NCBI RefSeq assembly: GCF_024347295.1 | Contig: NZ_AP025458.1 | Coordinates: 186,001 to 250,000 of the forward strand | Length of the DNA stretch: 64,000 nucleotides | From: Vibrio artabrorum | GTDB lineage: Bacteria > Pseudomonadota > Gammaproteobacteria > Enterobacterales > Vibrionaceae | Reading direction: 5' to 3' | Shown: positions 1 through 64,000 of the stretch, piece after piece | Position numbering within the stretch: the first letter of the stretch is position 1 | Layout: every line of letters begins with the position of its first letter | Position numbers and translations under genes: made by a program | Notes under the pieces: model-generated | Database searches by the model: none | What the model saw: the letters and a program-made list of their open reading frames with translations, nothing else | What the model was told of the DNA's origin: nothing

Positions 1-841
1 TTTGTTTTATTAATTCAGGGGCTACCTGCCATAGTTGTAACCTAATCCCAACGGAGGTGCTATAATTTCCGGATTGAATCTTTTTGACTTCATAGATGGT
101 CTGGTTATATCTCGCATTTATTTTATCTTTAAATAAGAAAGCGCCAGTAGACGTTAAAATGGCTGTGAATAAAAATGAAAATAATATATATTTTCTCGAA
201 GGCGGGTTTTTAATACATTTAGTAATGATTATAAAAAAGATACTTAAAGTGAACGCCAACCAAATCCCTCTAGTTTCACTTAGGATTATAGGTGGTAATG
301 ATAGTGAAAAAGCTGTCAAAGGAAGTGCTTTCTCCTTTAAGGGTGAATTATCTAGCAATAAAGAGAATGCGATTATGGATATCAATGCGCACGCGGTTGA
401 GTAGGGTATCGGGTTTATATAACCAGCATAGCGTCCTGTACCTATATAAAAGTTGAAATAGACGCTATTGGCGCAGATTGCCAAACTACCTATTAAAACT
501 ACCCATTGAATTACTTTTTGAGTAAGCATTTGGTATGGAAAAGCTATAAGAAAAAGAGTAACTCCAATCAGTGTTCTTAGTTCTCGAGAACTGGAACCAT
601 GATAATAATAGCTAAACGCAGTATATATACATAAAGCGCTAATTAACCATACAAATGGGCTCTGTATGTTATTTAATATAGTTTCTTTTTTTAATGCTAA
701 TAGACTAACGATGATACTAATCAAAAACAGTGGGATCATTTTTTTATCGCCACTGTCTAAAATTAACATGCCTGTCACCGCAAAAAAGTAAGGCAGTAGC
801 AGTAACGCGGTATAGAGACGATTTTTTTTATTAATATTCAT
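1..841 (-). CDS. O-antigen ligase family protein (WaaL-like), partial, runs off the left edge
   Basis: Reading the minus strand from an ATG at 841 gives 280 codons without a stop to the window edge. The product starts MNINKKNRLYTALLLLPYFF and is almost entirely hydrophobic segments, as expected for an inner-membrane polymerase/ligase. Two Wzy_C/WaaL-type signatures are visible: a LSETRGIW loop and a later VGIRLQLW stretch just before the edge. It starts 16 bp after the lipid A acyltransferase stop, so the two look co-transcribed. By family knowledge such proteins either join O-antigen to lipid A-core or polymerise O-units; the position next to lipid A and heptose genes favours the ligase role. 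The C-terminus is outside the window. Confidence 0.82.
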   Translation of the reverse strand, partial: MNINKKNRLYTALLLLPYFFAVTGMLILDSGDKKMIPLFLISIIVSLLALKKETILNNIQSPFVWLISALCIYTAFSYYYHGSSSRELRTLIGVTLFLIAFPYQMLTQKVIQWVVLIGSLAICANSVYFNFYIGTGRYAGYINPIPYSTACALISIIAFSLLLDNSPLKEKALPLTAFSLSLPPIILSETRGIWLAFTLSIFFIIITKCIKNPPSRKYILFSFLFTAILTSTGAFLFKDKINARYNQTIYEVKKIQSGNYSTSVGIRLQLWQVAPELIKQ

Positions 842-857
842 ATGGTTCAAAGTAATG

Positions 858-1814
858 CTAGTTGCTATAAGGATTAAGATTGCTTTCAGGACGAGTCTTA
901 AGCAATCTTAAGATCCACATGTATTGCTCTGGGTTTTTGCTCACATAGTTTTCAATACATTGATTCATCATGCGTGCATCTTGCTCTTCACTGTCTGTTG
1001 GGAATGGTAGAGCAGGGTAGAAGTCCAGAGTGTATTGACCAGTACAGCTATCGTATTGAGCAAACAGCGGGACAATTTTAGCCTTGCTCAGCTTAGAGAG
1101 TCGACCGAGACCTGAAATAGTTGCTTTTTGAGTTGCAAAAAAATCAACGAAGACACTGTGCTCACGACCAAGATCTTCATCCGGAAGGTAATAACCAAGG
1201 TAGCCATCACGTACTGACTTGATGAAAGGCTTGATGCCCCCACTACGGTCATAAACTCGGCCACCGTACTGTACGCGTTGCCTGTGCATCAACCAGTCGC
1301 TGAGTTTGTTTTTTTGTGCTTTCGCCATCGCAGAGACCGGAAGGTTACGTGATGCTAATAATACGGCTGGAATATCAATGGCCCACGTGTGCGGAACCAA
1401 CAAAATTACATTCTCGCCACTGTCCGTGATATCGGTTAGGTTGCTTAAGCCATTTATTGATGTGTTATTTTCTAGCCAGCCTTTACTCTTTAGTGTCAGT
1501 GCAGCAAAGCTCATCAAAAACGATATAGAAGTAACATACGATTTATAAAGGAGCTCTTCACGCTGCTCTATAGACTGTTCAGGGAAGCACATCTCAAGGT
1601 TCACTCGAGCTCGGCGGTTTGCCTTATTTTTGATTTTGACTGCTTGCCTCGCCATAAACTTAGCGAACACTAAACGAATACTATTAGGCAAGAAGCAGAC
1701 TAAAGACGATAACAGAATCGCGATCCAGGTACCCCAGTATTTAGGCGCTAGAAATCCCCATTCAAACTCAGGATTGTAAGCTTTTGGATCAAAATCATTA
1801 CGTTGTGTGGTCAT
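858..1814 (-). CDS. lpxM: Lipid A secondary acyltransferase (LpxM/LpxN-type, LpxL/MsbB family)
   Basis: 318 residues, normal length for the HtrB/MsbB acyltransferases that add a secondary acyl chain to Kdo2-lipid A at the inner membrane. The catalytic H(X)4D motif is present as PHTWAID (His142, Asp147) after a hydrophobic N-terminal stretch around residues 30-45. Other family features are the YDRSGGIKPF and YLPDEDLG segments. In Vibrio cholerae one paralogue of this family (LpxN) transfers a hydroxylated acyl chain, so the symbol lpxM is by family and the acyl donor cannot be read here. It lies between hldD upstream and the O-antigen ligase downstream, all on the minus strand, consistent with an LPS operon. 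Confidence 0.85.
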   Translation of the reverse strand: MTTQRNDFDPKAYNPEFEWGFLAPKYWGTWIAILLSSLVCFLPNSIRLVFAKFMARQAVKIKNKANRRARVNLEMCFPEQSIEQREELLYKSYVTSISFLMSFAALTLKSKGWLENNTSINGLSNLTDITDSGENVILLVPHTWAIDIPAVLLASRNLPVSAMAKAQKNKLSDWLMHRQRVQYGGRVYDRSGGIKPFIKSVRDGYLGYYLPDEDLGREHSVFVDFFATQKATISGLGRLSKLSKAKIVPLFAQYDSCTGQYTLDFYPALPFPTDSEEQDARMMNQCIENYVSKNPEQYMWILRLLKTRPESNLNPYSN

Positions 1815-1947
1815 TCATTCACTACATTTTTTAAATCAGAGAGTTAACGTTATACCGGTTACTCGGGGAATGATTATACGGATTAGATTGTCCAATAATA
1901 CGCCCTAAAAGTAGGGAATAATATCCGTTTTAATCTGAAATATACCG

Positions 1948-2889
1948 TTATGCGTTTGCGATCTTCATGTACTCAGCAACGCCTTCTGCTACGCTTTTAA
2001 ACGCAATATCGCAGCCTGTATTGCGAAGCTTGGTTAAGTCAGCTTGAGTGAATTCTTGGTAAGCACCTTTTAAATGTTCAGGGAAAGGAATGGTTTCGAT
2101 TTCACCTTTACCATGGTGCTTGATGACTGCTTTTGCGACTTCTTCAAAAGACTCAGCGTTACCTGTACCTAAGTTGAAGATGCCAGATACCCCATTCTCT
2201 AAGAACCACAAGTTTACCGCCGCGACATCACCAACATACACAAAATCACGCTTAAAGGTTTCGCTACCTGCGAATAGCTTTGGATTTTCACCGGCATTCA
2301 TTTGGTTGTTTAGGTGGAAGGCTACAGAAGCCATGCTGCCTTTGTGTTGCTCGCGCGGACCATAAACATTGAAATAACGAAGCCCTACGATTTGCGACAG
2401 CGTTTCGTTGTGTGCAGCGGCGTCAGCAGTTAAGCGACGAACATAGTTATCAAATTGTTGTTTTGAATAACCGTAGACATTCAATGCACCTTCGTATTCT
2501 CTTTCTTCGATGAAAGTCTCGGTTTCACCGTAAGTAGCAGCAGAAGAGGCATACAAGAAAGGAATTTCACGCTCAACACAGTAATGAAGTAGCTCTTTTG
2601 AGTACTCATAGTTATTGAGCATCATATATTTGCCATCCCACTCAGTGGTAGCAGAGCATGCACCTTCATGGAAAACAGCTTCAATATGACCAAAATCATC
2701 ACCGGCCATTACTTGAGTTAGAAAGTCATCACGATCCATGTAATCCGTAATGTCGAGGTCGACAAGGTTCTTAAATTTCTTACCATCTTTTAAGTTGTCG
2801 ACGACTAGAATATCGTTGTGGCCCGCTTCATTGAGCGCCTTAACAATATTGCTGCCAATCATGCCAGCACCACCAGTTACGATAATCAT
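1948..2889 (-). CDS. hldD: ADP-L-glycero-D-manno-heptose 6-epimerase HldD
   Basis: 313 residues of an extended short-chain dehydrogenase. The NAD(P)-binding Rossmann motif TGGAGMIGS lies at residues 5-13 and the catalytic YxxxK is Y139/K143 in [16 protein letters not shown] further on is typical of this sub-family. It makes the heptose donor for the LPS inner core in the cytoplasm. A 133-bp gap separates it from the acyltransferase gene downstream, and it is divergent from ugd. In Vibrio this gene commonly marks an edge of the O-antigen/capsule region, and here it borders such genes. Confidence 0.95.
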
Positions 2890-3041
2890 AATTTTCTAAC
2901 TCTTTTGAATACAAAACTGTCACGAGTATAGCAAGGAATGGATAAGGCGGGCTAGTGGAATAATTCCCCAACCAGAGTATGATACAGCAAGCTAAGTTAT
3001 AAATTATGTTGAGTTAATGACTCAAAACTATAGGTATTATC

Positions 3042-4205
3042 ATGAAAATTGCAATCGCCGGTACGGGGTATGTGGGTCTATCAAACGCAATGCTGTTAGC
3101 ACAACATCATGAAGTCGTCGCGGTAGATATTATCGATGACAAAGTGACAATGCTAAATAATAAACAGTCGCCGATTGCAGACAATGAGATTGAGCACTTT
3201 CTATCACATAAGACGCTGAACTTCAGAGCGACAACGGATAAAGCGGCTTACAAAGATGCTGACTTTGTCATCATAGCGACACCCACCGATTATGATCCCA
3301 AAAACAATTATTTTGATACCAGCTCTGTAGAATCAGTCATTAAAGACGTTATGGATATCAATCCGGATGCGGTGATGGTTATTAAATCAACGGTACCTGT
3401 TGGCTATACTGAGCGCGTTAAGCAAGATTTGAATTGTGAAAATATTATGTTCTCACCAGAGTTTTTACGCGAAGGCAAAGCCCTGTACGATAATCTGCAC
3501 CCATCACGCATTATTGTTGGGGAATGTTCTGAGCGAGCTAAAGTGTTTGCGAATCTGCTGGTCGAAGGCGCTGAAAAAGAGAATATTGATGTACTGTTTA
3601 CCAACGCTACAGAAGCGGAAGCAGTAAAGCTGTTCTCTAATACTTATTTAGCAATGCGCGTCTCTTATTTCAATGAGCTGGACTCTTACGCGGAAGCGCA
3701 TGGTTTGGATTCACGTCAGATCATCGAAGGGGTGGGCTTAGACCCACGTATTGGCAATCATTACAACAACCCTTCATTTGGTTATGGTGGTTACTGTTTA
3801 CCCAAAGATACCAAGCAGCTATTAGCTAACTATCAAGATGTGCCGAACAACATTGTCGGTGCGATTGTTGATGCGAACCGAACCCGTAAAGATTTTATTG
3901 CGGATTCAATTATCAAACGTTCGCCTAAAATCGTTGGTATCTATCGATTGATCATGAAAGCTGGCTCTGACAATTTCCGAGCATCATCGATTCAAGGCAT
4001 CATGAAGCGTTTGAAAGCCAAAGGTATTGAAGTGGTCGTATTCGAACCAGTGTTAAAAGAAGAGCATTTCTTTAACTCGAAGGTTTATTCTGACCTCGAA
4101 GAGTTCAAAGCCGTATCGGATGTGATTGTATCTAACCGAATGGTGGATGAAATATCAGACGTTGCAGATAAGGTTTACACGCGAGATCTGTTTGGCAGTG
4201 ATTGA
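3042..4205 (+). CDS. ugd: UDP-glucose 6-dehydrogenase
   Basis: 387 residues, matching the short (about 388-aa) enterobacterial Ugd type. The N-terminal nucleotide-binding motif is [11 protein letters not shown], and the catalytic cysteine is Cys252 in [25 protein letters not shown] is a further family signature. The enzyme oxidises UDP-glucose to UDP-glucuronate for polysaccharide or lipid A decoration. The ATG is preceded by an AT-rich stretch with a good -10-like TAGGTATTAT. It is monocistronic and divergent from hldD. Confidence 0.93.
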
Positions 4206-4279
4206 TTGCAGCAACGATCGATTGCAAGCTGAATGTTAGCGCTTGATAATTCGACCCGATGTTAACAGCTCGATCTATT

Positions 4280-4311
4280 CGTTTAGTGGCGATATACTGA
4301 ACCACTAAACG
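4280..4311. promoter_or_regulatory. Candidate operator: 10-bp inverted repeat around a -10 box upstream of the TetR gene
   Basis: CGTTTAGTGG (4280-4289) and CCACTAAACG (4302-4311) are perfect inverted repeats separated by 12 bases. The spacer contains TATACT (4293-4298), a near-consensus -10 box. The site ends 20 bp before the TetR-family start codon, the usual place for autoregulation in this family. Assignment as an operator is inference. Confidence 0.5.
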
Positions 4312-4331
4312 GATAGGGATATTAATGACCA

Positions 4332-4967
4332 ATGAAAACACGTGACAAGATTGTTTACGCAGCTCTAGATCTTTTTAATGAGCACGGCGAGCGTAGTATT
4401 ACAACCAATCATATTGCAGAGTATATCGAGATCAGCCCAGGTAACCTCTACTACCACTTCCGCAACAAACAAGAAATTGTCCGTGATATTTTCACTCTCT
4501 ATTCAACCGAGTTACTTGAAAGGTTTGCACCCATTCAGGGGCAGCAAGAAAGCCTCACGCTATTAAAACACTACTTAGATTCTATCTTCACGCTGATGTG
4601 GAAGTACCGATTCTTTTATGCGAACTTGCCCGAAATATTGTCTCGTGATGCGCAGCTCCACCTTGATTACATGGCGGTACAAGAAAAGCTGCAAACGAAT
4701 TTAGTGGATATCATGAGAGCCTTCGTTGAATTGAGCTTGCTCAAAGCAACAGATACAGAAATGAAGTCGATGGTCACTTCTCTTCACTTGATCGCATCGG
4801 GTTGGTTGGCTTATCAATCTGCGATGTCTCCAAAAGCTCAAATTACCGAGCAAGTCGTCCATAAAGGAATGCTGCAGATGATCGCGACCGTTAAGCCGAT
4901 TGCGACGGCGCAAGGTTTTGAGCAACTGACACTGTTGGAAGATGGTGTCAGGGCGTTGAATAGCTAA
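4332..4967 (+). CDS. TetR/AcrR family transcriptional regulator
   Basis: 211 residues. The N-terminal 50 residues form a typical TetR helix-turn-helix: KIVYAALDLFNEHG, TTNHIAEYIEISPGNLYYHF and RNKQEIVRDIF. The remaining helical ligand-binding part is not assignable to a ligand. The ATG at 4332 is chosen because an ATG at 4325 is in another frame and stops within seven codons. A palindrome flanking the -10 box lies just upstream. No co-directional target gene is adjacent (ugd ends 126 bp upstream), so the regulon is unknown. Confidence 0.85.
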   Translation: MKTRDKIVYAALDLFNEHGERSITTNHIAEYIEISPGNLYYHFRNKQEIVRDIFTLYSTELLERFAPIQGQQESLTLLKHYLDSIFTLMWKYRFFYANLPEILSRDAQLHLDYMAVQEKLQTNLVDIMRAFVELSLLKATDTEMKSMVTSLHLIASGWLAYQSAMSPKAQITEQVVHKGMLQMIATVKPIATAQGFEQLTLLEDGVRALNS

Positions 4968-4998
4968 ATCCAGATGTGGGTAATGAACTATTTGCCAC

Positions 4999-5110
4999 GT
5001 CATTCCCTACCGCGAGGGACGAGCGTAATAGGGAATCCCTGGTGATCCTCGAGGCTTGCAATATCATAGCGAGATTCCAGATATTTCGTTCCTCAATTCT
5101 GGAATGACGA
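4999..5110. repeat. Dispersed intergenic repeats: 39-bp element plus an ATTCCAGA/TCTGGAAT element
   Basis: 4999-5037 is a 39-bp unit beginning GTCATTCCCTAC and ending TAGGGAATC, with TTCCCTA/TAGGGAA inverted ends. Near-identical units occur at 44628-44666 (opposite orientation) and 57405-57443. At 5074-5110 a second palindromic unit (ATTCCAGA ... TCTGGAAT, then GACGA) is shared with 7278-7313. These look like REP/MITE-type intergenic sequences of the genome. They fill the gap between the TetR gene and envC. Confidence 0.7.
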
Positions 5111-5193
5111 AGTCTGAGAAATGCGAATACAGATATTCTCAATGACTTGCTTTGCTCTTCTTATCTCGATTACTCGCATCCCGTATCTGCTCT

Positions 5194-6345
5194 TTATCTA
5201 ACTAACCAACTTTTTGGGTTTTGAGCTCGGCTATTTCTGCGAATCTCAAAGTACAGTGATGGGCGAGTTTGTCCACCGGTATCGCCTGCAAGGGCAATAG
5301 CTTCGCCCGCTTTCACTTTGTCGCCCTCCTTTTTCAGAAGTGCTTGGTTAAATCCGTAGAGCGTCATATCACCTTTACCATGATCAAGCAGCACCACTAA
5401 ACCATAGCCACGTAAATACTCGGCAAAAACGACAGTACCGGAATAGACCGATTTTACCTGTTGACCGTATTGCGCGCTGATCACGATACCTTTCCAATTA
5501 ATCTGGCCCGTTTGACGTGAACCGTAGCTATGCAAAACTCGGCCTTTGATTGGCCAAGGTAATTTTCCTTTACGTTTGGCTAAACCGTCCATAAGTACAG
5601 CGTTGCGTCTCTCGCGCGCGGCTTTTTCTGCTTTGGCTATTTCCGCTTTTAGGCGAGTTTCATTACGTTGAAGCTCGGCCAAATAATTTTTGTCGCCGGA
5701 GATGTTCTTTTTAATACTCCCCACGGTTTTCTTACGCTGTGTTTGAGTTTGAGTGAGTTTATCGCGCTTGGTGGTTTGCTGTTTTAACAGCGTCACGATT
5801 TGCTCCTGCTCAAGTTGGCGCTGCTTATGGCTTTCTTCTAATTCTGATTGTGTTTGTTCAATCGTTTTTATGGTGGCGGAGCGAGCTTTAGCAAGGTGTT
5901 GATAGTAATGACTGATGCGATCGTCTTCTACTCCAGTATTAAGAATATGAGAAGCTGCTTTAGCTCGGCTTGTCATGTAGTAAGTTTGAATCAGCTGCTT
6001 TAACTTGTCGGTATGGTTTTTTTTCTGAAGCGTAAGGGCTTTAATCTTGGTGTTTAAGTTAGCAATATTGACATTAGCGGTATTGAGCTGCTTTTTACTG
6101 TCTCGGATTGCCTTTTCGAGCGAAGCAATGGATAACTCTTGTTGCTTGAGGTTTGCTTGCAAGCGGTCGAGTTTTTTTTGCTGTGAAGAGAGGTTTTTTT
6201 GTTGACGAGATATTTCACTCGAAACACCTTTTAATTCACCATGGGGAGCAGCAAGTGACGAAGTCGATAAAATAACCGTGCATAGGCTAGTTAATAGCAA
6301 AAGAGTCCTGCTAATGGCTCGAATTTTTTTCATCATTATCGTCAT
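5194..6345 (-). CDS. envC: Murein hydrolase activator EnvC
   Basis: 383 residues: a signal peptide (hydrophobic 12-30, cleavage near SSLAAP), a long coiled-coil rich in K, Q, L from about 40 to 250, and a C-terminal degenerate LytM/M23 domain (WPIKGRVLHSYGSR to the end). The LytM zinc ligands appear incomplete: LYFEIRRN is present but the usual first HxxxD histidine is replaced in LHSYGSRQTG. This fits EnvC-type proteins that activate AmiA/AmiB amidases at the septum rather than cut peptidoglycan. Three in-frame ATGs exist at the start (6345, 6336, 6333). It follows cysE in the same direction. Confidence 0.88.
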   Translation of the reverse strand: MTIMMKKIRAISRTLLLLTSLCTVILSTSSLAAPHGELKGVSSEISRQQKNLSSQQKKLDRLQANLKQQELSIASLEKAIRDSKKQLNTANVNIANLNTKIKALTLQKKNHTDKLKQLIQTYYMTSRAKAASHILNTGVEDDRISHYYQHLAKARSATIKTIEQTQSELEESHKQRQLEQEQIVTLLKQQTTKRDKLTQTQTQRKKTVGSIKKNISGDKNYLAELQRNETRLKAEIAKAEKAARERRNAVLMDGLAKRKGKLPWPIKGRVLHSYGSRQTGQINWKGIVISAQYGQQVKSVYSGTVVFAEYLRGYGLVVLLDHGKGDMTLYGFNQALLKKEGDKVKAGEAIALAGDTGGQTRPSLYFEIRRNSRAQNPKSWLVR

Positions 6346-6408
6346 TTAGTTTATGTTCATCAGTTGTCGATTTTTTATATTCCGGTAGCTCGAATCTTAT
6401 GTCGGCTC

Positions 6409-7230
6409 TTAAATACCGTCACCATCAATAAAATTCTGTGAGCGACCATTGAACCCCTGATCCATATCTAGTGAAGGTTTATCCGTCTTCGGTTTACCGA
6501 CAATTTTTGCTGGTACCCCGGCGACGGTCGTGTGCGGTGGCACCGCTTGTAGAACCACAGAACATGAGCCAATCTTAGCGCCTTCACCGACTTCTATGTT
6601 GCCGAGTATTTTCGCACCGGCACCGATCATGACACCTTCACGAATCTTAGGGTGACGATCGCCTCCCTCTTTGCCAGTACCACCAAGAGTCACGTCTTGA
6701 AGAATCGACACATCATTTTCGACGATGGCCGTTTCACCAATCACAATACCGGTAGCGTGGTCGAGCATGATCGCTTTACCGATACGCGCAGCCGGGTGAA
6801 TATCCACTTGGCAAGCCACCGATATCTGGTTTTGTAGGTAAGTAGCAAGGGCGATACGGCCTTGCTTCCATAGCCAGTTAGCCACTCGATAACCTTGCAG
6901 AGCGTGGTAGCCTTTCAAATAAAGCAGAGGCATCGAGTACATCTCGACCGCAGGATCTCGAGTCACCGTCGCGCAAATATCACAAGCAGCAGCATCAATA
7001 ATCGACGGATCCTGCTTAAATGCTTGCTCTACCACTTCACGCACCGCCATTGCTGGCATGGACGCTGTCTTTAACTTATTTGCCAGAATATAACTGAGCG
7101 CTGCGCCTAAACTTTCATGGTTGATGATGGTGGCATGATAAAAACTCGCAAGCATAGGCTCTTGCTCCGACTGCTGTCGAGCTTCCTTCACAATGCATTG
7201 CCAAACTTTTAGTTGTTCACAGTGTTTCAT
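6409..7230 (-). CDS. cysE: Serine O-acetyltransferase CysE
   Basis: 273 residues from the ATG at 7230, equal to E. coli CysE; a GGATGG ribosome-binding sequence supports this start over one at 7242. The N-terminal helical part has the family signature EPMLASFYHATIINHESL. The C-terminal left-handed beta-helix begins at about residue 140 (hexapeptide repeats; LDHATGIVIGETA, LGGTGKEGGDRHPKI). It converts serine and acetyl-CoA to O-acetylserine for cysteine synthesis. It lies downstream of gpsA, the same order as E. coli secB-gpsA-cysE. Confidence 0.95.
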   Translation of the reverse strand: MKHCEQLKVWQCIVKEARQQSEQEPMLASFYHATIINHESLGAALSYILANKLKTASMPAMAVREVVEQAFKQDPSIIDAAACDICATVTRDPAVEMYSMPLLYLKGYHALQGYRVANWLWKQGRIALATYLQNQISVACQVDIHPAARIGKAIMLDHATGIVIGETAIVENDVSILQDVTLGGTGKEGGDRHPKIREGVMIGAGAKILGNIEVGEGAKIGSCSVVLQAVPPHTTVAGVPAKIVGKPKTDKPSLDMDQGFNGRSQNFIDGDGI

Positions 7231-7277
7231 TTTACCATCCATTCTAAATTACCAACCCCAGATACGAGCCTAGAAGG

Positions 7278-7313
7278 CTCCAGATACTCTGTTCCTCAAT
7301 TCTGGAATGACGA
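7278..7313. repeat. Second copy of the ATTCCAGA/TCTGGAAT-type intergenic repeat
   Basis: The unit between cysE and gpsA reads TCCAGATACTCTGTTCCTC then AATTCTGGAATGACGA, nearly the same as 5074-5110. It overlaps the very end of gpsA's downstream region and may act as a 3' hairpin. Confidence 0.6.
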
Positions 7314-7327
7314 GCATTGTATTTGTG

Positions 7328-8383
7328 TTATCTTTCAGACTTCTTATCTCGAGCAAGCAGGTCTTGCGCCGCTAAGTGGGCATCTTTTCCTTGATACAAC
7401 ACTTGATAAATTTGTTCAACAATCGGCATCTCAACACCCATGCGCTCAGACAGTAACCAAACTTCTTTGGTGTTGCGATAACCTTCGACCACTTGACCAA
7501 TTTCTTCTTGTGCAGTGTCGACGTCTTTACCTGAGCCTAACGCCAAGCCAAAACGGCGGTTACGTGATTGGTTATCGGTACAGGTTAGCACTAGGTCACC
7601 CAATCCTGCCATACCCATAAAGGTTTCAGGTTGTGCGCCAAGCGCAGCCCCCAATCGACTCATTTCAGCTAAGCCTCGAGTGATGAGTGCGGTACGTGCA
7701 TTAGCACCAAAGCCAATACCATCCGACATGCCTGCGCCGATAGCGATGACATTTTTGACTGCGCCACCAAGTTGCATACCAATGAAATCTGAGTTGGCGT
7801 ATACGCGGAACGTTTTGTCACAGTGAATTTTTTCTTGAAGCTCTTCTAGGAAAGCCTTATCAGGTGAAGCGACAGAGATAGCTGTTGGCATACCCATCGC
7901 TAACTCTTTAGCGAAAGTAGGACCAGATAAAACCGCCAGTGAGTAGCCATCACCAAGCACATCATGTGCGACATCTTTAAGCAGTCGGCCTGTTTCTGGC
8001 TCTAAGCCTTTCGTTGCCCAACAGATGCGAGAGTCTGTTGTTAAGTGAGGCTTTAGGCTATTTAAAACGAGACCAAACACGTGGCTCGGGACGACAACAA
8101 GAAGATCACGACTAGCGGTTACCGCTTTCTCAAGGTCTGTTTCGATGATTAGGCTTTCTGGAAAATCGATATTGGGCAGAAACTCATTGTTCGCGCGCTC
8201 AGATTCAAGGCGAGCCATATGAACAGGGTCATGGCCCCAAAGAACAACATTGGCACCGTTACGCGCTAGAGATATCGCTAAGGATGTTCCGTAAGAACCA
8301 GCACCAATGACAGCCATTGTGATGTGTTTGCCGTAAGCGCTGTCTTTACCGTAAGCGACTGTCGCGCGAGTTGTTTCTGTCAT
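7328..8383 (-). CDS. gpsA: Glycerol-3-phosphate dehydrogenase [NAD(P)+]
   Basis: 351 residues, slightly longer than E. coli GpsA because of a 22-residue N-terminal extension before [13 protein letters not shown] (nucleotide-binding). The family motifs [21 protein letters not shown] (catalytic Lys) and [10 protein letters not shown] are all present. It supplies sn-glycerol 3-phosphate for phospholipids. A strong AGGTGGAAG ribosome-binding site precedes the ATG. It sits between secB and cysE, with an intrinsic terminator between secB and gpsA. Confidence 0.95.
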
Positions 8384-8467
8384 GCTTCCACCTAAGAATA
8401 ATGAGGGAAATCAAAGAGTGCTTGAGACATTTTCTAATCGGATAAGAAAATACTCTTTATCAAAATA

Positions 8468-8513
8468 CAGTGTAAATAAAAAATGCACATCGCAGAAGCT
8501 GCGATATGCATTT
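8468..8513 (-). terminator. Intrinsic terminator after secB (minus strand)
   Basis: On the minus strand AAATGCA-T-ATCGCAG pairs with CTGCGAT-G-TGCATTT across a 3-base loop with one mismatch, followed by a run of six T then ATTT. It lies between secB and gpsA, so gpsA probably also has its own promoter in 8384-8467. Confidence 0.7.
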
Positions 8514-8612
8514 AAAACTAACTATTTAACAAAAACTAGCTATCCAATAAAAGTCGAGCTTCTTTAAAAATAAGCTATTTAGCATTCATCAGAGTCAAGT
8601 TCTGCCTTACAA

Positions 8613-9080
8613 CTAAGCCTGTTCGCCTTCAGCTTGTTGAGCTTGGTTTTGTAGGTAGTTCATGAACAAAGCATCAAAGTTTACAGGCGCTAGGTTCAGT
8701 TGTGGGAACGTACCTTTAACCACTAGGCTAGAAATCGTTTCACGAGCGTATGGGAACAGGATGTTCGGGCAGAATGCCCCTAGGCAATGAGCGAGCTGAC
8801 CCGCTTCCATTTCGCTTGCAGAGAAGATACCGCCTTGTTGAACTTCACAAAGGAATGCTGTGTCTTCTGCATTCTTAACGGTAACCGTTAGACGTAGGAT
8901 TACTTCGTAAACGCCTTCGCCAAGTTCACGGCTTTGAGTGTCTAGGTCCAGTTTTACATCTGGGTTCCACTCTTTTTGAAACATGTCTGGAGAGTTTGGC
9001 GCTTCGAAAGAGACGTCTTTTAGGAAGATACGTTGGATTGCGAAGTTTTGTTGTGCGTCTTGTTGTGCTGCTTCAGCCAT
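8613..9080 (-). CDS. secB: Protein-export chaperone SecB
   Basis: 155 residues, the usual SecB length, with family segments [19 protein letters not shown] near the start and [17 protein letters not shown] in the second half. The tail is acidic/Gln-rich. The cytosolic tetramer delivers unfolded precursors to SecA. It lies between the rhodanese gene and gpsA as in other gammaproteobacteria, except that the grxC gene found between yibN and secB in E. coli is absent from the 120-bp gap here. Confidence 0.96.
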
Positions 9081-9202
9081 TTTCTTGTCCTTAAAAATTT
9101 ATAATTAGGTTTTGTTCGTCATATAGCCGAACAAAACCTTAAAGTCATATTCGTGTAATTAGGTCAGCTTACTGCTTGTCGTTAATGGTTTATTACCTTT
9201 AA

Positions 9203-9637
9203 CTACTTCTTGCCTTTAACCAAAGGTAAGTTAGCTTCGCTCCAAGCCACTAAGCCACTTTTCAGTACGCTTACGTTTTCGAAACCTGCTTTAACCAGCA
9301 AGTTCGCGCTTTCTTGAGCGGTTTGACCTGTCTTGCATACTACGATGATTGGGTCTGCTTTGTGGCTTTCAAGGCTACCAAAGCTATTTGCTTTGATGTC
9401 TGACGGCAAAATGTGAACTGCGTCCGTAATATGGCCCTTTTTGAACTCATCCTTAGTACGAATATCAACCACAACGCCGTTCTCACGGTTAATGAGTTGT
9501 GTGGTTTGCGCAGCTGTGATCTCTTTGTAGGCTGCGTTTGATGTCTTGATAATGTTCGCAATGATGGCAACAACCAAGCCGATCCATACGATGGCTAAAA
9601 TCATATTATCTTGAACAAATGGAACTAACTCTTGCAT
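9203..9637 (-). CDS. yibN: Membrane-anchored rhodanese-like protein (YibN-type)
   Basis: 144 residues: one N-terminal transmembrane helix (residues 12-31) and a single rhodanese domain with the active-site loop VVCKTGQTA (Cys101). It is likely a sulfurtransferase or thiol-handling protein facing the cytoplasm. In E. coli this gene is the divergent neighbour of gpmM, whereas here the plus-strand sequence on that side begins a 33-kb accessory insertion. Confidence 0.85.
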   Translation of the reverse strand: MQELVPFVQDNMILAIVWIGLVVAIIANIIKTSNAAYKEITAAQTTQLINRENGVVVDIRTKDEFKKGHITDAVHILPSDIKANSFGSLESHKADPIIVVCKTGQTAQESANLLVKAGFENVSVLKSGLVAWSEANLPLVKGKK

Positions 9638-10690
9638 ATCTTGAACTCTTATACGTTATAGGGCGAAAAATTATAGGATAGGAGTATAGCGAGAAAGGGT
9701 AGCAGAATACAGAGGAAGGCGTTGCGGAACTCGGCGTTATCTCTCTTTCTTTCATCCTATGACAATTGCTTCGCCTATCAGTAAGTTGGTGCTCTTAAAA
9801 TTGGCCGACAATGCAGATGCGCGCAGCGTGTATTTTCCTTCTCTATATTGCTTGGCGCAATATGGACCGTTAATGAACTCGAAAAACAAGGGGTTGTAAA
9901 ACGGATAAAGCGCGTTGATGATATATATCAGCTGCGCCTACCTCAAGTTAGATGTACAGCAAGAAGGGCATGGTATGCAAGCATGGTTGTACATCAACCC
10001 GTTCGAAGCGCGTATTAAGGCTCTAGTTCAATCCGAATCGTCGAGTTCGGATTCTAACCTGTGACCGTGTGATTATTTACAGACTAGCGCGAATTGAAGG
10101 GCGCATTGGCGAATTATTGGCTTTGCTGGTTAATCATTGCTCACAAAGGCTAATGCGCATTGAAGGCGGTAAACAACAATCAGAGTTTTGTCTCGCTGTA
10201 CCGCAAAGGCAATATTTTCATTGATATAGAAAATGTTGCCATTGCAGCGCAGTACAAGAAAACCGCTACTACATAGGATCCCAGTACCTGCAAGACGTAC
10301 GATACTGCTGGCGGTTAAATGCGTGATAACTAACTAGGCCGGGTAATATTGTTACTAGTTAATACGCCCTTGTTTTGCTAGAATTAATGCTAATTAGAAC
10401 CGTGTGAAAAAACATAAAAAGTGATTTCACCTTGCCTTTAGGAGCCAAACCTAAGGGCGGTAGCGTACCCAAATGCGAATGGATGACAAGCCTAAAGGTT
10501 GAAAAATCCGATTTGGCGGCCTATTGGGGCGGTTTTAAGAAAGTAAGCAAAATCTAGGTTTTATAAGGGATGGGCGAAAGTCGACCGTCTCAAAATGGAT
10601 GAAAAGTGTCTCAGTGCGTTTTTATTACTGAGGTCAAAAGTCACAAAAAATCACTTCTTTAATTTCACCTGTCGGTTGGAAACTTCATAA
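9638..10690. other. 1.05-kb gap: decayed coding DNA followed by the O-antigen locus leader
   Basis: No intact gene. Between about 9850 and 10330 the plus strand holds fragments that read like protein but are broken by stops and frame changes, e.g. VNELEKQGVVKRIKRVDD, then RLARIEGRIGELLALLVNH (about 10083-10140) and RLMRIEGGKQQSE, then IFIDIENVAIAAQYKK. I do not recognise the original gene. From about 10380 the sequence turns into a non-coding leader containing the ops/JUMPStart core at 10456. The wecB promoter is probably within 10350-10450. Confidence 0.6.
10456..10466 (+). promoter_or_regulatory. ops element (JUMPStart core), RfaH recruitment site
   Basis: GGCGGTAGCGT matches the ops core that pauses RNA polymerase and loads the antiterminator RfaH at LPS and capsule operons. 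It lies 225 bp upstream of wecB in an untranslated leader, the standard JUMPStart placement. The same 11-mer recurs at 50041. The match is seen directly; RfaH control is by analogy with enterobacteria. Confidence 0.75.
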
Positions 10691-11824
10691 ATGACTAAGA
10701 AAAAAATCCTTACGGTTTTCGGCACACGTCCAGAAGCCATCAAAATGGCACCTCTTGTTCATGCTTTAGCGGCCGATGAGCGCTTTGAAGCAAAGTGCTG
10801 TGTTACCGCTCAACACCGTGAAATGCTTGACCAAGTTTTAGAGTTGTTTGAAATCACGCCAGACTATGATTTGAACTTAATGAAAGTCGGTCAAACGCTC
10901 AACGAAGTCACCACGCGTATTTTGTTAGAGCTTAAACCAGTGCTAGAAGATTTTAAACCTGATGTGGTTTTAGTGCACGGTGATACAGCCACAACCTTCG
11001 CTGCAAGCCTAGCGGCTTACTATGAGCAAATCGCAGTCGGTCATGTTGAAGCTGGCCTGCGTACGGGCAACATTTACTCGCCTTGGCCAGAAGAAGGTAA
11101 CCGTCGTCTAACGGGCGCGTTGACCAAATATCACTTTGCACCAACGCCAACATCAAAAGAAAACTTGCTTAAAGAGAACTTTAATCCAGAAGATATTTCA
11201 GTAACGGGTAATACCGTCATTGATGCCTTGCTGATGGTCAAAGACAAAATTGATTCAGATAAAGATTTGAATGAAACGCTTTCTGCACAGTTCCCGTTTT
11301 TAGATGAAAACAAAAAGCTAATTTTGGTTACCGGTCATCGCCGTGAAAGTTTTGGTGGTGGGTTTGAACGTATTTGTGAGTCGCTTGCTATTACGGCAAA
11401 AACTCATCCAGAGACGCAAATTTTGTATCCGATGCACCTTAACCCAAATGTACGTGAGCCCGTTAACCGTATTCTTGCTGGCATTGATAACATTCATCTT
11501 GTTGAGCCTCAGCAATACTTACCATTTATCTACTTAATGAGCCGCGCGCACATCATTTTAACCGACTCGGGTGGCATTCAAGAAGAGGCGCCTTCATTAG
11601 GGAAACCTGTATTGGTGATGCGAGATACGACCGAGCGACCAGAAGCGGTTGAAGCCGGTACAGTTAAGTTAGTTGGAACGGATATAAATACGATTACAGC
11701 GAGCTTGCATACTCTATTAACAGATAATACTGCATATCAAGCAATGAGTTTTGCGCATAACCCCTACGGGGATGGACAAGCTTGTAAGCGTATCTTGAAT
11801 GAATTATTAAAATTGGATAAATAA
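10691..11824 (+). CDS. wecB: UDP-N-acetylglucosamine 2-epimerase (non-hydrolysing)
   Basis: 377 residues, usual WecB length. Family motifs seen are [13 protein letters not shown] at the N-terminus, [41 protein letters not shown] and [16 protein letters not shown]. It converts UDP-GlcNAc to UDP-ManNAc. A WecC-type dehydrogenase is not adjacent, so either ManNAc is used directly or the partner is elsewhere. It is the first gene after the ops leader; its sequence composition resembles the host, unlike the AT-rich genes that follow. Confidence 0.95.
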
Positions 11825-12466
11825 CAGAAATATCAATATTAACAGGGCTAGCGATAGCAACTTTTCAGCTTAACTAGGCGCAGTAGGGAAAAATCATCAA
11901 CGTGCCCATGTTTAAAGGCCAGGGTTCCCGCATGTTATTTTCGCAGTGTTTCTCAAATTTTCGGAGTGAAATTTCAAAAATAGGTTGAATGTGGTGATCT
12001 TATACTGTTTAGATAACCGAATGAGATTGAAAAGATGAATTCAAAGACCATTTTAACATATTGAGTGATAGTCGTCAGGAGCGAAAAATCACTTATGATT
12101 TCTTTGAAGTGATGTTTCAAGTGGTGACAGCCATGCTGTGCGGAATCAGGGCAAGATCATGAAACCCCCTTATGGAATAAGGGGTGAGGTGAAGTGATAT
12201 TTTCATGAATTAGATACTGAAGTCACAATAATCTTAATACATCCAAGATCGATTTGATGATCAGATTTAGGTGTGATCATATACTGTCTTTTAGCAGCAG
12301 ATATTTAGCCTAATGAATGGATTAAGCCTTTTTCAGTTATTCGAGACCCTCGCCAAGCTTGGAAAATAGAGCACACGCTAACCGACATTATCTTCTTAAC
12401 AATTTTGCAACTCATGCGGGAACCCTGGTGTCCGGTCTATGAGTAATCACATAAATAAAGAGTATT
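11825..12466. other. 640-bp gap between wecB and wzy holding insertion-sequence debris
   Basis: No intact gene. It contains a 510-bp segment bounded by 16-bp inverted repeats and two broken ISAs1-type transposase N-termini, listed separately. The last 38 bp before 12467 lack a strong promoter-like sequence, so wzy may depend on read-through from the ops leader or on a promoter inside the remnant. Confidence 0.6.
11919..12428 (+). mobile_element. Degenerate ISAs1-like/MITE-like element with 16-bp terminal inverted repeats
   Basis: CCAGGGTTCCCGCATG at 11919-11934 is the exact reverse complement of CATGCGGGAACCCTGG at 12413-12428. Inside, on the plus strand, are two broken transposase N-termini of ISAs1/H-repeat type: HFNILSDSRQERKIT and following residues (about 12050-12165), and FSVIRDPRQAWKIEHTL (about 12334-12385). 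No obvious target-site duplication flanks the repeats. It looks like a nested, internally deleted insertion sequence. Confidence 0.55.
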
Positions 12467-13660
12467 ATGATTTCAAGAAACATATATGAGTTTGTTGGCG
12501 GGGTTTTTATCGTCCTTTTACCATTTCAAGATGTATTCTTACAAAGTTCACCATTAGGATATTTAGGGGCAAACTTGTCTTTTATAATGACACCTTTCAT
12601 GCTTTTAATTTACCTTTTCAATAGTATTAAAGAGAGAAAATTAGGGCAATATGAATTTTCCCTAGTTTTATTTTGGTTGTTGTTTTTTTCTTGTTTAAAT
12701 TACCTTTTAATAATTATATATGACAATCAGGTAACAGGTATAACTGAAGGAATGAAATTATTCGTAATTTGCTTTTTTTCTTTATTTCCTATTGTGTACT
12801 TTTCACATCAAAAAATAGTAAATATAAATTATTTTATAATAGGCTCCTTATGTTTTGTTATTTTGGGAGTTATAATATCTGACTATTTATCCTTGGAGTT
12901 CGTAGGTATATTACATAAGCAAGAATATTGGACTTTGAGGCCTCGAGGGTTTTCTACTGAAAGTTCTTTATTAGGAGCTACAGCCGGAATTATTATAACT
13001 TTGTACTTTTCTACGGTTACGTCTAGGAGTAAGCATTTTTTTACGATAATTATATTTTTTGCTGTTTTTATTTCTGGTTCAAAGGGAGCTATTTTTTCGA
13101 TATTCTTATCATATGGATTACTTGAACTTCGAAGAATGAAACTAAATATAAATACTTTATTCGTTATCATATTAAGTGCTCTTTTTTTTGTTTTAATTGT
13201 TACACAAGCTATAAGCGCATTAATGGTTGATATTGAAAAATACACAAGTTTTTCGACTAGAACTAGTTTAGGCATAGCTTCCATAAATGCAGCAATTAAC
13301 AATCCATTTGGTTTAGGTTTTTGGGGGTATTATAGCCAAGGAAAAATTTATATATTGCAGGCATTAGAATTTACAAAAAGTAATACTAGAGAAATTGAAA
13401 CAATAGTAAGAACAGGTGTAAATTATAGCTTTAAAACTGGGCTAGCAGATGCCCTAGTCATCGGCGGCATCCCTATTGTTTTTTATTTTTTATACAAAAT
13501 AAAAAATATGTTTACGTTATGTGATAATTACTACTTAAAATTATCCATACTATTTTCTACTATATCCCTTTCTACATATGTTTCTTTCGTTGGATTGTAT
13601 GTAATTACACTACCTTTCATTTTTGCGTTACAAAAAATAAAGTTTGGTGACAATCAGTAG
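12467..13660 (+). CDS. wzy: O-antigen polymerase (Wzy-like), O-antigen ligase superfamily
   Basis: 397 residues with about ten to twelve hydrophobic segments, very AT-rich. The periplasmic loop and flanking region resemble Wzy_C proteins: ISGSKGAIFSIFLS, then SFSTRTSLGIASINAAINN and PFGLGFWGY. Wzy polymerises flipped O-units in the inner membrane. The only other candidate polymerase/ligase in the window is the one at the left edge, which fits a Wzy plus WaaL pair. The assignment rests on topology, motif style and neighbours because these proteins diverge quickly. Confidence 0.72.
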   Translation: MISRNIYEFVGGVFIVLLPFQDVFLQSSPLGYLGANLSFIMTPFMLLIYLFNSIKERKLGQYEFSLVLFWLLFFSCLNYLLIIIYDNQVTGITEGMKLFVICFFSLFPIVYFSHQKIVNINYFIIGSLCFVILGVIISDYLSLEFVGILHKQEYWTLRPRGFSTESSLLGATAGIIITLYFSTVTSRSKHFFTIIIFFAVFISGSKGAIFSIFLSYGLLELRRMKLNINTLFVIILSALFFVLIVTQAISALMVDIEKYTSFSTRTSLGIASINAAINNPFGLGFWGYYSQGKIYILQALEFTKSNTREIETIVRTGVNYSFKTGLADALVIGGIPIVFYFLYKIKNMFTLCDNYYLKLSILFSTISLSTYVSFVGLYVITLPFIFALQKIKFGDNQ

Positions 13661-13689
13661 TGTTGAGTTTTATTTTCCAAGGAGCATAA

Positions 13690-14433
13690 ATGAAGTCCTT
13701 TTTTAAGAAAAAATTACATAAGATTTATAATAAAACAAAGTACATAAATCTATACAAGTTTATGTATACATCTCTTCAAGAACACCCTGAAGAAATTAAT
13801 TGCGAAAAATTTTTGGTCATATCCCCTCATCCAGATGATGAAACGATTGGTTGTGGAGGGTTGCTAACCAAATTTCATACATTTGGTAGTGTGATTAGTG
13901 TAACAAGTGGTGACTACGGAATTCCCAATGAGGATGCGACAAATACTATAAAAATACGGGAAAAAGAACTAGATAACGCACTTAACTTCCTAGATGTTAG
14001 TTATAATATTAAGTTACGAGTAGAAGATGGTAGTTTAAAGAATATATCCGGATACTTAGACAATATTAACTTTGACAACATGAAACTAATATTTATCCCA
14101 AGTGTTTTCGAGCACCATCCTGACCATAAAGCAATTGCATGGGAAATAGTCCGTTTAATAAGTAAAGGAAAGCTATCAAAAAAAATAAAAATTTTGATGT
14201 ATGAAGTTTGGACTCCTCTTCCTAGTTTTAATAAGTTTATCGATATAACTAAAGAGATTGAAATGAAGTTAGAAGCACTTCAACTATTTGAATCACAAGT
14301 ATCAATAGTCCCTTATCATAAAAAAGTAAAGCTGCTTAATGAATTTCGAGGTCTTGAGGTTGGTTGCGAATCAGCTGAGGTGTATCTTGAAATATCGTAT
14401 AGTGAACTTAGAGATATTCTCAATGCAAAATAA
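13690..14433 (+). CDS. PIG-L family deacetylase
   Basis: 247 residues. The zinc-binding PHPDDE motif is at residues 46-51 (VISPHPDDETIGCGG) and the third-ligand HPDH motif follows in FEHHPDHKAIA, both diagnostic of the PIG-L/LmbE fold. Members remove N-acetyl groups from sugar conjugates. A short basic N-terminus precedes the domain with no signal peptide, so it should be cytoplasmic. It overlaps the next gene by 11 bp, implying translational coupling. Its substrate here could be an amino sugar of the O-unit (inference). Confidence 0.85.
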   Translation: MKSFFKKKLHKIYNKTKYINLYKFMYTSLQEHPEEINCEKFLVISPHPDDETIGCGGLLTKFHTFGSVISVTSGDYGIPNEDATNTIKIREKELDNALNFLDVSYNIKLRVEDGSLKNISGYLDNINFDNMKLIFIPSVFEHHPDHKAIAWEIVRLISKGKLSKKIKILMYEVWTPLPSFNKFIDITKEIEMKLEALQLFESQVSIVPYHKKVKLLNEFRGLEVGCESAEVYLEISYSELRDILNAK

Positions 14434-16141
14434 TGATCTTGAACTATTAGTATTCGATAATCCCATTAAAGCTACAGCTAGGTGTAGGAAGAAGAAAATA
14501 GTAAAAACAGAAAGCGGAAAAATTATAGTTGAAAAGGCTGAGAATAATACTCAGCTTTTTTATTTAGAAAGAAACTGTGTTTTTGAAAGAAAATTTGCTG
14601 CATTAGAATTTATTGAAATCAATACATATAACTCTATCGAAAAAATTAAAAAAAATAAATATGTGACTTACAAATTTTTTGAGAATATAGAGGAAGTGAA
14701 ATTTGAACAAGCTAGGTTTTATGCGGACAGACTTGCTAGTATTACTAAAAGCGAGTTAAACAAAGAATATTCACTCGAATGTTTGCTAAGCTCTTGGCCG
14801 GATAGATATAGAAATATAATTAAACTAACGGATGAATATCAGAAATATAAAGAAGAATTATATTTAGGTAATTATAAAAAATGTGTTCTAGAGCATGGAG
14901 ATTTTACTAAAAATAATATAGTAAAATTCAATGGTACTATTTATTTAATTGATTTCGAGTTCTCTAGGGAACATCAACCCAATGGATTTGACTTACTGGA
15001 TCTGTATCGAACGTATGGGAAAAAAGGTGAAATCAATATTGATAACTACAAACTGAACTCATTAAAGTATGATCTTGTAACAAGAGCTAACACTATAGTT
15101 GATAGTGATGAAAGTATTATTAGTGTTGGTGTGTTCTCCAGCGATTTAAAATATGCGTGGGAGAAACTAATTCCGTCATCTCTAGAAAAAGTATCTTACA
15201 ATGGAACATTCACTTGGTGCAGTAAGTGGATTAAATATTTTGGAAATGAATATCAACCCAATATTGTGTTGAGTTTTAAGAATGGTAATCTCCTATCTAT
15301 AACTCCATTGTATGTATATAAAAACAATCTGAGAGTAATAGGAACATATCCAGATCTTTATGATCAATGTTCTTTTATCTACTCTGATGAAAAATGCTTT
15401 AAAGATGCAATTGAATATATCTATAGCCTAAATTTTTCAATAGAAATAAAACACACAAATACATCGCTTAAAAGTTATGCAATCATTTATTCATTTTTGT
15501 ATAGTAGTAATATTACATATAAATCTTTTATTTCTGATGTGATTCCTTTAATTAATAAAAGCACTTTTAAATTAAAGAAGAAACAAAGAGATGATAAGAA
15601 GAGAAATATAAATAACCTTAAGTTAAGAGAAAATCTGGACTCTAAATTTGAGTATCAAGATATAAGTGATAATGTTATAGAAGAATTAGTTGAATTACAT
15701 AAATCACGTTGGAATGGAGGTCCTTTTGATGATATACCGAAACTAAAGCAATTCTTAATTGACATCTCAAAAAGTGATTTATCAATAATATCAACGCTTT
15801 ACTTCGGTAGTAAAAAAACAGCGATACATTTTGCTTACGTAAATACTGACGGCTCGATAACATCTGCGATACCATCGTATTCTACGCATTATTCAAGTTA
15901 CTCTCCAGGAAAAATCTTAATCCAATCTTTAATTGAAAAAAGTATAGAAGACGAGGTTTCTATTGATTTTGGTAGAGGTGCAGAAGTATATAAATCTTGG
16001 TTTGCTAATGATAGTCAAACTTTAGCAAATATAAATATATACCAATGCAATTCATTACAAAAAATAAGAGAGAAATTTAATTTTAAAATGGAGATTATAA
16101 TTGAAAAACTGTATGCAAATTTACGTACCATTATTAGGTAA
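14423..16141 (+). CDS. Fusion protein: APH-like phosphotransferase domain plus C-terminal GNAT (BioF2/Acetyltransf_6-like) domain
   Basis: 572 residues from the ATG at 14423; an upstream in-frame ATG at 14339 lies deep inside the deacetylase gene and is unlikely. Residues 1-220 resemble aminoglycoside/choline-type kinases: HGDFTKNN supplies H158, D160 and N165 of the catalytic loop and LIDFE supplies D177. Residues 250-570 resemble FemAB/GNAT acyltransferases used in exopolysaccharide loci (SRWNGGPFDD, then IDFGRGAEVYKSWFAND). Coding is strongly AT-rich. A sugar or alcohol kinase fused to an acyltransferase would modify an O-unit residue, but the substrate is unknown. Confidence 0.7.
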   Translation: MQNNDLELLVFDNPIKATARCRKKKIVKTESGKIIVEKAENNTQLFYLERNCVFERKFAALEFIEINTYNSIEKIKKNKYVTYKFFENIEEVKFEQARFYADRLASITKSELNKEYSLECLLSSWPDRYRNIIKLTDEYQKYKEELYLGNYKKCVLEHGDFTKNNIVKFNGTIYLIDFEFSREHQPNGFDLLDLYRTYGKKGEINIDNYKLNSLKYDLVTRANTIVDSDESIISVGVFSSDLKYAWEKLIPSSLEKVSYNGTFTWCSKWIKYFGNEYQPNIVLSFKNGNLLSITPLYVYKNNLRVIGTYPDLYDQCSFIYSDEKCFKDAIEYIYSLNFSIEIKHTNTSLKSYAIIYSFLYSSNITYKSFISDVIPLINKSTFKLKKKQRDDKKRNINNLKLRENLDSKFEYQDISDNVIEELVELHKSRWNGGPFDDIPKLKQFLIDISKSDLSIISTLYFGSKKTAIHFAYVNTDGSITSAIPSYSTHYSSYSPGKILIQSLIEKSIEDEVSIDFGRGAEVYKSWFANDSQTLANINIYQCNSLQKIREKFNFKMEIIIEKLYANLRTIIR

Positions 16142-17084
16142 TATTATCATTACAATTAATGATAAAAATCTATATGAGTTTTCTAAGAGACAGTTTTATG
16201 CTTACTTAAAAAGTGAAGAATATACTGATAATGAAGGTAATGATATTAGTTTTTCTTTTAATTTAGACTCCAAGTATAAACAATACTTTTTATCAGAAGA
16301 AGATATAAGCTTCTCTAAGAATTCTAATTATAAGGATAACGTTTTTACAATTGTAAAAAAATACAGAGCAAAAAATAAGAAGTTCCAATTTTATTTTGAT
16401 AAAGATAAATACATTTGTAATGTAAATGTAAGTTCGGTCAAAGCTTTTGAGTATGTTAAATTTAGAGCCAAAGGGTATTCTTATCTCCATAATAGGTTTT
16501 ATGAAGAAGTATTAAGTCCTATTATTGCAACTTATTCTATCCATAGTGATTTCTTTTTGACTCATTCAGCTCTTATTACGAAAGACAATCGAAATATTAT
16601 GCTGTATGGATTAGATGGTGTAGGGAAAAGTACGATTGTAGAACATTTGGTTGAACTTGGATGGAACGTTGAAGCTGACAATTTAGTCTTGTTCAATGGA
16701 GAAATGGGTATAGGACTTAACTTACCTATTAGAGTTTCCCGAAATTGTTCAGTCTCCAAAAATATGCATGTTATTTTCATGGATGAAAAAATCAAAGAGT
16801 TAGGTACTATAAAAGCAAACAACGAACAACAGATAGTCACTGAAATGTATCAGTTGGTAATGTCTGATAAAATAATTAACCGAAAAATCAACAATTGCTG
16901 TTTAGATGTTCTAATTATTTCTAATGGAGCTCCAGAGGTTAATATGATGAACTCTTTTATATCTGATTTTCGACTTTTTTCAGGTTCTAGTTCTAGTTCT
17001 AAAATAAACCATAATATAAAACAACATCTTCTGTGTAATATTAAAAATAATATAGAAGTAACGATGAAGGAGCTTGTAAAGTAA
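16101..17084 (+). CDS. HPr kinase-like P-loop ATPase
   Basis: 327 residues from a TTG start at 16101, which has a GGAG seven bases upstream; an ATG at 16113 is the alternative. The central Walker A is GLDGVGKST (residues 170-178), followed by a Walker-B-like segment EADNLVLF, as in HprK/P-related proteins. The N-terminal 150 residues are not recognised. It overlaps both neighbours (40 bp with the fusion gene, 1 bp with the RtcB-like gene), so all three are translated as a unit. HPr-kinase-like proteins occur in some exopolysaccharide and peptide-modification clusters; the phosphoacceptor here is unknown. Confidence 0.7.
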   Translation: MKNCMQIYVPLLGNIIITINDKNLYEFSKRQFYAYLKSEEYTDNEGNDISFSFNLDSKYKQYFLSEEDISFSKNSNYKDNVFTIVKKYRAKNKKFQFYFDKDKYICNVNVSSVKAFEYVKFRAKGYSYLHNRFYEEVLSPIIATYSIHSDFFLTHSALITKDNRNIMLYGLDGVGKSTIVEHLVELGWNVEADNLVLFNGEMGIGLNLPIRVSRNCSVSKNMHVIFMDEKIKELGTIKANNEQQIVTEMYQLVMSDKIINRKINNCCLDVLIISNGAPEVNMMNSFISDFRLFSGSSSSSKINHNIKQHLLCNIKNNIEVTMKELVK

Positions 17085-18442
17085 TGAAGTATTTTTTGAA
17101 TGAAAAATTAATCCCTGATGATGGAAGCAAAAAAGTACTGAGTGATTTGGAACGAAAAGTTAAAAAGGAAAATATAGAGATAAGTGTTTTTCCAGATATT
17201 CACTATAAGAAAGGATCGAGTGTTACAAATGGTTTATTGACTAAGAGTAAAAATAGAATATTAACCTCTATGCTCGGCGTTACTAATTGTGGATTTACTT
17301 TTGGAAAAATCGAATCAAGTGAATTGGACGATCAAGCGATCTTAAGCATGTCCAAAAGTTATTCTAAAAAACTTGAAAGTTATTCAAAGAAAATAAAATT
17401 TTCTAAGGAAGATATTTCGAACATGTTTGTCGAATATGCTTTAAAGGAATTAGATAAAGACCCTAGTTTAAAGGATGTTTTTGGTTTGCAAACTAAAGAG
17501 GATATTGAAATTGAGTTCAATAGGTTGATCCCTAAAAAAATAATAAAAGCAGCTCAAGTTAGTCTTGGTACTTTAGGAGGCGGTAACCACTTTTTTGAAA
17601 TTCAGAAAGCTCAAGAAGTCTACCAAAAAGATTCGCGTTTGAATACTGGAGATTATGTTTATATTCTTCACTCGGACTCGATAGCTGTTGGGAATTTAAT
17701 CCAAATATATTATTCAAATTTAAATGAGTTATGGTACTTAAAGGGTCTTAAAAGGCTTATATCGCTTTCTGTCTATAGAATGAGACAATTGAGTTACTTC
17801 GGGTTTAAAACAAAAACATTGTTCTCAGACTTTAAAAATACTACTAAGTTGATTTATGGGAAAGATCCCCATCGCTGTATTTCTTCTGAATCTATTGTCG
17901 GACAAAACTTACTCAAGTCCTATTTTTTTGCCTCTATATTTGGTGAAATGAATCGAGATATGATTGTCTCTGAGTTTTTTAACTCTGCACGATCTTCAAA
18001 TGGTAAAATATCTGACCTTAGATTTGGAAGTCATAGCCATGATTCTATTTCGGTAGAAATTTACGATGGTCAAAGTTTTATTGTGCAACGTAATGGTGTG
18101 CAGCACCTAAAAGATTCCAGCCTGTTTGCTTTACCCGGCGCGTTAGGTACCGAGTCTTATATTATGGCTAACCCTCATAATTATTCAGCTTACAGATCTT
18201 CTAACCATGGCGTTGGTAGAATAATGGATAAACATGTAGCAAAAGGTGCATTTAGTGAGAGCGCTACGATTGAAAAGTTGAATAGAACAGGTATCAAGAT
18301 TTTTAAAGTGGGTAGTGGTAGTATTTCTGAGCAAGATCCTGATGCTTTTAAGGATGTTGAGCAGGTTGTTAAAGAGATGGAGCATCAAAGCTTGGGTAAT
18401 AGGTTTGCAAGACTATTTCCAATATGTTCATTAAAGGGTTAG
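17084..18442 (+). CDS. RtcB-like protein (tRNA-splicing RNA ligase homologue) inside the polysaccharide locus
   Basis: 452 residues. RtcB landmarks appear in order: FPDIHYKKGS (His40), NCGF (Cys69, in place of the usual DIGCG), LGTLGGGNHFFE (His169), LHSDS (His196, usually HSGSR), GSHSHD (His317/His319), VQRNGVQ and NHGVGRIMDK (His375, the position guanylated in RtcB). The metal-binding histidines and cysteine are thus kept, but the Asp of DIGCG seems missing and the HSGSR loop is altered. Canonical RtcB joins 3'-phosphate or 2',3'-cyclic phosphate RNA to 5'-OH RNA. Its place between an HprK-like gene and wzx, with one-base overlap, is very unusual. Confidence 0.8.
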   Translation: MKYFLNEKLIPDDGSKKVLSDLERKVKKENIEISVFPDIHYKKGSSVTNGLLTKSKNRILTSMLGVTNCGFTFGKIESSELDDQAILSMSKSYSKKLESYSKKIKFSKEDISNMFVEYALKELDKDPSLKDVFGLQTKEDIEIEFNRLIPKKIIKAAQVSLGTLGGGNHFFEIQKAQEVYQKDSRLNTGDYVYILHSDSIAVGNLIQIYYSNLNELWYLKGLKRLISLSVYRMRQLSYFGFKTKTLFSDFKNTTKLIYGKDPHRCISSESIVGQNLLKSYFFASIFGEMNRDMIVSEFFNSARSSNGKISDLRFGSHSHDSISVEIYDGQSFIVQRNGVQHLKDSSLFALPGALGTESYIMANPHNYSAYRSSNHGVGRIMDKHVAKGAFSESATIEKLNRTGIKIFKVGSGSISEQDPDAFKDVEQVVKEMEHQSLGNRFARLFPICSLKG

Positions 18443-18446
18443 CAAA

Positions 18447-19757
18447 GTGAACAAAAGTTTTTTTGTGTCTTTTGGAGTTGTTACATTAACGTTAGTAATA
18501 GAGAAGCTTACTGGGTTAATCTTTACACCTTTCCTTTCCAAAGTTCTCGATAAATCGGAATTTGGTCAACTCGCAACCGCTTACACATTGGCTTCCTTCG
18601 TATTATTATTTGTTATTAATGGGCAGAACAGCGCTCTTTTTAGAGAGTTGAGTTTATGGAATAAATCATTTAAGTTTGATTACTTAGAATTTAAAGTTTA
18701 CAAACTTTGTTTTTTGTCATTGTTTATAGTTAATACATTAGCTTTTGCTAACTATTTTTTGTCTTATTCGAGTGAGTATTTGAACGTCGATGAGCTTATA
18801 TTGTTAACAGCAATTGTGAGTGTTACTTTTGGGTTCCTATACCAGATTAAAACTTCGTTGTGGGTAATTGAAGGCAAGCATCTTAAAATTATGCTTATCG
18901 CTTGTTTTAGATTTCTGTTAATTATGTCCTCATTTTTTTTGATATATAATTTTAACGATGCTTTATTTGCAAGGCAAATAAGTGAAATATTATTTAATGT
19001 GTTTTTTGTTACTTGTGTAATATATTCATTTTATAGAAAAAAGATATATAGAAATCCGTCATTAAATAAAAGTGAGTTAAACGAGATAACTAAAGGTTGC
19101 TTTTCATATGGATGGGTAATTCAATTTAGCCAAATTGGGTTTTGGGTTATCTCATCAAGTGATAGATTGATAATTAGCGCATATTTAGGCGCTGGCGAAG
19201 TTGCCGACTATACTATAATGATGTATCTGTTAGTATTTAGTTTCGTAATAGGAAGCTTTAATACTGTGCTCTCTTCTCACTATAATAAATGTTTCTTGCA
19301 AGGACTCGATTATGACAAGCTCATTTTATTGTCAATCACTCTTGGCGCGGTATTGTATCTGCCATTTCGGTATATTATAGATTTAAACAGTCTTCGACTG
19401 GTAACACTCTATAGCTCTTTAGAGTATAAAGATGTTTCAAAAAATATAGTGCTAGTTGTGGATGTGTTATTTTTATACTTCCTTTACATATGTGTTTCAA
19501 GAGGCCTTCATGCAAGTAAATCGTCCTCTAAGATTCTTTACTTGACAATTGTTGGTGCACTTTTTAACTTTTTGATAAACATCTTTTTCGTTGAACAGTA
19601 TGGTTATATTATAGGCGCATACTCATCTATGATTAGCTATGTATTAATGATTTTCGGTGCATTACTATTTAACTATAAATTAGGTATTGATCAAAGGCTT
19701 TCATTATCAGCCTGCTTAATATCTCTATTTATGTTCGGCTTATCCAACTTGATATGA
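18447..19757 (+). CDS. wzx: Oligosaccharide flippase (Wzx-like)
   Basis: 436 residues with about 12 hydrophobic helices of the MOP/polysaccharide transport fold. The N-terminus (VIEKLTGLIFTPFLSKVLDK then SEFGQLATAYTL) is the usual Wzx entry, and the SSSDRLIISAYLGAGEVADY segment begins the second half. It moves undecaprenyl-linked O-units across the inner membrane for Wzy. It starts four bases after the RtcB-like stop, so it belongs to the same transcript. Confidence 0.87.
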   Translation: MNKSFFVSFGVVTLTLVIEKLTGLIFTPFLSKVLDKSEFGQLATAYTLASFVLLFVINGQNSALFRELSLWNKSFKFDYLEFKVYKLCFLSLFIVNTLAFANYFLSYSSEYLNVDELILLTAIVSVTFGFLYQIKTSLWVIEGKHLKIMLIACFRFLLIMSSFFLIYNFNDALFARQISEILFNVFFVTCVIYSFYRKKIYRNPSLNKSELNEITKGCFSYGWVIQFSQIGFWVISSSDRLIISAYLGAGEVADYTIMMYLLVFSFVIGSFNTVLSSHYNKCFLQGLDYDKLILLSITLGAVLYLPFRYIIDLNSLRLVTLYSSLEYKDVSKNIVLVVDVLFLYFLYICVSRGLHASKSSSKILYLTIVGALFNFLINIFFVEQYGYIIGAYSSMISYVLMIFGALLFNYKLGIDQRLSLSACLISLFMFGLSNLI

Positions 19758-19801
19758 AAGCTTATAATAAAATTTAAGTTTGCATACATTATTTGACGAT
19801 T

Positions 19802-20875
19802 ATGAAAAAAATTACATTTGTTTGTGCTCGTTTCCACCCTGATGTAGGAGGGGTGGAAAAGCATGTTTTAGAGTTATCAAGACAATTCACTTTAGATGGT
19901 TATAAGGTTACTGTAATAACTGTTACTAAAAATGAAAATGCTAGAAGAAATGAAAACTATGAAGGGATTAATATTATAAGAATTCTAGCTGGAAGAGATG
20001 GCATTATCAATCGATTGTATGTAAATTTTGAATTTTTGCGTTTAATTAAAGTTATAATTAAATCCGATTACGTTCATTTTCATGATTACTTTACAATCTG
20101 GGGATGGAATTTGCTATCTGTTCTTATGGCAAAGGCTATTTTTAAAAAGAAAATATATGTTACCTTCCATGGTTGGGAAGGAACTTTCCCACCTAGAAAA
20201 AGCGTTATTTTCAAAAGAAAAATTATTAATGAATTTTGTGATGGTTCTATTTCTATCGGACATTTTATAGAAAAATGGTATAGTACGACCTCTGATGTTG
20301 TCTCTTATGGAGCAACGAGCTTTACCTGTCTAGAGCATAAAAAAAAATCATATCCATTAGAAAAAAACGATGTAATAAAACTGTTATTTATCGGTAGGTT
20401 AGAGCCTGATACGGGTATTAGAGAGTATTTGGAGCAAATTTCCAATATTAGAGATACTAATGTTATAGTGGATATTTGTGGTGACGGTTCTTTACGTGAT
20501 GAAGTGTTAGAATTTATTAGCAAGTCCGGAAAAAAACGAGTAATTAATTATCATGGTTTTGTTAAAGATATCGAAAGTTATATAGATAACTGTGATTTTG
20601 TTTTAACATCTGGATACCTAGGAATTCTTGAAAGCTTTGCTAGGAAAAAGTTAGTAATATCAGTGTATGACAATGAGCTAAAGCATGATTATCTCAGAAT
20701 GATTCCAAATTCTCAGTCCATGCTATATATTTGTAATGCTAAGAAAACTCTTAATAATGCTTTGTTTTTAAATCAATTGGAAAAACAAAAAATGATAGAA
20801 ACAGCATATGAGTTCTCATCGAATCATTCTTGGGATTCAATGCGGAAAAATTATTTAGAACTTTGGGAGAGGTAG
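19802..20875 (+). CDS. Glycosyltransferase family 4 protein
   Basis: 357 residues from ATG 19802. The N-terminal acceptor domain starts VCARFHPDVGGVEKHVLELS, the glycine-rich loop of GT4 enzymes. The C-terminal donor domain has LLFIGRLEPDTGIREYLEQI, then CDFVLTSGYLGILESFARKK, where the E-x7-E-type donor site is recognisable but degenerate. Cytoplasmic sugar transfer onto the lipid-linked O-unit is expected; donor and linkage cannot be read. The following gene begins 1 bp after its stop. Confidence 0.8.
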   Translation: MKKITFVCARFHPDVGGVEKHVLELSRQFTLDGYKVTVITVTKNENARRNENYEGINIIRILAGRDGIINRLYVNFEFLRLIKVIIKSDYVHFHDYFTIWGWNLLSVLMAKAIFKKKIYVTFHGWEGTFPPRKSVIFKRKIINEFCDGSISIGHFIEKWYSTTSDVVSYGATSFTCLEHKKKSYPLEKNDVIKLLFIGRLEPDTGIREYLEQISNIRDTNVIVDICGDGSLRDEVLEFISKSGKKRVINYHGFVKDIESYIDNCDFVLTSGYLGILESFARKKLVISVYDNELKHDYLRMIPNSQSMLYICNAKKTLNNALFLNQLEKQKMIETAYEFSSNHSWDSMRKNYLELWER

Positions 20876-20876
20876 T

Positions 20877-21722
20877 TTGTTTTCTTTAATCTGTACTGTT
20901 TATAATGAGCAGGAAAATATTGAGTCTTTCTTAGATAGTTACTTAAATCAGAGTTTAAAAGCTGACGAATTTATTATAGTGGATGGTGGGTCTACTGATG
21001 ATACGGTAAAAATTTTAGAGAGATTTAGTAATACCTATGCTAAATTAAATATTAGAATAATTGTAGACTCTCTCTGTAACAAAAAACATTCTTCTGCTCC
21101 AATATCTCGAGGTAGAAATGTTGCTATAAAAAATACCAGGCATGAAATCATAGTTACTACTGACGCTGGTTGTACGCTAGACCCTTTTTGGTTTGAGACT
21201 TTAATAAAGCCTTATCTGGAAAAGGAATCGAACATACTGTGTACTGGCGGTGTTTATGAATCAATAACAACGACAGACTTTTCCGTTTGGTATTCAAGAA
21301 ATTTCATGCCGAAAGAAGAGGACTTTAAACTTAGCAGTTTTCTTCCTTCTTCACGAAACTTTTCGTTTAGAAAAGAACTCTGGGAAAAGGTCGATGGCTA
21401 TCCATTAGGTTCTTTCGCTGGTGAAGATACAAAGTTTGTTCTTGATATTCTTAAGTTAGGAGTAGATATCAAAATGACAGATGCCTTGGTCCTATGGGAA
21501 TGTCCCCGTGATATTGAAGAGGCGCGAGTAAAGCATTTCAACTATGCACTTGGTGACGGTTTTCATAAACAGTATTACGGCAAGTATTTTTTTTCCACTT
21601 TAAAGTTACCGTTGATATATATTCTAAGTATGTTTTGTAAAGGATATCGTGTAAAAAGAAAGCTGTCCTCTAAAATTGTTTTGGGGTTCTGGTGCGGCGT
21701 TTTTGAGAGGATTAACCGATGA
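20877..21722 (+). CDS. Glycosyltransferase family 2 protein
   Basis: 281 residues from a TTG start at 20877, directly after the previous stop and behind GAGAGG. GT-A features: LICTVYNEQENIESFLDSYL, VDGGSTDDT (nucleotide binding), and TTDAGCTLDPFW where a DxD-like motif would sit. The acceptor-side GEDTKFVLD segment is typical (ED). The tail is hydrophobic/basic. It overlaps the next gene by four bases (ATGA). Confidence 0.82.
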   Translation: MFSLICTVYNEQENIESFLDSYLNQSLKADEFIIVDGGSTDDTVKILERFSNTYAKLNIRIIVDSLCNKKHSSAPISRGRNVAIKNTRHEIIVTTDAGCTLDPFWFETLIKPYLEKESNILCTGGVYESITTTDFSVWYSRNFMPKEEDFKLSSFLPSSRNFSFRKELWEKVDGYPLGSFAGEDTKFVLDILKLGVDIKMTDALVLWECPRDIEEARVKHFNYALGDGFHKQYYGKYFFSTLKLPLIYILSMFCKGYRVKRKLSSKIVLGFWCGVFERINR

Positions 21723-22783
21723 TTAAGGTTAAGTTATTTTCTGATTATCCATATTCTGTCGCTTTTGGTGGTAAAGAGGTGCAGTCTATTCAGTATCTTA
21801 ACTCTCTTTCAAGTTCCATCGACGTTTCATTTTTAGACTATTACAAAAAGGACGATTTGAAAGAAGTTGATATATTACATTTGTTCGGACATTCTTCCTC
21901 ATATTTAAACTTAATAAAGCATGTAAAAAGTAAATATCCAAAGATCAAAATAGTAGTTAGCCCTACTTTTTTTACAGAAAAGTGTTTTTCATATCGTATT
22001 GCTTCCCTTATTGGTAAAAAGCTCCCATTTTCTAACCTATTCAGAGACTTAAATAAAATAAGTTCTTTGGCTGACAAGGTGATCGTAAATTCAGAGCCTG
22101 AAAAAAAACAATTTTGCTCATATTTCTCAGGAAATGCCGATATAGTTAAAGTTTTGTTTAACGGAGTAGAGGATGAGTTTTTATCCAAGGAAAACGTTGA
22201 TGTAAATTACAAAGATTTCATTCAATCTCTCGATAAGTTTATACTGGCAGTCGGTTTTTTTGATGAAAGGAAAAATACTAATAATCTAATAAAATCTTTT
22301 TTAAAATCTCAAGCAAGTTTGGACTCAAAATTAGTATTAGTTGGAGAACCAAGGTTTGCTGAGCTTGCTAACAAAACTGAGTTTGACGAACTTGTAGCTA
22401 CGCACAAAGATAAAGTGATTCTTACAGGATTGCTTGATAGAAAGTCTTCACTACTGTCATGGCTTTACCGACACTCGGAGTTTCACATCCTTCCAAGTAA
22501 ACTTGAAACGCCAGGGATTTCTAACATTGAAGCTTTAATGTATGGGAAGAATATAATTGTCGGTGATTGCGGACCTGTACGTTCATACTTTGCTAATATG
22601 GCGACTTACTGCGATTCCAATAGCGTAGAGTCTATCACTTCATCAATAGACAAGTTACTCCATAAGAAAGAGCATTCTGATGAAGTATTAAAAAAATACG
22701 CGAAGGATAACTTTTCCATGAACTCAATATCAAGAGAATTACTACGCGTTTACTTACAATTAGCTCGAGGTTTTAATGAATAA
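21719..22783 (+). CDS. Glycosyltransferase family 4 protein
   Basis: 354 residues. The GT-B donor domain is clear: LAVGFFDERKNTNNLIKSF, LVLVGEPRF, then LPSKLETPGISNIEALMYGK (the E-x7-E-like donor site) and NIIVGDCGPVRSYF. The N-terminus (DYPYSVAFGGKEVQS) is the acceptor domain glycine loop. It overlaps both neighbours (4 and 8 bp). Specificity is unknown; with three GDP-mannose genes downstream, a mannosyltransferase is plausible. Confidence 0.8.
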   Translation: MIKVKLFSDYPYSVAFGGKEVQSIQYLNSLSSSIDVSFLDYYKKDDLKEVDILHLFGHSSSYLNLIKHVKSKYPKIKIVVSPTFFTEKCFSYRIASLIGKKLPFSNLFRDLNKISSLADKVIVNSEPEKKQFCSYFSGNADIVKVLFNGVEDEFLSKENVDVNYKDFIQSLDKFILAVGFFDERKNTNNLIKSFLKSQASLDSKLVLVGEPRFAELANKTEFDELVATHKDKVILTGLLDRKSSLLSWLYRHSEFHILPSKLETPGISNIEALMYGKNIIVGDCGPVRSYFANMATYCDSNSVESITSSIDKLLHKKEHSDEVLKKYAKDNFSMNSISRELLRVYLQLARGFNE

Positions 22784-23900
22784 TAAAAAAAAAGCACTTT
22801 TTATTACAGACGAAGACTTAAGCTTGAATACTGGAGGGGTTATTTATGTTCGACAAGTAATTCATGCTCTCTCCGACTGTTTTTACAATGTTAAAGTGTT
22901 TTCTGTTAATTCTGAATATCAAGAATATTCTATTAAAAGAACTCTTGTGAGAGATATAACTTCTCGTTTAATTTTCCATCCATCAGTCAGTGTCTTCTCT
23001 GTTTTTAAAGTTTTACGCTGTTTGTCTGATGTTAATGAGGTATATTTTCATTCGGGTAAGCATTGGTTTCTATTGTTGCTAATTAATTTATTTTATAAAA
23101 ATATAAAAGTAACCTGTATTTCTGATAATATAGAATTTGATCTCTTTTCTATTAATGAACGTTCTTCATTTGCTCGTCGTGCCGTTAATCTTGTTGAAAA
23201 GGGCATTAGGTTTGTCTCTGAATCATTATCTTATCGATTGTCAGATAAAGTAACTTTTATAACAAATGATGATTTTGGACGAGCTTGTGAAATTTACAGG
23301 TTAAATCGAGAAAGAAATATACTCCCAATCTCTGTCCCTTTAAGAAATAACCTATTCTCAAAAAAAACTTTTGAAACAGGATTGTTTACGGGCTCTTTTG
23401 CCTTTAAACCGAATTATGAAGCTTTATCTATCTTACTTAAACAGTATTTAAATCTGAAAAAGTTTGGTGTCAAAGTGATAGTGTCTGGATATAAATTGAG
23501 TGATGTGGTTTCTAAAAATCAAATGAAAGAATATGCAGATGTATTCATCTTTGTTTGTTCTCCAGATAAAGAAAAAATGAATGAAATTTTTCAGGATTCA
23601 GATTTTTTTATATCCCCCGTTATATCTGGTAGCGGAATGAAAACTAAGGTTGCAGAGAGCTTAAGTTACGGCCTTCCTGTTTTGGGAACTACGCATAGCT
23701 TTATAGGGTATAGTAAGGCTCTCGAAACCAATAGTAGATGGTTGCGTTTTTTAGGGGACGGCTGTGAGAATCTAGTAGAAGAAATTGTTTATTTTAGAAA
23801 TAATAATTATACATTTAAAGATTTTAAGGAATTAAGGGAAATCCAAGAAAATGAATATTCTTTTAATTCTATTAAAGATAACTTAGTAGGTGGTTTATAG
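22776..23900 (+). CDS. Glycosyltransferase family 4-like protein
   Basis: 374 residues. The N-terminal TDEDLSLNTGGVIYVRQVIH loop and the C-terminal ISPVISGSGMKTKVAESLSY and LPVLGTTHSF segment match GT4-type donor sites (SGSGMKxKxxE). The 8-bp overlap with the upstream gene and a 1-bp overlap with the next show a tightly packed operon. The sequence is AT-rich with few host-preferred codons, suggesting recent acquisition. Confidence 0.78.
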   Translation: MNNKKKALFITDEDLSLNTGGVIYVRQVIHALSDCFYNVKVFSVNSEYQEYSIKRTLVRDITSRLIFHPSVSVFSVFKVLRCLSDVNEVYFHSGKHWFLLLLINLFYKNIKVTCISDNIEFDLFSINERSSFARRAVNLVEKGIRFVSESLSYRLSDKVTFITNDDFGRACEIYRLNRERNILPISVPLRNNLFSKKTFETGLFTGSFAFKPNYEALSILLKQYLNLKKFGVKVIVSGYKLSDVVSKNQMKEYADVFIFVCSPDKEKMNEIFQDSDFFISPVISGSGMKTKVAESLSYGLPVLGTTHSFIGYSKALETNSRWLRFLGDGCENLVEEIVYFRNNNYTFKDFKELREIQENEYSFNSIKDNLVGGL

Positions 23901-25027
23901 TGAAAGTCCTTCAATTGGCGAAGTATTTCCCTCCTTTTTATGGTGGCATTGAAACTATTACATATGATCTTTATAAACATACGAACGAGTCAATGGAAAA
24001 TATTGATATGGATGTCATTTATTGTAAGAAAGATATTGACAATGGTAGTGTTTTTTCAAGTTTGGGCGGAAGTTTATTTTCTAGTAACATTCTATTCACT
24101 ATTTTGTCTACTCCTTTTTCAAAAGAATATTTGGAACACTGGATTGAAGTAAGAAACGACTACGATATAGTTCATGTTCATTTTCCAAATCCGATGGCTG
24201 CGTTTTGTTTGTTTTTTTTTCCAACTAAAGCAAAGGTAATTATTCATTGGCATAGTGATATATTCAAACAAAAAATTGCAAAAAAATTTTATAACGTTAT
24301 TCAGAGTTCGGTACTAAAAAAATCTGACATGGTCGTTGCCACATCTCAAAAATATTTGGATAGCTCTCTTGATTTAAAAGGTTTCTATTCAAAATGCGGT
24401 GTTATACCCATTGGAGTTAAACGTTTACCACCTCTTCCGAAAGATGTTATTCATAAATATAGATTGGAAAACGATTTTGACGGTAAAAAAATAATATTTT
24501 CTCTTGGTAGGTTAACTTATTACAAGGGTTTTGATTTTCTCATTGAAGCCGCTCGATACTTGCCAGATGATTATTTGATCTTAATTGGCGGTGAAGGTGA
24601 GCTTAAGCAAAGCTTGATTGATAAGATTGAATCTGTTGGTGTTTCTAATAGAGTAAAGCTTCTTGGGAGACTAACGGATGAAGAGCTTAATGTATACTTC
24701 AACATATCTGACGTTTTTTGTTTGCCTTCAGTACATCGCTCTGAGGCCTTCGGCTTGGTTCAAGCAGAAGCAATGAGTCTCGGGAAACCCGTAGTTTCAA
24801 CTGATATTGTTGGTTCTGGTGTTAGTTGGGTTAATAAACATGGATACTCTGGCATTGTTGTTCCACCTCAAAATTCACAACTCCTTGCTAAAGGTTTCTT
24901 AGACATTTTCGACAATTACAACATGTTTTCATTTGAAGCGAAAAAGCGTTATGAAAACCATTTTACGGTTGATAAAATGCTTTCTTCCTTTGAAGCACTA
25001 TATTTTGAGTTAAAAAACAATGAATAA
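23900..25027 (+). CDS. Glycosyltransferase family 4 protein
   Basis: 375 residues from a GTG at 23900 that shares its G with the previous stop codon. Clear GT4 features: [20 protein letters not shown] at the N-terminus, [28 protein letters not shown], and [20 protein letters not shown] (E-x7-E donor site). It resembles mannosyltransferases of the WbdA/MtfB kind in its donor domain, which would suit the manCB genes immediately downstream (inference). It overlaps manC by 8 bp. Confidence 0.85.
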
Positions 25028-26438
25028 TTCAATTCTTCCTATTATTATGGCCGGCGGATCTGGGTCGCGTCTATGGCCTATGTCTCGTACTCAACATCCT
25101 AAGCAGTTTCTACCACTCATAAATAATACCTCCATGTTACAAGATACAATCAGTCGTTTAGAAGGGTTAACTCATCTTCCTGTATCTTTAATATGTAATG
25201 AGGAGCATCGTTTTTTAGCTGCAGAGCAACTGCGCTCTCATAGCTTTGAACATTCAGGTATTATTTTGGAGCCATTTGGAAGAAATACCGCTCCGGCAGT
25301 AGCTTTGGCTGCATTTAGAGCCATCGAAGGAGATCAAGACCCTGTACTTCTAGTTTTGGCTGCAGACCATCTTATCAAACATGACAACATCTTTCGCGCA
25401 ACGGTAGATAAGGCAATCCCTTTAGCTGAAGCAGGTAAGCTTGTCACATTTGGTATTGTTCCCTCTAACCCGGAAACAGGTTATGGTTACATCCGTAGGG
25501 GTAACAAATTACCTGGGCATGATGCGTATTCGGTTGACGCGTTTGTAGAGAAGCCTGAGCTATCTGTTGCAAAACAGTATCTAAACGATGGTTGTTACTA
25601 CTGGAATAGTGGAATGTTTATGTTCAAGGCTTCTCGTTATTTGGAGGAGCTTGAGAAGTTTCGTCCAGATATCCTAGATGCAGTAAAGAGCGCATATTCA
25701 GGTGCCTATAACGATCTAGACTTTATTCGTCTTGATGAAGAAGCATTTAAGAAGTGTCCCGATGAGTCCATTGATTATGCAGTTATGGAAAGAACAAGTG
25801 ATGCTATTGTATGTCCCTTGGATGCAGGATGGAGTGATGTTGGTGCTTGGTCATCTTTGTGGGAAGTTAGTGAACAAGATGAGCAACGCAATGTGATTCG
25901 TGGAGATGTATTGGTTGACGACTCACAACGTTGCTATATTAATTCTTCCAGCCGACTAGTTGCGGCAGTAGGTGTTAAGGATTTAGTTATTGTTGATACC
26001 AAAGATGCTGTATTAGTAGCTCATCGAGATAAAGTGCAAGATGTTAAGAACATTGTATCTAATTTAAAAGCTGAAGGTCGCACTGAGTTCCAACATCATC
26101 GTGATGTGTATCGCCCTTGGGGAATGCATGATCATGTTGCGGATGGAGAGCGTTATCATGTTAAGAAAGTAGTTGTAAAGCCAGGAGGTAAGACAGCGAC
26201 TCAGATTCATCATCACCGAGCTGAACACTGGGTTGTGGTATCAGGGACAGCAAGGGTATATAACGGGAATGATCATTATTTAGTTATCGAGAACGAGTCT
26301 ACGTTTATTCCTGTTGGAGCGCCTCATTCATTTGAAAATCCAGGAGTTGTTCCTCTTGAATTGATAGAGGTTCGTACAGGTTCATATTTACAAGAAGATG
26401 ATGTTGTTAGAGTGGACGAAGGTGGTGAGGGGTACTGA
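25020..26438 (+). CDS. manC: Mannose-1-phosphate guanylyltransferase/mannose-6-phosphate isomerase (ManC/CpsB)
   Basis: 472 residues, the bifunctional type II length. The pyrophosphorylase signature is [16 protein letters not shown] with PKQFLPL nearby, plus [13 protein letters not shown]. The C-terminal cupin isomerase domain shows [20 protein letters not shown]. It makes GDP-mannose from Man-1-P and GTP. GC content rises again from this gene on, so this is the right border of the AT-rich block. It sits directly before manB. Confidence 0.95.
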
Positions 26439-26439
26439 T

Positions 26440-27882
26440 ATGGCTGACTTAGTATGTGTAAGTTCAAAAGTAATAAAGGACTCCGGTATTCAATTTGGTA
26501 CCAGTGGTGCGCGTGGTTTAGTTGAACAGTTTACATCAGATGTTTGTGTTGCCTTCGCTTATGCTTTTATTGAGGTAATAAAAAAAGAGTTTGATTTTGA
26601 CTCTGTAGCAGTAGCTATAGATAATCGACCAAGTAGTCCTGAGATGGCAGGCCATATAATTAACGCTATTAAATCAATGGGCTATGGTGATATTTATTAT
26701 GGTGTAGTGCCGACGCCTGCTCTTGCTTATACTGCAATGCAGGATAACATTCCATGTATTATGATCACAGGTAGTCATATTCCTTTTGATCGCAATGGTA
26801 TTAAGTTTTACCGCCCAGATGGTGAAATTACTAAATCCGACGAAAAAGCTATTTTGAATGCAGAAGTTGAATTTTCCCCAGTGGTTGAACTGCCAGAGTT
26901 GGAAACAAGCGCATTTGCTGCCCAAGAATATACTCAACGCTATACGTCTTTATTTGAGGCAAACATGTTGTTAGGTAAGCGCATTGGCATTTATGAGCAC
27001 TCCAGTGCGGGCCGTGATATTTACGCCGGCTTGTTTAAGTCACTGGGCGCAGAGGTGACTTCTCTTGAACGCACCAATGAATTTGTACCAATCGATACTG
27101 AAGCTGTCGCAGAGGTGGATAAGGCTAAAGCAAGAGTATGGTCAAAAGAGCATAACCTCGATTTCATCTTCTCTACAGATGGTGATGGTGACCGTCCACT
27201 CGTCGCTGATGAGAATGGTGAGTGGCTACGTGGTGATATTTTAGGGTTGTTGTGCGCTCAAGAGATGGGTATTGACGCTTTGGCAATTCCAGTGAGTTGC
27301 AATACGATTATTGAACAATCGAGCGCATTTAAAATGGTATCCAAAACCCAAATTGGTTCGCCGTATGTGATTGCTGAATTTGAGGCTTTGTCTGACAACT
27401 TTACTCGTATTGCTGGCTTTGAAGCGAACGGTGGTTTCTTGTTAGGCAGTGATGTTGAAGTCAACGGTCAAATATTAAAAGCATTGCCCACACGTGATGC
27501 CGTATTGCCAGCACTGATGCTGTTATCAGCGGCTAAAACTACTTCGATAGCAAAGTTGGTGAACGATTTACCACCGAGATTCAGTCACAGTGACCGTATT
27601 CAAAGTTTTGCGACAGAAAAAAGTGTCGCTATTTTGGCTTACGGCACACGTGCTCCCCAATCATTGTTAAGTAATTTGGGTTTTGATGAAACTATTGAAA
27701 AAGTAGATACCACCGATGGCCTAAGAATGACGTTATCCAGTGGCGTTATCGTACACCTTCGCCCTTCTGGTAATGCACCAGAGCTTCGCTGTTATGCGGA
27801 AGCTGATTCATTGGAAGAGGCGAGTGCGGTGGTTGAATCTGTACTTAGTAAAGTGCAAGACATAACGATTCCAGCTCAATAG
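26440..27882 (+). CDS. manB: Phosphomannomutase ManB (phosphohexomutase family)
   Basis: 480 residues from ATG 26440, behind GAGGGG; an earlier in-frame ATG at 26398 lies inside manC and is less likely. Family motifs: FGTSGARGL (N-terminal), [11 protein letters not shown] at the position of the phosphoserine loop, [11 protein letters not shown] (metal-binding DGDGD), and [12 protein letters not shown] (C-terminal phosphate-binding). It converts Man-6-P to Man-1-P for ManC. Confidence 0.9.
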
Positions 27883-27910
27883 AACGAATATCGATACGGT
27901 TTCTACCTTT

Positions 27911-29095
27911 ATGATTTATAAACTGAACAACGTCATACAAAACTACGCTTGGGGCAGTTACACCTCACTGAGTTCATTGTTTGGGTTTGAGAACCTGAAC
28001 AATGAACCTCAAGCCGAGTTATGGATGGGGGCACATCCCAATGGGTGCTCAAAGCTCGCTGAGCTAGATATTACGCTAGCTGAATACATTAAAGAAAATA
28101 GTAAGAGCGTATTGGGTGACTATACGGCTAACCGTTATGGGCAACTGCCTTACCTGTTTAAGGTGTTGGCTGCACGTACCCCTTTATCCATCCAAGTACA
28201 TCCTAATAAGCGCAATTCTGAAATCGGTTTTGAACGAGAGAACGCTCAGGGTATTGCGTTATCTGCAGGTAACCGTAACTACAAAGACTTGAATCACAAG
28301 CCTGAGTTGGTGTATGCCGTTACCGTCTATAAGGCGATGAATGGCTTTAGACCTATTATGGATATTATTGCTTTGTTTGATGAGGTGAACATTGAAGTAC
28401 TGAGCGATGATGTGGCAGCATTAAAACAAGCACCAGACTCACAAGGTTTAAAGGCATTATTTACCAACGTGCTTACCTTAGCAGATGATAAAAAAGACGC
28501 TGTACTAGAACAGTTAAGCCGTCATTACGATAGGACTGATTTATCGACAAATGCATTACAAGCGCTAGAGTACAGCCAAAATTTTGCCAATCAGTACCCT
28601 GGGGATAATGGGGTCTTAGCGCCTTTACTGCTAAATATTGTCGAGTTACAACCGGGTGAGGCAATGTTCTTACACGCCGAAACGCCCCACGCCTATGTGC
28701 AGGGCACTGCGCTAGAAATCATGGCGAGTTCAGACAATGTATTAAGAGCAGGATTGACGCCTAAGCATATCGATGTAGAGCAGTTGATAGAGAATACAGT
28801 TTTCGCTTCCATGGAACCGGAACAGCTTAGACTTAAGCCAATTAATCGAGAAGGTTATATTCACTTCCCTATACCGGTTGATGATTTTGGGTTCGACATT
28901 TTCAATGTTACTCAGGAGCCGCAAACCATCTTTACGCGCAGTGCAGAAATATTAATGTGCATCGCCGGAGATGCGACGGTTGAGAGCGATACTCAATCGA
29001 TTCATTTAAATAAAGGTGAGTCTCTCTTTGTGTCTTGTGATAGTCCTCAGTACCAATTAAAAGGTACGGGACAAATAGCACGTGTATACAACTAG
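27911..29095 (+). CDS. manA: Mannose-6-phosphate isomerase, class I
   Basis: 394 residues of type I PMI: IQNYAWGSYTSLSSLFG and ELWMGAHPNGCSKL at the N-terminus, PLSIQVHPNK (zinc ligand HxN region), KPELVYAV, and HAETPHAYVQGTALEIMASS DNVLRAGLTPKHID (split here) carrying the catalytic Arg region. It interconverts fructose-6-P and mannose-6-P. ManC already carries an isomerase domain, so the activity is duplicated, giving the locus its own supply from central metabolism. Confidence 0.93.
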   Translation: MIYKLNNVIQNYAWGSYTSLSSLFGFENLNNEPQAELWMGAHPNGCSKLAELDITLAEYIKENSKSVLGDYTANRYGQLPYLFKVLAARTPLSIQVHPNKRNSEIGFERENAQGIALSAGNRNYKDLNHKPELVYAVTVYKAMNGFRPIMDIIALFDEVNIEVLSDDVAALKQAPDSQGLKALFTNVLTLADDKKDAVLEQLSRHYDRTDLSTNALQALEYSQNFANQYPGDNGVLAPLLLNIVELQPGEAMFLHAETPHAYVQGTALEIMASSDNVLRAGLTPKHIDVEQLIENTVFASMEPEQLRLKPINREGYIHFPIPVDDFGFDIFNVTQEPQTIFTRSAEILMCIAGDATVESDTQSIHLNKGESLFVSCDSPQYQLKGTGQIARVYN

Positions 29096-29122
29096 GCTTT
29101 ATCAATGTTATAGGGATGTATT

Positions 29123-30028
29123 GTGCTTTTAGGACTGGATATTGGCGGAACAAAAATTGAAGGCGTTATTGTATCTCGTAATAGCAATGAGATTCTTCAT
29201 CGAATTAGAAAACCGACGTTAAAGAATACCTATCACGATTTTTTTCAATCGGTTGCATCTGTAGTCGATGAATTAATGAGCTTGGAAGATGTTGAGTCTA
29301 TTGGTATTGGGTGCCCAGGGTCCATCAATAAAGTTACTGGGCTAGTTCAAAGAGCAAATATTCTCTGTTTAAACGGAAAGGATTTTTTATCGGACCTAAA
29401 GTTAAGCTATCCAACGGTGCCTATTGCGCTAACTAATGATGCAAACTGTCTAGCGATTTCTGAATTTGAAACTGGAGCTGCTCAATTTGCAAAGAACTCT
29501 TGCTTGGCCGTTATTTTAGGGACTGGCTGTGGAGGCGGAATTATCATCAATGGCTGCATTGTTGATGGGCAACATGGCTTAGGAGGGGAAATCGGTCACA
29601 ATCCGTTGCCGCACTTTTCTGAGTTTAAAGATGGAGCGAATACGAAATGTTATTGCGGTGCAAGTAACTGCAATGAACTTTTTGTGTCTGGCTCAGGGTT
29701 TGAGAGAACTTGGGCACTTAAACATCACCCTTTGAGCGCGGTTAAAATTTTCCAAAAAGCTGAGCTAGGTGATAAGACGTGTATCGAACACATCGATTTA
29801 TACTGTGACCAATTAGCACGTCTATTAGCCTCAATAGTTAATATTATTGATCCAGAGGTCATCGTACTCGGAGGTGGCATGTCTAACCAAGATTTAGTCT
29901 ATCGATTAGTACAGAAAAAAATGACTCAATATACCTTTAGTAAGTCAGTAACGACGCCTGTTGTCAAAGCGAAGCATGGCGATTCTAGCGGAGTACTAGG
30001 TGCTGTTTTTTTACCGTTATTAAAATAA
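29123..30028 (+). CDS. ROK family sugar kinase (manno(fructo)kinase / N-acetylhexosamine kinase type)
   Basis: 301 residues from GTG 29123 behind AGGG. ROK features: GLDIGGTKIEGV (ATP-binding DxGxT), NDANCLAISEF (catalytic Asp in ND), GLGGEIGHNPL, and the zinc site KCYCGASNCNELFVSG (Cys cluster with the upstream His). The length and motifs match E. coli Mak (fructokinase/mannokinase, 302 aa). With ManA, ManB and ManC it would complete a route from free fructose or mannose to GDP-mannose. GlcNAc kinase remains possible. Confidence 0.82.
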   Translation: MLLGLDIGGTKIEGVIVSRNSNEILHRIRKPTLKNTYHDFFQSVASVVDELMSLEDVESIGIGCPGSINKVTGLVQRANILCLNGKDFLSDLKLSYPTVPIALTNDANCLAISEFETGAAQFAKNSCLAVILGTGCGGGIIINGCIVDGQHGLGGEIGHNPLPHFSEFKDGANTKCYCGASNCNELFVSGSGFERTWALKHHPLSAVKIFQKAELGDKTCIEHIDLYCDQLARLLASIVNIIDPEVIVLGGGMSNQDLVYRLVQKKMTQYTFSKSVTTPVVKAKHGDSSGVLGAVFLPLLK

Positions 30029-30147
30029 GCATTGGAAAGAACTAAAAAAGCGTAGCTCCCAATATTAGTCCTCGAAAGGGAACTGTCTCACCCCATTGGG
30101 GCGTGATCCTTGTGATCCTTTTTTCTTCATTAATACAGTAGCCTAAA

Positions 30148-30188
30148 AAAAACTGTCTCAGGGCTGAGCCGCTTTTGAGACAGTTTTT
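30148..30188 (+). terminator. Bidirectional intrinsic terminator after the O-antigen operon
   Basis: AAAAACTGTCTCA (30148-30160) and TGAGACAGTTTTT (30176-30188) are perfect 13-bp inverted repeats with a 15-base loop. A and T tracts at the two ends make it suitable as a terminator on either strand. It lies 120 bp after the sugar kinase stop. Confidence 0.65.
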
Positions 30189-30223
30189 GTGCCGGATATT
30201 ATCCCCAATAGGTTGAAAACCAG

Positions 30224-30387
30224 GAACGATTGGGGGAAGATTTTACGGGATATGCTCATTGCTAAATGAGACAGCAGCCTAAGAAGCTAAAGGCTCATAT
30301 CAAATTTATTTGTGGGTGAGCTTGGTTGTGAAACTCTCTTACCCATGCTACTCATTGTTTCTCTCACATAGTTCCAATACTCAGGTA
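30224..30387 (-). pseudogene. Duplicated 3' end of the AbiEii toxin gene
   Basis: About 160 bp match 31517-31683 with a few substitutions and a short indel; the shared part includes the C-terminal coding region and downstream sequence of the toxin gene. Together the two copies form direct repeats around the Rpn pseudogene. Confidence 0.75.
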
Positions 30388-30593
30388 GTTGCGCCGTTGG
30401 TACGTTAGATGAGTTAGAAACCTTTGCCTCTCATACCAACCGGTCATGGGTGAATAACAAAGCTAAAGTGGCGAACTACTTTCGTTAGCGCTCACATTTT
30501 GTTATTTGCACAACTTCAACGCTCTATGTACAATAAACATACTGTTTATAATTACAGTCTCTTCTAATGAAGTGTGGCACGGGAGCGCAATCA

Positions 30594-31479
30594 ATGACCT
30601 ATCTCACAGACAAGTATCTTAACCCTTTTACCGACTTTGGTTTTAAAAAACTATTTGGTACAGAGGCGAATAAAACCATCTTGATGGACTTCTTAAACAC
30701 TTTACTTGAAGGTGAAGAGTCGACAATTGTTGACTTAACGTTTATTTCGAACGAGCAGTTAGGCAAGCAGATTATTGATCGTCGAGCGATATTTGATATC
30801 TACTGTGAGAATGAAAAAAGGGGAAAAATTCATTGTTGAGCTGCAAAAATCAAAACAGAATTTTTTTAAAGATCGTAGTGTCTTCTACTCCTCTTTTCCT
30901 ATCCAAGAGCAAGCTCAAAAGGGCAACTGGAACTTTGAACTGAAAGCGATTTACACCATCGCGATCCTAGACTTTGTGTTTGAAGAAGACAAAGCAGAGC
31001 AAGATAAGTACTTCTACAAGGTGAAGCTTTCAGATGTAGAGACTCATAAGGTCTTCTACGACAAATTGACGTATATTTACCTTGAAATGCCAAAGTTTAC
31101 TAAGCAACTTGATGAGTTAGAGAGTCACTTCGAGCGTTGGATGTATGTATTCAAAAACCTAGACTCGCTTGAGAGTTATCCAGAATCTTTGTCTGAGGGG
31201 GTTTTTAAGTCGCTATTTGAAGAAGCTGAATTAGCCCAACTACCACCAGAGAGACAAAGGGAATATGAAAATAGCCTAAAGTATTATCGAGACTTAAATA
31301 ACGTGATTGATACTGCTTTTGATGATGGTAAGGCCGAAGGGCATGCGGAAGGACATGCTGAGGGGCTTGCTCAAGGTAAGTTAGATATTGCCCGTAATTT
31401 GCTAGATATTCTGGACAATGAAACAATTGTGTTAAAAACTGGCTTAACAGAGTCTCAGGTTGATCAACTTAGGCAATAA
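30594..31479 (+). pseudogene. Rpn family recombination-promoting nuclease/putative transposase, frameshifted
   Basis: The reading frame starts MTYLTDKYLNPFTDFGFKKL (ATG 30594, GGAG upstream) and carries the PD-(D/E)XK nuclease family pattern. It breaks at 30813-30822, where a run of six A followed by GGGG adds one base relative to the expected ENEKGEKFIVELQKS. The downstream frame then runs intact to 31479 (FIVELQKSKQNFFKDRSVFY and following) and ends with the AEGHAEGHAEGLAQGK repeat typical of Rpn tails. A -1-type slip would not restore the frame, so this is a real one-base insertion or a sequencing error in a homopolymer. Confidence 0.85.
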
Positions 31480-31582
31480 AAGACAGTATCCCTTCGAAGC
31501 AAAAAATAAAGGACATGAACGATTGGGGGAAGGTTTTACGGGGTATACTCATTGCTAAATGAGACAGCAACCTAAGATAAAG

Positions 31583-32473
31583 CTAAAGGCTCATATCAAA
31601 TTTATTTGTGGGTGAGCTTGGTTGTGAAACTCTCTTACCCATGTTACTGATTGTTTCTCTCACATAGTCCCAATACTCAGGTACATCAAGCGTTTTTGCT
31701 TGCAATGTTTGAGGTACAAATCGACTCATCTCGCTGTTGAAGTCAGCCTTAACTACATCATTTTCAGTTAGGTTTTTCATTTGCCTGCCCAGCGCAATCA
31801 AAAAGTCATCACGTTCTTTGTCACGGGCCTCTAGTTTGTTGTTGATTAACTGGTTATTGACCTCAATGCCTCTTTGATTTAGCCACACAATATCCCACAC
31901 ATCACGGGGCTTAATTCGCCTTGCCCTGTATGCTAAAGCAATGAATTTATCAGCTAAAATTTCGTCCATTGTTTGGCAACGGATCAGCATACCTTCTGTT
32001 GGTGTGTCGATTCCGTAATGATTTATAGGCACTCGATTTGTCAAATCGAAAGAGGGTAAAGCACAAACATCAATGTGCATTTTCTGTCTGGGCAGATCAG
32101 CACGGTTTGGTTCTTTCTCGATGCTGATTTTCCACGATGATGTATTCCCTTGCTTGTCTGGGCTAGGTTTATTGACGTATACAGGTATTTCATATTTCTT
32201 TTGCAAAAAGCTCTGTATTTCATCCTCAAGCCCATCAAACATCGATGGCTTAAAATCATGACCACCATTAAAGTCTAAGTCTTCAGATAACCGAGAACTG
32301 TTGTAGCAAAGGCGTAGTGAGGTACCGCCAATGAAGGTGAGTCTTTGTAGTGCCCCGTGTTCTGTCATGACATGCAAAATATCATGATGAAGTATCTCTT
32401 TTTCGATCACTTCAACAACGGGTGCTAACTCAGGGTTACGTTTTAGAATTTCGTCTATTTTTTGTTTTAGCAT
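31583..32473 (-). CDS. AbiEii/AbiGii-family nucleotidyltransferase toxin
   Basis: 296 residues. The nucleotidyltransferase core is IGGTSLRLCYNSSRLSEDLDF, with GG(T)S at 49-52 and the metal-binding Asp pair D65/D67. The central IRCQTMDEILADKFIALAYR and RRIKPRDVWDIVWL segments are family-typical. In type IV AbiE systems the toxin transfers nucleotides to cellular RNA (tRNA in studied relatives) and gives phage resistance. It lies 14 bp after its antitoxin on the minus strand. Its last ~100 bp are duplicated at 30224. Confidence 0.9.
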   Translation of the reverse strand: MLKQKIDEILKRNPELAPVVEVIEKEILHHDILHVMTEHGALQRLTFIGGTSLRLCYNSSRLSEDLDFNGGHDFKPSMFDGLEDEIQSFLQKKYEIPVYVNKPSPDKQGNTSSWKISIEKEPNRADLPRQKMHIDVCALPSFDLTNRVPINHYGIDTPTEGMLIRCQTMDEILADKFIALAYRARRIKPRDVWDIVWLNQRGIEVNNQLINNKLEARDKERDDFLIALGRQMKNLTENDVVKADFNSEMSRFVPQTLQAKTLDVPEYWDYVRETISNMGKRVSQPSSPTNKFDMSL

Positions 32474-32487
32474 AGTAGAGAGCCCAG

Positions 32488-33012
32488 TTAGTGATTTATC
32501 ATTTGTAGGTTTCGTTTACAGCTTTTTAAATCGGCTAATGCTCGATGAGGCATAGCTCGATACATTTTCACCTCTTCGTCGAAGAATAGGTCATTTTCAA
32601 GCTGTGATACTTTGTGCTTAGTATGTGTAAACTCAACCACTCCGTAGCGAGTTTTAAATGTCCCACTTCGCCCCCGAGTCATTAGAGTCAGGCGATCCAT
32701 AATGATTTGAGATATCTCTCCAGTACGTGATAATTCACTCTCTAAACTTATATAATTTAGGTAGCCAGGCCTTAATTTACGGGCGACTTCATATATTGCA
32801 GTTCGGGGATTTGGAGGGGTGATTGTGCTTTCAAAAAGACCATTAGCGATTCGATTAATGGTGCCTTTTTTAACACAGTCGTACAGAAATTTGTTAAAAC
32901 GGGGTGTTTGTTCGACATTGAGAAGGTAGGCAAGTTCAGCCTTACTGAATACGCCTTTGCCAAATTTACTTGATTCAGCCATAGCTGAAATTAGTTTTTC
33001 TACCTTAGCCAC
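32488..33012 (-). CDS. AbiEi-like antitoxin/DNA-binding regulator (DUF6088 type)
   Basis: 174 residues from a GTG at 33012. Residues 15-70 form a winged-helix-like domain (FSKAELAYLLN, then FLYDCVKKGTINRIANGLFE). The middle PGYLNYISLESELSRTGEIS matches AbiEi-type C-terminal domains. It is expected to repress its own promoter and neutralise the toxin. The start codon abuts a 43-bp palindrome and no Shine-Dalgarno is seen, so translation may be leaderless; an internal ATG (32979) is the alternative start. Confidence 0.82.
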   Translation of the reverse strand: MAKVEKLISAMAESSKFGKGVFSKAELAYLLNVEQTPRFNKFLYDCVKKGTINRIANGLFESTITPPNPRTAIYEVARKLRPGYLNYISLESELSRTGEISQIIMDRLTLMTRGRSGTFKTRYGVVEFTHTKHKVSQLENDLFFDEEVKMYRAMPHRALADLKSCKRNLQMINH

Positions 33013-33055
33013 TGGTCTACACTAAGTTACTTAATAAGTAACTTAGTGTAGACCA
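33013..33055. promoter_or_regulatory. 43-bp near-perfect palindrome (21-bp arms) at the AbiE promoter
   Basis: The arm from 33013 to 33033 (TGGTCTACACTAAG then TTACTTA) is exactly mirrored by 33035-33055 around a single A at 33034. It touches the antitoxin's GTG start codon. AbiEi proteins bind inverted repeats to autoregulate, so this is a probable operator; if transcribed it would also fold into a very stable hairpin over the start site. Confidence 0.7.
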
Positions 33056-33133
33056 TTTTGTGAGTAAAAGAAACGGTGGCATCCATCAGAAAAAATACAG
33101 GACATGTATTTGGCGATACAGGGCAGGGCAAGA

Positions 33134-33716
33134 TTACGAAGCCCCTTGGCCTGCAAGGACTTGCGAAAGGTAGCTGTTGTTACGGTTCGCTTTTTTCTGC
33201 TTTCTTTTTATCCCTGCTTTGAAGCTGGTTTCTTCCGTCAGCAGGTTTAAAGCAATATGCCTTATCACAGCTAAGTTCTCACCAGCTTGCTCTCGGCGTA
33301 TCCGACATTCATCTTCTTTAAAACCTACGTCTAATCGCCAGTGCATCTGATTTTCGATGCTCCAATGTGCTCGCGTGCTCTCTAGTAAAGCTTTAGCCGT
33401 CAGTTTTGCTGAGCTTATGTAGTGCTTGATTTGGATTCTTTCTGCTGGCTTATCACCTTCTTGACGAATTGAAACGACCATACCAATGGTGGAGAGTCCC
33501 ACCCAATCAAGCGCTATATCGCCTAAGAAATCTGTATTGTGAACAACCATACTCAAACGCGTTTCTGTACGACCATGTCCTTTCTCTTGAGTGACGTATT
33601 TATCACCTTCAAAACTATTAAGCATACTAGAATTAAACACTTGGCTAATCGCTTGCTCCAATCGTTTTTGATTACCTTTTACCGCTAAGAGGTAATCTGC
33701 ATCTTGCCCTGACAGC
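33134..33716 (-). pseudogene. ISAs1 family transposase, C-terminal fragment
   Basis: The minus strand reads SGQDADYLLAVKGNQKRLEQ from about 33716 and continues to 33134. Family landmarks are the DDE-transposase end: HYISSAKLTAKALLESTRAH, HWSIENQMHWRLDVGFKEDE and NLAVIRHIALNLL. The N-terminal half is missing, cut at about 33716. N-terminal pieces of similar transposases occur 21 kb away (12050-12385), but the two are not shown to be halves of one copy. Confidence 0.85.
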
Positions 33717-33729
33717 CTATTGCCTTACT

Positions 33730-33767
33730 TACTGTTAAGCTAGTTAAGCTAGTTAAGCTACAGTAAA
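33730..33767. repeat. Three tandem 9-bp units framed by TTACTG/CAGTAA
   Basis: The unit TTAAGCTAG is repeated 2.9 times (33736-33761) between TTACTG (33730) and CAGTAA (33762-33767), which are inverse of each other. It lies at the broken edge of the ISAs1 fragment. Confidence 0.6.
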
Positions 33768-33931
33768 CCAAATCGCTTCAAATCTAGCCGTCCAAAATAC
33801 TGAACCCATGTATTTGACACTCAGGGGCGTTTTGCCGTTTAGAAAGCGTTTTAACATAAAATCAGACTCTTGCTGAAAATTGATAGTTGCACTATTATTT
33901 GTACATTGAATTGTACTACTTGGAGTTTAAC

Positions 33932-34213
33932 ATGAGTCGTATTCACTTTGATCAAGATATTCAGCCTTTGTCTGAATTTCGCGCTGGCGTAACGTCATTT
34001 ATCAAGCAAATCAACGAGACTCGTAGACCACTTGTTATCACTCAACGTGGTAAAGGTGTCGCTGTGGTTCTAGACGTTGCCGAATATGAAGCAATGCAAG
34101 AGAAAATTGAGTTACTAGAAGAAATACGAACAGCGGAAGCCCAGGTAGCTTCTGACTTAGGCGTTTCTAACGAAGATGCACGAGCTCAAGTTCTAGGGCG
34201 TATTAAGCGATGA
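33932..34213 (+). CDS. Phd/YefM family antitoxin
   Basis: 93 residues from ATG 33932, preceded by TTGGAG. The Phd/YefM fold is shown by PLSEFRAGVTSFIKQINETR, RPLVITQRGKGVAVVLDVAEY and EAMQEKIELLEEI. The N-terminus binds DNA and the C-terminal tail binds the toxin. TTGTAC repeats at 33898 and 33911 in the short leader may be the operator. It overlaps the toxin gene by four bases (ATGA). Confidence 0.9.
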   Translation: MSRIHFDQDIQPLSEFRAGVTSFIKQINETRRPLVITQRGKGVAVVLDVAEYEAMQEKIELLEEIRTAEAQVASDLGVSNEDARAQVLGRIKR

Positions 34214-34497
34214 AAGTAATTTGGTCACCTTTGGCGCAAGAAAAGCTAGGTGACACCGCTGAATTTATCGCTTTGGACAACCCTGTTGCTGCTGAAAATT
34301 GGGTGAATGAAATCTTTGATAAAACGGAACTTTTAAGCAGTATGCCTGAAATGGGGCGTACGGTGTCTGAGTTACCCCATACAAACTATCGTGAAATCAT
34401 ATTTGGGCATTACCGCATCATATATAGTCTAAGTCACGAAATCAGAGTTCTTACTGTGAGAAACTGTCGTCAAACACTCACGGAAAGTGACGTGTGA
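34210..34497 (+). CDS. RelE/ParE family toxin
   Basis: 95 residues, normal for the superfamily. Pattern: VIWSPLAQEKLGDTAEFIAL, then ELLSSMPEMGRTVSEL, YREIIFGHYRIIYSL and ILTVRNCRQ-type C-terminal strand (VLTVRNCRQ). The RYRIIY-like strand and short spacing favour a ParE-type (gyrase) or RelE-type (ribosome-dependent mRNA cleavage) toxin; sequence alone does not decide. It is coupled to the antitoxin gene by ATGA overlap. Confidence 0.88.
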   Translation: MKVIWSPLAQEKLGDTAEFIALDNPVAAENWVNEIFDKTELLSSMPEMGRTVSELPHTNYREIIFGHYRIIYSLSHEIRVLTVRNCRQTLTESDV

Positions 34498-34558
34498 AAA
34501 TTGAAAAATACGGGACACCCATGTTATCGGTATTCCCGTGTTATCAGGAGCGCTAGTC

Positions 34559-35140
34559 TTACCACTGCCAAGGCAGTTGCCTGTACTGATATCGGTTGAG
34601 CTGAAACGACACCGGTTTCTTGATGGTCGTATAGCTGTAACACTGCCTGTTATGCGGCTTATCGATAATGACGATCTTCTCTCCATAACAAATATCACTG
34701 CGTGGATCTTGGCAATGTTCATATAAAGCAAAAGATAACGCTTGGCACCATTGAAGGTGTTTTTCCCACACTATTGACCTATCCAAATGCCCATCTGTTT
34801 GTTTAAGTGCGTAATAGTACTTCGCTAAAGTCAGCCCAGGGGACTGAGCGTGTAATCGAACATCGTGAAACATAACCATGCCTGAGGTCATCATACTGTC
34901 GGCGTACTTATCGAGTACCGATTGCAACGTTGGATCTTCCATAAAACGCTCATAACATTGCTTGGCTATCGCTTCTAAACGGTGTTGTTCGCTCAATGAA
35001 CTTAACGCCATTTCTTGTTTGTTGCCGATGAGTGTATAAACCGAAGGCAGTTCAGAGCCTAATGCAAAGGCGCACAGTTGATCATTATCGGTTAGGTTTT
35101 GATGGAAGTATTGAGCGCGGTTAAAGGTCAGTATCATCAT
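34559..35140 (-). CDS. Hypothetical protein coupled to the integrase gene
   Basis: 193 residues, not recognised. It has no signal peptide or membrane helix; the middle is helical (HRLEAIAKQCYERFMEDPTL, YADSMMTSGMVMFHD) and it is rich in His, Tyr and Gln. Its ATG overlaps the integrase stop by four bases (ATGA), so it is translated with the integrase. A role as an excision or directionality partner is possible from position only. Confidence 0.6.
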   Translation of the reverse strand: MMILTFNRAQYFHQNLTDNDQLCAFALGSELPSVYTLIGNKQEMALSSLSEQHRLEAIAKQCYERFMEDPTLQSVLDKYADSMMTSGMVMFHDVRLHAQSPGLTLAKYYYALKQTDGHLDRSIVWEKHLQWCQALSFALYEHCQDPRSDICYGEKIVIIDKPHNRQCYSYTTIKKPVSFQLNRYQYRQLPWQW

Positions 35141-36299
35141 GCCGCGCCTCCTAACATCATGTCGTTAAACGCGTTCCCGTCTTGTCTGGAAGCATTGGCG
35201 ACATAAGGGGCGTACACCTCAAACAGCAATTTGGTGTCGCTGTGCCCGAGTTTGTGTGAGATATAGATCGGATTCTCATGCGCGGCAATGTGCAGTACCG
35301 CAGCCGTATGGCGCGTCTCGTAGGCGCGGCGAGGTTTAAGACCGGCCTTTTTCAATGTGGGGTGCCATATCTTTCGGCTAACGTAATGGGTATCAAGTCC
35401 ACGCCCACCTTTTGAGGCAAACACAAATGGGCTGCACTCATCTCTCTTTTCCCACTGACGTGTTAACGCCGCGAACAAGGTGTCGCACATCTGCAAATCA
35501 CGACGTGACTTCGGCGTCTTTACATCACAAATCTCTCCATTCACATAATTTTGTCTCACGCGAATCAAGCGATGGTCAAAATCAATGTGCTCCCAATACA
35601 GGCCATGCACTCACAGCTTCGCATGCCCGTCCAAAATCGCAGTAAAAAATAATCATGCCATTGCTCATCACAGCATTCTAAGAAAGTGCGCACTTCCTCC
35701 ATGGTCAGCGGTTTCGAATCCGCCTTTTCTTCTTTCAGGGATTTGTAGCGTCGAAATGGGTAATCAAAGTGATGCTCTTCGGCGGCGAGGCTCAGAATGG
35801 CAATCAGTGGCCATAAAATGTTATTGATACGCTTGTTGGTGAGTTGTCGCTCGCCATTGGCCTTACGAGCTTCTTGCAGGGTCTGACGAAAAAACTCCAC
35901 TTGAGAGAGCGACACTTCAGAGACTAAGGTATTACCAAAGTGCGGAATGAGGTAGTGCTCAAGGGTGTTCTTTACCACGCCTTTATAACTGGCTTTCCAA
36001 TTGCCTTTTTGACGCTCATACCACTGAATCGCAAAGTCATTGAAAAAAGGATACAGGTGGTCGGGGTACTTCTCGCGCTGTAAGCGTTCAAACAAGGCCA
36101 CTTTTTTACTGTGTGGAAAGTAATCACGGTATTGAAAGGTGCCAAGGTCAATCTCGGCGTTCATTTGTTTGAGCGTGGCTTGAGCAAGCCTGACATTTTT
36201 TGGGGTGGCCATTTGCTGGGTGCCTTCGCGAAAGCGTTGGCCGTACAAATGAAGATCGAACTGAATGCGCCCGTTAGGACGGATGCGAAGATGAGCCAT
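35137..36299 (-). pseudogene. Phage-type tyrosine integrase (DUF3596 N-terminal arm type), frameshifted
   Basis: The start at 36299 (MAHLRIRPNGRIQFDLHLYG) has GGAGG five bases upstream. The N-terminal frame carries the arm-binding and core-binding domains and the first catalytic Arg (FWTGMRSCE). A one-base deletion at about 35608-35612 then changes frame; the intact order would be TGMRSCEVHGLYWEHIDF. The downstream frame holds the remaining catalytic residues: ETRHTAAVLHIAA, KLGHSD and the Tyr in EVYAPYV. Apart from this single break the gene looks complete, so it died recently or is an assembly error. Confidence 0.87.
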
Positions 36300-36721
36300 A
36301 GCGGCCTCCATTGATCTCAGATCTTAAATAGATCTGTCCCTGACCAATGGAATTCGCTAGAATCGAGCCATCGGCTGGGTCTGCTTAAACGTGTCGCAGC
36401 CGGTACGGGGTAGGGAGGTTGCCGCCTTCCTATCCCAACTGCATATTGTGTGTGGCGGTGTGACGCAAGGTCATCATTTGCCAACGCATTTCATAGTCTC
36501 TTTCGAATCCTAAAACGTGTATTCACGTTCATTTCTCAGATTGCCTATAAAACGTTCACTATTGACTTTAGTTGCTTACTGGATCGATGTCCAGTTCTTT
36601 TGGTGGTTTTTTCATCAAAAATGACGGTTCATTGGTGCGCCGCTGATCTGTCATCAAACCCAAACATGTCAGTCTTTTCCCTGCGCGATGTCTGAGTACT
36701 TACTGACTATCATTAATGGCA
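36300..36721. other. 420-bp gap between the integrase and the DnaN-like gene
   Basis: No gene supported. At 36407-36438 a G-rich/C-rich imperfect hairpin is visible (GGGGTAGGGAGG with CCTTCCTATCCC, 6-base loop). Such a structured non-coding stretch beside an integrase start could hold an attachment site or the integrase promoter, but no direct repeat partner was found. Confidence 0.4.
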
Positions 36722-37951
36722 TTACACGTCATCAAATCCAAACAGATCGTTTTGTTTTGGCTTCTTACTTAAGAGTTGTGAGAACTCGATGAGCCGTTTT
36801 AGCTCAGGCAAGAGTTGCAAAGCACGCTCCAAAGGCACACTGTAATAAGGGTGCTTCCCATCTTCGTCATTATGAAACCCTAATTTGAGTTCACCTTGCG
36901 CGTTGCGCAGCACCGTCATCTTGACTTGATCAGCCGATGTGATGTCTTTGATGCGTACATTTGATAAGGCGTTGAGATTGACGCTATACAGTTGCTCTTG
37001 TGAAGTGATGATACTCTTGGTCGTGAGTGGCATTACTGCGCCAACTTTGGGTGTTAAGCTCGCGAAATACATACTCTCAGGGCTGAGGTAAAGTAAGGCT
37101 TGGTTGGTTTTTTTGATCTCTTCGATTTTTTGAAAATTGTCCCTTTCGGCTTTAAATTCAAGAATATCAATCACCACTTTGGCTTCTAACTCAAAATGTT
37201 GCTGCTGTCTTTCTCGGTAGGCGCGTAATGGCGCCAGGGAGTGGCAATACACCTGCTCTCCATCGCTAAACATCGCTTGCTCATCATCGATATAGACAGA
37301 CAAGGTCTCGCTTTGTGTTGTTTGCGCGATCGATTCCAGTGAGAGCTTGGCCTCCGGAGTCAGGGCCATATCGATGTCGATGTTCATACCCTTAGGGAGC
37401 GCGAAAGGAATGATGTCGTTGTCTCGCTCTATTTGAACGCGGTTGCTGTCTTTGTTGACCTCAAACACTGAGAAAGGGGTGCAGGTATTGGCCAGTTGAC
37501 ATATCGCCAGCGCTTGCTTGGTCTCAATAATTTGCTTGGGGTGCGTCATGACGCTATCAAAGAAGGCCAGATGATGTTCACAAGCGGGCTGCGCGAGGGC
37601 GTAGCGAAAGGAGTTCAGTTCGGTTCGCCCTTCCAGCACGACGCCGTCTTGTTGGTTGTCATGACGGAGCTGCAATGAAATCGTTTCTTTTTGGACGATA
37701 TGATTGGTTTGGCACAGCCATAGGTTGGCAAAAGCGGTGGCGCTAAACGAGAAAGCAGCGTTGTCCAATGTGCAATCCGACGCTCTGTCCAACGTGGTCA
37801 TGATGAGCTTCTCCGTCGCGCCGCCAATGAGGTGAAGCGATTTATCAGTGACAATGAAGGTGACAAAGGGGGGCTCGCTGCCTTTTTTGATGCCGCTAAC
37901 CAGCTCGGTAATGCGTGCGTGTACTTCTGGTTGAAAATTCAATGTGTTCAT
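36722..37951 (-). CDS. DnaN-like (DNA polymerase sliding clamp fold) protein of a mobile element
   Basis: 409 residues, unassigned by obvious name. Three successive clamp-like modules can be traced by strand pattern: residues 28-120 (FVTFIVTDKSLHLIGGATE, FSFSATAFANLW, FRYALAQPACEH), 135-245 (IIPFALPKG, LTPEAKLSLESIA, ETLSVYIDDEQAMFSDGEQV, YRERQQ) and 250-380 (ALLYLSPESMYFASL, LYSVNLNALSNVRIKD, YYSVPLERAL). This is the order of DnaN domains I-III. The C-terminus ends PKQNDLFGFDDV, where QNDLF resembles the clamp-binding pentapeptide QL(S/D)LF. Its ATG overlaps the recombinase stop (ATGA). Fold assignment is my inference from pattern, not a search. Confidence 0.55.
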   Translation of the reverse strand: MNTLNFQPEVHARITELVSGIKKGSEPPFVTFIVTDKSLHLIGGATEKLIMTTLDRASDCTLDNAAFSFSATAFANLWLCQTNHIVQKETISLQLRHDNQQDGVVLEGRTELNSFRYALAQPACEHHLAFFDSVMTHPKQIIETKQALAICQLANTCTPFSVFEVNKDSNRVQIERDNDIIPFALPKGMNIDIDMALTPEAKLSLESIAQTTQSETLSVYIDDEQAMFSDGEQVYCHSLAPLRAYRERQQQHFELEAKVVIDILEFKAERDNFQKIEEIKKTNQALLYLSPESMYFASLTPKVGAVMPLTTKSIITSQEQLYSVNLNALSNVRIKDITSADQVKMTVLRNAQGELKLGFHNDEDGKHPYYSVPLERALQLLPELKRLIEFSQLLSKKPKQNDLFGFDDV

Positions 37952-40085
37952 AATGTGTGTCCTTTTTGCTGTGAGGCGTTAAGTATCATGGTGTTCCACC
38001 ATGTTTGAAATTGCTCTAGAAGAAGTGGATCGGTGACTTCTAACTTCAACGCTATCTTGAGTTGAGTGCGACCGGTGGGGATGGTGATTTTATTCGCGGT
38101 GTCTTTTGCTGTGAGTAAAGCCGCCTGTATAAAGTCCCATTTATTACTGTCGAGACGTTTTCGATTTTGATGCAGCGTGATATGACAATGGTATTTGAGC
38201 GGTGATTGCTTGAGGGTGTGGAGCGCTTTTTCCACCTTTTGGTTGCATGGGCTAAGAAAGTACAATTGCTTGCCGTTGTTCATTCCCTCGTCATCGCTTT
38301 GCAACGGTTTTTCTTCGAGGTGTAGCTCGCCAAGGGGACGTAGGGCGGTTCGTGCGGCTTTATTCCATTCAATGCCTTGGTATTGCCCAAAGACGCGCCA
38401 TGCGTCACTCACCATAGAAAAAGCCAAAGGCGTTTCTTTTAAGCGTTTGATTTGTTCTCGAGTTTCCCACTGAAAACGATAAGGGCGGGTTTGGGTTACA
38501 CTTGAGACGCCTTTTGTCCAAAGTCCAATCCACTCGTTGTCGTTTGACTCCGCCTTTTGAAGCCGTTCTTGATCACCACTTGGTTTGCGCTTGCTGCCCA
38601 AACGTTGGCTCAGAGCCTCCGTCAGCTGTGCATGAGTAAAGCTCGGCAGGTGGCGCTGCTTTTCAGAGGGTGAAAGCTGGGCGTATTGAGGGCTGAGTCT
38701 CATCAGAAGACGAGTGATATCATTGGAACCTGGTTTCATTCCCCAGAGGTATCTCAGCTCGGCATGTGTGTATTCTCGCTGTTGAGGGAGAAAGGCAGGC
38801 GCGACCCATTCCATACCATGCAGGTAATGCAGCCGGGTTGTCGCATAGTGTTGATGGCCCAGCATTCGACCGATTTCATCAAACAGCAGCATATTGTTTA
38901 ACTCTGAAAATGAACGCCCTTGCAACCAGTATTGAAATCGCTGCTCTACAACGGATGTTGAGAAGAGAGACGCGGTGACGGGTTGATGCGTTGGATGCCA
39001 AGCCTTTGGCGCCGCACCGTTAGCAAGGCAAAGTGCTTGTTGATAGAGCAGCTTGGCGCCGCTGTGGCGAAGGTGATGAAAACGCGCTTTTTTACCGTGT
39101 AATTGTTTGAGTACTTTCGTGATAGGCAAAAGGTAGTGGCGCGCTCGTAAATGGATGGACTCGCCTTCAAAGCCAATGAATGGCTCGCTAGGAGGGCGGT
39201 TGGCTTTAAACGCCAGTAACAACCGTATTAATTTGGCGCCGATTTCGGGCATCACAACCTGAACCGTGCGCGCGTCTCCGCTTTTTGTTTTGCCTTCCTC
39301 GGTATTGGTAATGTAGATCGCAAATAACTGACCTTTTCGTGGGTGCATCGAATATCTTGAAGGCGCAGGCGCAGGCGCAAGAGTTCCCCGCGTCGAAGGG
39401 CGCCGTAATAACTCAATAACGCGCTGACACTCGCAAATAACGCCTGCATCGGAGACAGGCTGTGCGTTAATAACTGAGTGACCAGGTGGTGCACCTCTTC
39501 AGCGCTAAGAGAAAGGGCATTAATTTTTAGGCTTTGGGTCGGTTTGATGAAGGTCGAGAGATCTAAGTGCTCAGTGATGGATTGCTGAGTAAGAAAACGG
39601 AAAAATTGATACAGAGTCCATTTTTCCATTGTCTCGTCTTGGATGAGGCGGTATCGGTCTTTGGCCCATTGTTGCAGGGCTTCTCTGTCATTGGCGATCG
39701 AGAGAGGGAGTGGGGTCGTCGACAGTTCATTTTTAAAACTGGTGTAGCGCAGCAAGGTGGCGGGGCTGAGGGTGTTTTTTTTCACGCCGCCAAATTGCTT
39801 CAGCTCTTGCACATAATCAAACAATAAGCGGGGCAACAGGTTGTCGGCTTGCCACTCGGGCTGAGTGGGCGCAGCTTGTTGGGGCGTATTGAGCGACTTG
39901 ATGAGCATGGCGTGAGGCCAGCGATGAAACGGAGTCTCTTGGTTCGCATCTTTGGGTTTTATCTTTGCAAACGATGGCGGCTGATAAATATCTTGCGCTT
40001 TGGCTACGCGCGATGAGGCCGCCTCTTGTGGTAACGCACTTACATGGCGCATGGGATCAGAGAAATCTTTTAATATTTCAGGGGG
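37948..40085 (-). pseudogene. Large tyrosine recombinase with C-terminal extension, frameshifted and 5'-truncated
   Basis: Upstream frame (about 40085 to 39320): helical core-binding region and the first catalytic Arg in YGALRRGELLRL. Downstream frame (to 37948): ITNTEEGKTKSGDARTVQV, box II FHHLRHSGAKLLYQQ, and the His/Tyr pair in MLGHQHYATTRLHYLHGM. About 280 further residues of unknown function follow the Tyr. The frames join at about 39325-39335 (THEK / KGQLFAIY), consistent with one lost A in GAAAAGG. The 5' end reads IPPEILKDFSDPM upstream of ATG 40052 and is cut by IS66 sequence near 40085. It is coupled to the DnaN-like gene. Confidence 0.82.
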
Positions 40086-40786
40086 GATGGCGAAGTCTCA
40101 TCAGCCATAATCAGTTTAGATGCTTTGACCGCTTCATGAATTTGAGTATGAGTATCGGCTAAGTATTCAGTGACTCGTCCTTGCGCCGCTGATATTGCAC
40201 CTGTTGAGAAGTTAAGCTGGAAGACGTCTTTCAACATAGATTGTATTTTACCTATGCTTTGGTGGTGCTGCGTCGCTTGGATTGCGATAAAGCTATGTAG
40301 ATTTGGCCCCATTTGAACATCGGGCACATACTCTGGAAGCTCCGCTTGATGCTTATCACCACACCATGAGCTCTCGCCTTTAAAGATTTGATGTTCAACA
40401 AGCGTGTATGAGATATCTGGCAAGTCAAAGATTTGGTGTCGTTTATAAGGTTTTCGATTTGGAATAACACACCCACCGCAGTGGCATATCTTATTTGGTA
40501 AGTATTGCTCAACCGAGGCACTGTCTTCAACAGGGTGAAGCAGTCGGCGGTGGCCTTTATGACCTGGTTGAGCTCCTTGCTTTTTTCCAGATTTCTTCCG
40601 ATTCGGCGAAGTATTCTTAGCTTTATTATGCAGGGGTTGTTGAGATGATGGCACAGAAGAGTTTCGACTATTTTGATTGAGTCGGTCTTCAAGCTCTGCC
40701 AGATTATCCCATAAAAAGTGGATGATGTATTTCGCCTCTTCAGGCGAATCGAAATCTGGCGATGGAGGTAATGTTTTCTTATTCAT
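40070..40786 (-). pseudogene. IS66 family transposase, N-terminal fragment
   Basis: Starts MNKKTLPPSPDFDSPEEAKY at 40786; IS66 TnpC features are the leucine-zipper/linker RLNQNSRNSSVPSSQQP, the zinc-finger-like KICHCGGC region, and KASKLIMADETS, where the first catalytic Asp occurs. After ADETS the sequence switches to unrelated residues (PSPLKY) and stops. The rest of the transposase (about half) is missing because the recombinase sequence begins there. Confidence 0.85.
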
Positions 40787-41575
40787 ACCCCCCAGATTGT
40801 CACCACAAAAAGATCACTCAAGTTGGATGTGGGATCAAGTTAACTCAGTCACATAAATTCGCTGTCAATAGCTTGCGGGTGAAGAGTTACAACCTATGTA
40901 CCGTTAAGCTGTCCGCATTACACCTGCATCAGACTTAGATCCAAGCAAGTAGAGGCCTCATTTAATACTAAAACGAGAGGTTCGATACAACACCTGGCCA
41001 TTGATGCGACTGGCCTTAAAGTTTATGGCGAAGGTGAATGGAAAGTCAAAAAATACGGGGCGGATGGTAAGCGTAGAGCCTGGCGAAAGCTTCATATTGC
41101 ACTCGATATAAGCACTTATGAGATCATTGCCGCCGAGCTAAGTTTATCAACGGTTACAGATGGAGAAGTACTCCCGAACTTACTGAAACAAACACGCCGA
41201 AGTATCCTTTAGGTGTCTGGTGATGACGCTTACGACACGAGAGCGCGTCACGCTGCTATTAAAATTAAGAGAGCCATTGCGCTTATTCCCCCAAAGAGAA
41301 GGGGGTGCCTCCTAGGAGCGTGGTCACCCTCGAAACCTCGCCGTGGGTTGCCAAAAGTTATACGGCTCAAATAAGTATTGGAAAGAGTGGTATGGATACA
41401 CATACGTTTACTCTCAGAAATAGCGATGTATCGAGTTAAACCGTTGAACAAGCTTACTGGGATAGGTATGCCTGAAACTTGTTGTATTGGCTAAGGAATA
41501 CACGAAACGAGGTAGCTCTATCTCTAAATTTAATTACGCAACAAAGCCAACCATATCCACTAGTTGCTAATATGT
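40787..41575. other. 790-bp gap between IS66 remnant and wecA, filled mostly by an IS5 remnant
   Basis: 40787-40880 has no recognisable content; from about 40880 to 41545 lies a degenerate IS5-type transposase, listed separately. The wecA stop is at 41576. Confidence 0.6.
40880..41545 (+). pseudogene. IS5 family (IS903-like) transposase, degenerate
   Basis: Plus-strand pieces in order: QVEASFNTKTRGSIQHLAID and ATGLKVYGEGEWKVKKYGAD, then GKRRAWRKLHIALDIST, a TAG after KQTRRSIL, then VSGDDAYDTRARHAAIKIKR and AIALIPPK, after which the frame is lost. Later fragments resemble the end of such transposases (NKLTGIGMPETC-like at 41450-41480). The DDE pattern is IS5 type. Several stops and frame changes show it is old compared with the single-base lesions nearby. 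Confidence 0.8.
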
Positions 41576-42676
41576 TCATACATCAGACTTATTTTGGTTT
41601 GCTTCTAAATTTGGTGATTTAGGGCATACTTTCCTGATATAGGAAGTGATTTTCCAGATGTTACTTAATATCGCAAGATAAATTGCAAAGCAGATGATAA
41701 AAGCATAGAACATGACATACTCTGGAATGTTCAGCATTTCAGCTGAAATACCTATTGCAGCATAGAGAGTTGCAATACTACAAATAACGATAAGCGTTTG
41801 TGTTGAGCTCAGTCCCATGCGCTGGAATATGTGATGTAGATGCTCACGATCGGGTTTAAAAGGAGAGTCGCCTCTTCTTACTCGGCGAACCATAATCGCC
41901 GCCATATCCATTAGGGGTACTGCTATTAGCCATAGTGCGGTCACTGGACGTAGTGGTGGTGCGCTTCCATTTTGGCTAGAAAGCAGTAGTAACCAGATCA
42001 CTGTGAAGCCAATTAACATGCTCCCCGCATCTCCCATAAATACTTTTCTTTTTCGGCCAAATGCACCGAGGTTGAGTAAGATATATGGGATAATGGTAAC
42101 GACTAAGACTAGACAAATGTAAGCTAAATTCGATTGGCCATCAAAGTTAAGCATAATGCCGAGCCCACCAAAAGTAACGATAGATAGCCCGCCCAATAGC
42201 CCATCAATCCCATCGACCATGTTGAATGCGTTAATGGCTCCTACCACAGCCAGTATGGTCACAAGGTAACCAAACCAACCCAAGGTAATTACATCACCGC
42301 TTCCCAATACATCCCCTATAGTGTTGAGCTCAATACCGCCGATAACCATCATAATTATCGATAGCCCTGCTTGTACTGCAAACCTCAGTTTAAAGCTAAC
42401 GTCATATTTATCATCTAAAACTCCGATACCAACAAGTATTAGGACACATGCCGCATAGAGCTCTGTATTCGGTAAAATATTTGGGTTGTTGAATAAGAAA
42501 TAGACTATAGAGATACAAATCGATACTCCTCCAACTAATGGGATTGCTCCATGGTGAAGTTTACGAGCATTCGGCTTATCGACTAACCCTATTTTTTTTG
42601 CGAATTTACGCATAGTAAAAGTAGTCGCAAGAGAAAAGAAAAATAGGAAAGAGAGATCAAGTAATGAAATGAGCAC
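41576..42676 (-). CDS. wecA: Undecaprenyl-phosphate GlcNAc-1-phosphate transferase WecA
   Basis: 366 residues with about 11 transmembrane helices. Family features: KIGLVDKPNARKLHHGAIPL and GGVSICISI (N-terminal), VGIGVLDDKYDV (catalytic DD), INAFNMVDGIDGLLGG (NxxNxxDGIDGL), VFMGDAGSMLIGF and the cytoplasmic HLHHIFQRMG (His motif). It starts O-unit synthesis on undecaprenyl phosphate. It faces the O-antigen locus from the far side of the mobile-DNA block, on the opposite strand, and is divergent from gpmI. Confidence 0.95.
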   Translation of the reverse strand: MLISLLDLSFLFFFSLATTFTMRKFAKKIGLVDKPNARKLHHGAIPLVGGVSICISIVYFLFNNPNILPNTELYAACVLILVGIGVLDDKYDVSFKLRFAVQAGLSIIMMVIGGIELNTIGDVLGSGDVITLGWFGYLVTILAVVGAINAFNMVDGIDGLLGGLSIVTFGGLGIMLNFDGQSNLAYICLVLVVTIIPYILLNLGAFGRKRKVFMGDAGSMLIGFTVIWLLLLSSQNGSAPPLRPVTALWLIAVPLMDMAAIMVRRVRRGDSPFKPDREHLHHIFQRMGLSSTQTLIVICSIATLYAAIGISAEMLNIPEYVMFYAFIICFAIYLAILSNIWKITSYIRKVCPKSPNLEANQNKSDV

Positions 42677-42981
42677 GATTCAGCCTAATAATGTATTTTT
42701 CGTTATTTTAGTGTATTTAGCTTCTAGTTGAAAGGGGGGGAAGGACGAGAGAAAGAACGAGAGCTCTCTATTACTCGTCCTGAATTTGAATTGTTTACCA
42801 CTACCATTTCATGAGGATATTATCGTATTAGCGAAGGTTCAAATGACATTTTTTTTCACATCCGATCCTTCTACCTGCGCCCTTTCTTGATCTTCCACTA
42901 CAGTTTTGACTGTAAACTGTAGTAAAATTACGCTAATTTGTTTTTATACCGATTTATTTTGAATTGAACGAGGTCAGTCCT
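42677..42981. promoter_or_regulatory. Divergent wecA/gpmI intergenic region with a 10-bp inverted repeat over a -35 box
   Basis: ACTACAGTTT (42897-42906) and AAACTGTAGT (42914-42923) are perfect inverted repeats around TGACTGT. The arm end and spacer contain TTGACT (42906-42911), a -35-like hexamer with TACGCT 17 bases downstream, so the palindrome could be an operator for gpmI. The rest of the 305 bp holds no gene. Confidence 0.45.
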
Positions 42982-44514
42982 ATGTCAGCTAAGAAGCCAA
43001 TGGCTCTAGTGATCCTTGACGGTTACGGTTACCGTCAAGACAACCAAGACAACGCTATCGCGAACGCTAACACACCCGTATTAGACGGTCTTATTGCTAA
43101 CCAACCTAACACGCTAATCTCGGCTTCTGGCTTAGATGTAGGCCTACCTGATGGCCAAATGGGTAACTCTGAAGTGGGTCACACCAACATCGGTGCGGGT
43201 CGCGTGGTATACCAAGATCTTACTCGTATTACTAAGTCGATTTCAGACGGCGAGTTCGGTCAAACTGAAACGCTAGTAAACGCTATCGATAAAGCGGTTA
43301 AAGCTGAGAAAGCGGTTCACATCATGGGTCTTATGTCTCCAGGTGGCGTTCACTCTCATGAAGATCACATCTACGCGGCTGTTGAAATGGCTGCTGAGCG
43401 TGGCGCAGAGAAAATCTACCTACATGCATTCCTAGACGGTCGTGATACGCCGCCACGTAGCGCAGAAAACACACTAGCACGCTTCCAAGCGTTGTTCGCT
43501 AAGCTAGGTAAAGGCCGTGTTGCTTCGCTGATTGGTCGTTACTACGCAATGGACCGTGATAACAACTGGGATCGCGTTCAAGAATCTTACGACCTGTTGA
43601 CTCAAGCAAAAGCAGAGTTCACATTCGAGACAGCTGTTGCTGGCCTAGAAGCGGCTTACGCTCGTGACGAAAACGATGAGTTCGTAAAAGCGACTGAAAT
43701 TAAAGCGGAAGGCGAAGAGTCTGCCGCTATCGTTGATGGCGATGCGGTTATCTTCATGAACTACCGCGCCGACCGTGCTCGCGAAATCACACGTGCATTC
43801 GTGCCTGATTTCGACGGCTTTGCACGTAACGTATTCCCAGCGATCGATTTCGTGATGCTGACTCAATACGCAGCCGACATCCCACTGCTATGTGCATTCC
43901 CACCGGCTTCTCTAGAGAACACCTACGGCGAATGGCTATCGAAAGAAGGCAAAACGCAGCTACGTATCTCTGAAACAGAGAAATACGCGCACGTGACGTT
44001 CTTCTTCAACGGCGGAAAAGAAGACGAGTTTGAAGGCGAAGAGCGTCAGCTTGTTGCTTCTCCAAAAGTCGCAACGTATGACTTACAGCCAGAAATGAGC
44101 GCGCCAGAGCTCACTGAAAAGCTAGTAGCAGCGATCAAAGGCGGCCAATACGACGCTATCGTTTGTAACTTCCCTAACTGTGACATGGTTGGCCACACTG
44201 GCGTTTACGATGCAGCGGTTAAAGCGGTAGAGTCGCTAGACGAATGTCTTGGTAAAGTGGTTGAAGCAATCAAAGAAGCTGACGGCCAACTGCTAATCAC
44301 AGCGGACCACGGTAACGCGGAAATGATGGTAAACCCAGAAACGGGCGGCATCCACACAGCGCACACTAACCTACCAGTGCCACTTATCTACGTGGGCAAC
44401 AAAGACGTTGAGTTCAAAGAGGGCGGTAAACTGTCTGACCTAGCACCAACGATGCTTGCTCTAACTGGTATGGAAATCCCGGCTGAAATGTCAGGTGATG
44501 TTTTAGTTAAATAG
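42982..44514 (+). CDS. gpmI: 2,3-bisphosphoglycerate-independent phosphoglycerate mutase
   Basis: 510 residues from ATG 42982 (GAGG eight bases upstream), equal to the usual Vibrio/E. coli length; a TTG 18 bp earlier is in frame but less likely. Alkaline-phosphatase-fold metal motifs: [24 protein letters not shown] (catalytic Ser), [37 protein letters not shown] and [11 protein letters not shown]. It is a glycolytic enzyme. Codon usage is strongly biased, as in highly expressed genes, unlike the DNA to its left. Confidence 0.97.
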
Positions 44515-44538
44515 TTTTTAACTTTCATCGAATACTAG

Positions 44539-44570
44539 AACGGCTGCGCGTGAGTGTAGCCGTTTTTTTG
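44539..44570 (+). terminator. Intrinsic terminator after gpmI
   Basis: AACGGCT (44539-44545) pairs with AGCCGTT (44558-44564), followed by a run of seven T. It lies 25 bp after the gpmI stop. Confidence 0.8.
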
Positions 44571-44627
44571 TATCTGGAATCTCATGCCACGTATTACTTG
44601 TCATATTCGGTGTTCAAGATAAAGAGA

Positions 44628-44666
44628 GATTCCCTATCACGCTCGTACCTCGCTGTAGGGAATGAC
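44628..44666. repeat. 39-bp dispersed repeat, inverted copy
   Basis: The reverse complement (GTCATTCCCTACAGCGAGG then TACGAGCG, ending TAGGGAATC) matches units at 4999-5037 and 57405-57443 over all 39 bp with a few differences. It lies between gpmI and ogt, both of which end toward it. Confidence 0.75.
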
Positions 44667-44735
44667 GTAATGATAAGAAGGGGCAGATTCGGGATTCGAG
44701 TTATATGCTTTTCGTATCGCGCATCCCGTTTACTC

Positions 44736-45215
44736 TCATCTCGCTTTTAGAATCGAACGCTCAAAATCCAATAACCACTCTTTGCGGCTCATGCCGCCGG
44801 TGTAGCCGGTTAATGTGCCATTTGCGCCGATGACTCGATGGCAGGGTACAACGATACTAAATGGGTTCTTGCCGTTCGCACCACCCACTGCTCTTACGGC
44901 TTTTGGGGTGTCCATTCTCTTTGCTTGCTCACCATAACTGATGGTTTCGCCATAAGGAATGGTCGTTAAAGTTGCCCATGCTTTGCGTTGAAAGTCAGTG
45001 CCTGCTCTTTGCAGTGGTAAATCAAAGTGTTTCCGCTCACCAGCAAAGTATTCGTCTAATTGACGAGAAACCTTAAGGCATAGCTCATCAGGGTTTTCTA
45101 TAAGTTCTAACTCGGTATTTATATGGTCAATTTCAATCACAGCATTGCCATTGCTTATGATGATCATTTTGCCAATTGGAGCGTCATAGAGCAGCTTGTA
45201 TGTGGTTTCTTCCAT
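44736..45215 (-). CDS. ogt: Methylated-DNA--[protein]-cysteine S-methyltransferase
   Basis: 159 residues from ATG 45215 behind AAGGGA; an in-frame TTG at 45242 is rejected. The acceptor motif is IVVPCHRVIG with Cys125, followed by LTGYTGGMSRKEWLL, and the helix-turn-helix TLTTIPYGETISYGEQAKRM precedes it. This suicidal enzyme removes O6-methyl/alkyl groups from guanine. Length and lack of an AdaA domain indicate an Ogt-type single-domain protein. Confidence 0.95.
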   Translation of the reverse strand: MEETTYKLLYDAPIGKMIIISNGNAVIEIDHINTELELIENPDELCLKVSRQLDEYFAGERKHFDLPLQRAGTDFQRKAWATLTTIPYGETISYGEQAKRMDTPKAVRAVGGANGKNPFSIVVPCHRVIGANGTLTGYTGGMSRKEWLLDFERSILKAR

Positions 45216-45534
45216 GTCATATCCCTTGTTTTTGTCTCTCAAGCGCTTCGTATATCGGTCATTTATTCTGAATGCTTGGTGTTGTGATAGCTTTAATACA
45301 ATTTACGTTTAGAAATAAGATTAGTTTTATTGAAATGGCTAGTGCATTCTCACCAGTTATTTTTTGTGGCATTATTCCCTAAATAATGTTCCCCAGGGTA
45401 TTGTTTATGATTTATCCATTTACTTGATGGTGAGTATTATCTATGATGAAAAATCAGTTGTTTAAGCTGAACAGCTGATTAAGGGTGTAAAACTTACCCT
45501 CTACATATAAACGTTTATATTAATGGAAATCATT
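45216..45534. promoter_or_regulatory. Leader of the Gfc/Yjb-type locus with two palindromes
   Basis: No gene. An inverted repeat AATCAGTTGTT (45452-45462)/AACAGCTGATT (45470-45480), one wobble pair, is followed by a perfect 16-bp palindrome ATATAAACGTTTATAT (45505-45520) ending 14 bp before the start codon. The second could be a regulator site or alter access to the ribosome-binding site. The promoter is probably around 45400-45450. Confidence 0.45.
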
Positions 45535-45774
45535 ATGAAAAAGATGGCTCTAGCAGCTGCGTTAGCAGTTAGCTTCTCAGGTGCTGCATTTGCAGCGGAA
45601 ACGACAGCAGCGGCAGGTACAGGTTCAGGTACAGCAGCAGGCGCTGGCGCATCAGCTGCAGCAACTGGCACGGCAACCACAGTGGCTGTCGCGACAGCAG
45701 CTGTAGTGGCAGCAACTGCTGTCGCTGTTGCTTCTAACGATAGCGGTGCAACGACAACAACAACGACTCGATAA
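45535..45774 (+). CDS. Small secreted Ala/Thr/Gly-rich protein, YjbE/GfcA-like
   Basis: 79 residues from ATG 45535 (GGAA upstream; an ATG 12 bp earlier is in frame). A signal peptide MKKMALAAALAVSFSGAAFA is followed by a low-complexity region of A, T, G and V and a terminal TTTTTTR. Composition and place, directly in front of lipoprotein GfcB, GfcC and GfcD homologues, match E. coli yjbE/gfcA, small proteins that open the yjbEFGH and gfcABCD operons. A terminator follows, so it can be made in excess over the rest. Confidence 0.72.
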   Translation: MKKMALAAALAVSFSGAAFAAETTAAAGTGSGTAAGAGASAAATGTATTVAVATAAVVAATAVAVASNDSGATTTTTTR

Positions 45775-45792
45775 TCTTTAGTCGGTGTTTAA

Positions 45793-45827
45793 AACCATTT
45801 TATGTGAAAGCATAAAGTGGTTTTTTT
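45793..45827 (+). terminator. Intrinsic terminator/attenuator between the GfcA-like and GfcB-like genes
   Basis: AACCATTTTATG (45793-45804) pairs with CATAAAGTGGTT (45811-45822) with one wobble, 6-base loop, then a T tract. It would leave the short first gene as an abundant transcript and pass only part of the polymerases downstream. Confidence 0.7.
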
Positions 45828-45884
45828 ATATCAGATTTTTATCTTAGATATTAGCAACCAAATTGCTAGGAAGTAGAATTCGTC

Positions 45885-46592
45885 ATGCTTAAACCTCTAA
45901 TCATATTCCTTGGTCTTTTTCTTGCTGGTTGTTCTCAGCAGTTTCAAGATGTAAATTCCACTTTTGATGAAGCCTTTTTTAGAAGTTCCGATGTTGAGTT
46001 GTCCAAAGAATACATTCAAACTTTACCTTATTCGAGTATTTATGCGGAAGTGAATGAGCAAGGTAAGATTTTTATGGTCTTGGCGTACGTTGGTAAAAAT
46101 TCGCAAACGGGTGCAGAGCAATTGAAGTGGATGTCTTCTGATAAAGCAATGATCGTCACTGAAAATGGACGTATCGTACAAACTCTATTACTTCCTTACG
46201 ACAATCTTTCAGGTTTGGCATTTCAACCGTTAAATTCGCTCTCGTCTGCAAGCTACTCATCACCAGACTTTGCTTCTGTGTTTGATGTGTCAGCTAATCC
46301 TGGAGCTCAAAAGTGGCAAGCGGTGTACGACTGGCAACCCAATTATCGATTAGGCTATAAAGCGAACATCACCCGAACATACGTGGGAAATGAGACGGTT
46401 GAAACGCCGTTAGCGACTATCGATACCAAGAAGTTCCAAGAAAAAATTAACTTCCCAATGCTAGAGAAAGAGATGACCAACGAATATTGGGTCGACAATA
46501 ACGGTAAAGTAGTCAAAACCATACAGTATTTAGGCCCTGATATGACAAGACTAGAGTTAACCGTGCTTAAGAATTATCAAAGCAATGAATGA
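45885..46592 (+). CDS. YjbF/GfcB family outer-membrane lipoprotein
   Basis: 235 residues. The lipoprotein signal MLKPLIIFLGLFLAGCSQQF has the lipobox LAGC with the lipidated Cys at 16. The mature part is rich in beta-strand patterns (KIFMVLAYVGKNSQ, KWMSSDKAMIVTENGRIV) as in YjbF/GfcB proteins needed for group 4 capsule or Yjb exopolysaccharide secretion. It precedes the GfcC gene by 6 bp. Confidence 0.82.
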   Translation: MLKPLIIFLGLFLAGCSQQFQDVNSTFDEAFFRSSDVELSKEYIQTLPYSSIYAEVNEQGKIFMVLAYVGKNSQTGAEQLKWMSSDKAMIVTENGRIVQTLLLPYDNLSGLAFQPLNSLSSASYSSPDFASVFDVSANPGAQKWQAVYDWQPNYRLGYKANITRTYVGNETVETPLATIDTKKFQEKINFPMLEKEMTNEYWVDNNGKVVKTIQYLGPDMTRLELTVLKNYQSNE

Positions 46593-46598
46593 ACAAGA

Positions 46599-47483
46599 AT
46601 GATGAATTGTATGAGTCACATATCTAAAATGATGGAGAGTCGGTTGCCGGCAGTGAGAGTTCTGTTTATGATGAGCGCACTGTTTTCTCTATGCACAGTA
46701 AGCTACGCTTCTGCAGCTTCTAATCCTAATATTACCTCTGTTGATGAACTTGACAGTTCCTCTTCAGTTAAAACAACAATCGAGCTACCCCTTCAAGGTA
46801 TAGCGCTTGAGTATAAAGCTAACGTCCGACTGCTTCAGGTATTAGACGACGTTAACGCGAATGTTAATGGCAGTCTTGGTTACTTCCCTCTTTCCGCTCA
46901 ACTGTTTGATAAAACCAATACTGAAACTATCGAAGCCAAAAAACGTAATGTTCTGAATCAGCTTGAAGCTTTCGCGGTAGAAGAGCCGGAAGCAACCTTT
47001 GTTCGCCAACAGTTAGCCGCCTTTAAATACCTTAATCGAGTTTTTATTGATTTAGATCGTAATGCTGTTATCTCACAATCAGACAAGAATCCATTACTTG
47101 TTCCAAGTTCGAATCTAAGAAAAACGTCGGCCAGTCAAACTCAAGTGTTTTCTCTATACCTACCACAACGACCCACATCTATTCAGTTGATGGGAGTAAT
47201 GAAAGATTCAGTAAGATTGCATGTGATTGAACATGGAACGTTGAATGATTATCTCGATGCATTACCAAGTGGTTTTGTTGGAGAGTCTGCCGATAAAAGC
47301 GTGGCATATGTTGTTCAGCCAGATGGCGTGGTACAAACCATCCCATATGCTTACTGGAACGAACAGCCAGTTTACTTAGCGCCAGGTGCCATCGTGTTTA
47401 TGGCGTTTTACTCTTTGCCATCAGAATACTCAACGTTGAACCAAGATATCGTTGATTTGTTACGTCATAAGGTTGGCCTGTAA
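46599..47483 (+). CDS. Capsule biosynthesis GfcC family protein (YjbG-like)
   Basis: 294 residues with a signal peptide (hydrophobic 22-42, cleavage near SYASAA); an internal ATG would give a shorter signal. The mature protein has two beta-grasp-like (SLBB-related) regions expected for GfcC, with VRLLQVLDDVNANVNG early and PGAIVFMAFYSLPSE late. GfcC is periplasmic and assists capsule export. Its stop overlaps the ATG of the next gene by one base. Confidence 0.83.
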   Translation: MMNCMSHISKMMESRLPAVRVLFMMSALFSLCTVSYASAASNPNITSVDELDSSSSVKTTIELPLQGIALEYKANVRLLQVLDDVNANVNGSLGYFPLSAQLFDKTNTETIEAKKRNVLNQLEAFAVEEPEATFVRQQLAAFKYLNRVFIDLDRNAVISQSDKNPLLVPSSNLRKTSASQTQVFSLYLPQRPTSIQLMGVMKDSVRLHVIEHGTLNDYLDALPSGFVGESADKSVAYVVQPDGVVQTIPYAYWNEQPVYLAPGAIVFMAFYSLPSEYSTLNQDIVDLLRHKVGL

Positions 47484-49780
47484 TGCTGAAGCAGAAATCA
47501 TTCCCTCTATCGGCAGTGTGTACCTCGGTTATCTGCGCCTTGTTAATGACCAGTAGTGCTTCTGTTTTTGCAGACACGGTTCGTGGTGAAACGCTTGATG
47601 CAAAAACGGTCGTTGATTCTTCTTCGATTCGAGCGGAGAAATCATCATTCAACGATAGCGAATACAGAACATCGCAAATGAACTTTGGTGGGGTTGGCTT
47701 AATGCAAATGCCAACAGGTCGAATGGCACCAGAAGGTGAGTTTAATTTTAGCGCTTCGTTTAATAACGAATACCATTTTTATAATGTAAGCCTACAGGTG
47801 ATGCCTTGGCTTGAAACCACCATTCGTTATACACAAGTACAAGATCTCCTTTATAGCGGTGGGGGGAATCAAAATTGCTCTCAAAACTCATTCAGTGGTT
47901 GTACTAAATACACAGATAAAGGTATTGACTTTAAACTGCGTTTAATCGAAGAGGGGTACTACTTACCGGAAGTGTCGGTAGGTGTGCGTGACTTTGGTGG
48001 TACCGGCCTGTTTGATGGCGAATTTGTCGCGGCAACTAAGCGCTTTGGTCCCGTTGATTTTACCCTGGGCATGGCATGGGGATACATGGGCACCAGTGGC
48101 AACTTTACCAACCCTCTGTGTAAAGCCAGTGATAAGTATTGTAAACGCCCGTCTGATTATAAAGGCAATGGCGGCAGTGTCGATTTTGAGCGTTGGTTTA
48201 AAGGTGATACAGCAATTTATGGTGGCTTTGAATATCAAACCCCTTATAAGCCATTAACCCTGAAGCTTGAATACGATGGTAATGATTATTCTCAAGATTA
48301 CCCCGTAGTGCGTGGTAGTGTCGACATGACACAACACACGCCTTGGAACGTTGGCGCTGTGTATCACTTTGCCGATTGGGGGGAAGCTAAAGTGAGCTAT
48401 GAGCGAGGTGATACTTTAACCCTTGGTTTTGATTTCTCGACCAATTTTAATGAAATGTATTCTGTGTGGCGAGATACTGAAACAGCAGAATTGCGCCCAA
48501 GCGGTGTCGAAACGGTTGATGATATTAACATGGCAGCCCTTGCTAAAGAGCTTGAAACGATCGCTGGCTATGAACAAGCGCAAATCTTGATTGACGATAA
48601 CAGTATTGTGGTAAAGGGTAGTCAGGTTAAGTACCGAGACAGAGATATCGCCCTTGAACGCGGTGCGACCGTGATTGCGAATGCGGTACCGAGTTACATC
48701 GATACCTATAAAATCATCGAAAACGATAAATCGATGGAACTCACCGAGACAACGGTAGATGCTCAAGCATTCAAAGCGGCGGCTAACAATCATTACCTTA
48801 ATGCTCAAACCAGTGACGCAACAAACACTCACGAACCAGAGCGTAAGAAATCCGTGATTTATCTCGATGGGCGTGAGCGATTCGATGTGTCGATTTCACC
48901 AAACCTAGCTCAGTCGTTTGGTTCGGCCGAAAACTTCTACTTGTACAGTTTGGGCTTATACACCAAAGCTTCATTTTGGGCGTTAAACAATGTCGAACTG
49001 TCGGGCTCTCTTTACGTCAACTTAGTTGATAACTACGATAAGTTTAATTACGAAATCCCATCTGACGGCACAGACCAAACGCCAAGAGTAAGAACCTTGT
49101 TCCGCTCTTACGTTGACGAGCCAGTTCGCTTAGATCGCTTACAATTGACTTGGTTTGAAGACTATGGCAGCGGTGTCTACACCCAAGCTTATGGTGGTTA
49201 CCTCGAGAGCATGTTTGCGGGCGTGGGTGGCGAAATCCTTTATCGACCATTCAACCAAAACTGGGCAATTGGTGCAGACATGACCGCCATTAGCCAGCGA
49301 GATCCAGAAAGCTGGTTTGGCACGTTTGATCAAGAGATCCAAGTCAACCCGAGCGACAGTAGCCGAACGTATAAAGTGGTCGATAAAGGTACGACTGGCT
49401 TTATTACCGGTTACTACATACCACAATGGGATTTCTTGAGCAATACACTACTTAAAGTCGGTGTGGGTAAATTCCTTGCGGGTGATATCGGTACTCGTAT
49501 CGATTTCTCTAAGCAGTTCAAGAGTGGTGTGATAGCTGGCGCATTTGTCAGTTTAACCGACATGACAACAGAAGAGTACGGTGAAGGCAGTTATACCAAA
49601 GGTTTCTATGTATCAATTCCGTTTGATTTGATCACTGTAAAACCAAGCTCAAGCCGTGCTGGCTTTACTTGGTTACCGATCACGCGTGACGGCGGCCAAG
49701 TGCTGAACAAGCAATACAACTTGTTCGACCAAACCGACGCTCGCTCACCTTGGTTCCAAAGACCAAGCAGCGTGAAATAG
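47483..49780 (+). CDS. YjbH/GfcD family outer-membrane beta-barrel protein
   Basis: 765 residues with a signal peptide (residues 1-30). NFGGVGLMQMPTGRMAPEGE is the YjbH family opening, and the rest has alternating aromatic/polar strands as in large outer-membrane barrels (EFNFSASFNNEYHFYNVSL; PWFQRPSSVK at the end). WbfB proteins of Vibrio capsule loci belong to the same family. It is the fourth gene of the locus and directly precedes the ops-bearing gap before wza. Confidence 0.87.
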   Translation: MLKQKSFPLSAVCTSVICALLMTSSASVFADTVRGETLDAKTVVDSSSIRAEKSSFNDSEYRTSQMNFGGVGLMQMPTGRMAPEGEFNFSASFNNEYHFYNVSLQVMPWLETTIRYTQVQDLLYSGGGNQNCSQNSFSGCTKYTDKGIDFKLRLIEEGYYLPEVSVGVRDFGGTGLFDGEFVAATKRFGPVDFTLGMAWGYMGTSGNFTNPLCKASDKYCKRPSDYKGNGGSVDFERWFKGDTAIYGGFEYQTPYKPLTLKLEYDGNDYSQDYPVVRGSVDMTQHTPWNVGAVYHFADWGEAKVSYERGDTLTLGFDFSTNFNEMYSVWRDTETAELRPSGVETVDDINMAALAKELETIAGYEQAQILIDDNSIVVKGSQVKYRDRDIALERGATVIANAVPSYIDTYKIIENDKSMELTETTVDAQAFKAAANNHYLNAQTSDATNTHEPERKKSVIYLDGRERFDVSISPNLAQSFGSAENFYLYSLGLYTKASFWALNNVELSGSLYVNLVDNYDKFNYEIPSDGTDQTPRVRTLFRSYVDEPVRLDRLQLTWFEDYGSGVYTQAYGGYLESMFAGVGGEILYRPFNQNWAIGADMTAISQRDPESWFGTFDQEIQVNPSDSSRTYKVVDKGTTGFITGYYIPQWDFLSNTLLKVGVGKFLAGDIGTRIDFSKQFKSGVIAGAFVSLTDMTTEEYGEGSYTKGFYVSIPFDLITVKPSSSRAGFTWLPITRDGGQVLNKQYNLFDQTDARSPWFQRPSSVK

Positions 49781-50204
49781 AATGAAAATCAGATTCGAGC
49801 AACGAGTAACGGGATGCGAAGTACAGGGAAAGAGCCGTATCTTGCTACTTGCATCTGCTCCTAAACCATTCAGCAGGTTGAAAAATAATCACAGTTTGTG
49901 GATAATGCCTACGAATGAAACTAACCATATACAAGCAAAATTTTTGCTACGTTTTGGGTTTTGGATGAAACACGCCTATTCATATTTTATATTGATAGAA
50001 ATAAATTAACTACGCGGTATGGTATCGTGGAATATCAGTGGGCGGTAGCGTTCCTATCTTTGATATTAGGATGGAAGCGAGATCACGGTAATAGATCTCC
50101 TTAACTCTCTTAAATACTGCATAGCTGATAAGATTATTTGTTCAAACTTCTTTGGGTGTCCTTTGGGATATCACGACACATTCCGTTTCTATGACTTGGT
50201 TAAC
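49781..50204. promoter_or_regulatory. 424-bp gap upstream of wza with an ops element
   Basis: No gene supported; a 75-codon open frame from 49782 has no good start or domain. The ops element at 50041 marks this as the leader of the wza-wzb-wzc transcript. A hairpin CCTATCTTTGATATTAGG follows the ops core at 50053-50070. Confidence 0.55.
50041..50052 (+). promoter_or_regulatory. ops element (JUMPStart core) before wza
   Basis: GGCGGTAGCGTT matches the ops consensus and is identical over 11 bases to the site at 10456. It lies 153 bp before the wza start in an untranslated region. RfaH loading here is inferred from enterobacterial systems. Confidence 0.75.
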
Positions 50205-51338
50205 ATGAAGACTAATAAATATCGTCTCCTTTTGGCGCTACTTCCAGCACTGCTTACAGGGTGCGCGACTCCAGGAACTCACCTTTCTACTGGCAACAAG
50301 AATGTGATTCAGCCTTCAGGGGAACAGCAAGAATCTGATATTTCTGATGTGGTCAATCTTTACCCACTCACGGCTCAGTCTGTATCTAGCTATCGAAATG
50401 AAACTTTATCGGTTGCACAAGCAAACCCGGAACTTGATGTTGATATTGCCAAATATGAATATCAAGTGGGTGTTGGTGATATCTTGAATATTACCATTTG
50501 GGATCACCCTGAGTTGACGATACCGGCAGGCTCTTACCGTAGTAGCACAGAAGCGGGTAACTGGGTTCATGCCGATGGTACTATCTTCTATCCGTACATT
50601 GGTACCGTCGAAGTAGCCGGAAAAACTGTTCGCGAAGTGCGTACTGATATTGAAAATCGTTTAGCTAAATACATCGAAAGCCCTCAAGTTGATGTTAACG
50701 TAGCGGCTTTCCGCTCTAAGAAAGTCTATATTACGGGTGAAGTCTCTAAACCTGGCCAGCAGCCAATCACTAATATCCCATTAACATTACTGGATGCCGT
50801 GAACCGTTCGGGTGGTTTATCTGAAGATGCTGATTGGCGTCATGTTTCAGTAACCCGTAATGGCGTGGAAGAAAACCTTTCGCTTTATGGTTTAATGCAA
50901 CGTGGTGACCTAACGCAAAACCGCTTACTGCAAGCGGGTGATATTGTTCACGTGCCTCGTAACGATAACCAGAAAGTCTTCGTGATGGGTGAAGTGAAAG
51001 AACCTAAGGTATTGAAGATTGATCGCGTAGGAATGAGCCTGACAGAAGCATTGAGTAATGTTGGTGGTATCAATGAGCTCACTGCCGATGCAACGGGTGT
51101 GTTTGTAATCCGAACTTCAGATGATAAATCAGAACGGATGGCGGACATCTACCAACTGAATATCGAAGATGCTTCAGCCTTGGTGATTGGCACCGAGTTT
51201 GATTTAAAGCCTTACGACATTGTTTATGTAACGGCAGCGCCAATCAGTCGCTGGAACCGTGTTATTGGCCAGTTGCTTCCAACCATCAATGGATTTAACA
51301 ATCTAACAGAAGGTATGTTGCGCGTTCGTAATTGGTAA
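50205..51338 (+). CDS. wza: Outer-membrane polysaccharide export protein Wza
   Basis: 377 residues from ATG 50205; the in-frame TTG at 50163 is rejected because the signal peptide begins at MKTNKYRLLLALLPALLTGC, whose lipobox LTGC fits a lipoprotein. The Poly_export domain (YQVGVGDILNITIWDHPEL) and SLBB domains (KVYITGEVSKPGQQPITNIP; KVFVMGEVKEPKVLKI) follow, and the C-terminal amphipathic helix (NRVIGQLLPTINGFNNLTEG) would form the outer-membrane pore. Confidence 0.95.
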   Translation: MKTNKYRLLLALLPALLTGCATPGTHLSTGNKNVIQPSGEQQESDISDVVNLYPLTAQSVSSYRNETLSVAQANPELDVDIAKYEYQVGVGDILNITIWDHPELTIPAGSYRSSTEAGNWVHADGTIFYPYIGTVEVAGKTVREVRTDIENRLAKYIESPQVDVNVAAFRSKKVYITGEVSKPGQQPITNIPLTLLDAVNRSGGLSEDADWRHVSVTRNGVEENLSLYGLMQRGDLTQNRLLQAGDIVHVPRNDNQKVFVMGEVKEPKVLKIDRVGMSLTEALSNVGGINELTADATGVFVIRTSDDKSERMADIYQLNIEDASALVIGTEFDLKPYDIVYVTAAPISRWNRVIGQLLPTINGFNNLTEGMLRVRNW

Positions 51339-51353
51339 CAAGCCCAGTTTGAT

Positions 51354-51389
51354 AATCAGGTTGCATGTTTGCGTGCAACCTGATTTTTC
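51354..51389 (+). terminator. Intrinsic terminator between wza and wzb
   Basis: AATCAGGTTGCA (51354-51365) and TGCAACCTGATT (51374-51385) form a perfect 12-bp stem with an 8-base loop and a short T run. Read-through (possibly RfaH-assisted) or a separate promoter in 51390-51458 would be needed for wzb. Confidence 0.75.
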
Positions 51390-51458
51390 ATATTTATAAT
51401 GGTGCCAGGTTTATAAATACGCTCGGTTTACGAAACAACTAACGTTATTAAGTGAATT

Positions 51459-51899
51459 ATGTTTAATAAAATTTTGGTGGTGTGCGTCGGTAATATTTGC
51501 CGCTCACCGACTGGAGAACGTGTTCTTCAAAAATTGCTTCCCAATAAAGAAGTGGCCTCCGCAGGTATTGCTGCCGAAAAAAGTCGTTTAATTGGTAAAC
51601 CCGCAGATGAAACGGCGACGTTGATTGCCTCTGAAAATGGTGTCGATGTTGAAAATCATCAGTCTCAACAAGTCACACCGCAGCTTTGTGCTCAGTATGA
51701 TTTAATATTGGTGATGGAAAAGGGCCATTTAGAAGCGCTTACTCAAATATCACCGGAAGCGCGTGGTAAAACTATGCTATTTGGTCAGTGGATTGGTCAG
51801 AAAGACATTCCCGATCCGTATCGTCAAAGCCGTGAAGCATTTGAGCATGCTTATAAGTTGATTGACGAAAGTGCACAAGCTTGGGCGAAAAAACTGTAA
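51459..51899 (+). CDS. wzb: Low-molecular-weight protein-tyrosine phosphatase Wzb
   Basis: 146 residues. The P-loop VCVGNICRSPT gives nucleophile Cys9 and Arg15, and the general acid lies in IPDPYRQS near residue 117. It removes phosphate from the C-terminal tyrosines of Wzc. It stands between wza and wzc, the standard order. Confidence 0.95.
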   Translation: MFNKILVVCVGNICRSPTGERVLQKLLPNKEVASAGIAAEKSRLIGKPADETATLIASENGVDVENHQSQQVTPQLCAQYDLILVMEKGHLEALTQISPEARGKTMLFGQWIGQKDIPDPYRQSREAFEHAYKLIDESAQAWAKKL

Positions 51900-52020
51900 T
51901 TTAGTTTTGATATACTGTCGCTAAGTTATGCACTGCACATCGATAGAATTACTTAAGGGTAAAGGGGCGTAAGTCGTACGTTATTTACCTTCAAATATTA
52001 GTTTAGGAAGTCGCAATCTG

Positions 52021-54192
52021 ATGACAACACAACCATATCAGCAATCACACACAGATAACTCTGATGAGATAGATTTAGGAATACTGCTTGGCATTCTGCT
52101 GGACGCTAAATGGTTAATCATACTGACCACATTCGCTTTTGCTGTGTTTGGTATTGCGTTTGCTCTGCTTTCAACACCAATATACAAAGCCGATGCATTG
52201 ATTCAGATTGAAGAGAAGAGCTCTGGTGGCATTTCATCGATGGTTGGTGACATGGGCGAGTTGTTCTCTCAAGAATCTTCTGCGACGACGGAAATTGAGA
52301 TCATCAAATCTCGTATGATCTTGGGTGAAACGGTTGATAAGTTTAACCTCACTACTGTGATATCGCCTAATTATGTACCTATTGTTGGTAAAGGTTTTGC
52401 TCGCTTAACTGGCGATATCAACCACATCACAGTGAATCGCTTTACCTTGCCAAGCCATGCAAGCGGTTATAGGCACACGATTCAAATTCTTGATGCTGAA
52501 AAAGGCACTTATCAGCTCGTGCGTGACGATGAACGCGTTATCTTGAAGGGGAAAGTGGGTGAACTCGCGGCAGCCGACGGCTACAGCTTGTTTGTTGCTG
52601 GCTTTGAATCATATAATGGCTTTGAATTTACCATTGGCAAACGCAGCCGATTAGAAGCCATTGAATGGTTAAAATCTTCTTTGTCTCTATCTGAGCAAGG
52701 TAGGCAAACAGGCATTTTGAATTTAAGCTTTGAAGGTGAAAACAAACAGCAGATCTCTGAAATCCTTAATCACATTAGCCGGATCTATTTCTTACAAAAC
52801 GTGAAGCGTAACTCAGCAGAAGCTGAGAAGAGCCTCTCTTTCTTAAATAGTCATCTTCCGAGTATTAAAGCTGAGTTAACCGGCTATGAAGACGTACTAA
52901 ACAATTACCGCCAAAAGAATGAATCGATCGATTTGGGCTTAGAAGCACAATCTACCCTAAAGACAATGGTAGAGCTTGAAGCGCAGTTGAATGAATTGAC
53001 GTTTAAAGAGAGTGATATCAGCCAGCGTTTTACTAAAGATCACCCAGCGTATAAATCACTGATTGATAAACGCAAAACGTTATTGGATGAGCGAGAACGC
53101 CTAAACAAGCAAGTACAGAAGCTGCCAAAAACACAACGTGAAGTACTGCGTATGAAACGTGATGTTGAAGTAAGCCAACAAATATACATCCAGTTATTAA
53201 ACAAGGTTCAAGAGCTCAGCATTATCAAAGCCAGTACGGTCGGTAACGTTCGTATCTTAGATGATGCCCAAGTGTATGCTGGCGCCGTTAGACCTAAGAA
53301 GCCGCTAATTGTTGTATTGGCGACACTATTGGGGGGCATGTTAAGTGTGGCGTTTGTGTTAGTGAAAGCGGCGTTCCACCGCGGTGTGGAAAGCCCAGAT
53401 CAAATTGAACAAATTGGCCTTCCTGTTTATGCAGCGGTACCTAAATCTGATTTACAAATTAAGCTAACTAATCGCTTTAAATCGAAGAAACAGAAGACTA
53501 AGGATACTCAAGCACTGCTTGCCGAATCTAACCCTGCGGACCTTTCGGTTGAAGCGCTGCGTGGCCTGCGTACCAGCTTGCATTTTGCGATGCTGGAAGC
53601 GAAAAATAACATCCTGATGATTTCAGGCCCTGCGCCGGGCATTGGTAAATCATTCATCTCGACCAACTTTGCCGCAGTAGCCGCTAAAACAGGTCAAAAA
53701 GTGCTGTTGATTGATGCCGATATGCGTAAAGGTTACCTACAGCAAAGTTTCGGTGTGAACTGGGACAACGGTCTTTCGGATCTGTTAAGTAGCAAGGCAG
53801 AATTCGCTCAGTCAGTGAAGTCGACCCCAGTTGAAAACCTAGAAATCATTACCCGCGGCCAAGTACCACCAAACCCATCTGAGCTGCTGATGCACCCGCG
53901 CTTTGCAGAGTTAATGGAATGGTCATCAAAAGAGTATGACCTGGTGATTATCGATACCCCACCAATACTGGCGGTAACCGACCCAAGCATTGTTGGTGCC
54001 TTCGCTGGCACCACATTAATGGTGGCGCGTTACGGCCAAAACACCGTAAAAGAGATCGACGTTGCTCGTAATCGTTTCGAACAATCGGGTATCGAAGTGA
54101 AAGGAGTTATCTTCAACGCCATCGAGAAAAAAGCATCAAGCTCGTATGGCTACGGTTACTATAACTACGCGTATTCTAGTGATAAAAAATAG
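52021..54192 (+). CDS. wzc: Polysaccharide co-polymerase/tyrosine autokinase Wzc
   Basis: 723 residues, usual for gram-negative BY-kinases. Two membrane helices (about 32-52 and 426-446) flank a periplasmic coiled-coil Wzz domain. The kinase part has Walker A GPAPGIGKSF, Walker A' LLIDADMRKG and Walker B VIIDTPP. The tail SSYGYGYYNYAYSSDKK is the tyrosine cluster that is phosphorylated. It controls polymer length and export through Wza. Confidence 0.96.
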   Translation: MTTQPYQQSHTDNSDEIDLGILLGILLDAKWLIILTTFAFAVFGIAFALLSTPIYKADALIQIEEKSSGGISSMVGDMGELFSQESSATTEIEIIKSRMILGETVDKFNLTTVISPNYVPIVGKGFARLTGDINHITVNRFTLPSHASGYRHTIQILDAEKGTYQLVRDDERVILKGKVGELAAADGYSLFVAGFESYNGFEFTIGKRSRLEAIEWLKSSLSLSEQGRQTGILNLSFEGENKQQISEILNHISRIYFLQNVKRNSAEAEKSLSFLNSHLPSIKAELTGYEDVLNNYRQKNESIDLGLEAQSTLKTMVELEAQLNELTFKESDISQRFTKDHPAYKSLIDKRKTLLDERERLNKQVQKLPKTQREVLRMKRDVEVSQQIYIQLLNKVQELSIIKASTVGNVRILDDAQVYAGAVRPKKPLIVVLATLLGGMLSVAFVLVKAAFHRGVESPDQIEQIGLPVYAAVPKSDLQIKLTNRFKSKKQKTKDTQALLAESNPADLSVEALRGLRTSLHFAMLEAKNNILMISGPAPGIGKSFISTNFAAVAAKTGQKVLLIDADMRKGYLQQSFGVNWDNGLSDLLSSKAEFAQSVKSTPVENLEIITRGQVPPNPSELLMHPRFAELMEWSSKEYDLVIIDTPPILAVTDPSIVGAFAGTTLMVARYGQNTVKEIDVARNRFEQSGIEVKGVIFNAIEKKASSSYGYGYYNYAYSSDKK

Positions 54193-54279
54193 AGTTTAAG
54201 ATCCGGTACGGGGTGTGGTGACATATCAAGTTATTCCAAACTTGAATGCCAAAAATTTCTGGAAGCTGTTCCTAGCTAC

Positions 54280-55611
54280 TCATATTGTTTTAGCCCTCAC
54301 GCGAAGTGCAAAGCAATACCCTGAAACACCGCCGACAATGTTCCCCAAGGCTAAGCCTATAAATAGTCCTTCGACGCCATTGATTTGGCTGCCTATCCAC
54401 GCAAAGGGCAAGGCAAAGACAAACAAACGCATAAAGCTCCATTGAAAGGCTTTCAGTGGTTGATGCATGGCATTCATCCCACTGATCAGCATCATCACAA
54501 TACCTTGGAACCCATAGCTAAACGGAACGACTAATAGGTAATGCCACAAAATGCCTCGTACGGATTCTTCTTGAGAAAACAGGGCGGACAAAGGAGTGCT
54601 TAGCGGCACCATCATTAAGAAAATCAAACCTTGGAACAGCACGGCAAAACGCATACTGAGAAACAGTGCCTTAAAGCTGCGTTGAGGGTTGTTGGCACCA
54701 AAGTTTTGCGCCATAAAAGGGGTAAGAGCCGAAGTCAGAGACATTAGCACAATGATAAGAATGGATTCAATCCGCTGGGCAGCGCCATAAGCGGCCACGG
54801 CTTCGGTCCCTTGTTTGGCAAGCATCATCATAATAATAGCCCCCGCCAATGGATTAAGGGCATTTGAGAGTGCCGCAGGGGTGCCGATAGTCAGTATTTG
54901 GTGCCAGTCGCCAAGGATGCTTTTGACATTGGGTAAAGCCAGAAGTTTCTCTCGTTTAATCAAGATATACAGCGAACAGCACAGAGCACCAAACCAACTA
55001 AACCCACTGGCAATTGCAGCACCTTGAATCCCTAATTCAGGGAATGGGCCATATCCAAAAATGAGCAGAGGGTCGAGAATGCCGTTGATTAGCCCTGCCA
55101 GCATCATAATTTTAGCGGGTGTTTTGGTATCGCCACTGGCGCGAATGGCACTGTTGCCTGCCATTGGGATGACCAATAAAGGAATGGTGGCATACCAGAG
55201 CAGCATGTAGTCTGAAATCAGAGGCAGTAAATCAGACTCTGCCCCCAATAAAGTAAACAAAGGTTCGAGCGAGACAATGCCAATGGCGGAAGCGCAACAG
55301 ACCAGAAGTATCGCGAGTAATAATCCATGGCAGGTAAATCTTGCCGCATTATGGGCACAACCTTGTCCTAACAGGCGACCAATGCACGTAGAAAGTCCGA
55401 TCCCAATGCCCATAGTAATACAGTTGATAGCGAAGGTGATGGGGAAGGTAAAACTCACCGCCGCAAGCGCTTGGGTACCAAGCAATGAGATAAAGAAGGT
55501 ATCGACAAGGTTGAACATCAAGATCGCCACCATACCGAATATGGTCGGTATGGACATAGTACGCAGTGTACTCTCAATGGGGGCCGTTAATAGCCCGTGC
55601 TTATCTTGCAT
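54280..55611 (-). CDS. MATE family efflux transporter
   Basis: 443 residues from ATG 55611 (an in-frame upstream GTG at 55698 would add an unconserved 29 residues). About 12 hydrophobic helices; NorM/DinF-type features are SIPTIFGMVAILMFNLVDTF, AIRASGDTKTPAKIMMLAGL and NGILDPLLIFGYGPFPELG. It likely exchanges cations for drugs or metabolites at the inner membrane. It is convergent with wzc and divergent from wzz, interrupting the polysaccharide genes. It is not likely to be a Wzx, which would not have the paired MatE pattern. Confidence 0.88.
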   Translation of the reverse strand: MQDKHGLLTAPIESTLRTMSIPTIFGMVAILMFNLVDTFFISLLGTQALAAVSFTFPITFAINCITMGIGIGLSTCIGRLLGQGCAHNAARFTCHGLLLAILLVCCASAIGIVSLEPLFTLLGAESDLLPLISDYMLLWYATIPLLVIPMAGNSAIRASGDTKTPAKIMMLAGLINGILDPLLIFGYGPFPELGIQGAAIASGFSWFGALCCSLYILIKREKLLALPNVKSILGDWHQILTIGTPAALSNALNPLAGAIIMMMLAKQGTEAVAAYGAAQRIESILIIVLMSLTSALTPFMAQNFGANNPQRSFKALFLSMRFAVLFQGLIFLMMVPLSTPLSALFSQEESVRGILWHYLLVVPFSYGFQGIVMMLISGMNAMHQPLKAFQWSFMRLFVFALPFAWIGSQINGVEGLFIGLALGNIVGGVSGYCFALRVRAKTI

Positions 55612-55765
55612 GTAAAACGCCGATTGAACTAGAATGTGGTTAGGATACCGTGAATTGTGAGTAGTCTGAAGATTGCTTTCATAAAGTTTACAAGTCACAC
55701 AATACTAACAGCATACGGTGTGATAGCATTCTGCCGTTATTAATTTATGTTTTGAGAGATTTAAA

Positions 55766-56884
55766 GTGAAACCGCAGAGCCAACCACAACCGTACACCCC
55801 AGAAAATCCGCCTATGTATAGCTCAAATGATGAAATTGATCTGCGAGAACTTTTTAAAGCATTGTGGGACGGTAAACTCATAATTATTTTGGTGACCGCT
55901 TTATTCGCAGCGAGTAGTGTTGGTTACGCGCTGTCAGCTCAAGAGTGGTGGTCTTCCAGTGCTAAAATCACAGCGCCACAACCTCAGAACTTCGCAGTGT
56001 TTCAGCAGCAAGTGAAGCAGTTTCAACCTGTTTTTAATACTTATCAAGAAGACGGGACGGTCCTTGTCAACCAAGAGCTAGATCACTTGATTGCTCCTGA
56101 AGTGATGTTTCAAGACTTTGTGAGTGCTTTTGATTCAACGAATAGTAAGAGGGATTTCTTCGATAGTAATAGTGAGTTCCAAAAGCTTAAAAACTCTAGT
56201 GTTGTTGGTTCGGATATGACTGCTGATGTTAGAGCTTTATATGCTCAATGGTTTAGTCGAATTTCTGCTTCTAAAGTTGATAAAAAGGATAGTAACACAC
56301 CATATACTCTTAATTTTCAAACAATGACTAAGGAAAGCAGCTTCAATTGGTTAACGGCTTATATATCGGCAATTGAGGCAAAGGTTCATCAAGATACGTT
56401 CAATAATTTGCGAGTTATGGTTGATAGTAAACGCAACGAATTGATGCAACAAAAGAAAATTTTAGAAATTCAGGCAAGACATCAGTTATTAAATGAAACT
56501 GAGCGATCCCAATATGCGATGCGTATTGCACAAGCTGCTGGTATAGATAAACCTATTTATACGGGGAATCACAAGGAACTATTTGGTATTGACTTAGGAT
56601 CAAGAGGCTTACAGGAGAAAGTTAAAACGTTAAAATCAATTGAAAATTTAACTGTGATTGAGCCTCGCCTTCAACAAATAAATGCAAAATTAGAGATGTT
56701 GAATAGCCTTAAAATTGATCGTACTGTTGAATTTCAACCGTTTCGTTATCTAAGCGATGTGGAGCAACCTATCAATCGAGATAAACCTAAACGCGCTTTG
56801 ATTGTCGTTCTTGGCACATTGTTAGGTGGCATGTTGGGTGTTGCCATTGTCTTGATACGCTTTGCGTTTAGAAAAGAAGATTAA
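55766..56884 (+). CDS. wzz: Wzz/FepE-type chain-length determinant protein
   Basis: 372 residues. Two membrane helices (about 35-55 and 345-365) enclose a periplasmic coiled-coil domain; the second carries the Pro/Gly-rich motif just before and within [19 protein letters not shown]-terminal [19 protein letters not shown] is a Wzz domain entry. There is no kinase domain, so it is a class 1 polysaccharide co-polymerase for O-antigen modal length. It starts 155 bp from the divergent MATE gene. Confidence 0.9.
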
Positions 56885-56892
56885 GTTTCAAG

Positions 56893-56926
56893 CGGCCAGT
56901 GTTACTCACTGGCCGTTTTCCTTTTT
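56893..56926 (+). terminator. Intrinsic terminator after wzz
   Basis: CGGCCAGTG (56893-56901) pairs with CACTGGCCG (56907-56915), five-base loop, followed by TTTTCCTTTTT. It separates wzz from groES. Confidence 0.85.
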
Positions 56927-56972
56927 ATACCCTTTGTTGTTTGAGTTTCCTCACAATTTTCCCCTTTCTCCC

Positions 56973-57000
56973 CTTGGGATCTTTCACATCGCCCCAACAT
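56973..57000 (+). promoter_or_regulatory. Candidate sigma-32 heat-shock promoter of groESL
   Basis: CTTGGGA (56973-56979) resembles the CTTGAAA -35 and CCCCAACAT (56992-57000) resembles the CCCCATNT -10, with a 12-base spacer. It lies 63 bp upstream of the groES start, as expected for groE operons. Confidence 0.65.
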
Positions 57001-57062
57001 ATTGTTTGACCCACACTGATCGTGGCAACTATCAAAATTTAAATTATCAGGAGATAAGACCG

Positions 57063-57353
57063 ATGAATATCCGTCCTCTACATGACCGAGTTATCGTTGA
57101 GCGCCAAGAAGTTGAATCTAAATCTGCTGGTGGCATCGTTTTAACGGGTTCTGCCGCAGAAAAATCGACTCGCGGTATCATTCTAGCTGTTGGCAAAGGC
57201 CGCATTCTAGAAAACGGTTCAGTGCAACCGTTGGACGTAAAAGTTGGTGATACCGTTATCTTTGCAGAAGGTTACGGCACGAAAACTGAAAAAATTGACG
57301 GCAAAGAAGTTCTGATCATGTCTGAAAACGACATCATGGCGATCGTTGAGTAA
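57063..57353 (+). CDS. groS: Co-chaperonin GroES
   Basis: 96 residues from ATG 57063 behind [25 protein letters not shown] and [18 protein letters not shown] (mobile loop) are classic; the dome loop and [14 protein letters not shown] end are present. It caps GroEL in the cytoplasm. Upstream in-frame extension to 56862 lies within wzz and the promoter and is not real. Confidence 0.98.
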
Positions 57354-57404
57354 TCTACACTCCGACCATAGTCAGATAGCTTTCACTTTTGATAGAACCT
57401 AAAC

Positions 57405-57443
57405 GTCATTCCCTACAGCGAGGTAAGAGCGAGATAGGGAATC
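57405..57443. repeat. 39-bp dispersed repeat between groS and groL
   Basis: GTCATTCCCTACAGCGAGG then TAAGAGCG, ending TAGGGAATC; same orientation as 4999-5037. It lies in the transcribed spacer of groESL, and its TTCCCTA/TAGGGAA ends can pair in the mRNA. Confidence 0.75.
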
Positions 57444-57467
57444 TGAAACAGATAATGATGAAGATGA

Positions 57468-59150
<1,683 letters not shown>

Positions 59151-59556
59151 AAATCACCCCTTTTCTTGTAACAGAGAAAACCCTACATAAGCTTTAGAAA
59201 ACGGAGACTTTGGTCTCCGTTTTTTGTTTTAGGGAAATAAGGTGTCTAGACACTTTGTCCCTCTGTTCTGAAATGGCAGACGTGCTTTGTTTGAGTGGTT
59301 TCACATCACGTCATAGCTTAGTGCGAGGCATGAGCGTGATGGAGAATTTGGGTTGTTTCGTCAAAGGGCAAATGTTGATGGCTACTCTTACCTCTCTTTG
59401 TGTCTCTCTCTTTATATTGCTCTTTCTGATTTAGCGGCTTATATTAAATAGAACGGTTATGACATCAATTTAACATGACTAACTGTTTGATATGGATAAT
59501 AAGTACTTGAGTGAAATGGATTAATCAAGTTAACAATAGTCAGTGGAGACTTCCCA
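59151..59556. other. 405-bp gap after groL
   Basis: Starts with the groL terminator (59201-59226). The middle (59260-59430) carries an open stretch of 74 codons without a recognisable domain, which I do not call. The last 100 bp are AT-rich and should contain the promoter of the next gene, which has GTGGAGAC as ribosome-binding site. Confidence 0.5.
59201..59226 (+). terminator. Intrinsic terminator after groL
   Basis: ACGGAGAC (59201-59208) pairs with GTCTCCGT (59213-59220) around a short loop, followed by six T. Confidence 0.85.
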
Positions 59557-60114
59557 ATGAAAAAACTACTTTCAGTACTCGCTGTTTCTGCAGCGGTAAT
59601 GGCCCCAGCGGCATTTGCTTCTTCACCAGTGATGTTTTCAACGATCAATGGTTTTAATGCGCCGAATGCCGACTCGGTTGGCGGTGTGCGCGTCGCCTTG
59701 CTTCACGGTCAAGTAAACGAAGTTAAAGGTGTTGATCTTGCTATCGTTGGTATGTCAGAGACGCAAAACACGACAGGTGTCAACCTTGGTATTTTTGGAG
59801 CGCATAAAGTAAACCAAAATATGACCGGGGCTTCTTTGGGTATCTTTAACTGGAACCCTGGAAAAACGACTGGTGTCAACTTGGGTGCGGTGAACGTTAC
59901 TCATGATGTGAAAGGTGCGAACGTGAGTTTCGTCAACTACTCAGAAGGCAATACTATGGTTGATGTGGGGGCTGCGAACTTGTCAAAAGTGTCCACAGTT
60001 CAAGTTGGTTTCTTCAATAAAACCAACAAAATCGAAGGTGTGCAAGTTGGTCTGATCAACTGTGCTGATAACGGTTTCTTCCCATGCTTCCCAATCGTAA
60101 ACTTCGCTAAATAG
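59557..60114 (+). CDS. Secreted repeat protein resembling LA_2272-type surface repeat proteins
   Basis: 185 residues: signal peptide MKKLLSVLAVSAAVMAPAAF ending in ASS, then a 20-25-residue repeat whose core reads VGVxLG(I/A)xN, e.g. TTGVNLGIFGAHKVNQNMTG, ASLGIFNWNPGKTTGVNLGA, VNVTHDVKGANVSFVNYSEG and VQVGFFNKTNKIEGVQVGLI. Such alternation of hydrophobic residues with Gly/Asn turns suggests a stacked beta-solenoid. A C-terminal pair of Cys (NCADNGFFPCFP) may form a disulfide. In V. cholerae a protein of this kind lies between groEL and the epmB/efp genes, as here. Function unknown. Confidence 0.7.
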   Translation: MKKLLSVLAVSAAVMAPAAFASSPVMFSTINGFNAPNADSVGGVRVALLHGQVNEVKGVDLAIVGMSETQNTTGVNLGIFGAHKVNQNMTGASLGIFNWNPGKTTGVNLGAVNVTHDVKGANVSFVNYSEGNTMVDVGAANLSKVSTVQVGFFNKTNKIEGVQVGLINCADNGFFPCFPIVNFAK

Positions 60115-60162
60115 ACTTCTGTCGCGCGAGTCGTTTTACTATTGATGAATGATATGTTCCTT

Positions 60163-60190
60163 AACGCCTAAACTTTCACGTTTAGGCGTT
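60163..60190. terminator. Inverted repeat between convergent genes (probable terminator)
   Basis: AACGCCTAAA (60163-60172) and TTTAGGCGTT (60181-60190) form a perfect 10-bp stem with an 8-base loop between the repeat-protein gene and the convergent MgtC-like gene. The T tract is weak. Confidence 0.6.
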
Positions 60191-60197
60191 ATTGTCT

Positions 60198-60686
60198 TCA
60201 GGGTTTCATGCGACTTTTTCTTTTCCATTTTTGATGGACGCCACGACGTAGGCTTTGGAAGCTGTTTTCAATTTTGTCGACCCCAAGTAATATCACGAGG
60301 GCCAGTAGTGTGATGATTACTGACTGAGATAGATGTCCTAACGCAATCATCATTCCTAAGGCGGCTAATACCCAAATAATGGCCGCTGACGTGACACCAT
60401 GAATCTTTCCATCTAATGTCATCATGACACCGGCACCAAGAAAACCAACCCCGGTAATAATCTGCCCAAGCACGCGAGCTTGGTCGAGCGTATTCGGAGA
60501 TAGGCTAATCGCCATGGTGAGAAAGAAATAGGTACCACTGATGATCAGGATTGATGTCCTGATCCCTACAGGTTTACCACGAGTTTGTCTTTCGATTCCA
60601 ATCAACGATCCACACAGCATACATACTGCAAGGCCAGCCCAACTAAAAGGGGCAAGGTTGAGAGTTTGTTCTATAAATTGTGACAT
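60198..60686 (-). CDS. MgtC/SapB family membrane protein
   Basis: 162 residues from ATG 60686, behind GGCGGGG; the ATG at 60704 has no ribosome-binding site. Four to five membrane helices in the order of MgtC family proteins with the signature GSLIGIERQTRGKPVGIRTS and GVGFLGAGVMMTLDGKIHGV followed by TSAAIIW. Members are linked to magnesium homeostasis or membrane potential. The C-terminus is short and basic, lacking the ACT-like domain of longer MgtC. Confidence 0.87.
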   Translation of the reverse strand: MSQFIEQTLNLAPFSWAGLAVCMLCGSLIGIERQTRGKPVGIRTSILIISGTYFFLTMAISLSPNTLDQARVLGQIITGVGFLGAGVMMTLDGKIHGVTSAAIIWVLAALGMMIALGHLSQSVIITLLALVILLGVDKIENSFQSLRRGVHQKWKRKSRMKP

Positions 60687-60829
60687 ATTACCCCGCCGAA
60701 GCATTTAGAATAGAGCTGAGTATGCTAATAATAGACCAGACGATCGAACAAAAAATTTTTGTCGTGAAGGTCTATTTTACAACCGGTTGGAGTGGCAGTT
60801 ATCTTTTGTCGATGGTTAAAGTCTGCCCG

Positions 60830-61852
60830 CTATTCAATGTTTAGATCGAGTGGTGTTTTGCTGCTACGTCCACCGATCTCGCGGGTCAATTTAGGTACTA
60901 GGTAGCCAGAAACTTCAGAGATTAAGCCTCTGAAGTGATGCTTTGCTTCTTCATCCGAAATATAGAAGTGCGCCGCCCCCTGAACTTTATCAAGCACATG
61001 CATATAGTAAGGTAATATACCGGCATCGAATAGTTTCTCACTCAATTTTTTCAATGCGTTAGCGTTGTCATTGACCCCTTTTAACATCACGCCTTGATTG
61101 AGGAGGGTAGTGCCACTTTGCTTCAACTTAAAGAAGGCTTGCTTAAGCTCTAGGTTGATTTCATTGGCATGATTAATATGGCTTACCATCACCACATTGA
61201 GGCGAGTTCTGGTGAATATCTGGCACAGTTCATCCGTTACTCGAGCGGGGATTACTACCGGTAAACGACTATGGATACGAACGGTTTGCACATGCGGAAC
61301 CTGTTCAATGGCATTGATAAGCCACTCAAGTTCGTTGTCTTTTGCCATGAGTGGATCGCCACCCGACAAGATGACTTCGTTGATCTCTGGGTGAGCTGCA
61401 ACATAGTCGAGGCTCGCTTGCCACACTGGCTTAGAGCCTTTGTTGTCTTGGTAAGGGAAATGACGACGGAAGCAATAGCGACAGTTTACGGCGCAACCTC
61501 CTTTGACAATCATCAGTGCTCGGTTTTTGTATTTATGCAGCAGCCCCGGAATGGCATTGTCTTGCTCTTCCAATGGATCAGCCGAATAGCCCTGATGAAC
61601 CTCAAACTCTTCACTGAGTGGTAAAATCTGGCGCAATAAAGGGTCGTGTGGATTGCCTTTTTCCATTCGCTCAACGAAGCTAAGAGGTACCCGAAGTGCA
61701 AATAACTCACGGGCAGCGAAGCCAGCTTGCCATGGTGTTGGGTCGATTTCTAATGCCTCAAGCAGTTTTGTCGGGTCAGAGATCGCATTCGATAGTTGTT
61801 TGAGCCAGTTTTGCTCAACAGATTCGACTTTTCGGGTTATGATATGCGGCAT
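60830..61852 (-). CDS. epmB: EF-P beta-lysylation protein EpmB (lysine 2,3-aminomutase-like)
   Basis: 340 residues of radical SAM lysine aminomutase type. The iron-sulfur motif is KGGCAVNCRYCFRRHFPYQ with Cys120, Cys124 and Cys127; EVILSGGDPLMAKDNEL follows, and the PLP lysine region lies near the C-terminus. It is shorter than clostridial KamA and sits divergent from efp (33 bp apart), which fixes the EpmB assignment. It makes beta-lysine for EF-P Lys34. Confidence 0.95.
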   Translation of the reverse strand: MPHIITRKVESVEQNWLKQLSNAISDPTKLLEALEIDPTPWQAGFAARELFALRVPLSFVERMEKGNPHDPLLRQILPLSEEFEVHQGYSADPLEEQDNAIPGLLHKYKNRALMIVKGGCAVNCRYCFRRHFPYQDNKGSKPVWQASLDYVAAHPEINEVILSGGDPLMAKDNELEWLINAIEQVPHVQTVRIHSRLPVVIPARVTDELCQIFTRTRLNVVMVSHINHANEINLELKQAFFKLKQSGTTLLNQGVMLKGVNDNANALKKLSEKLFDAGILPYYMHVLDKVQGAAHFYISDEEAKHHFRGLISEVSGYLVPKLTREIGGRSSKTPLDLNIE

Positions 61853-61885
61853 TGAAATTAACTCAAAGATGTGGAAGATAAAATC

Positions 61886-62452
61886 ATGGCGTCAGTAAGC
61901 ACCAATGAATTCAAAGGCGGTTTAAAGTTCATGTTAGATAATGAGCCTTGCGCAATTATCGACAATGAATACGTTAAGCCAGGTAAAGGCCAAGCGTTTA
62001 ACCGTGTAAAACTTCGTAAACTGCTGTCAGGCAAAGTGTTAGAGAAAACATTCAAATCAGGCGAAAGCTTTGAGCTTGCCGATGTTGTTGACGTTGATCT
62101 AGCCTACCTATACAACGATGGCGAATTCTACCACTTCATGAACAACGAAACATTTGAGCAAATTGCAGCAGACGTAAAAGCCGTCGCAGATTCAGCAAAA
62201 TGGTTAGTTGAAAATGACGTTTGTACTCTAACGTTGTGGAATGATAACCCTATCACTGTAACTCCGCCAAACTTTGTTGAGATCGAAGTTACTGAAACCG
62301 ATCCTGGCCTGAAGGGTGATACTCAAGGTACTGGTGGTAAACCAGCTACTCTTGCAACTGGCGCGGTCGTTCGCGTACCGCTATTCATCGCTATCGGTGA
62401 AGTGGTTAAAGTGGATACGCGTACTGGCGAATACGTTGGTCGTGTGAAGTAA
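61886..62452 (+). CDS. efp: Translation elongation factor P
   Basis: 188 residues from ATG 61886, the exact E. coli length; an in-frame ATG at 61871 is less likely. The modified loop is VKPGKGQAF with Lys34. The KOW-like domain I is followed by two OB-fold domains. EF-P helps ribosomes through polyproline stretches. It is the partner of the divergent epmB. Confidence 0.97.
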
Positions 62453-62470
62453 TTTACTTCAAGTTTCTGA

Positions 62471-62496
62471 AAAAGGTCGCTTAGGCGGCCTTTTTT
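62471..62496 (+). terminator. Intrinsic terminator after efp
   Basis: AAAAGGTCGC (62471-62480) pairs with GCGGCCTTTT (62485-62494) with one wobble and a TTAG loop; T tract follows. Confidence 0.85.
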
Positions 62497-62655
62497 GTAT
62501 CCGGAGATCGTGGAAAAGGTGATAGAGCAGTTATCAGTCAATCACACGCGGATGGGTAAAGGACAAAAAAGCAGAACAAGATTATCCTGTTCTGCTTGAA
62601 GTATTATCGCTTTTACACTCTTCAAGACTCGATTGCTCGAATCCCAAACCGGCTA

Positions 62656-63042
62656 TTAAATCATAAAGATGAAGATAACAGACAAGGCGCTGATAAGGCC
62701 TGCAAAGAAGTAGCAAATCACTTTACCAGCAACACCGACATGGAATTTCAGGTCATGCATACCGTGGTGAAGACGGTGCATTGCATGCCACATTGGTAGA
62801 GCGAGTGTACCGATAATGAATAGCGCACCGATAACGCTAGTGGCAAATTCAGAGACACGTTCGTAGCTCATTGCGTCAGCATCAATGATGCCCATTGGTA
62901 CGAGAATACCCAGTACGAGAATCGTGATTGGTGTAATCATCGCGAACCAAGTACCGCCAGCGCCGAATAGGCCCCACCAGATTGGTTCATCTGAGCGTTG
63001 AGGGCTGTGGTTAACAGGTTTCACTTTGTAATTTGTGTTCAT
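62656..63042 (-). CDS. frdD: Fumarate reductase subunit D
   Basis: 128 residues with three membrane helices; typical FrdD features are [17 protein letters not shown] and the [13 protein letters not shown] histidine-rich loop near the quinone/anchor region. It anchors FrdAB in the inner membrane for anaerobic fumarate respiration. It lies 12 bp downstream of frdC. Confidence 0.94.
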
Positions 63043-63054
63043 AACGAAAGCTCC

Positions 63055-63438
63055 TTACACCACAATAAGAACGATTAGAGAGATAAAAGCCACCGCGGCC
63101 CACTGGGTCAGAACGATGATCTTCTTATCGACCAATTTGCCTTTAAGACGGATTGGCATCACTTGAGGCATCATACTGAAGAAGGTTTGAGCGTGCATTA
63201 AGCTGCCGAGCAGTGCCACGATATTAATAGCGACAACGATAGGGTTAGCCATAAAGCTCAACCAGCCAGCCCAAGCTTCAGGGCCTTTCACGAGTGCGCC
63301 TAAGCCAAAGGTTAGGAACAGAGTGAATAGAATCAAAGGCAGTACTGTCGCTTCACGTAGCATGTAGAAGCGGTAGAACGGGTGGTTGCTCCACCACGTT
63401 CTCTTCATCTCACGAACATAAGGCTTACGATTGCTCAT
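63055..63438 (-). CDS. frdC: Fumarate reductase subunit C
   Basis: 127 residues from ATG 63438, one base after the frdB stop (TAAGATG). Three membrane helices; SNRKPYVREMKRTWWSNHPF is the characteristic start. An ORF extending upstream is only read-through in frame into frdB and is not used. Confidence 0.95.
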   Translation of the reverse strand: MSNRKPYVREMKRTWWSNHPFYRFYMLREATVLPLILFTLFLTFGLGALVKGPEAWAGWLSFMANPIVVAINIVALLGSLMHAQTFFSMMPQVMPIRLKGKLVDKKIIVLTQWAAVAFISLIVLIVV

Positions 63439-63439
63439 C

Positions 63440-64000
63440 TTATGCCTCCTCTGCATTTTTGATTTGAGAGCCGTCTGGTTTGAACATCGAGATAACGAAG
63501 TCCATTGAAGACTCAACTTTGCCTTGGTTTACTGCAGCCGCTGGGTCGACTTTCTTCGGACAAACTTCTGAACAGTAACCAACGAACGTACAGCCCCAAG
63601 CGCCGTTTTCACCGTTGATAAGCTTCATACGTTCAGCTTTACCGTTGTCACGGCTATCTAGGTTGTAACGGTGAGCCAGAGTCAGGGCCGCAGGGCCGAT
63701 GAACTCAGGGTTTAGACCAAACTGAGGACAGGCCGCGTAACAAAGACCGCAGTTGATGCAGCCAGCGAATTGTTTGTATTTCGCCATTTGCTCTGGAGTC
63801 TGAATGTTGGTGCCATCTTCAGGTTTACGGTCGTTACCAATGATGTAGGGCTTGATGGCTTCGAGACGCTCGATGAACGGTGTCATGTCGACAATCAAAT
63901 CTTTTTCGATTGGGAAGTTAGCCAGAGGCTCAATTTTGAAGCCATCCGGGTAGTCTCGTAAGAAACTCTTACATGCCAGTTTTGGCACGCCATCAACCAT
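63440..64000 (-). CDS. frdB: Fumarate reductase iron-sulfur subunit, C-terminal part (runs off the right edge)
   Basis: 186 residues visible of about 250. The cysteine motifs of the 4Fe-4S and 3Fe-4S clusters are [12 protein letters not shown] and [12 protein letters not shown]. The N-terminal 2Fe-2S domain lies outside the window. Gene order frdB-frdC-frdD is standard, with frdA expected to the right. Confidence 0.96.

Follow-up and report, generated by a model that had tools for sequence, protein, structure and literature searches.

What is a protein with the predicted fold of the DNA sliding clamp doing beside a large tyrosine recombinase? The protein in question, ORF4 (36722-37951, minus strand), is 409 aa long with an intact reading frame, and is encoded in the window, the whole stretch of 64 kb analysed here (G000:C1:186001-250000), in a Vibrio artabrorum genome of 4.44 Mb and two contigs whose own dnaN is at C1:1496-2593. 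Directly upstream on the same strand is ORF3, which overlaps ORF4 by 4 bp. The original prediction described ORF4 as coupled to a large tyrosine recombinase. The overlap agrees with this, but the recombinase lies in two overlapping frames and lacks its 5' part: a middle part (39252-40052, minus strand, residues 258-507 of ORF3 of locus L007) and, in the other frame, a C-terminal part (37948-39348, minus strand, residues 503-952), which jointly represent residues 258-952 of that 987-aa relative. In place of the 5' part of ORF3 and of ORF1-ORF2 there is a truncated IS66-family transposase ORF (40070-40786, minus strand, NF033517 positions 1-159 of 387), and homology to locus L040 ends at 40095. 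Downstream, also on the minus strand, are an integrase, INT, with its N-terminal Arm-DNA-bind_2 part at 35565-36311 and its Phage_integrase catalytic domain in another frame at 35137-35610, and the INT companion ORF6 (34559-35140), a predicted 193-aa ORF without assigned function. The module in the window is broken, with ORF1 and ORF2 absent, ORF3 and INT frameshifted and ORF4 and ORF6 still open, and the ORF3-ORF4 pair here is a degraded remnant and no working module. By computation, ORF4 is under purifying selection (dN/dS 0.28, window versus L040), which perhaps predates the breakage of the module. Directly downstream of the element remnant are an AbiEii toxin with an AbiEi-like neighbour (31583-33012) and a Phd/YefM-ParE pair (33887-34497).

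ORF4 was found at 29 places in all, with ORF3, whole or in pieces, beside it at 28, and with the arrangement ORF2-ORF3-ORF4 at 26. That leaves three places: the window, G158:C4 (a 541-aa ORF3 piece, without ORF2) and G022 (a lone ORF4 fragment). When the 26 loci were annotated with iterated profiles, ORF2, ORF3 and ORF4 were found in 26/26, INT in 22, ORF1 in 15 and ORF6 in 11 (adjoining INT in nine). The module would therefore consist of ORF1 (not always recognised), ORF2, ORF3 and ORF4, usually adjoining an INT with a structured leader and sometimes ORF6. Split or interrupted copies of ORF3 occur at L040, L046 and L059 at least; the ORF3 of L054 is in pieces at the two ends of its contig. 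The fourth-slot protein, ORF4, is 403-524 aa across loci, with one 368-aa piece. Within the genus, ORF4 is present in 16 of 227 genomes (15 full-length, one fragment) and ORF3 in 19, of which 15 have a strong ORF3 and are exactly the genomes with full-length ORF4; INT at 69% identity or more marks the same 15 (the window genome's own INT in two pieces). The predicted co-occurrence of ORF4 homologues with a large tyrosine recombinase is thus seen at 28/29 places and in the same 15/227 genomes, and this linkage across loci favours the idea, also put forward originally, that the pair is a recombination module, even though the copy in the window is degraded.

More widely, ORF4 is found in 14 of 394 genomes of an order-level sample, from three genera in three families, and in one of 369 of a class-level sample, namely the window's own. 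Six database matches carry organism labels, five of them Vibrio and one a MAG labelled Robiginitomaculum; a scan of named genomes with alignment A1 returned one locus, in a MAG with that label (the truncated, 342-aa P0013 was left out of A1, and P0002 and P0013 out of alignment A2). One Shewanella plasmid record matches ORF3 (37% coverage, 32% identity). Genomes G435, G474 and G532 have related large-recombinase operons with a weak ORF3 and without a detectable clamp. L082, L083 and L084, from the genus, carry an operon of about 190-214, 830 and 1070 aa whose last protein matches ORF3 (hhalign 98.9%) and in which no clamp-fold gene was detected, L082 being cut at the contig start. L137 (G308:C81), a whole contig of 12648 bp, both begins and ends inside ORF3, near residues 293 and 318 respectively. 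Its ends do not overlap exactly, and it may be a tandem copy, or a circle with a short gap. Module neighbourhoods include surface-polysaccharide genes (UGD, GalU, UGE, GlmM or WecA-like) in 15/27 and toxin-antitoxin-type genes in 16/27, as counted in 26 loci plus the window with eleven query genes only, labels assigned by eye and stretches of differing length (64 kb for the window).

Among the 24 aligned ORF3s of 800 aa or longer, both arginines of box I are invariant, and HxxR and H....TTR..Y are present in 24/24; the shorter pieces (L046, L054 and the window) were excluded from this count. ORF2 has Y-x-x-R-H in place of H-x-x-R-H in 26/26 (RK in L058), and 24 of the 25 sequences that reach far enough have no tyrosine 8-12 residues past the GH histidine, the exception being L040. 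Judged by these residues, ORF3 is a tyrosine recombinase of about 970 aa with a complete catalytic set, and ORF2, of about 530 aa, is the same fold without the nucleophile.

That ORF4 resembles DnaN in fold had been proposed from its strand pattern, and a fold search with the ORF4 model gives DnaN in all rows listed. Against whole DnaN chains the model has a TM score of 0.45-0.63 and an rmsd of 5-9 Å, and a three-domain clamp fold is predicted; a second structure model has a pLDDT of 44, with trust limited to the middle domain. Alignment of ORF4 with 21 DnaN by hhalign gives a probability of 3%, that is, no sequence-level similarity, and searches of Pfam and NCBIfam with the window ORF4 and four relatives give no DnaN family at E≤1. 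ORF4 reaches no curated family in Pfam, NCBIfam, PHROGs or PADLOC, PDB sequence searches give weak antibody and Cas5 rows, and there is no match in plasmids, phages or viral contigs (the viral-contig search reaching close relatives only). Sub-threshold candidates were set aside, among them DUF5093 (E 0.086) and the best-scoring one, PdxA, which has another fold and came from the homologue in L007 (E 0.0013, 18.7 of 27 bits). Of the stretches best conserved in close relatives of ORF4, one is KLGFHN...SVPLE, at the end of domain 3. The assumed inner helices have a net charge of +1.4 in ORF4 versus +4.9 in the 21 DnaN, with the DnaN helix borders set by eye. Since these helices are less basic than those of DnaN, encirclement of DNA by ORF4 is not supported.

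ORF4 ends in the tail QNDLFGFDDV (residues 400-409; 36725-36754, minus strand, coordinates counted from the ORF), and the QNDLF within it had been likened to the peptides that bind the clamp. It does match the beta-clamp-binding consensus, QxxL(x)F or QL(S/D)LF (PMC5371812, in part). The consensus in close relatives is approximately Q-x-D-[LMI]-[FIL]-G-[FY]-D-D-V. The pattern Q.[DS][LIM][FL] is present in 29 of 41 ORF4 sequences (27 from the window and loci, 14 from the protein database), which are not independent, being close relatives and including database clusters possibly equal to loci; in 28/41 it starts within the last 13 residues, and 200 shuffles of the 41 sequences contain it in a mean of 3.6 and a maximum of 8. 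Anywhere in the protein, the same pattern occurs in 2/26 ORF2, 4/24 ORF3, 0/22 INT, 0/12 ORF6 and 1/15 ORF1, about the shuffled level or lower. The strict motif is missing from the tails of 13/41, one of them the truncated P0013; some of the 13 carry the look-alikes QGDMI, QIDGI or QLDLV, and others do not. The last two blocks of the ORF4 model have a mean pLDDT of 62 and 47, which places the peptide in a presumably flexible segment, and one of the structure matches, 4k3o, is the E. coli clamp crystallised with a QADLF peptide. The tail is thus a candidate beta-clamp-binding motif.

The same module slot is filled by two clamp-fold families unrelated in sequence, and a clamp-binding-type peptide occurs in both, at two different positions. 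In genome G448, one of those with a weak ORF3, the neighbour of ORF3 is a degraded second-family clamp, and INT of the second family is preceded by a hairpin that, by eye, is similar to that of the first. Another module, apparently complete and belonging to the other clamp family, lies elsewhere in the window's own genome (G000:C2:794374-801569, equal to L134:8375-15570). Its proteins are 193, 809, 970 and 421 aa, the clamp-fold protein has the peptide QISLF, and IS66-like genes adjoin it.

INT is preceded by a conserved structured leader. In alignment A3 (21/23 leaders, L042 and L044 left out), a segment of about 110 nt is predicted to form two hairpins with 24 pairs, which in the window are at 36396-36442 and 36338-36379 (both minus strand). 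Cells are paired in 99.2% versus 93.4% in shuffles, 39 versus 14 are changed on both sides, and the covariation score is reached by 0/500 shuffles. Six pairs, all in one helix, show a double change, which is no more than in shuffles, as 124/500 reach that count. In Rfam the leader has no family, with one chance row only. Further upstream in the window is the LexA-like or core-like box AACTGGACATCGATCCAGTA (36577-36596, minus strand). A LexA-like box is found between ORF4 and INT in 17 of the 22 INT-bearing loci, those outside a five-locus clade (L010, L043, L045, L046 and L047), with scores of 16.5-20; the background in 81 random 300-bp windows has a 95th percentile of 15.5 and a maximum of 19.5. 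The box fits CTG-N10-CAG, which we take to be the LexA consensus. It may be an attachment core, as first read, or a LexA operator, and its resemblance to the latter suggests SOS control of the integrase.

The histories of the module and INT can be compared in the 11 locus pairs with INT at least 85% identical. The module is also close in six (ORF4 83-93% identical, except for one pair in which ORF4 is truncated and the value is 46%), but not in the other five, all among L007, L011, L040 and L041. In L011 versus L041, INT is 98% and ORF6 91% identical, yet ORF2 is 30%, ORF3 28% and ORF4 20%; in L040 versus L041, INT is 90% and ORF4 33%. Identities of ORF3 and ORF4 co-vary (rho 0.74, 276 pairs), those of ORF4 and INT far less (rho 0.26, 231 pairs). 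As computed from sequence identities, the module and INT therefore appear discordant, on the strength of 5/11 close INT pairs. Between ORF4 and INT of the window, an apparent remnant of a second ORF4 3' end (36629-36670, minus strand, which would encode MFGFDD) resembles a scar, and near the same place L040 has a 3.07-kb insert with a gene that we read as HipA-like. Together, the discordance, the scar and the insert point to recombination at the ORF4-INT border, either site-specific or homologous.

Direct repeats around the module are clear in one clade of five loci only, the one named above, in which ORF4 is 51-93% identical within the clade and at most 25% identical to other loci. The repeat CGATTTTGGAAATAAAAATCG, with variants, is palindromic with a GGAAAT centre; its copies flank ORF2-ORF4 in direct orientation, one 107-110 bp ahead of ORF2 and the other 20-31 bp past ORF4. 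When end repeats were scored in 25 loci against 12 shuffles each, there was a clear excess in L010, L043 and L046, a moderate one in L051 (16.5 versus 13.5) and barely any in L041, L009 and L053; L045 and L047 have the L010-type motif at the same place, yet do not rise above shuffles in that scoring. A search of the five clade genomes with up to 3 mismatches gave 10 matches, namely eight module ends, one AbiE stretch and one elsewhere, versus one for the reversed control. In L045, a third copy means that the same palindromic repeat brackets a 2.4-kb stretch with an AbiEi/AbiEii-like pair (L045:2491-4896), as if toxin-antitoxin pairs moved as cassettes.

Several known elements invite comparison. 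Strand-biased circularizing integrative elements (SEs) share with the ORF2/ORF3 module the combination of a degenerate recombinase-fold protein without catalytic tyrosine and a large complete tyrosine recombinase. From the catalytic residues counted above, ORF2 would be like Tfp or GinC in kind and ORF3 like the large IntB. This likeness is one of design: hhalign with ORF1-4, INT and ORF6 found no profile match to the four SE proteins of pAQU1, IntA, Tfp and IntB among them (one SE, as single sequences). The fourth slot of SEs holds the small Srap (161 aa in pAQU1), whereas here it holds a predicted clamp fold of about 409 aa. An initial idea that ORF4 is Srap was ruled out, as pAQU1 Srap is 161 aa and unrelated. 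Unlike SEs, the present module has an ordinary integrase downstream. SE ends are imperfect inverted motifs of 13-19 bp with a 6-bp spacer; in the five-locus clade, the ends of the present module have GGAAAT-centred palindromic direct repeats. GInts (ginABCD), likened here by description, have three tyrosine-recombinase-type proteins, one of them degenerate, an essential fourth protein and imperfect direct repeats flanking them (PMC5385486, in part); the fourth protein, GinD, is small with an HLH-like C-terminus and differs from ORF4 (PMC5385486, in part). Tn554 (tnpABC) and RIT elements are, like the present module, transposons built on several tyrosine recombinases. However, the third protein of Tn554, TnpC, the described counterpart of Srap and GinD, is unlike ORF4, and in archetype RIT elements each recombinase is 315-410 aa long and keeps its catalytic tyrosine (PMC10214605, in part). 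The module, with ORF2 of about 530 aa lacking that tyrosine and ORF3 of about 970 aa, falls outside this archetype. DnaN has the three-domain clamp fold that is predicted for ORF4 too, but ORF4 is without sequence similarity to it and adds a C-terminal extension with the clamp-binding-type peptide. Tn7 TnsE and IS transposases resemble ORF4 in carrying a beta-clamp-binding motif on a transposition protein (PMC5371812, in part); their motif belongs to a targeting protein or transposase, that of ORF4 to a protein whose own predicted fold is a clamp. No description of an element-encoded clamp with tyrosine recombinases was found among the papers listed by searches of open-access PMC, and neither PMC10214605 nor PMC5385486 uses the word clamp in its main text.

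A replication-coupled recombination module would fit the features in common, which are a large tyrosine recombinase with its partner ORFs, the usual INT, and a clamp fold that bears a clamp-binding peptide. For SEs, a copy-out-like route has been proposed that requires replication of a one-strand-exchanged intermediate; the step from one-strand exchange to a copied circle is described as unsettled for multi-recombinase elements such as SEs, GInts and Tn554 (PMC10214605, in part). We infer that the present module is mobile and also has a copy-out step. Its movement would most likely be site-specific, as in SE and GInt elements, with strand exchange by ORF3, perhaps also INT, and DNA binding by ORF2. 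The flexible QxDLF peptide of ORF4 would dock on the host DnaN ring, bringing the recombination complex along, and the strand-exchanged intermediate would thereby be passed to, or retained at, the replisome. ORF4 would then be a diverged clamp-fold protein of a mobile recombinase module, acting as a replication-coupling subunit that docks on host DnaN, a reading that we hold with about even confidence and favour for its conserved clamp-binding motif.

Other roles for the clamp fold are less probable. That ORF4 serves the recombination complex as a structural subunit, standing in for Srap, GinD or TnpC, with the clamp fold as a scaffold and the tail binding an element protein instead of host DnaN, is rather unlikely. 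Its position downstream of the large recombinase is that of Srap in SEs, its gene overlaps ORF3 in the window and it co-evolves with ORF3, all as such a subunit might; but a private contact does not predict that a known clamp-binding consensus appears in two unrelated families at different positions. ORF4 could instead be a working clamp owned by the element, a ring placed on element DNA by the host loader and serving replication of the circular or strand-exchanged intermediate, with its tail docking on its own cleft or on a partner. The full three-domain fold in the prediction and the high conservation of the domain 3 end among close relatives speak for this, but the inner helices are only weakly positive, no polymerase or loader gene was noticed among the genes listed for the loci (three of them listed in part), and a clamp has no need of a clamp-binding peptide of its own; we consider it unlikely.

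Competition of ORF4 with the host clamp for partner proteins, as originally suggested, is possible but not favoured. In a broader form, ORF4 would act on the host clamp or its clients as a decoy or inhibitor, slowing host replication or excluding rival elements. A clamp fold joined to a clamp-binding peptide could poison either partner, and the LexA-like box precedes INT in 17/22 loci; however, ORF4 stays beside ORF3 at 28/29 places and has no PADLOC family, and this role is very improbable. Already disfavoured, and hardly credible, is the idea of a captured host DnaN paralogue carried as a passenger without a role in recombination: the predicted fold is the same as that of DnaN, but there is no sequence similarity to the host protein, two families share one slot, and ORF4 is linked to ORF3 and under purifying selection.

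Docking of ORF4 on host DnaN thus remains the preferred reading. A wider claim, made somewhat more tentatively, is that these modules form a previously undescribed family of tyrosine-recombinase elements with their own clamp-fold protein, in at least two lineages unrelated in sequence, wiring strand exchange into the host replisome via a docking peptide. The two markers, the clamp fold by structure and QxDLF by motif, could be used to find elements missed by sequence profiles. With a clamp fold encoded by the element itself and a peptide for docking on the host clamp, the link to replication would become open to direct testing. If the reading is true, a clamp fold serves recombination rather than processivity, and the element as well as the host supplies a clamp, a hint that presumed mobile modules in some marine bacteria plug into DNA replication.
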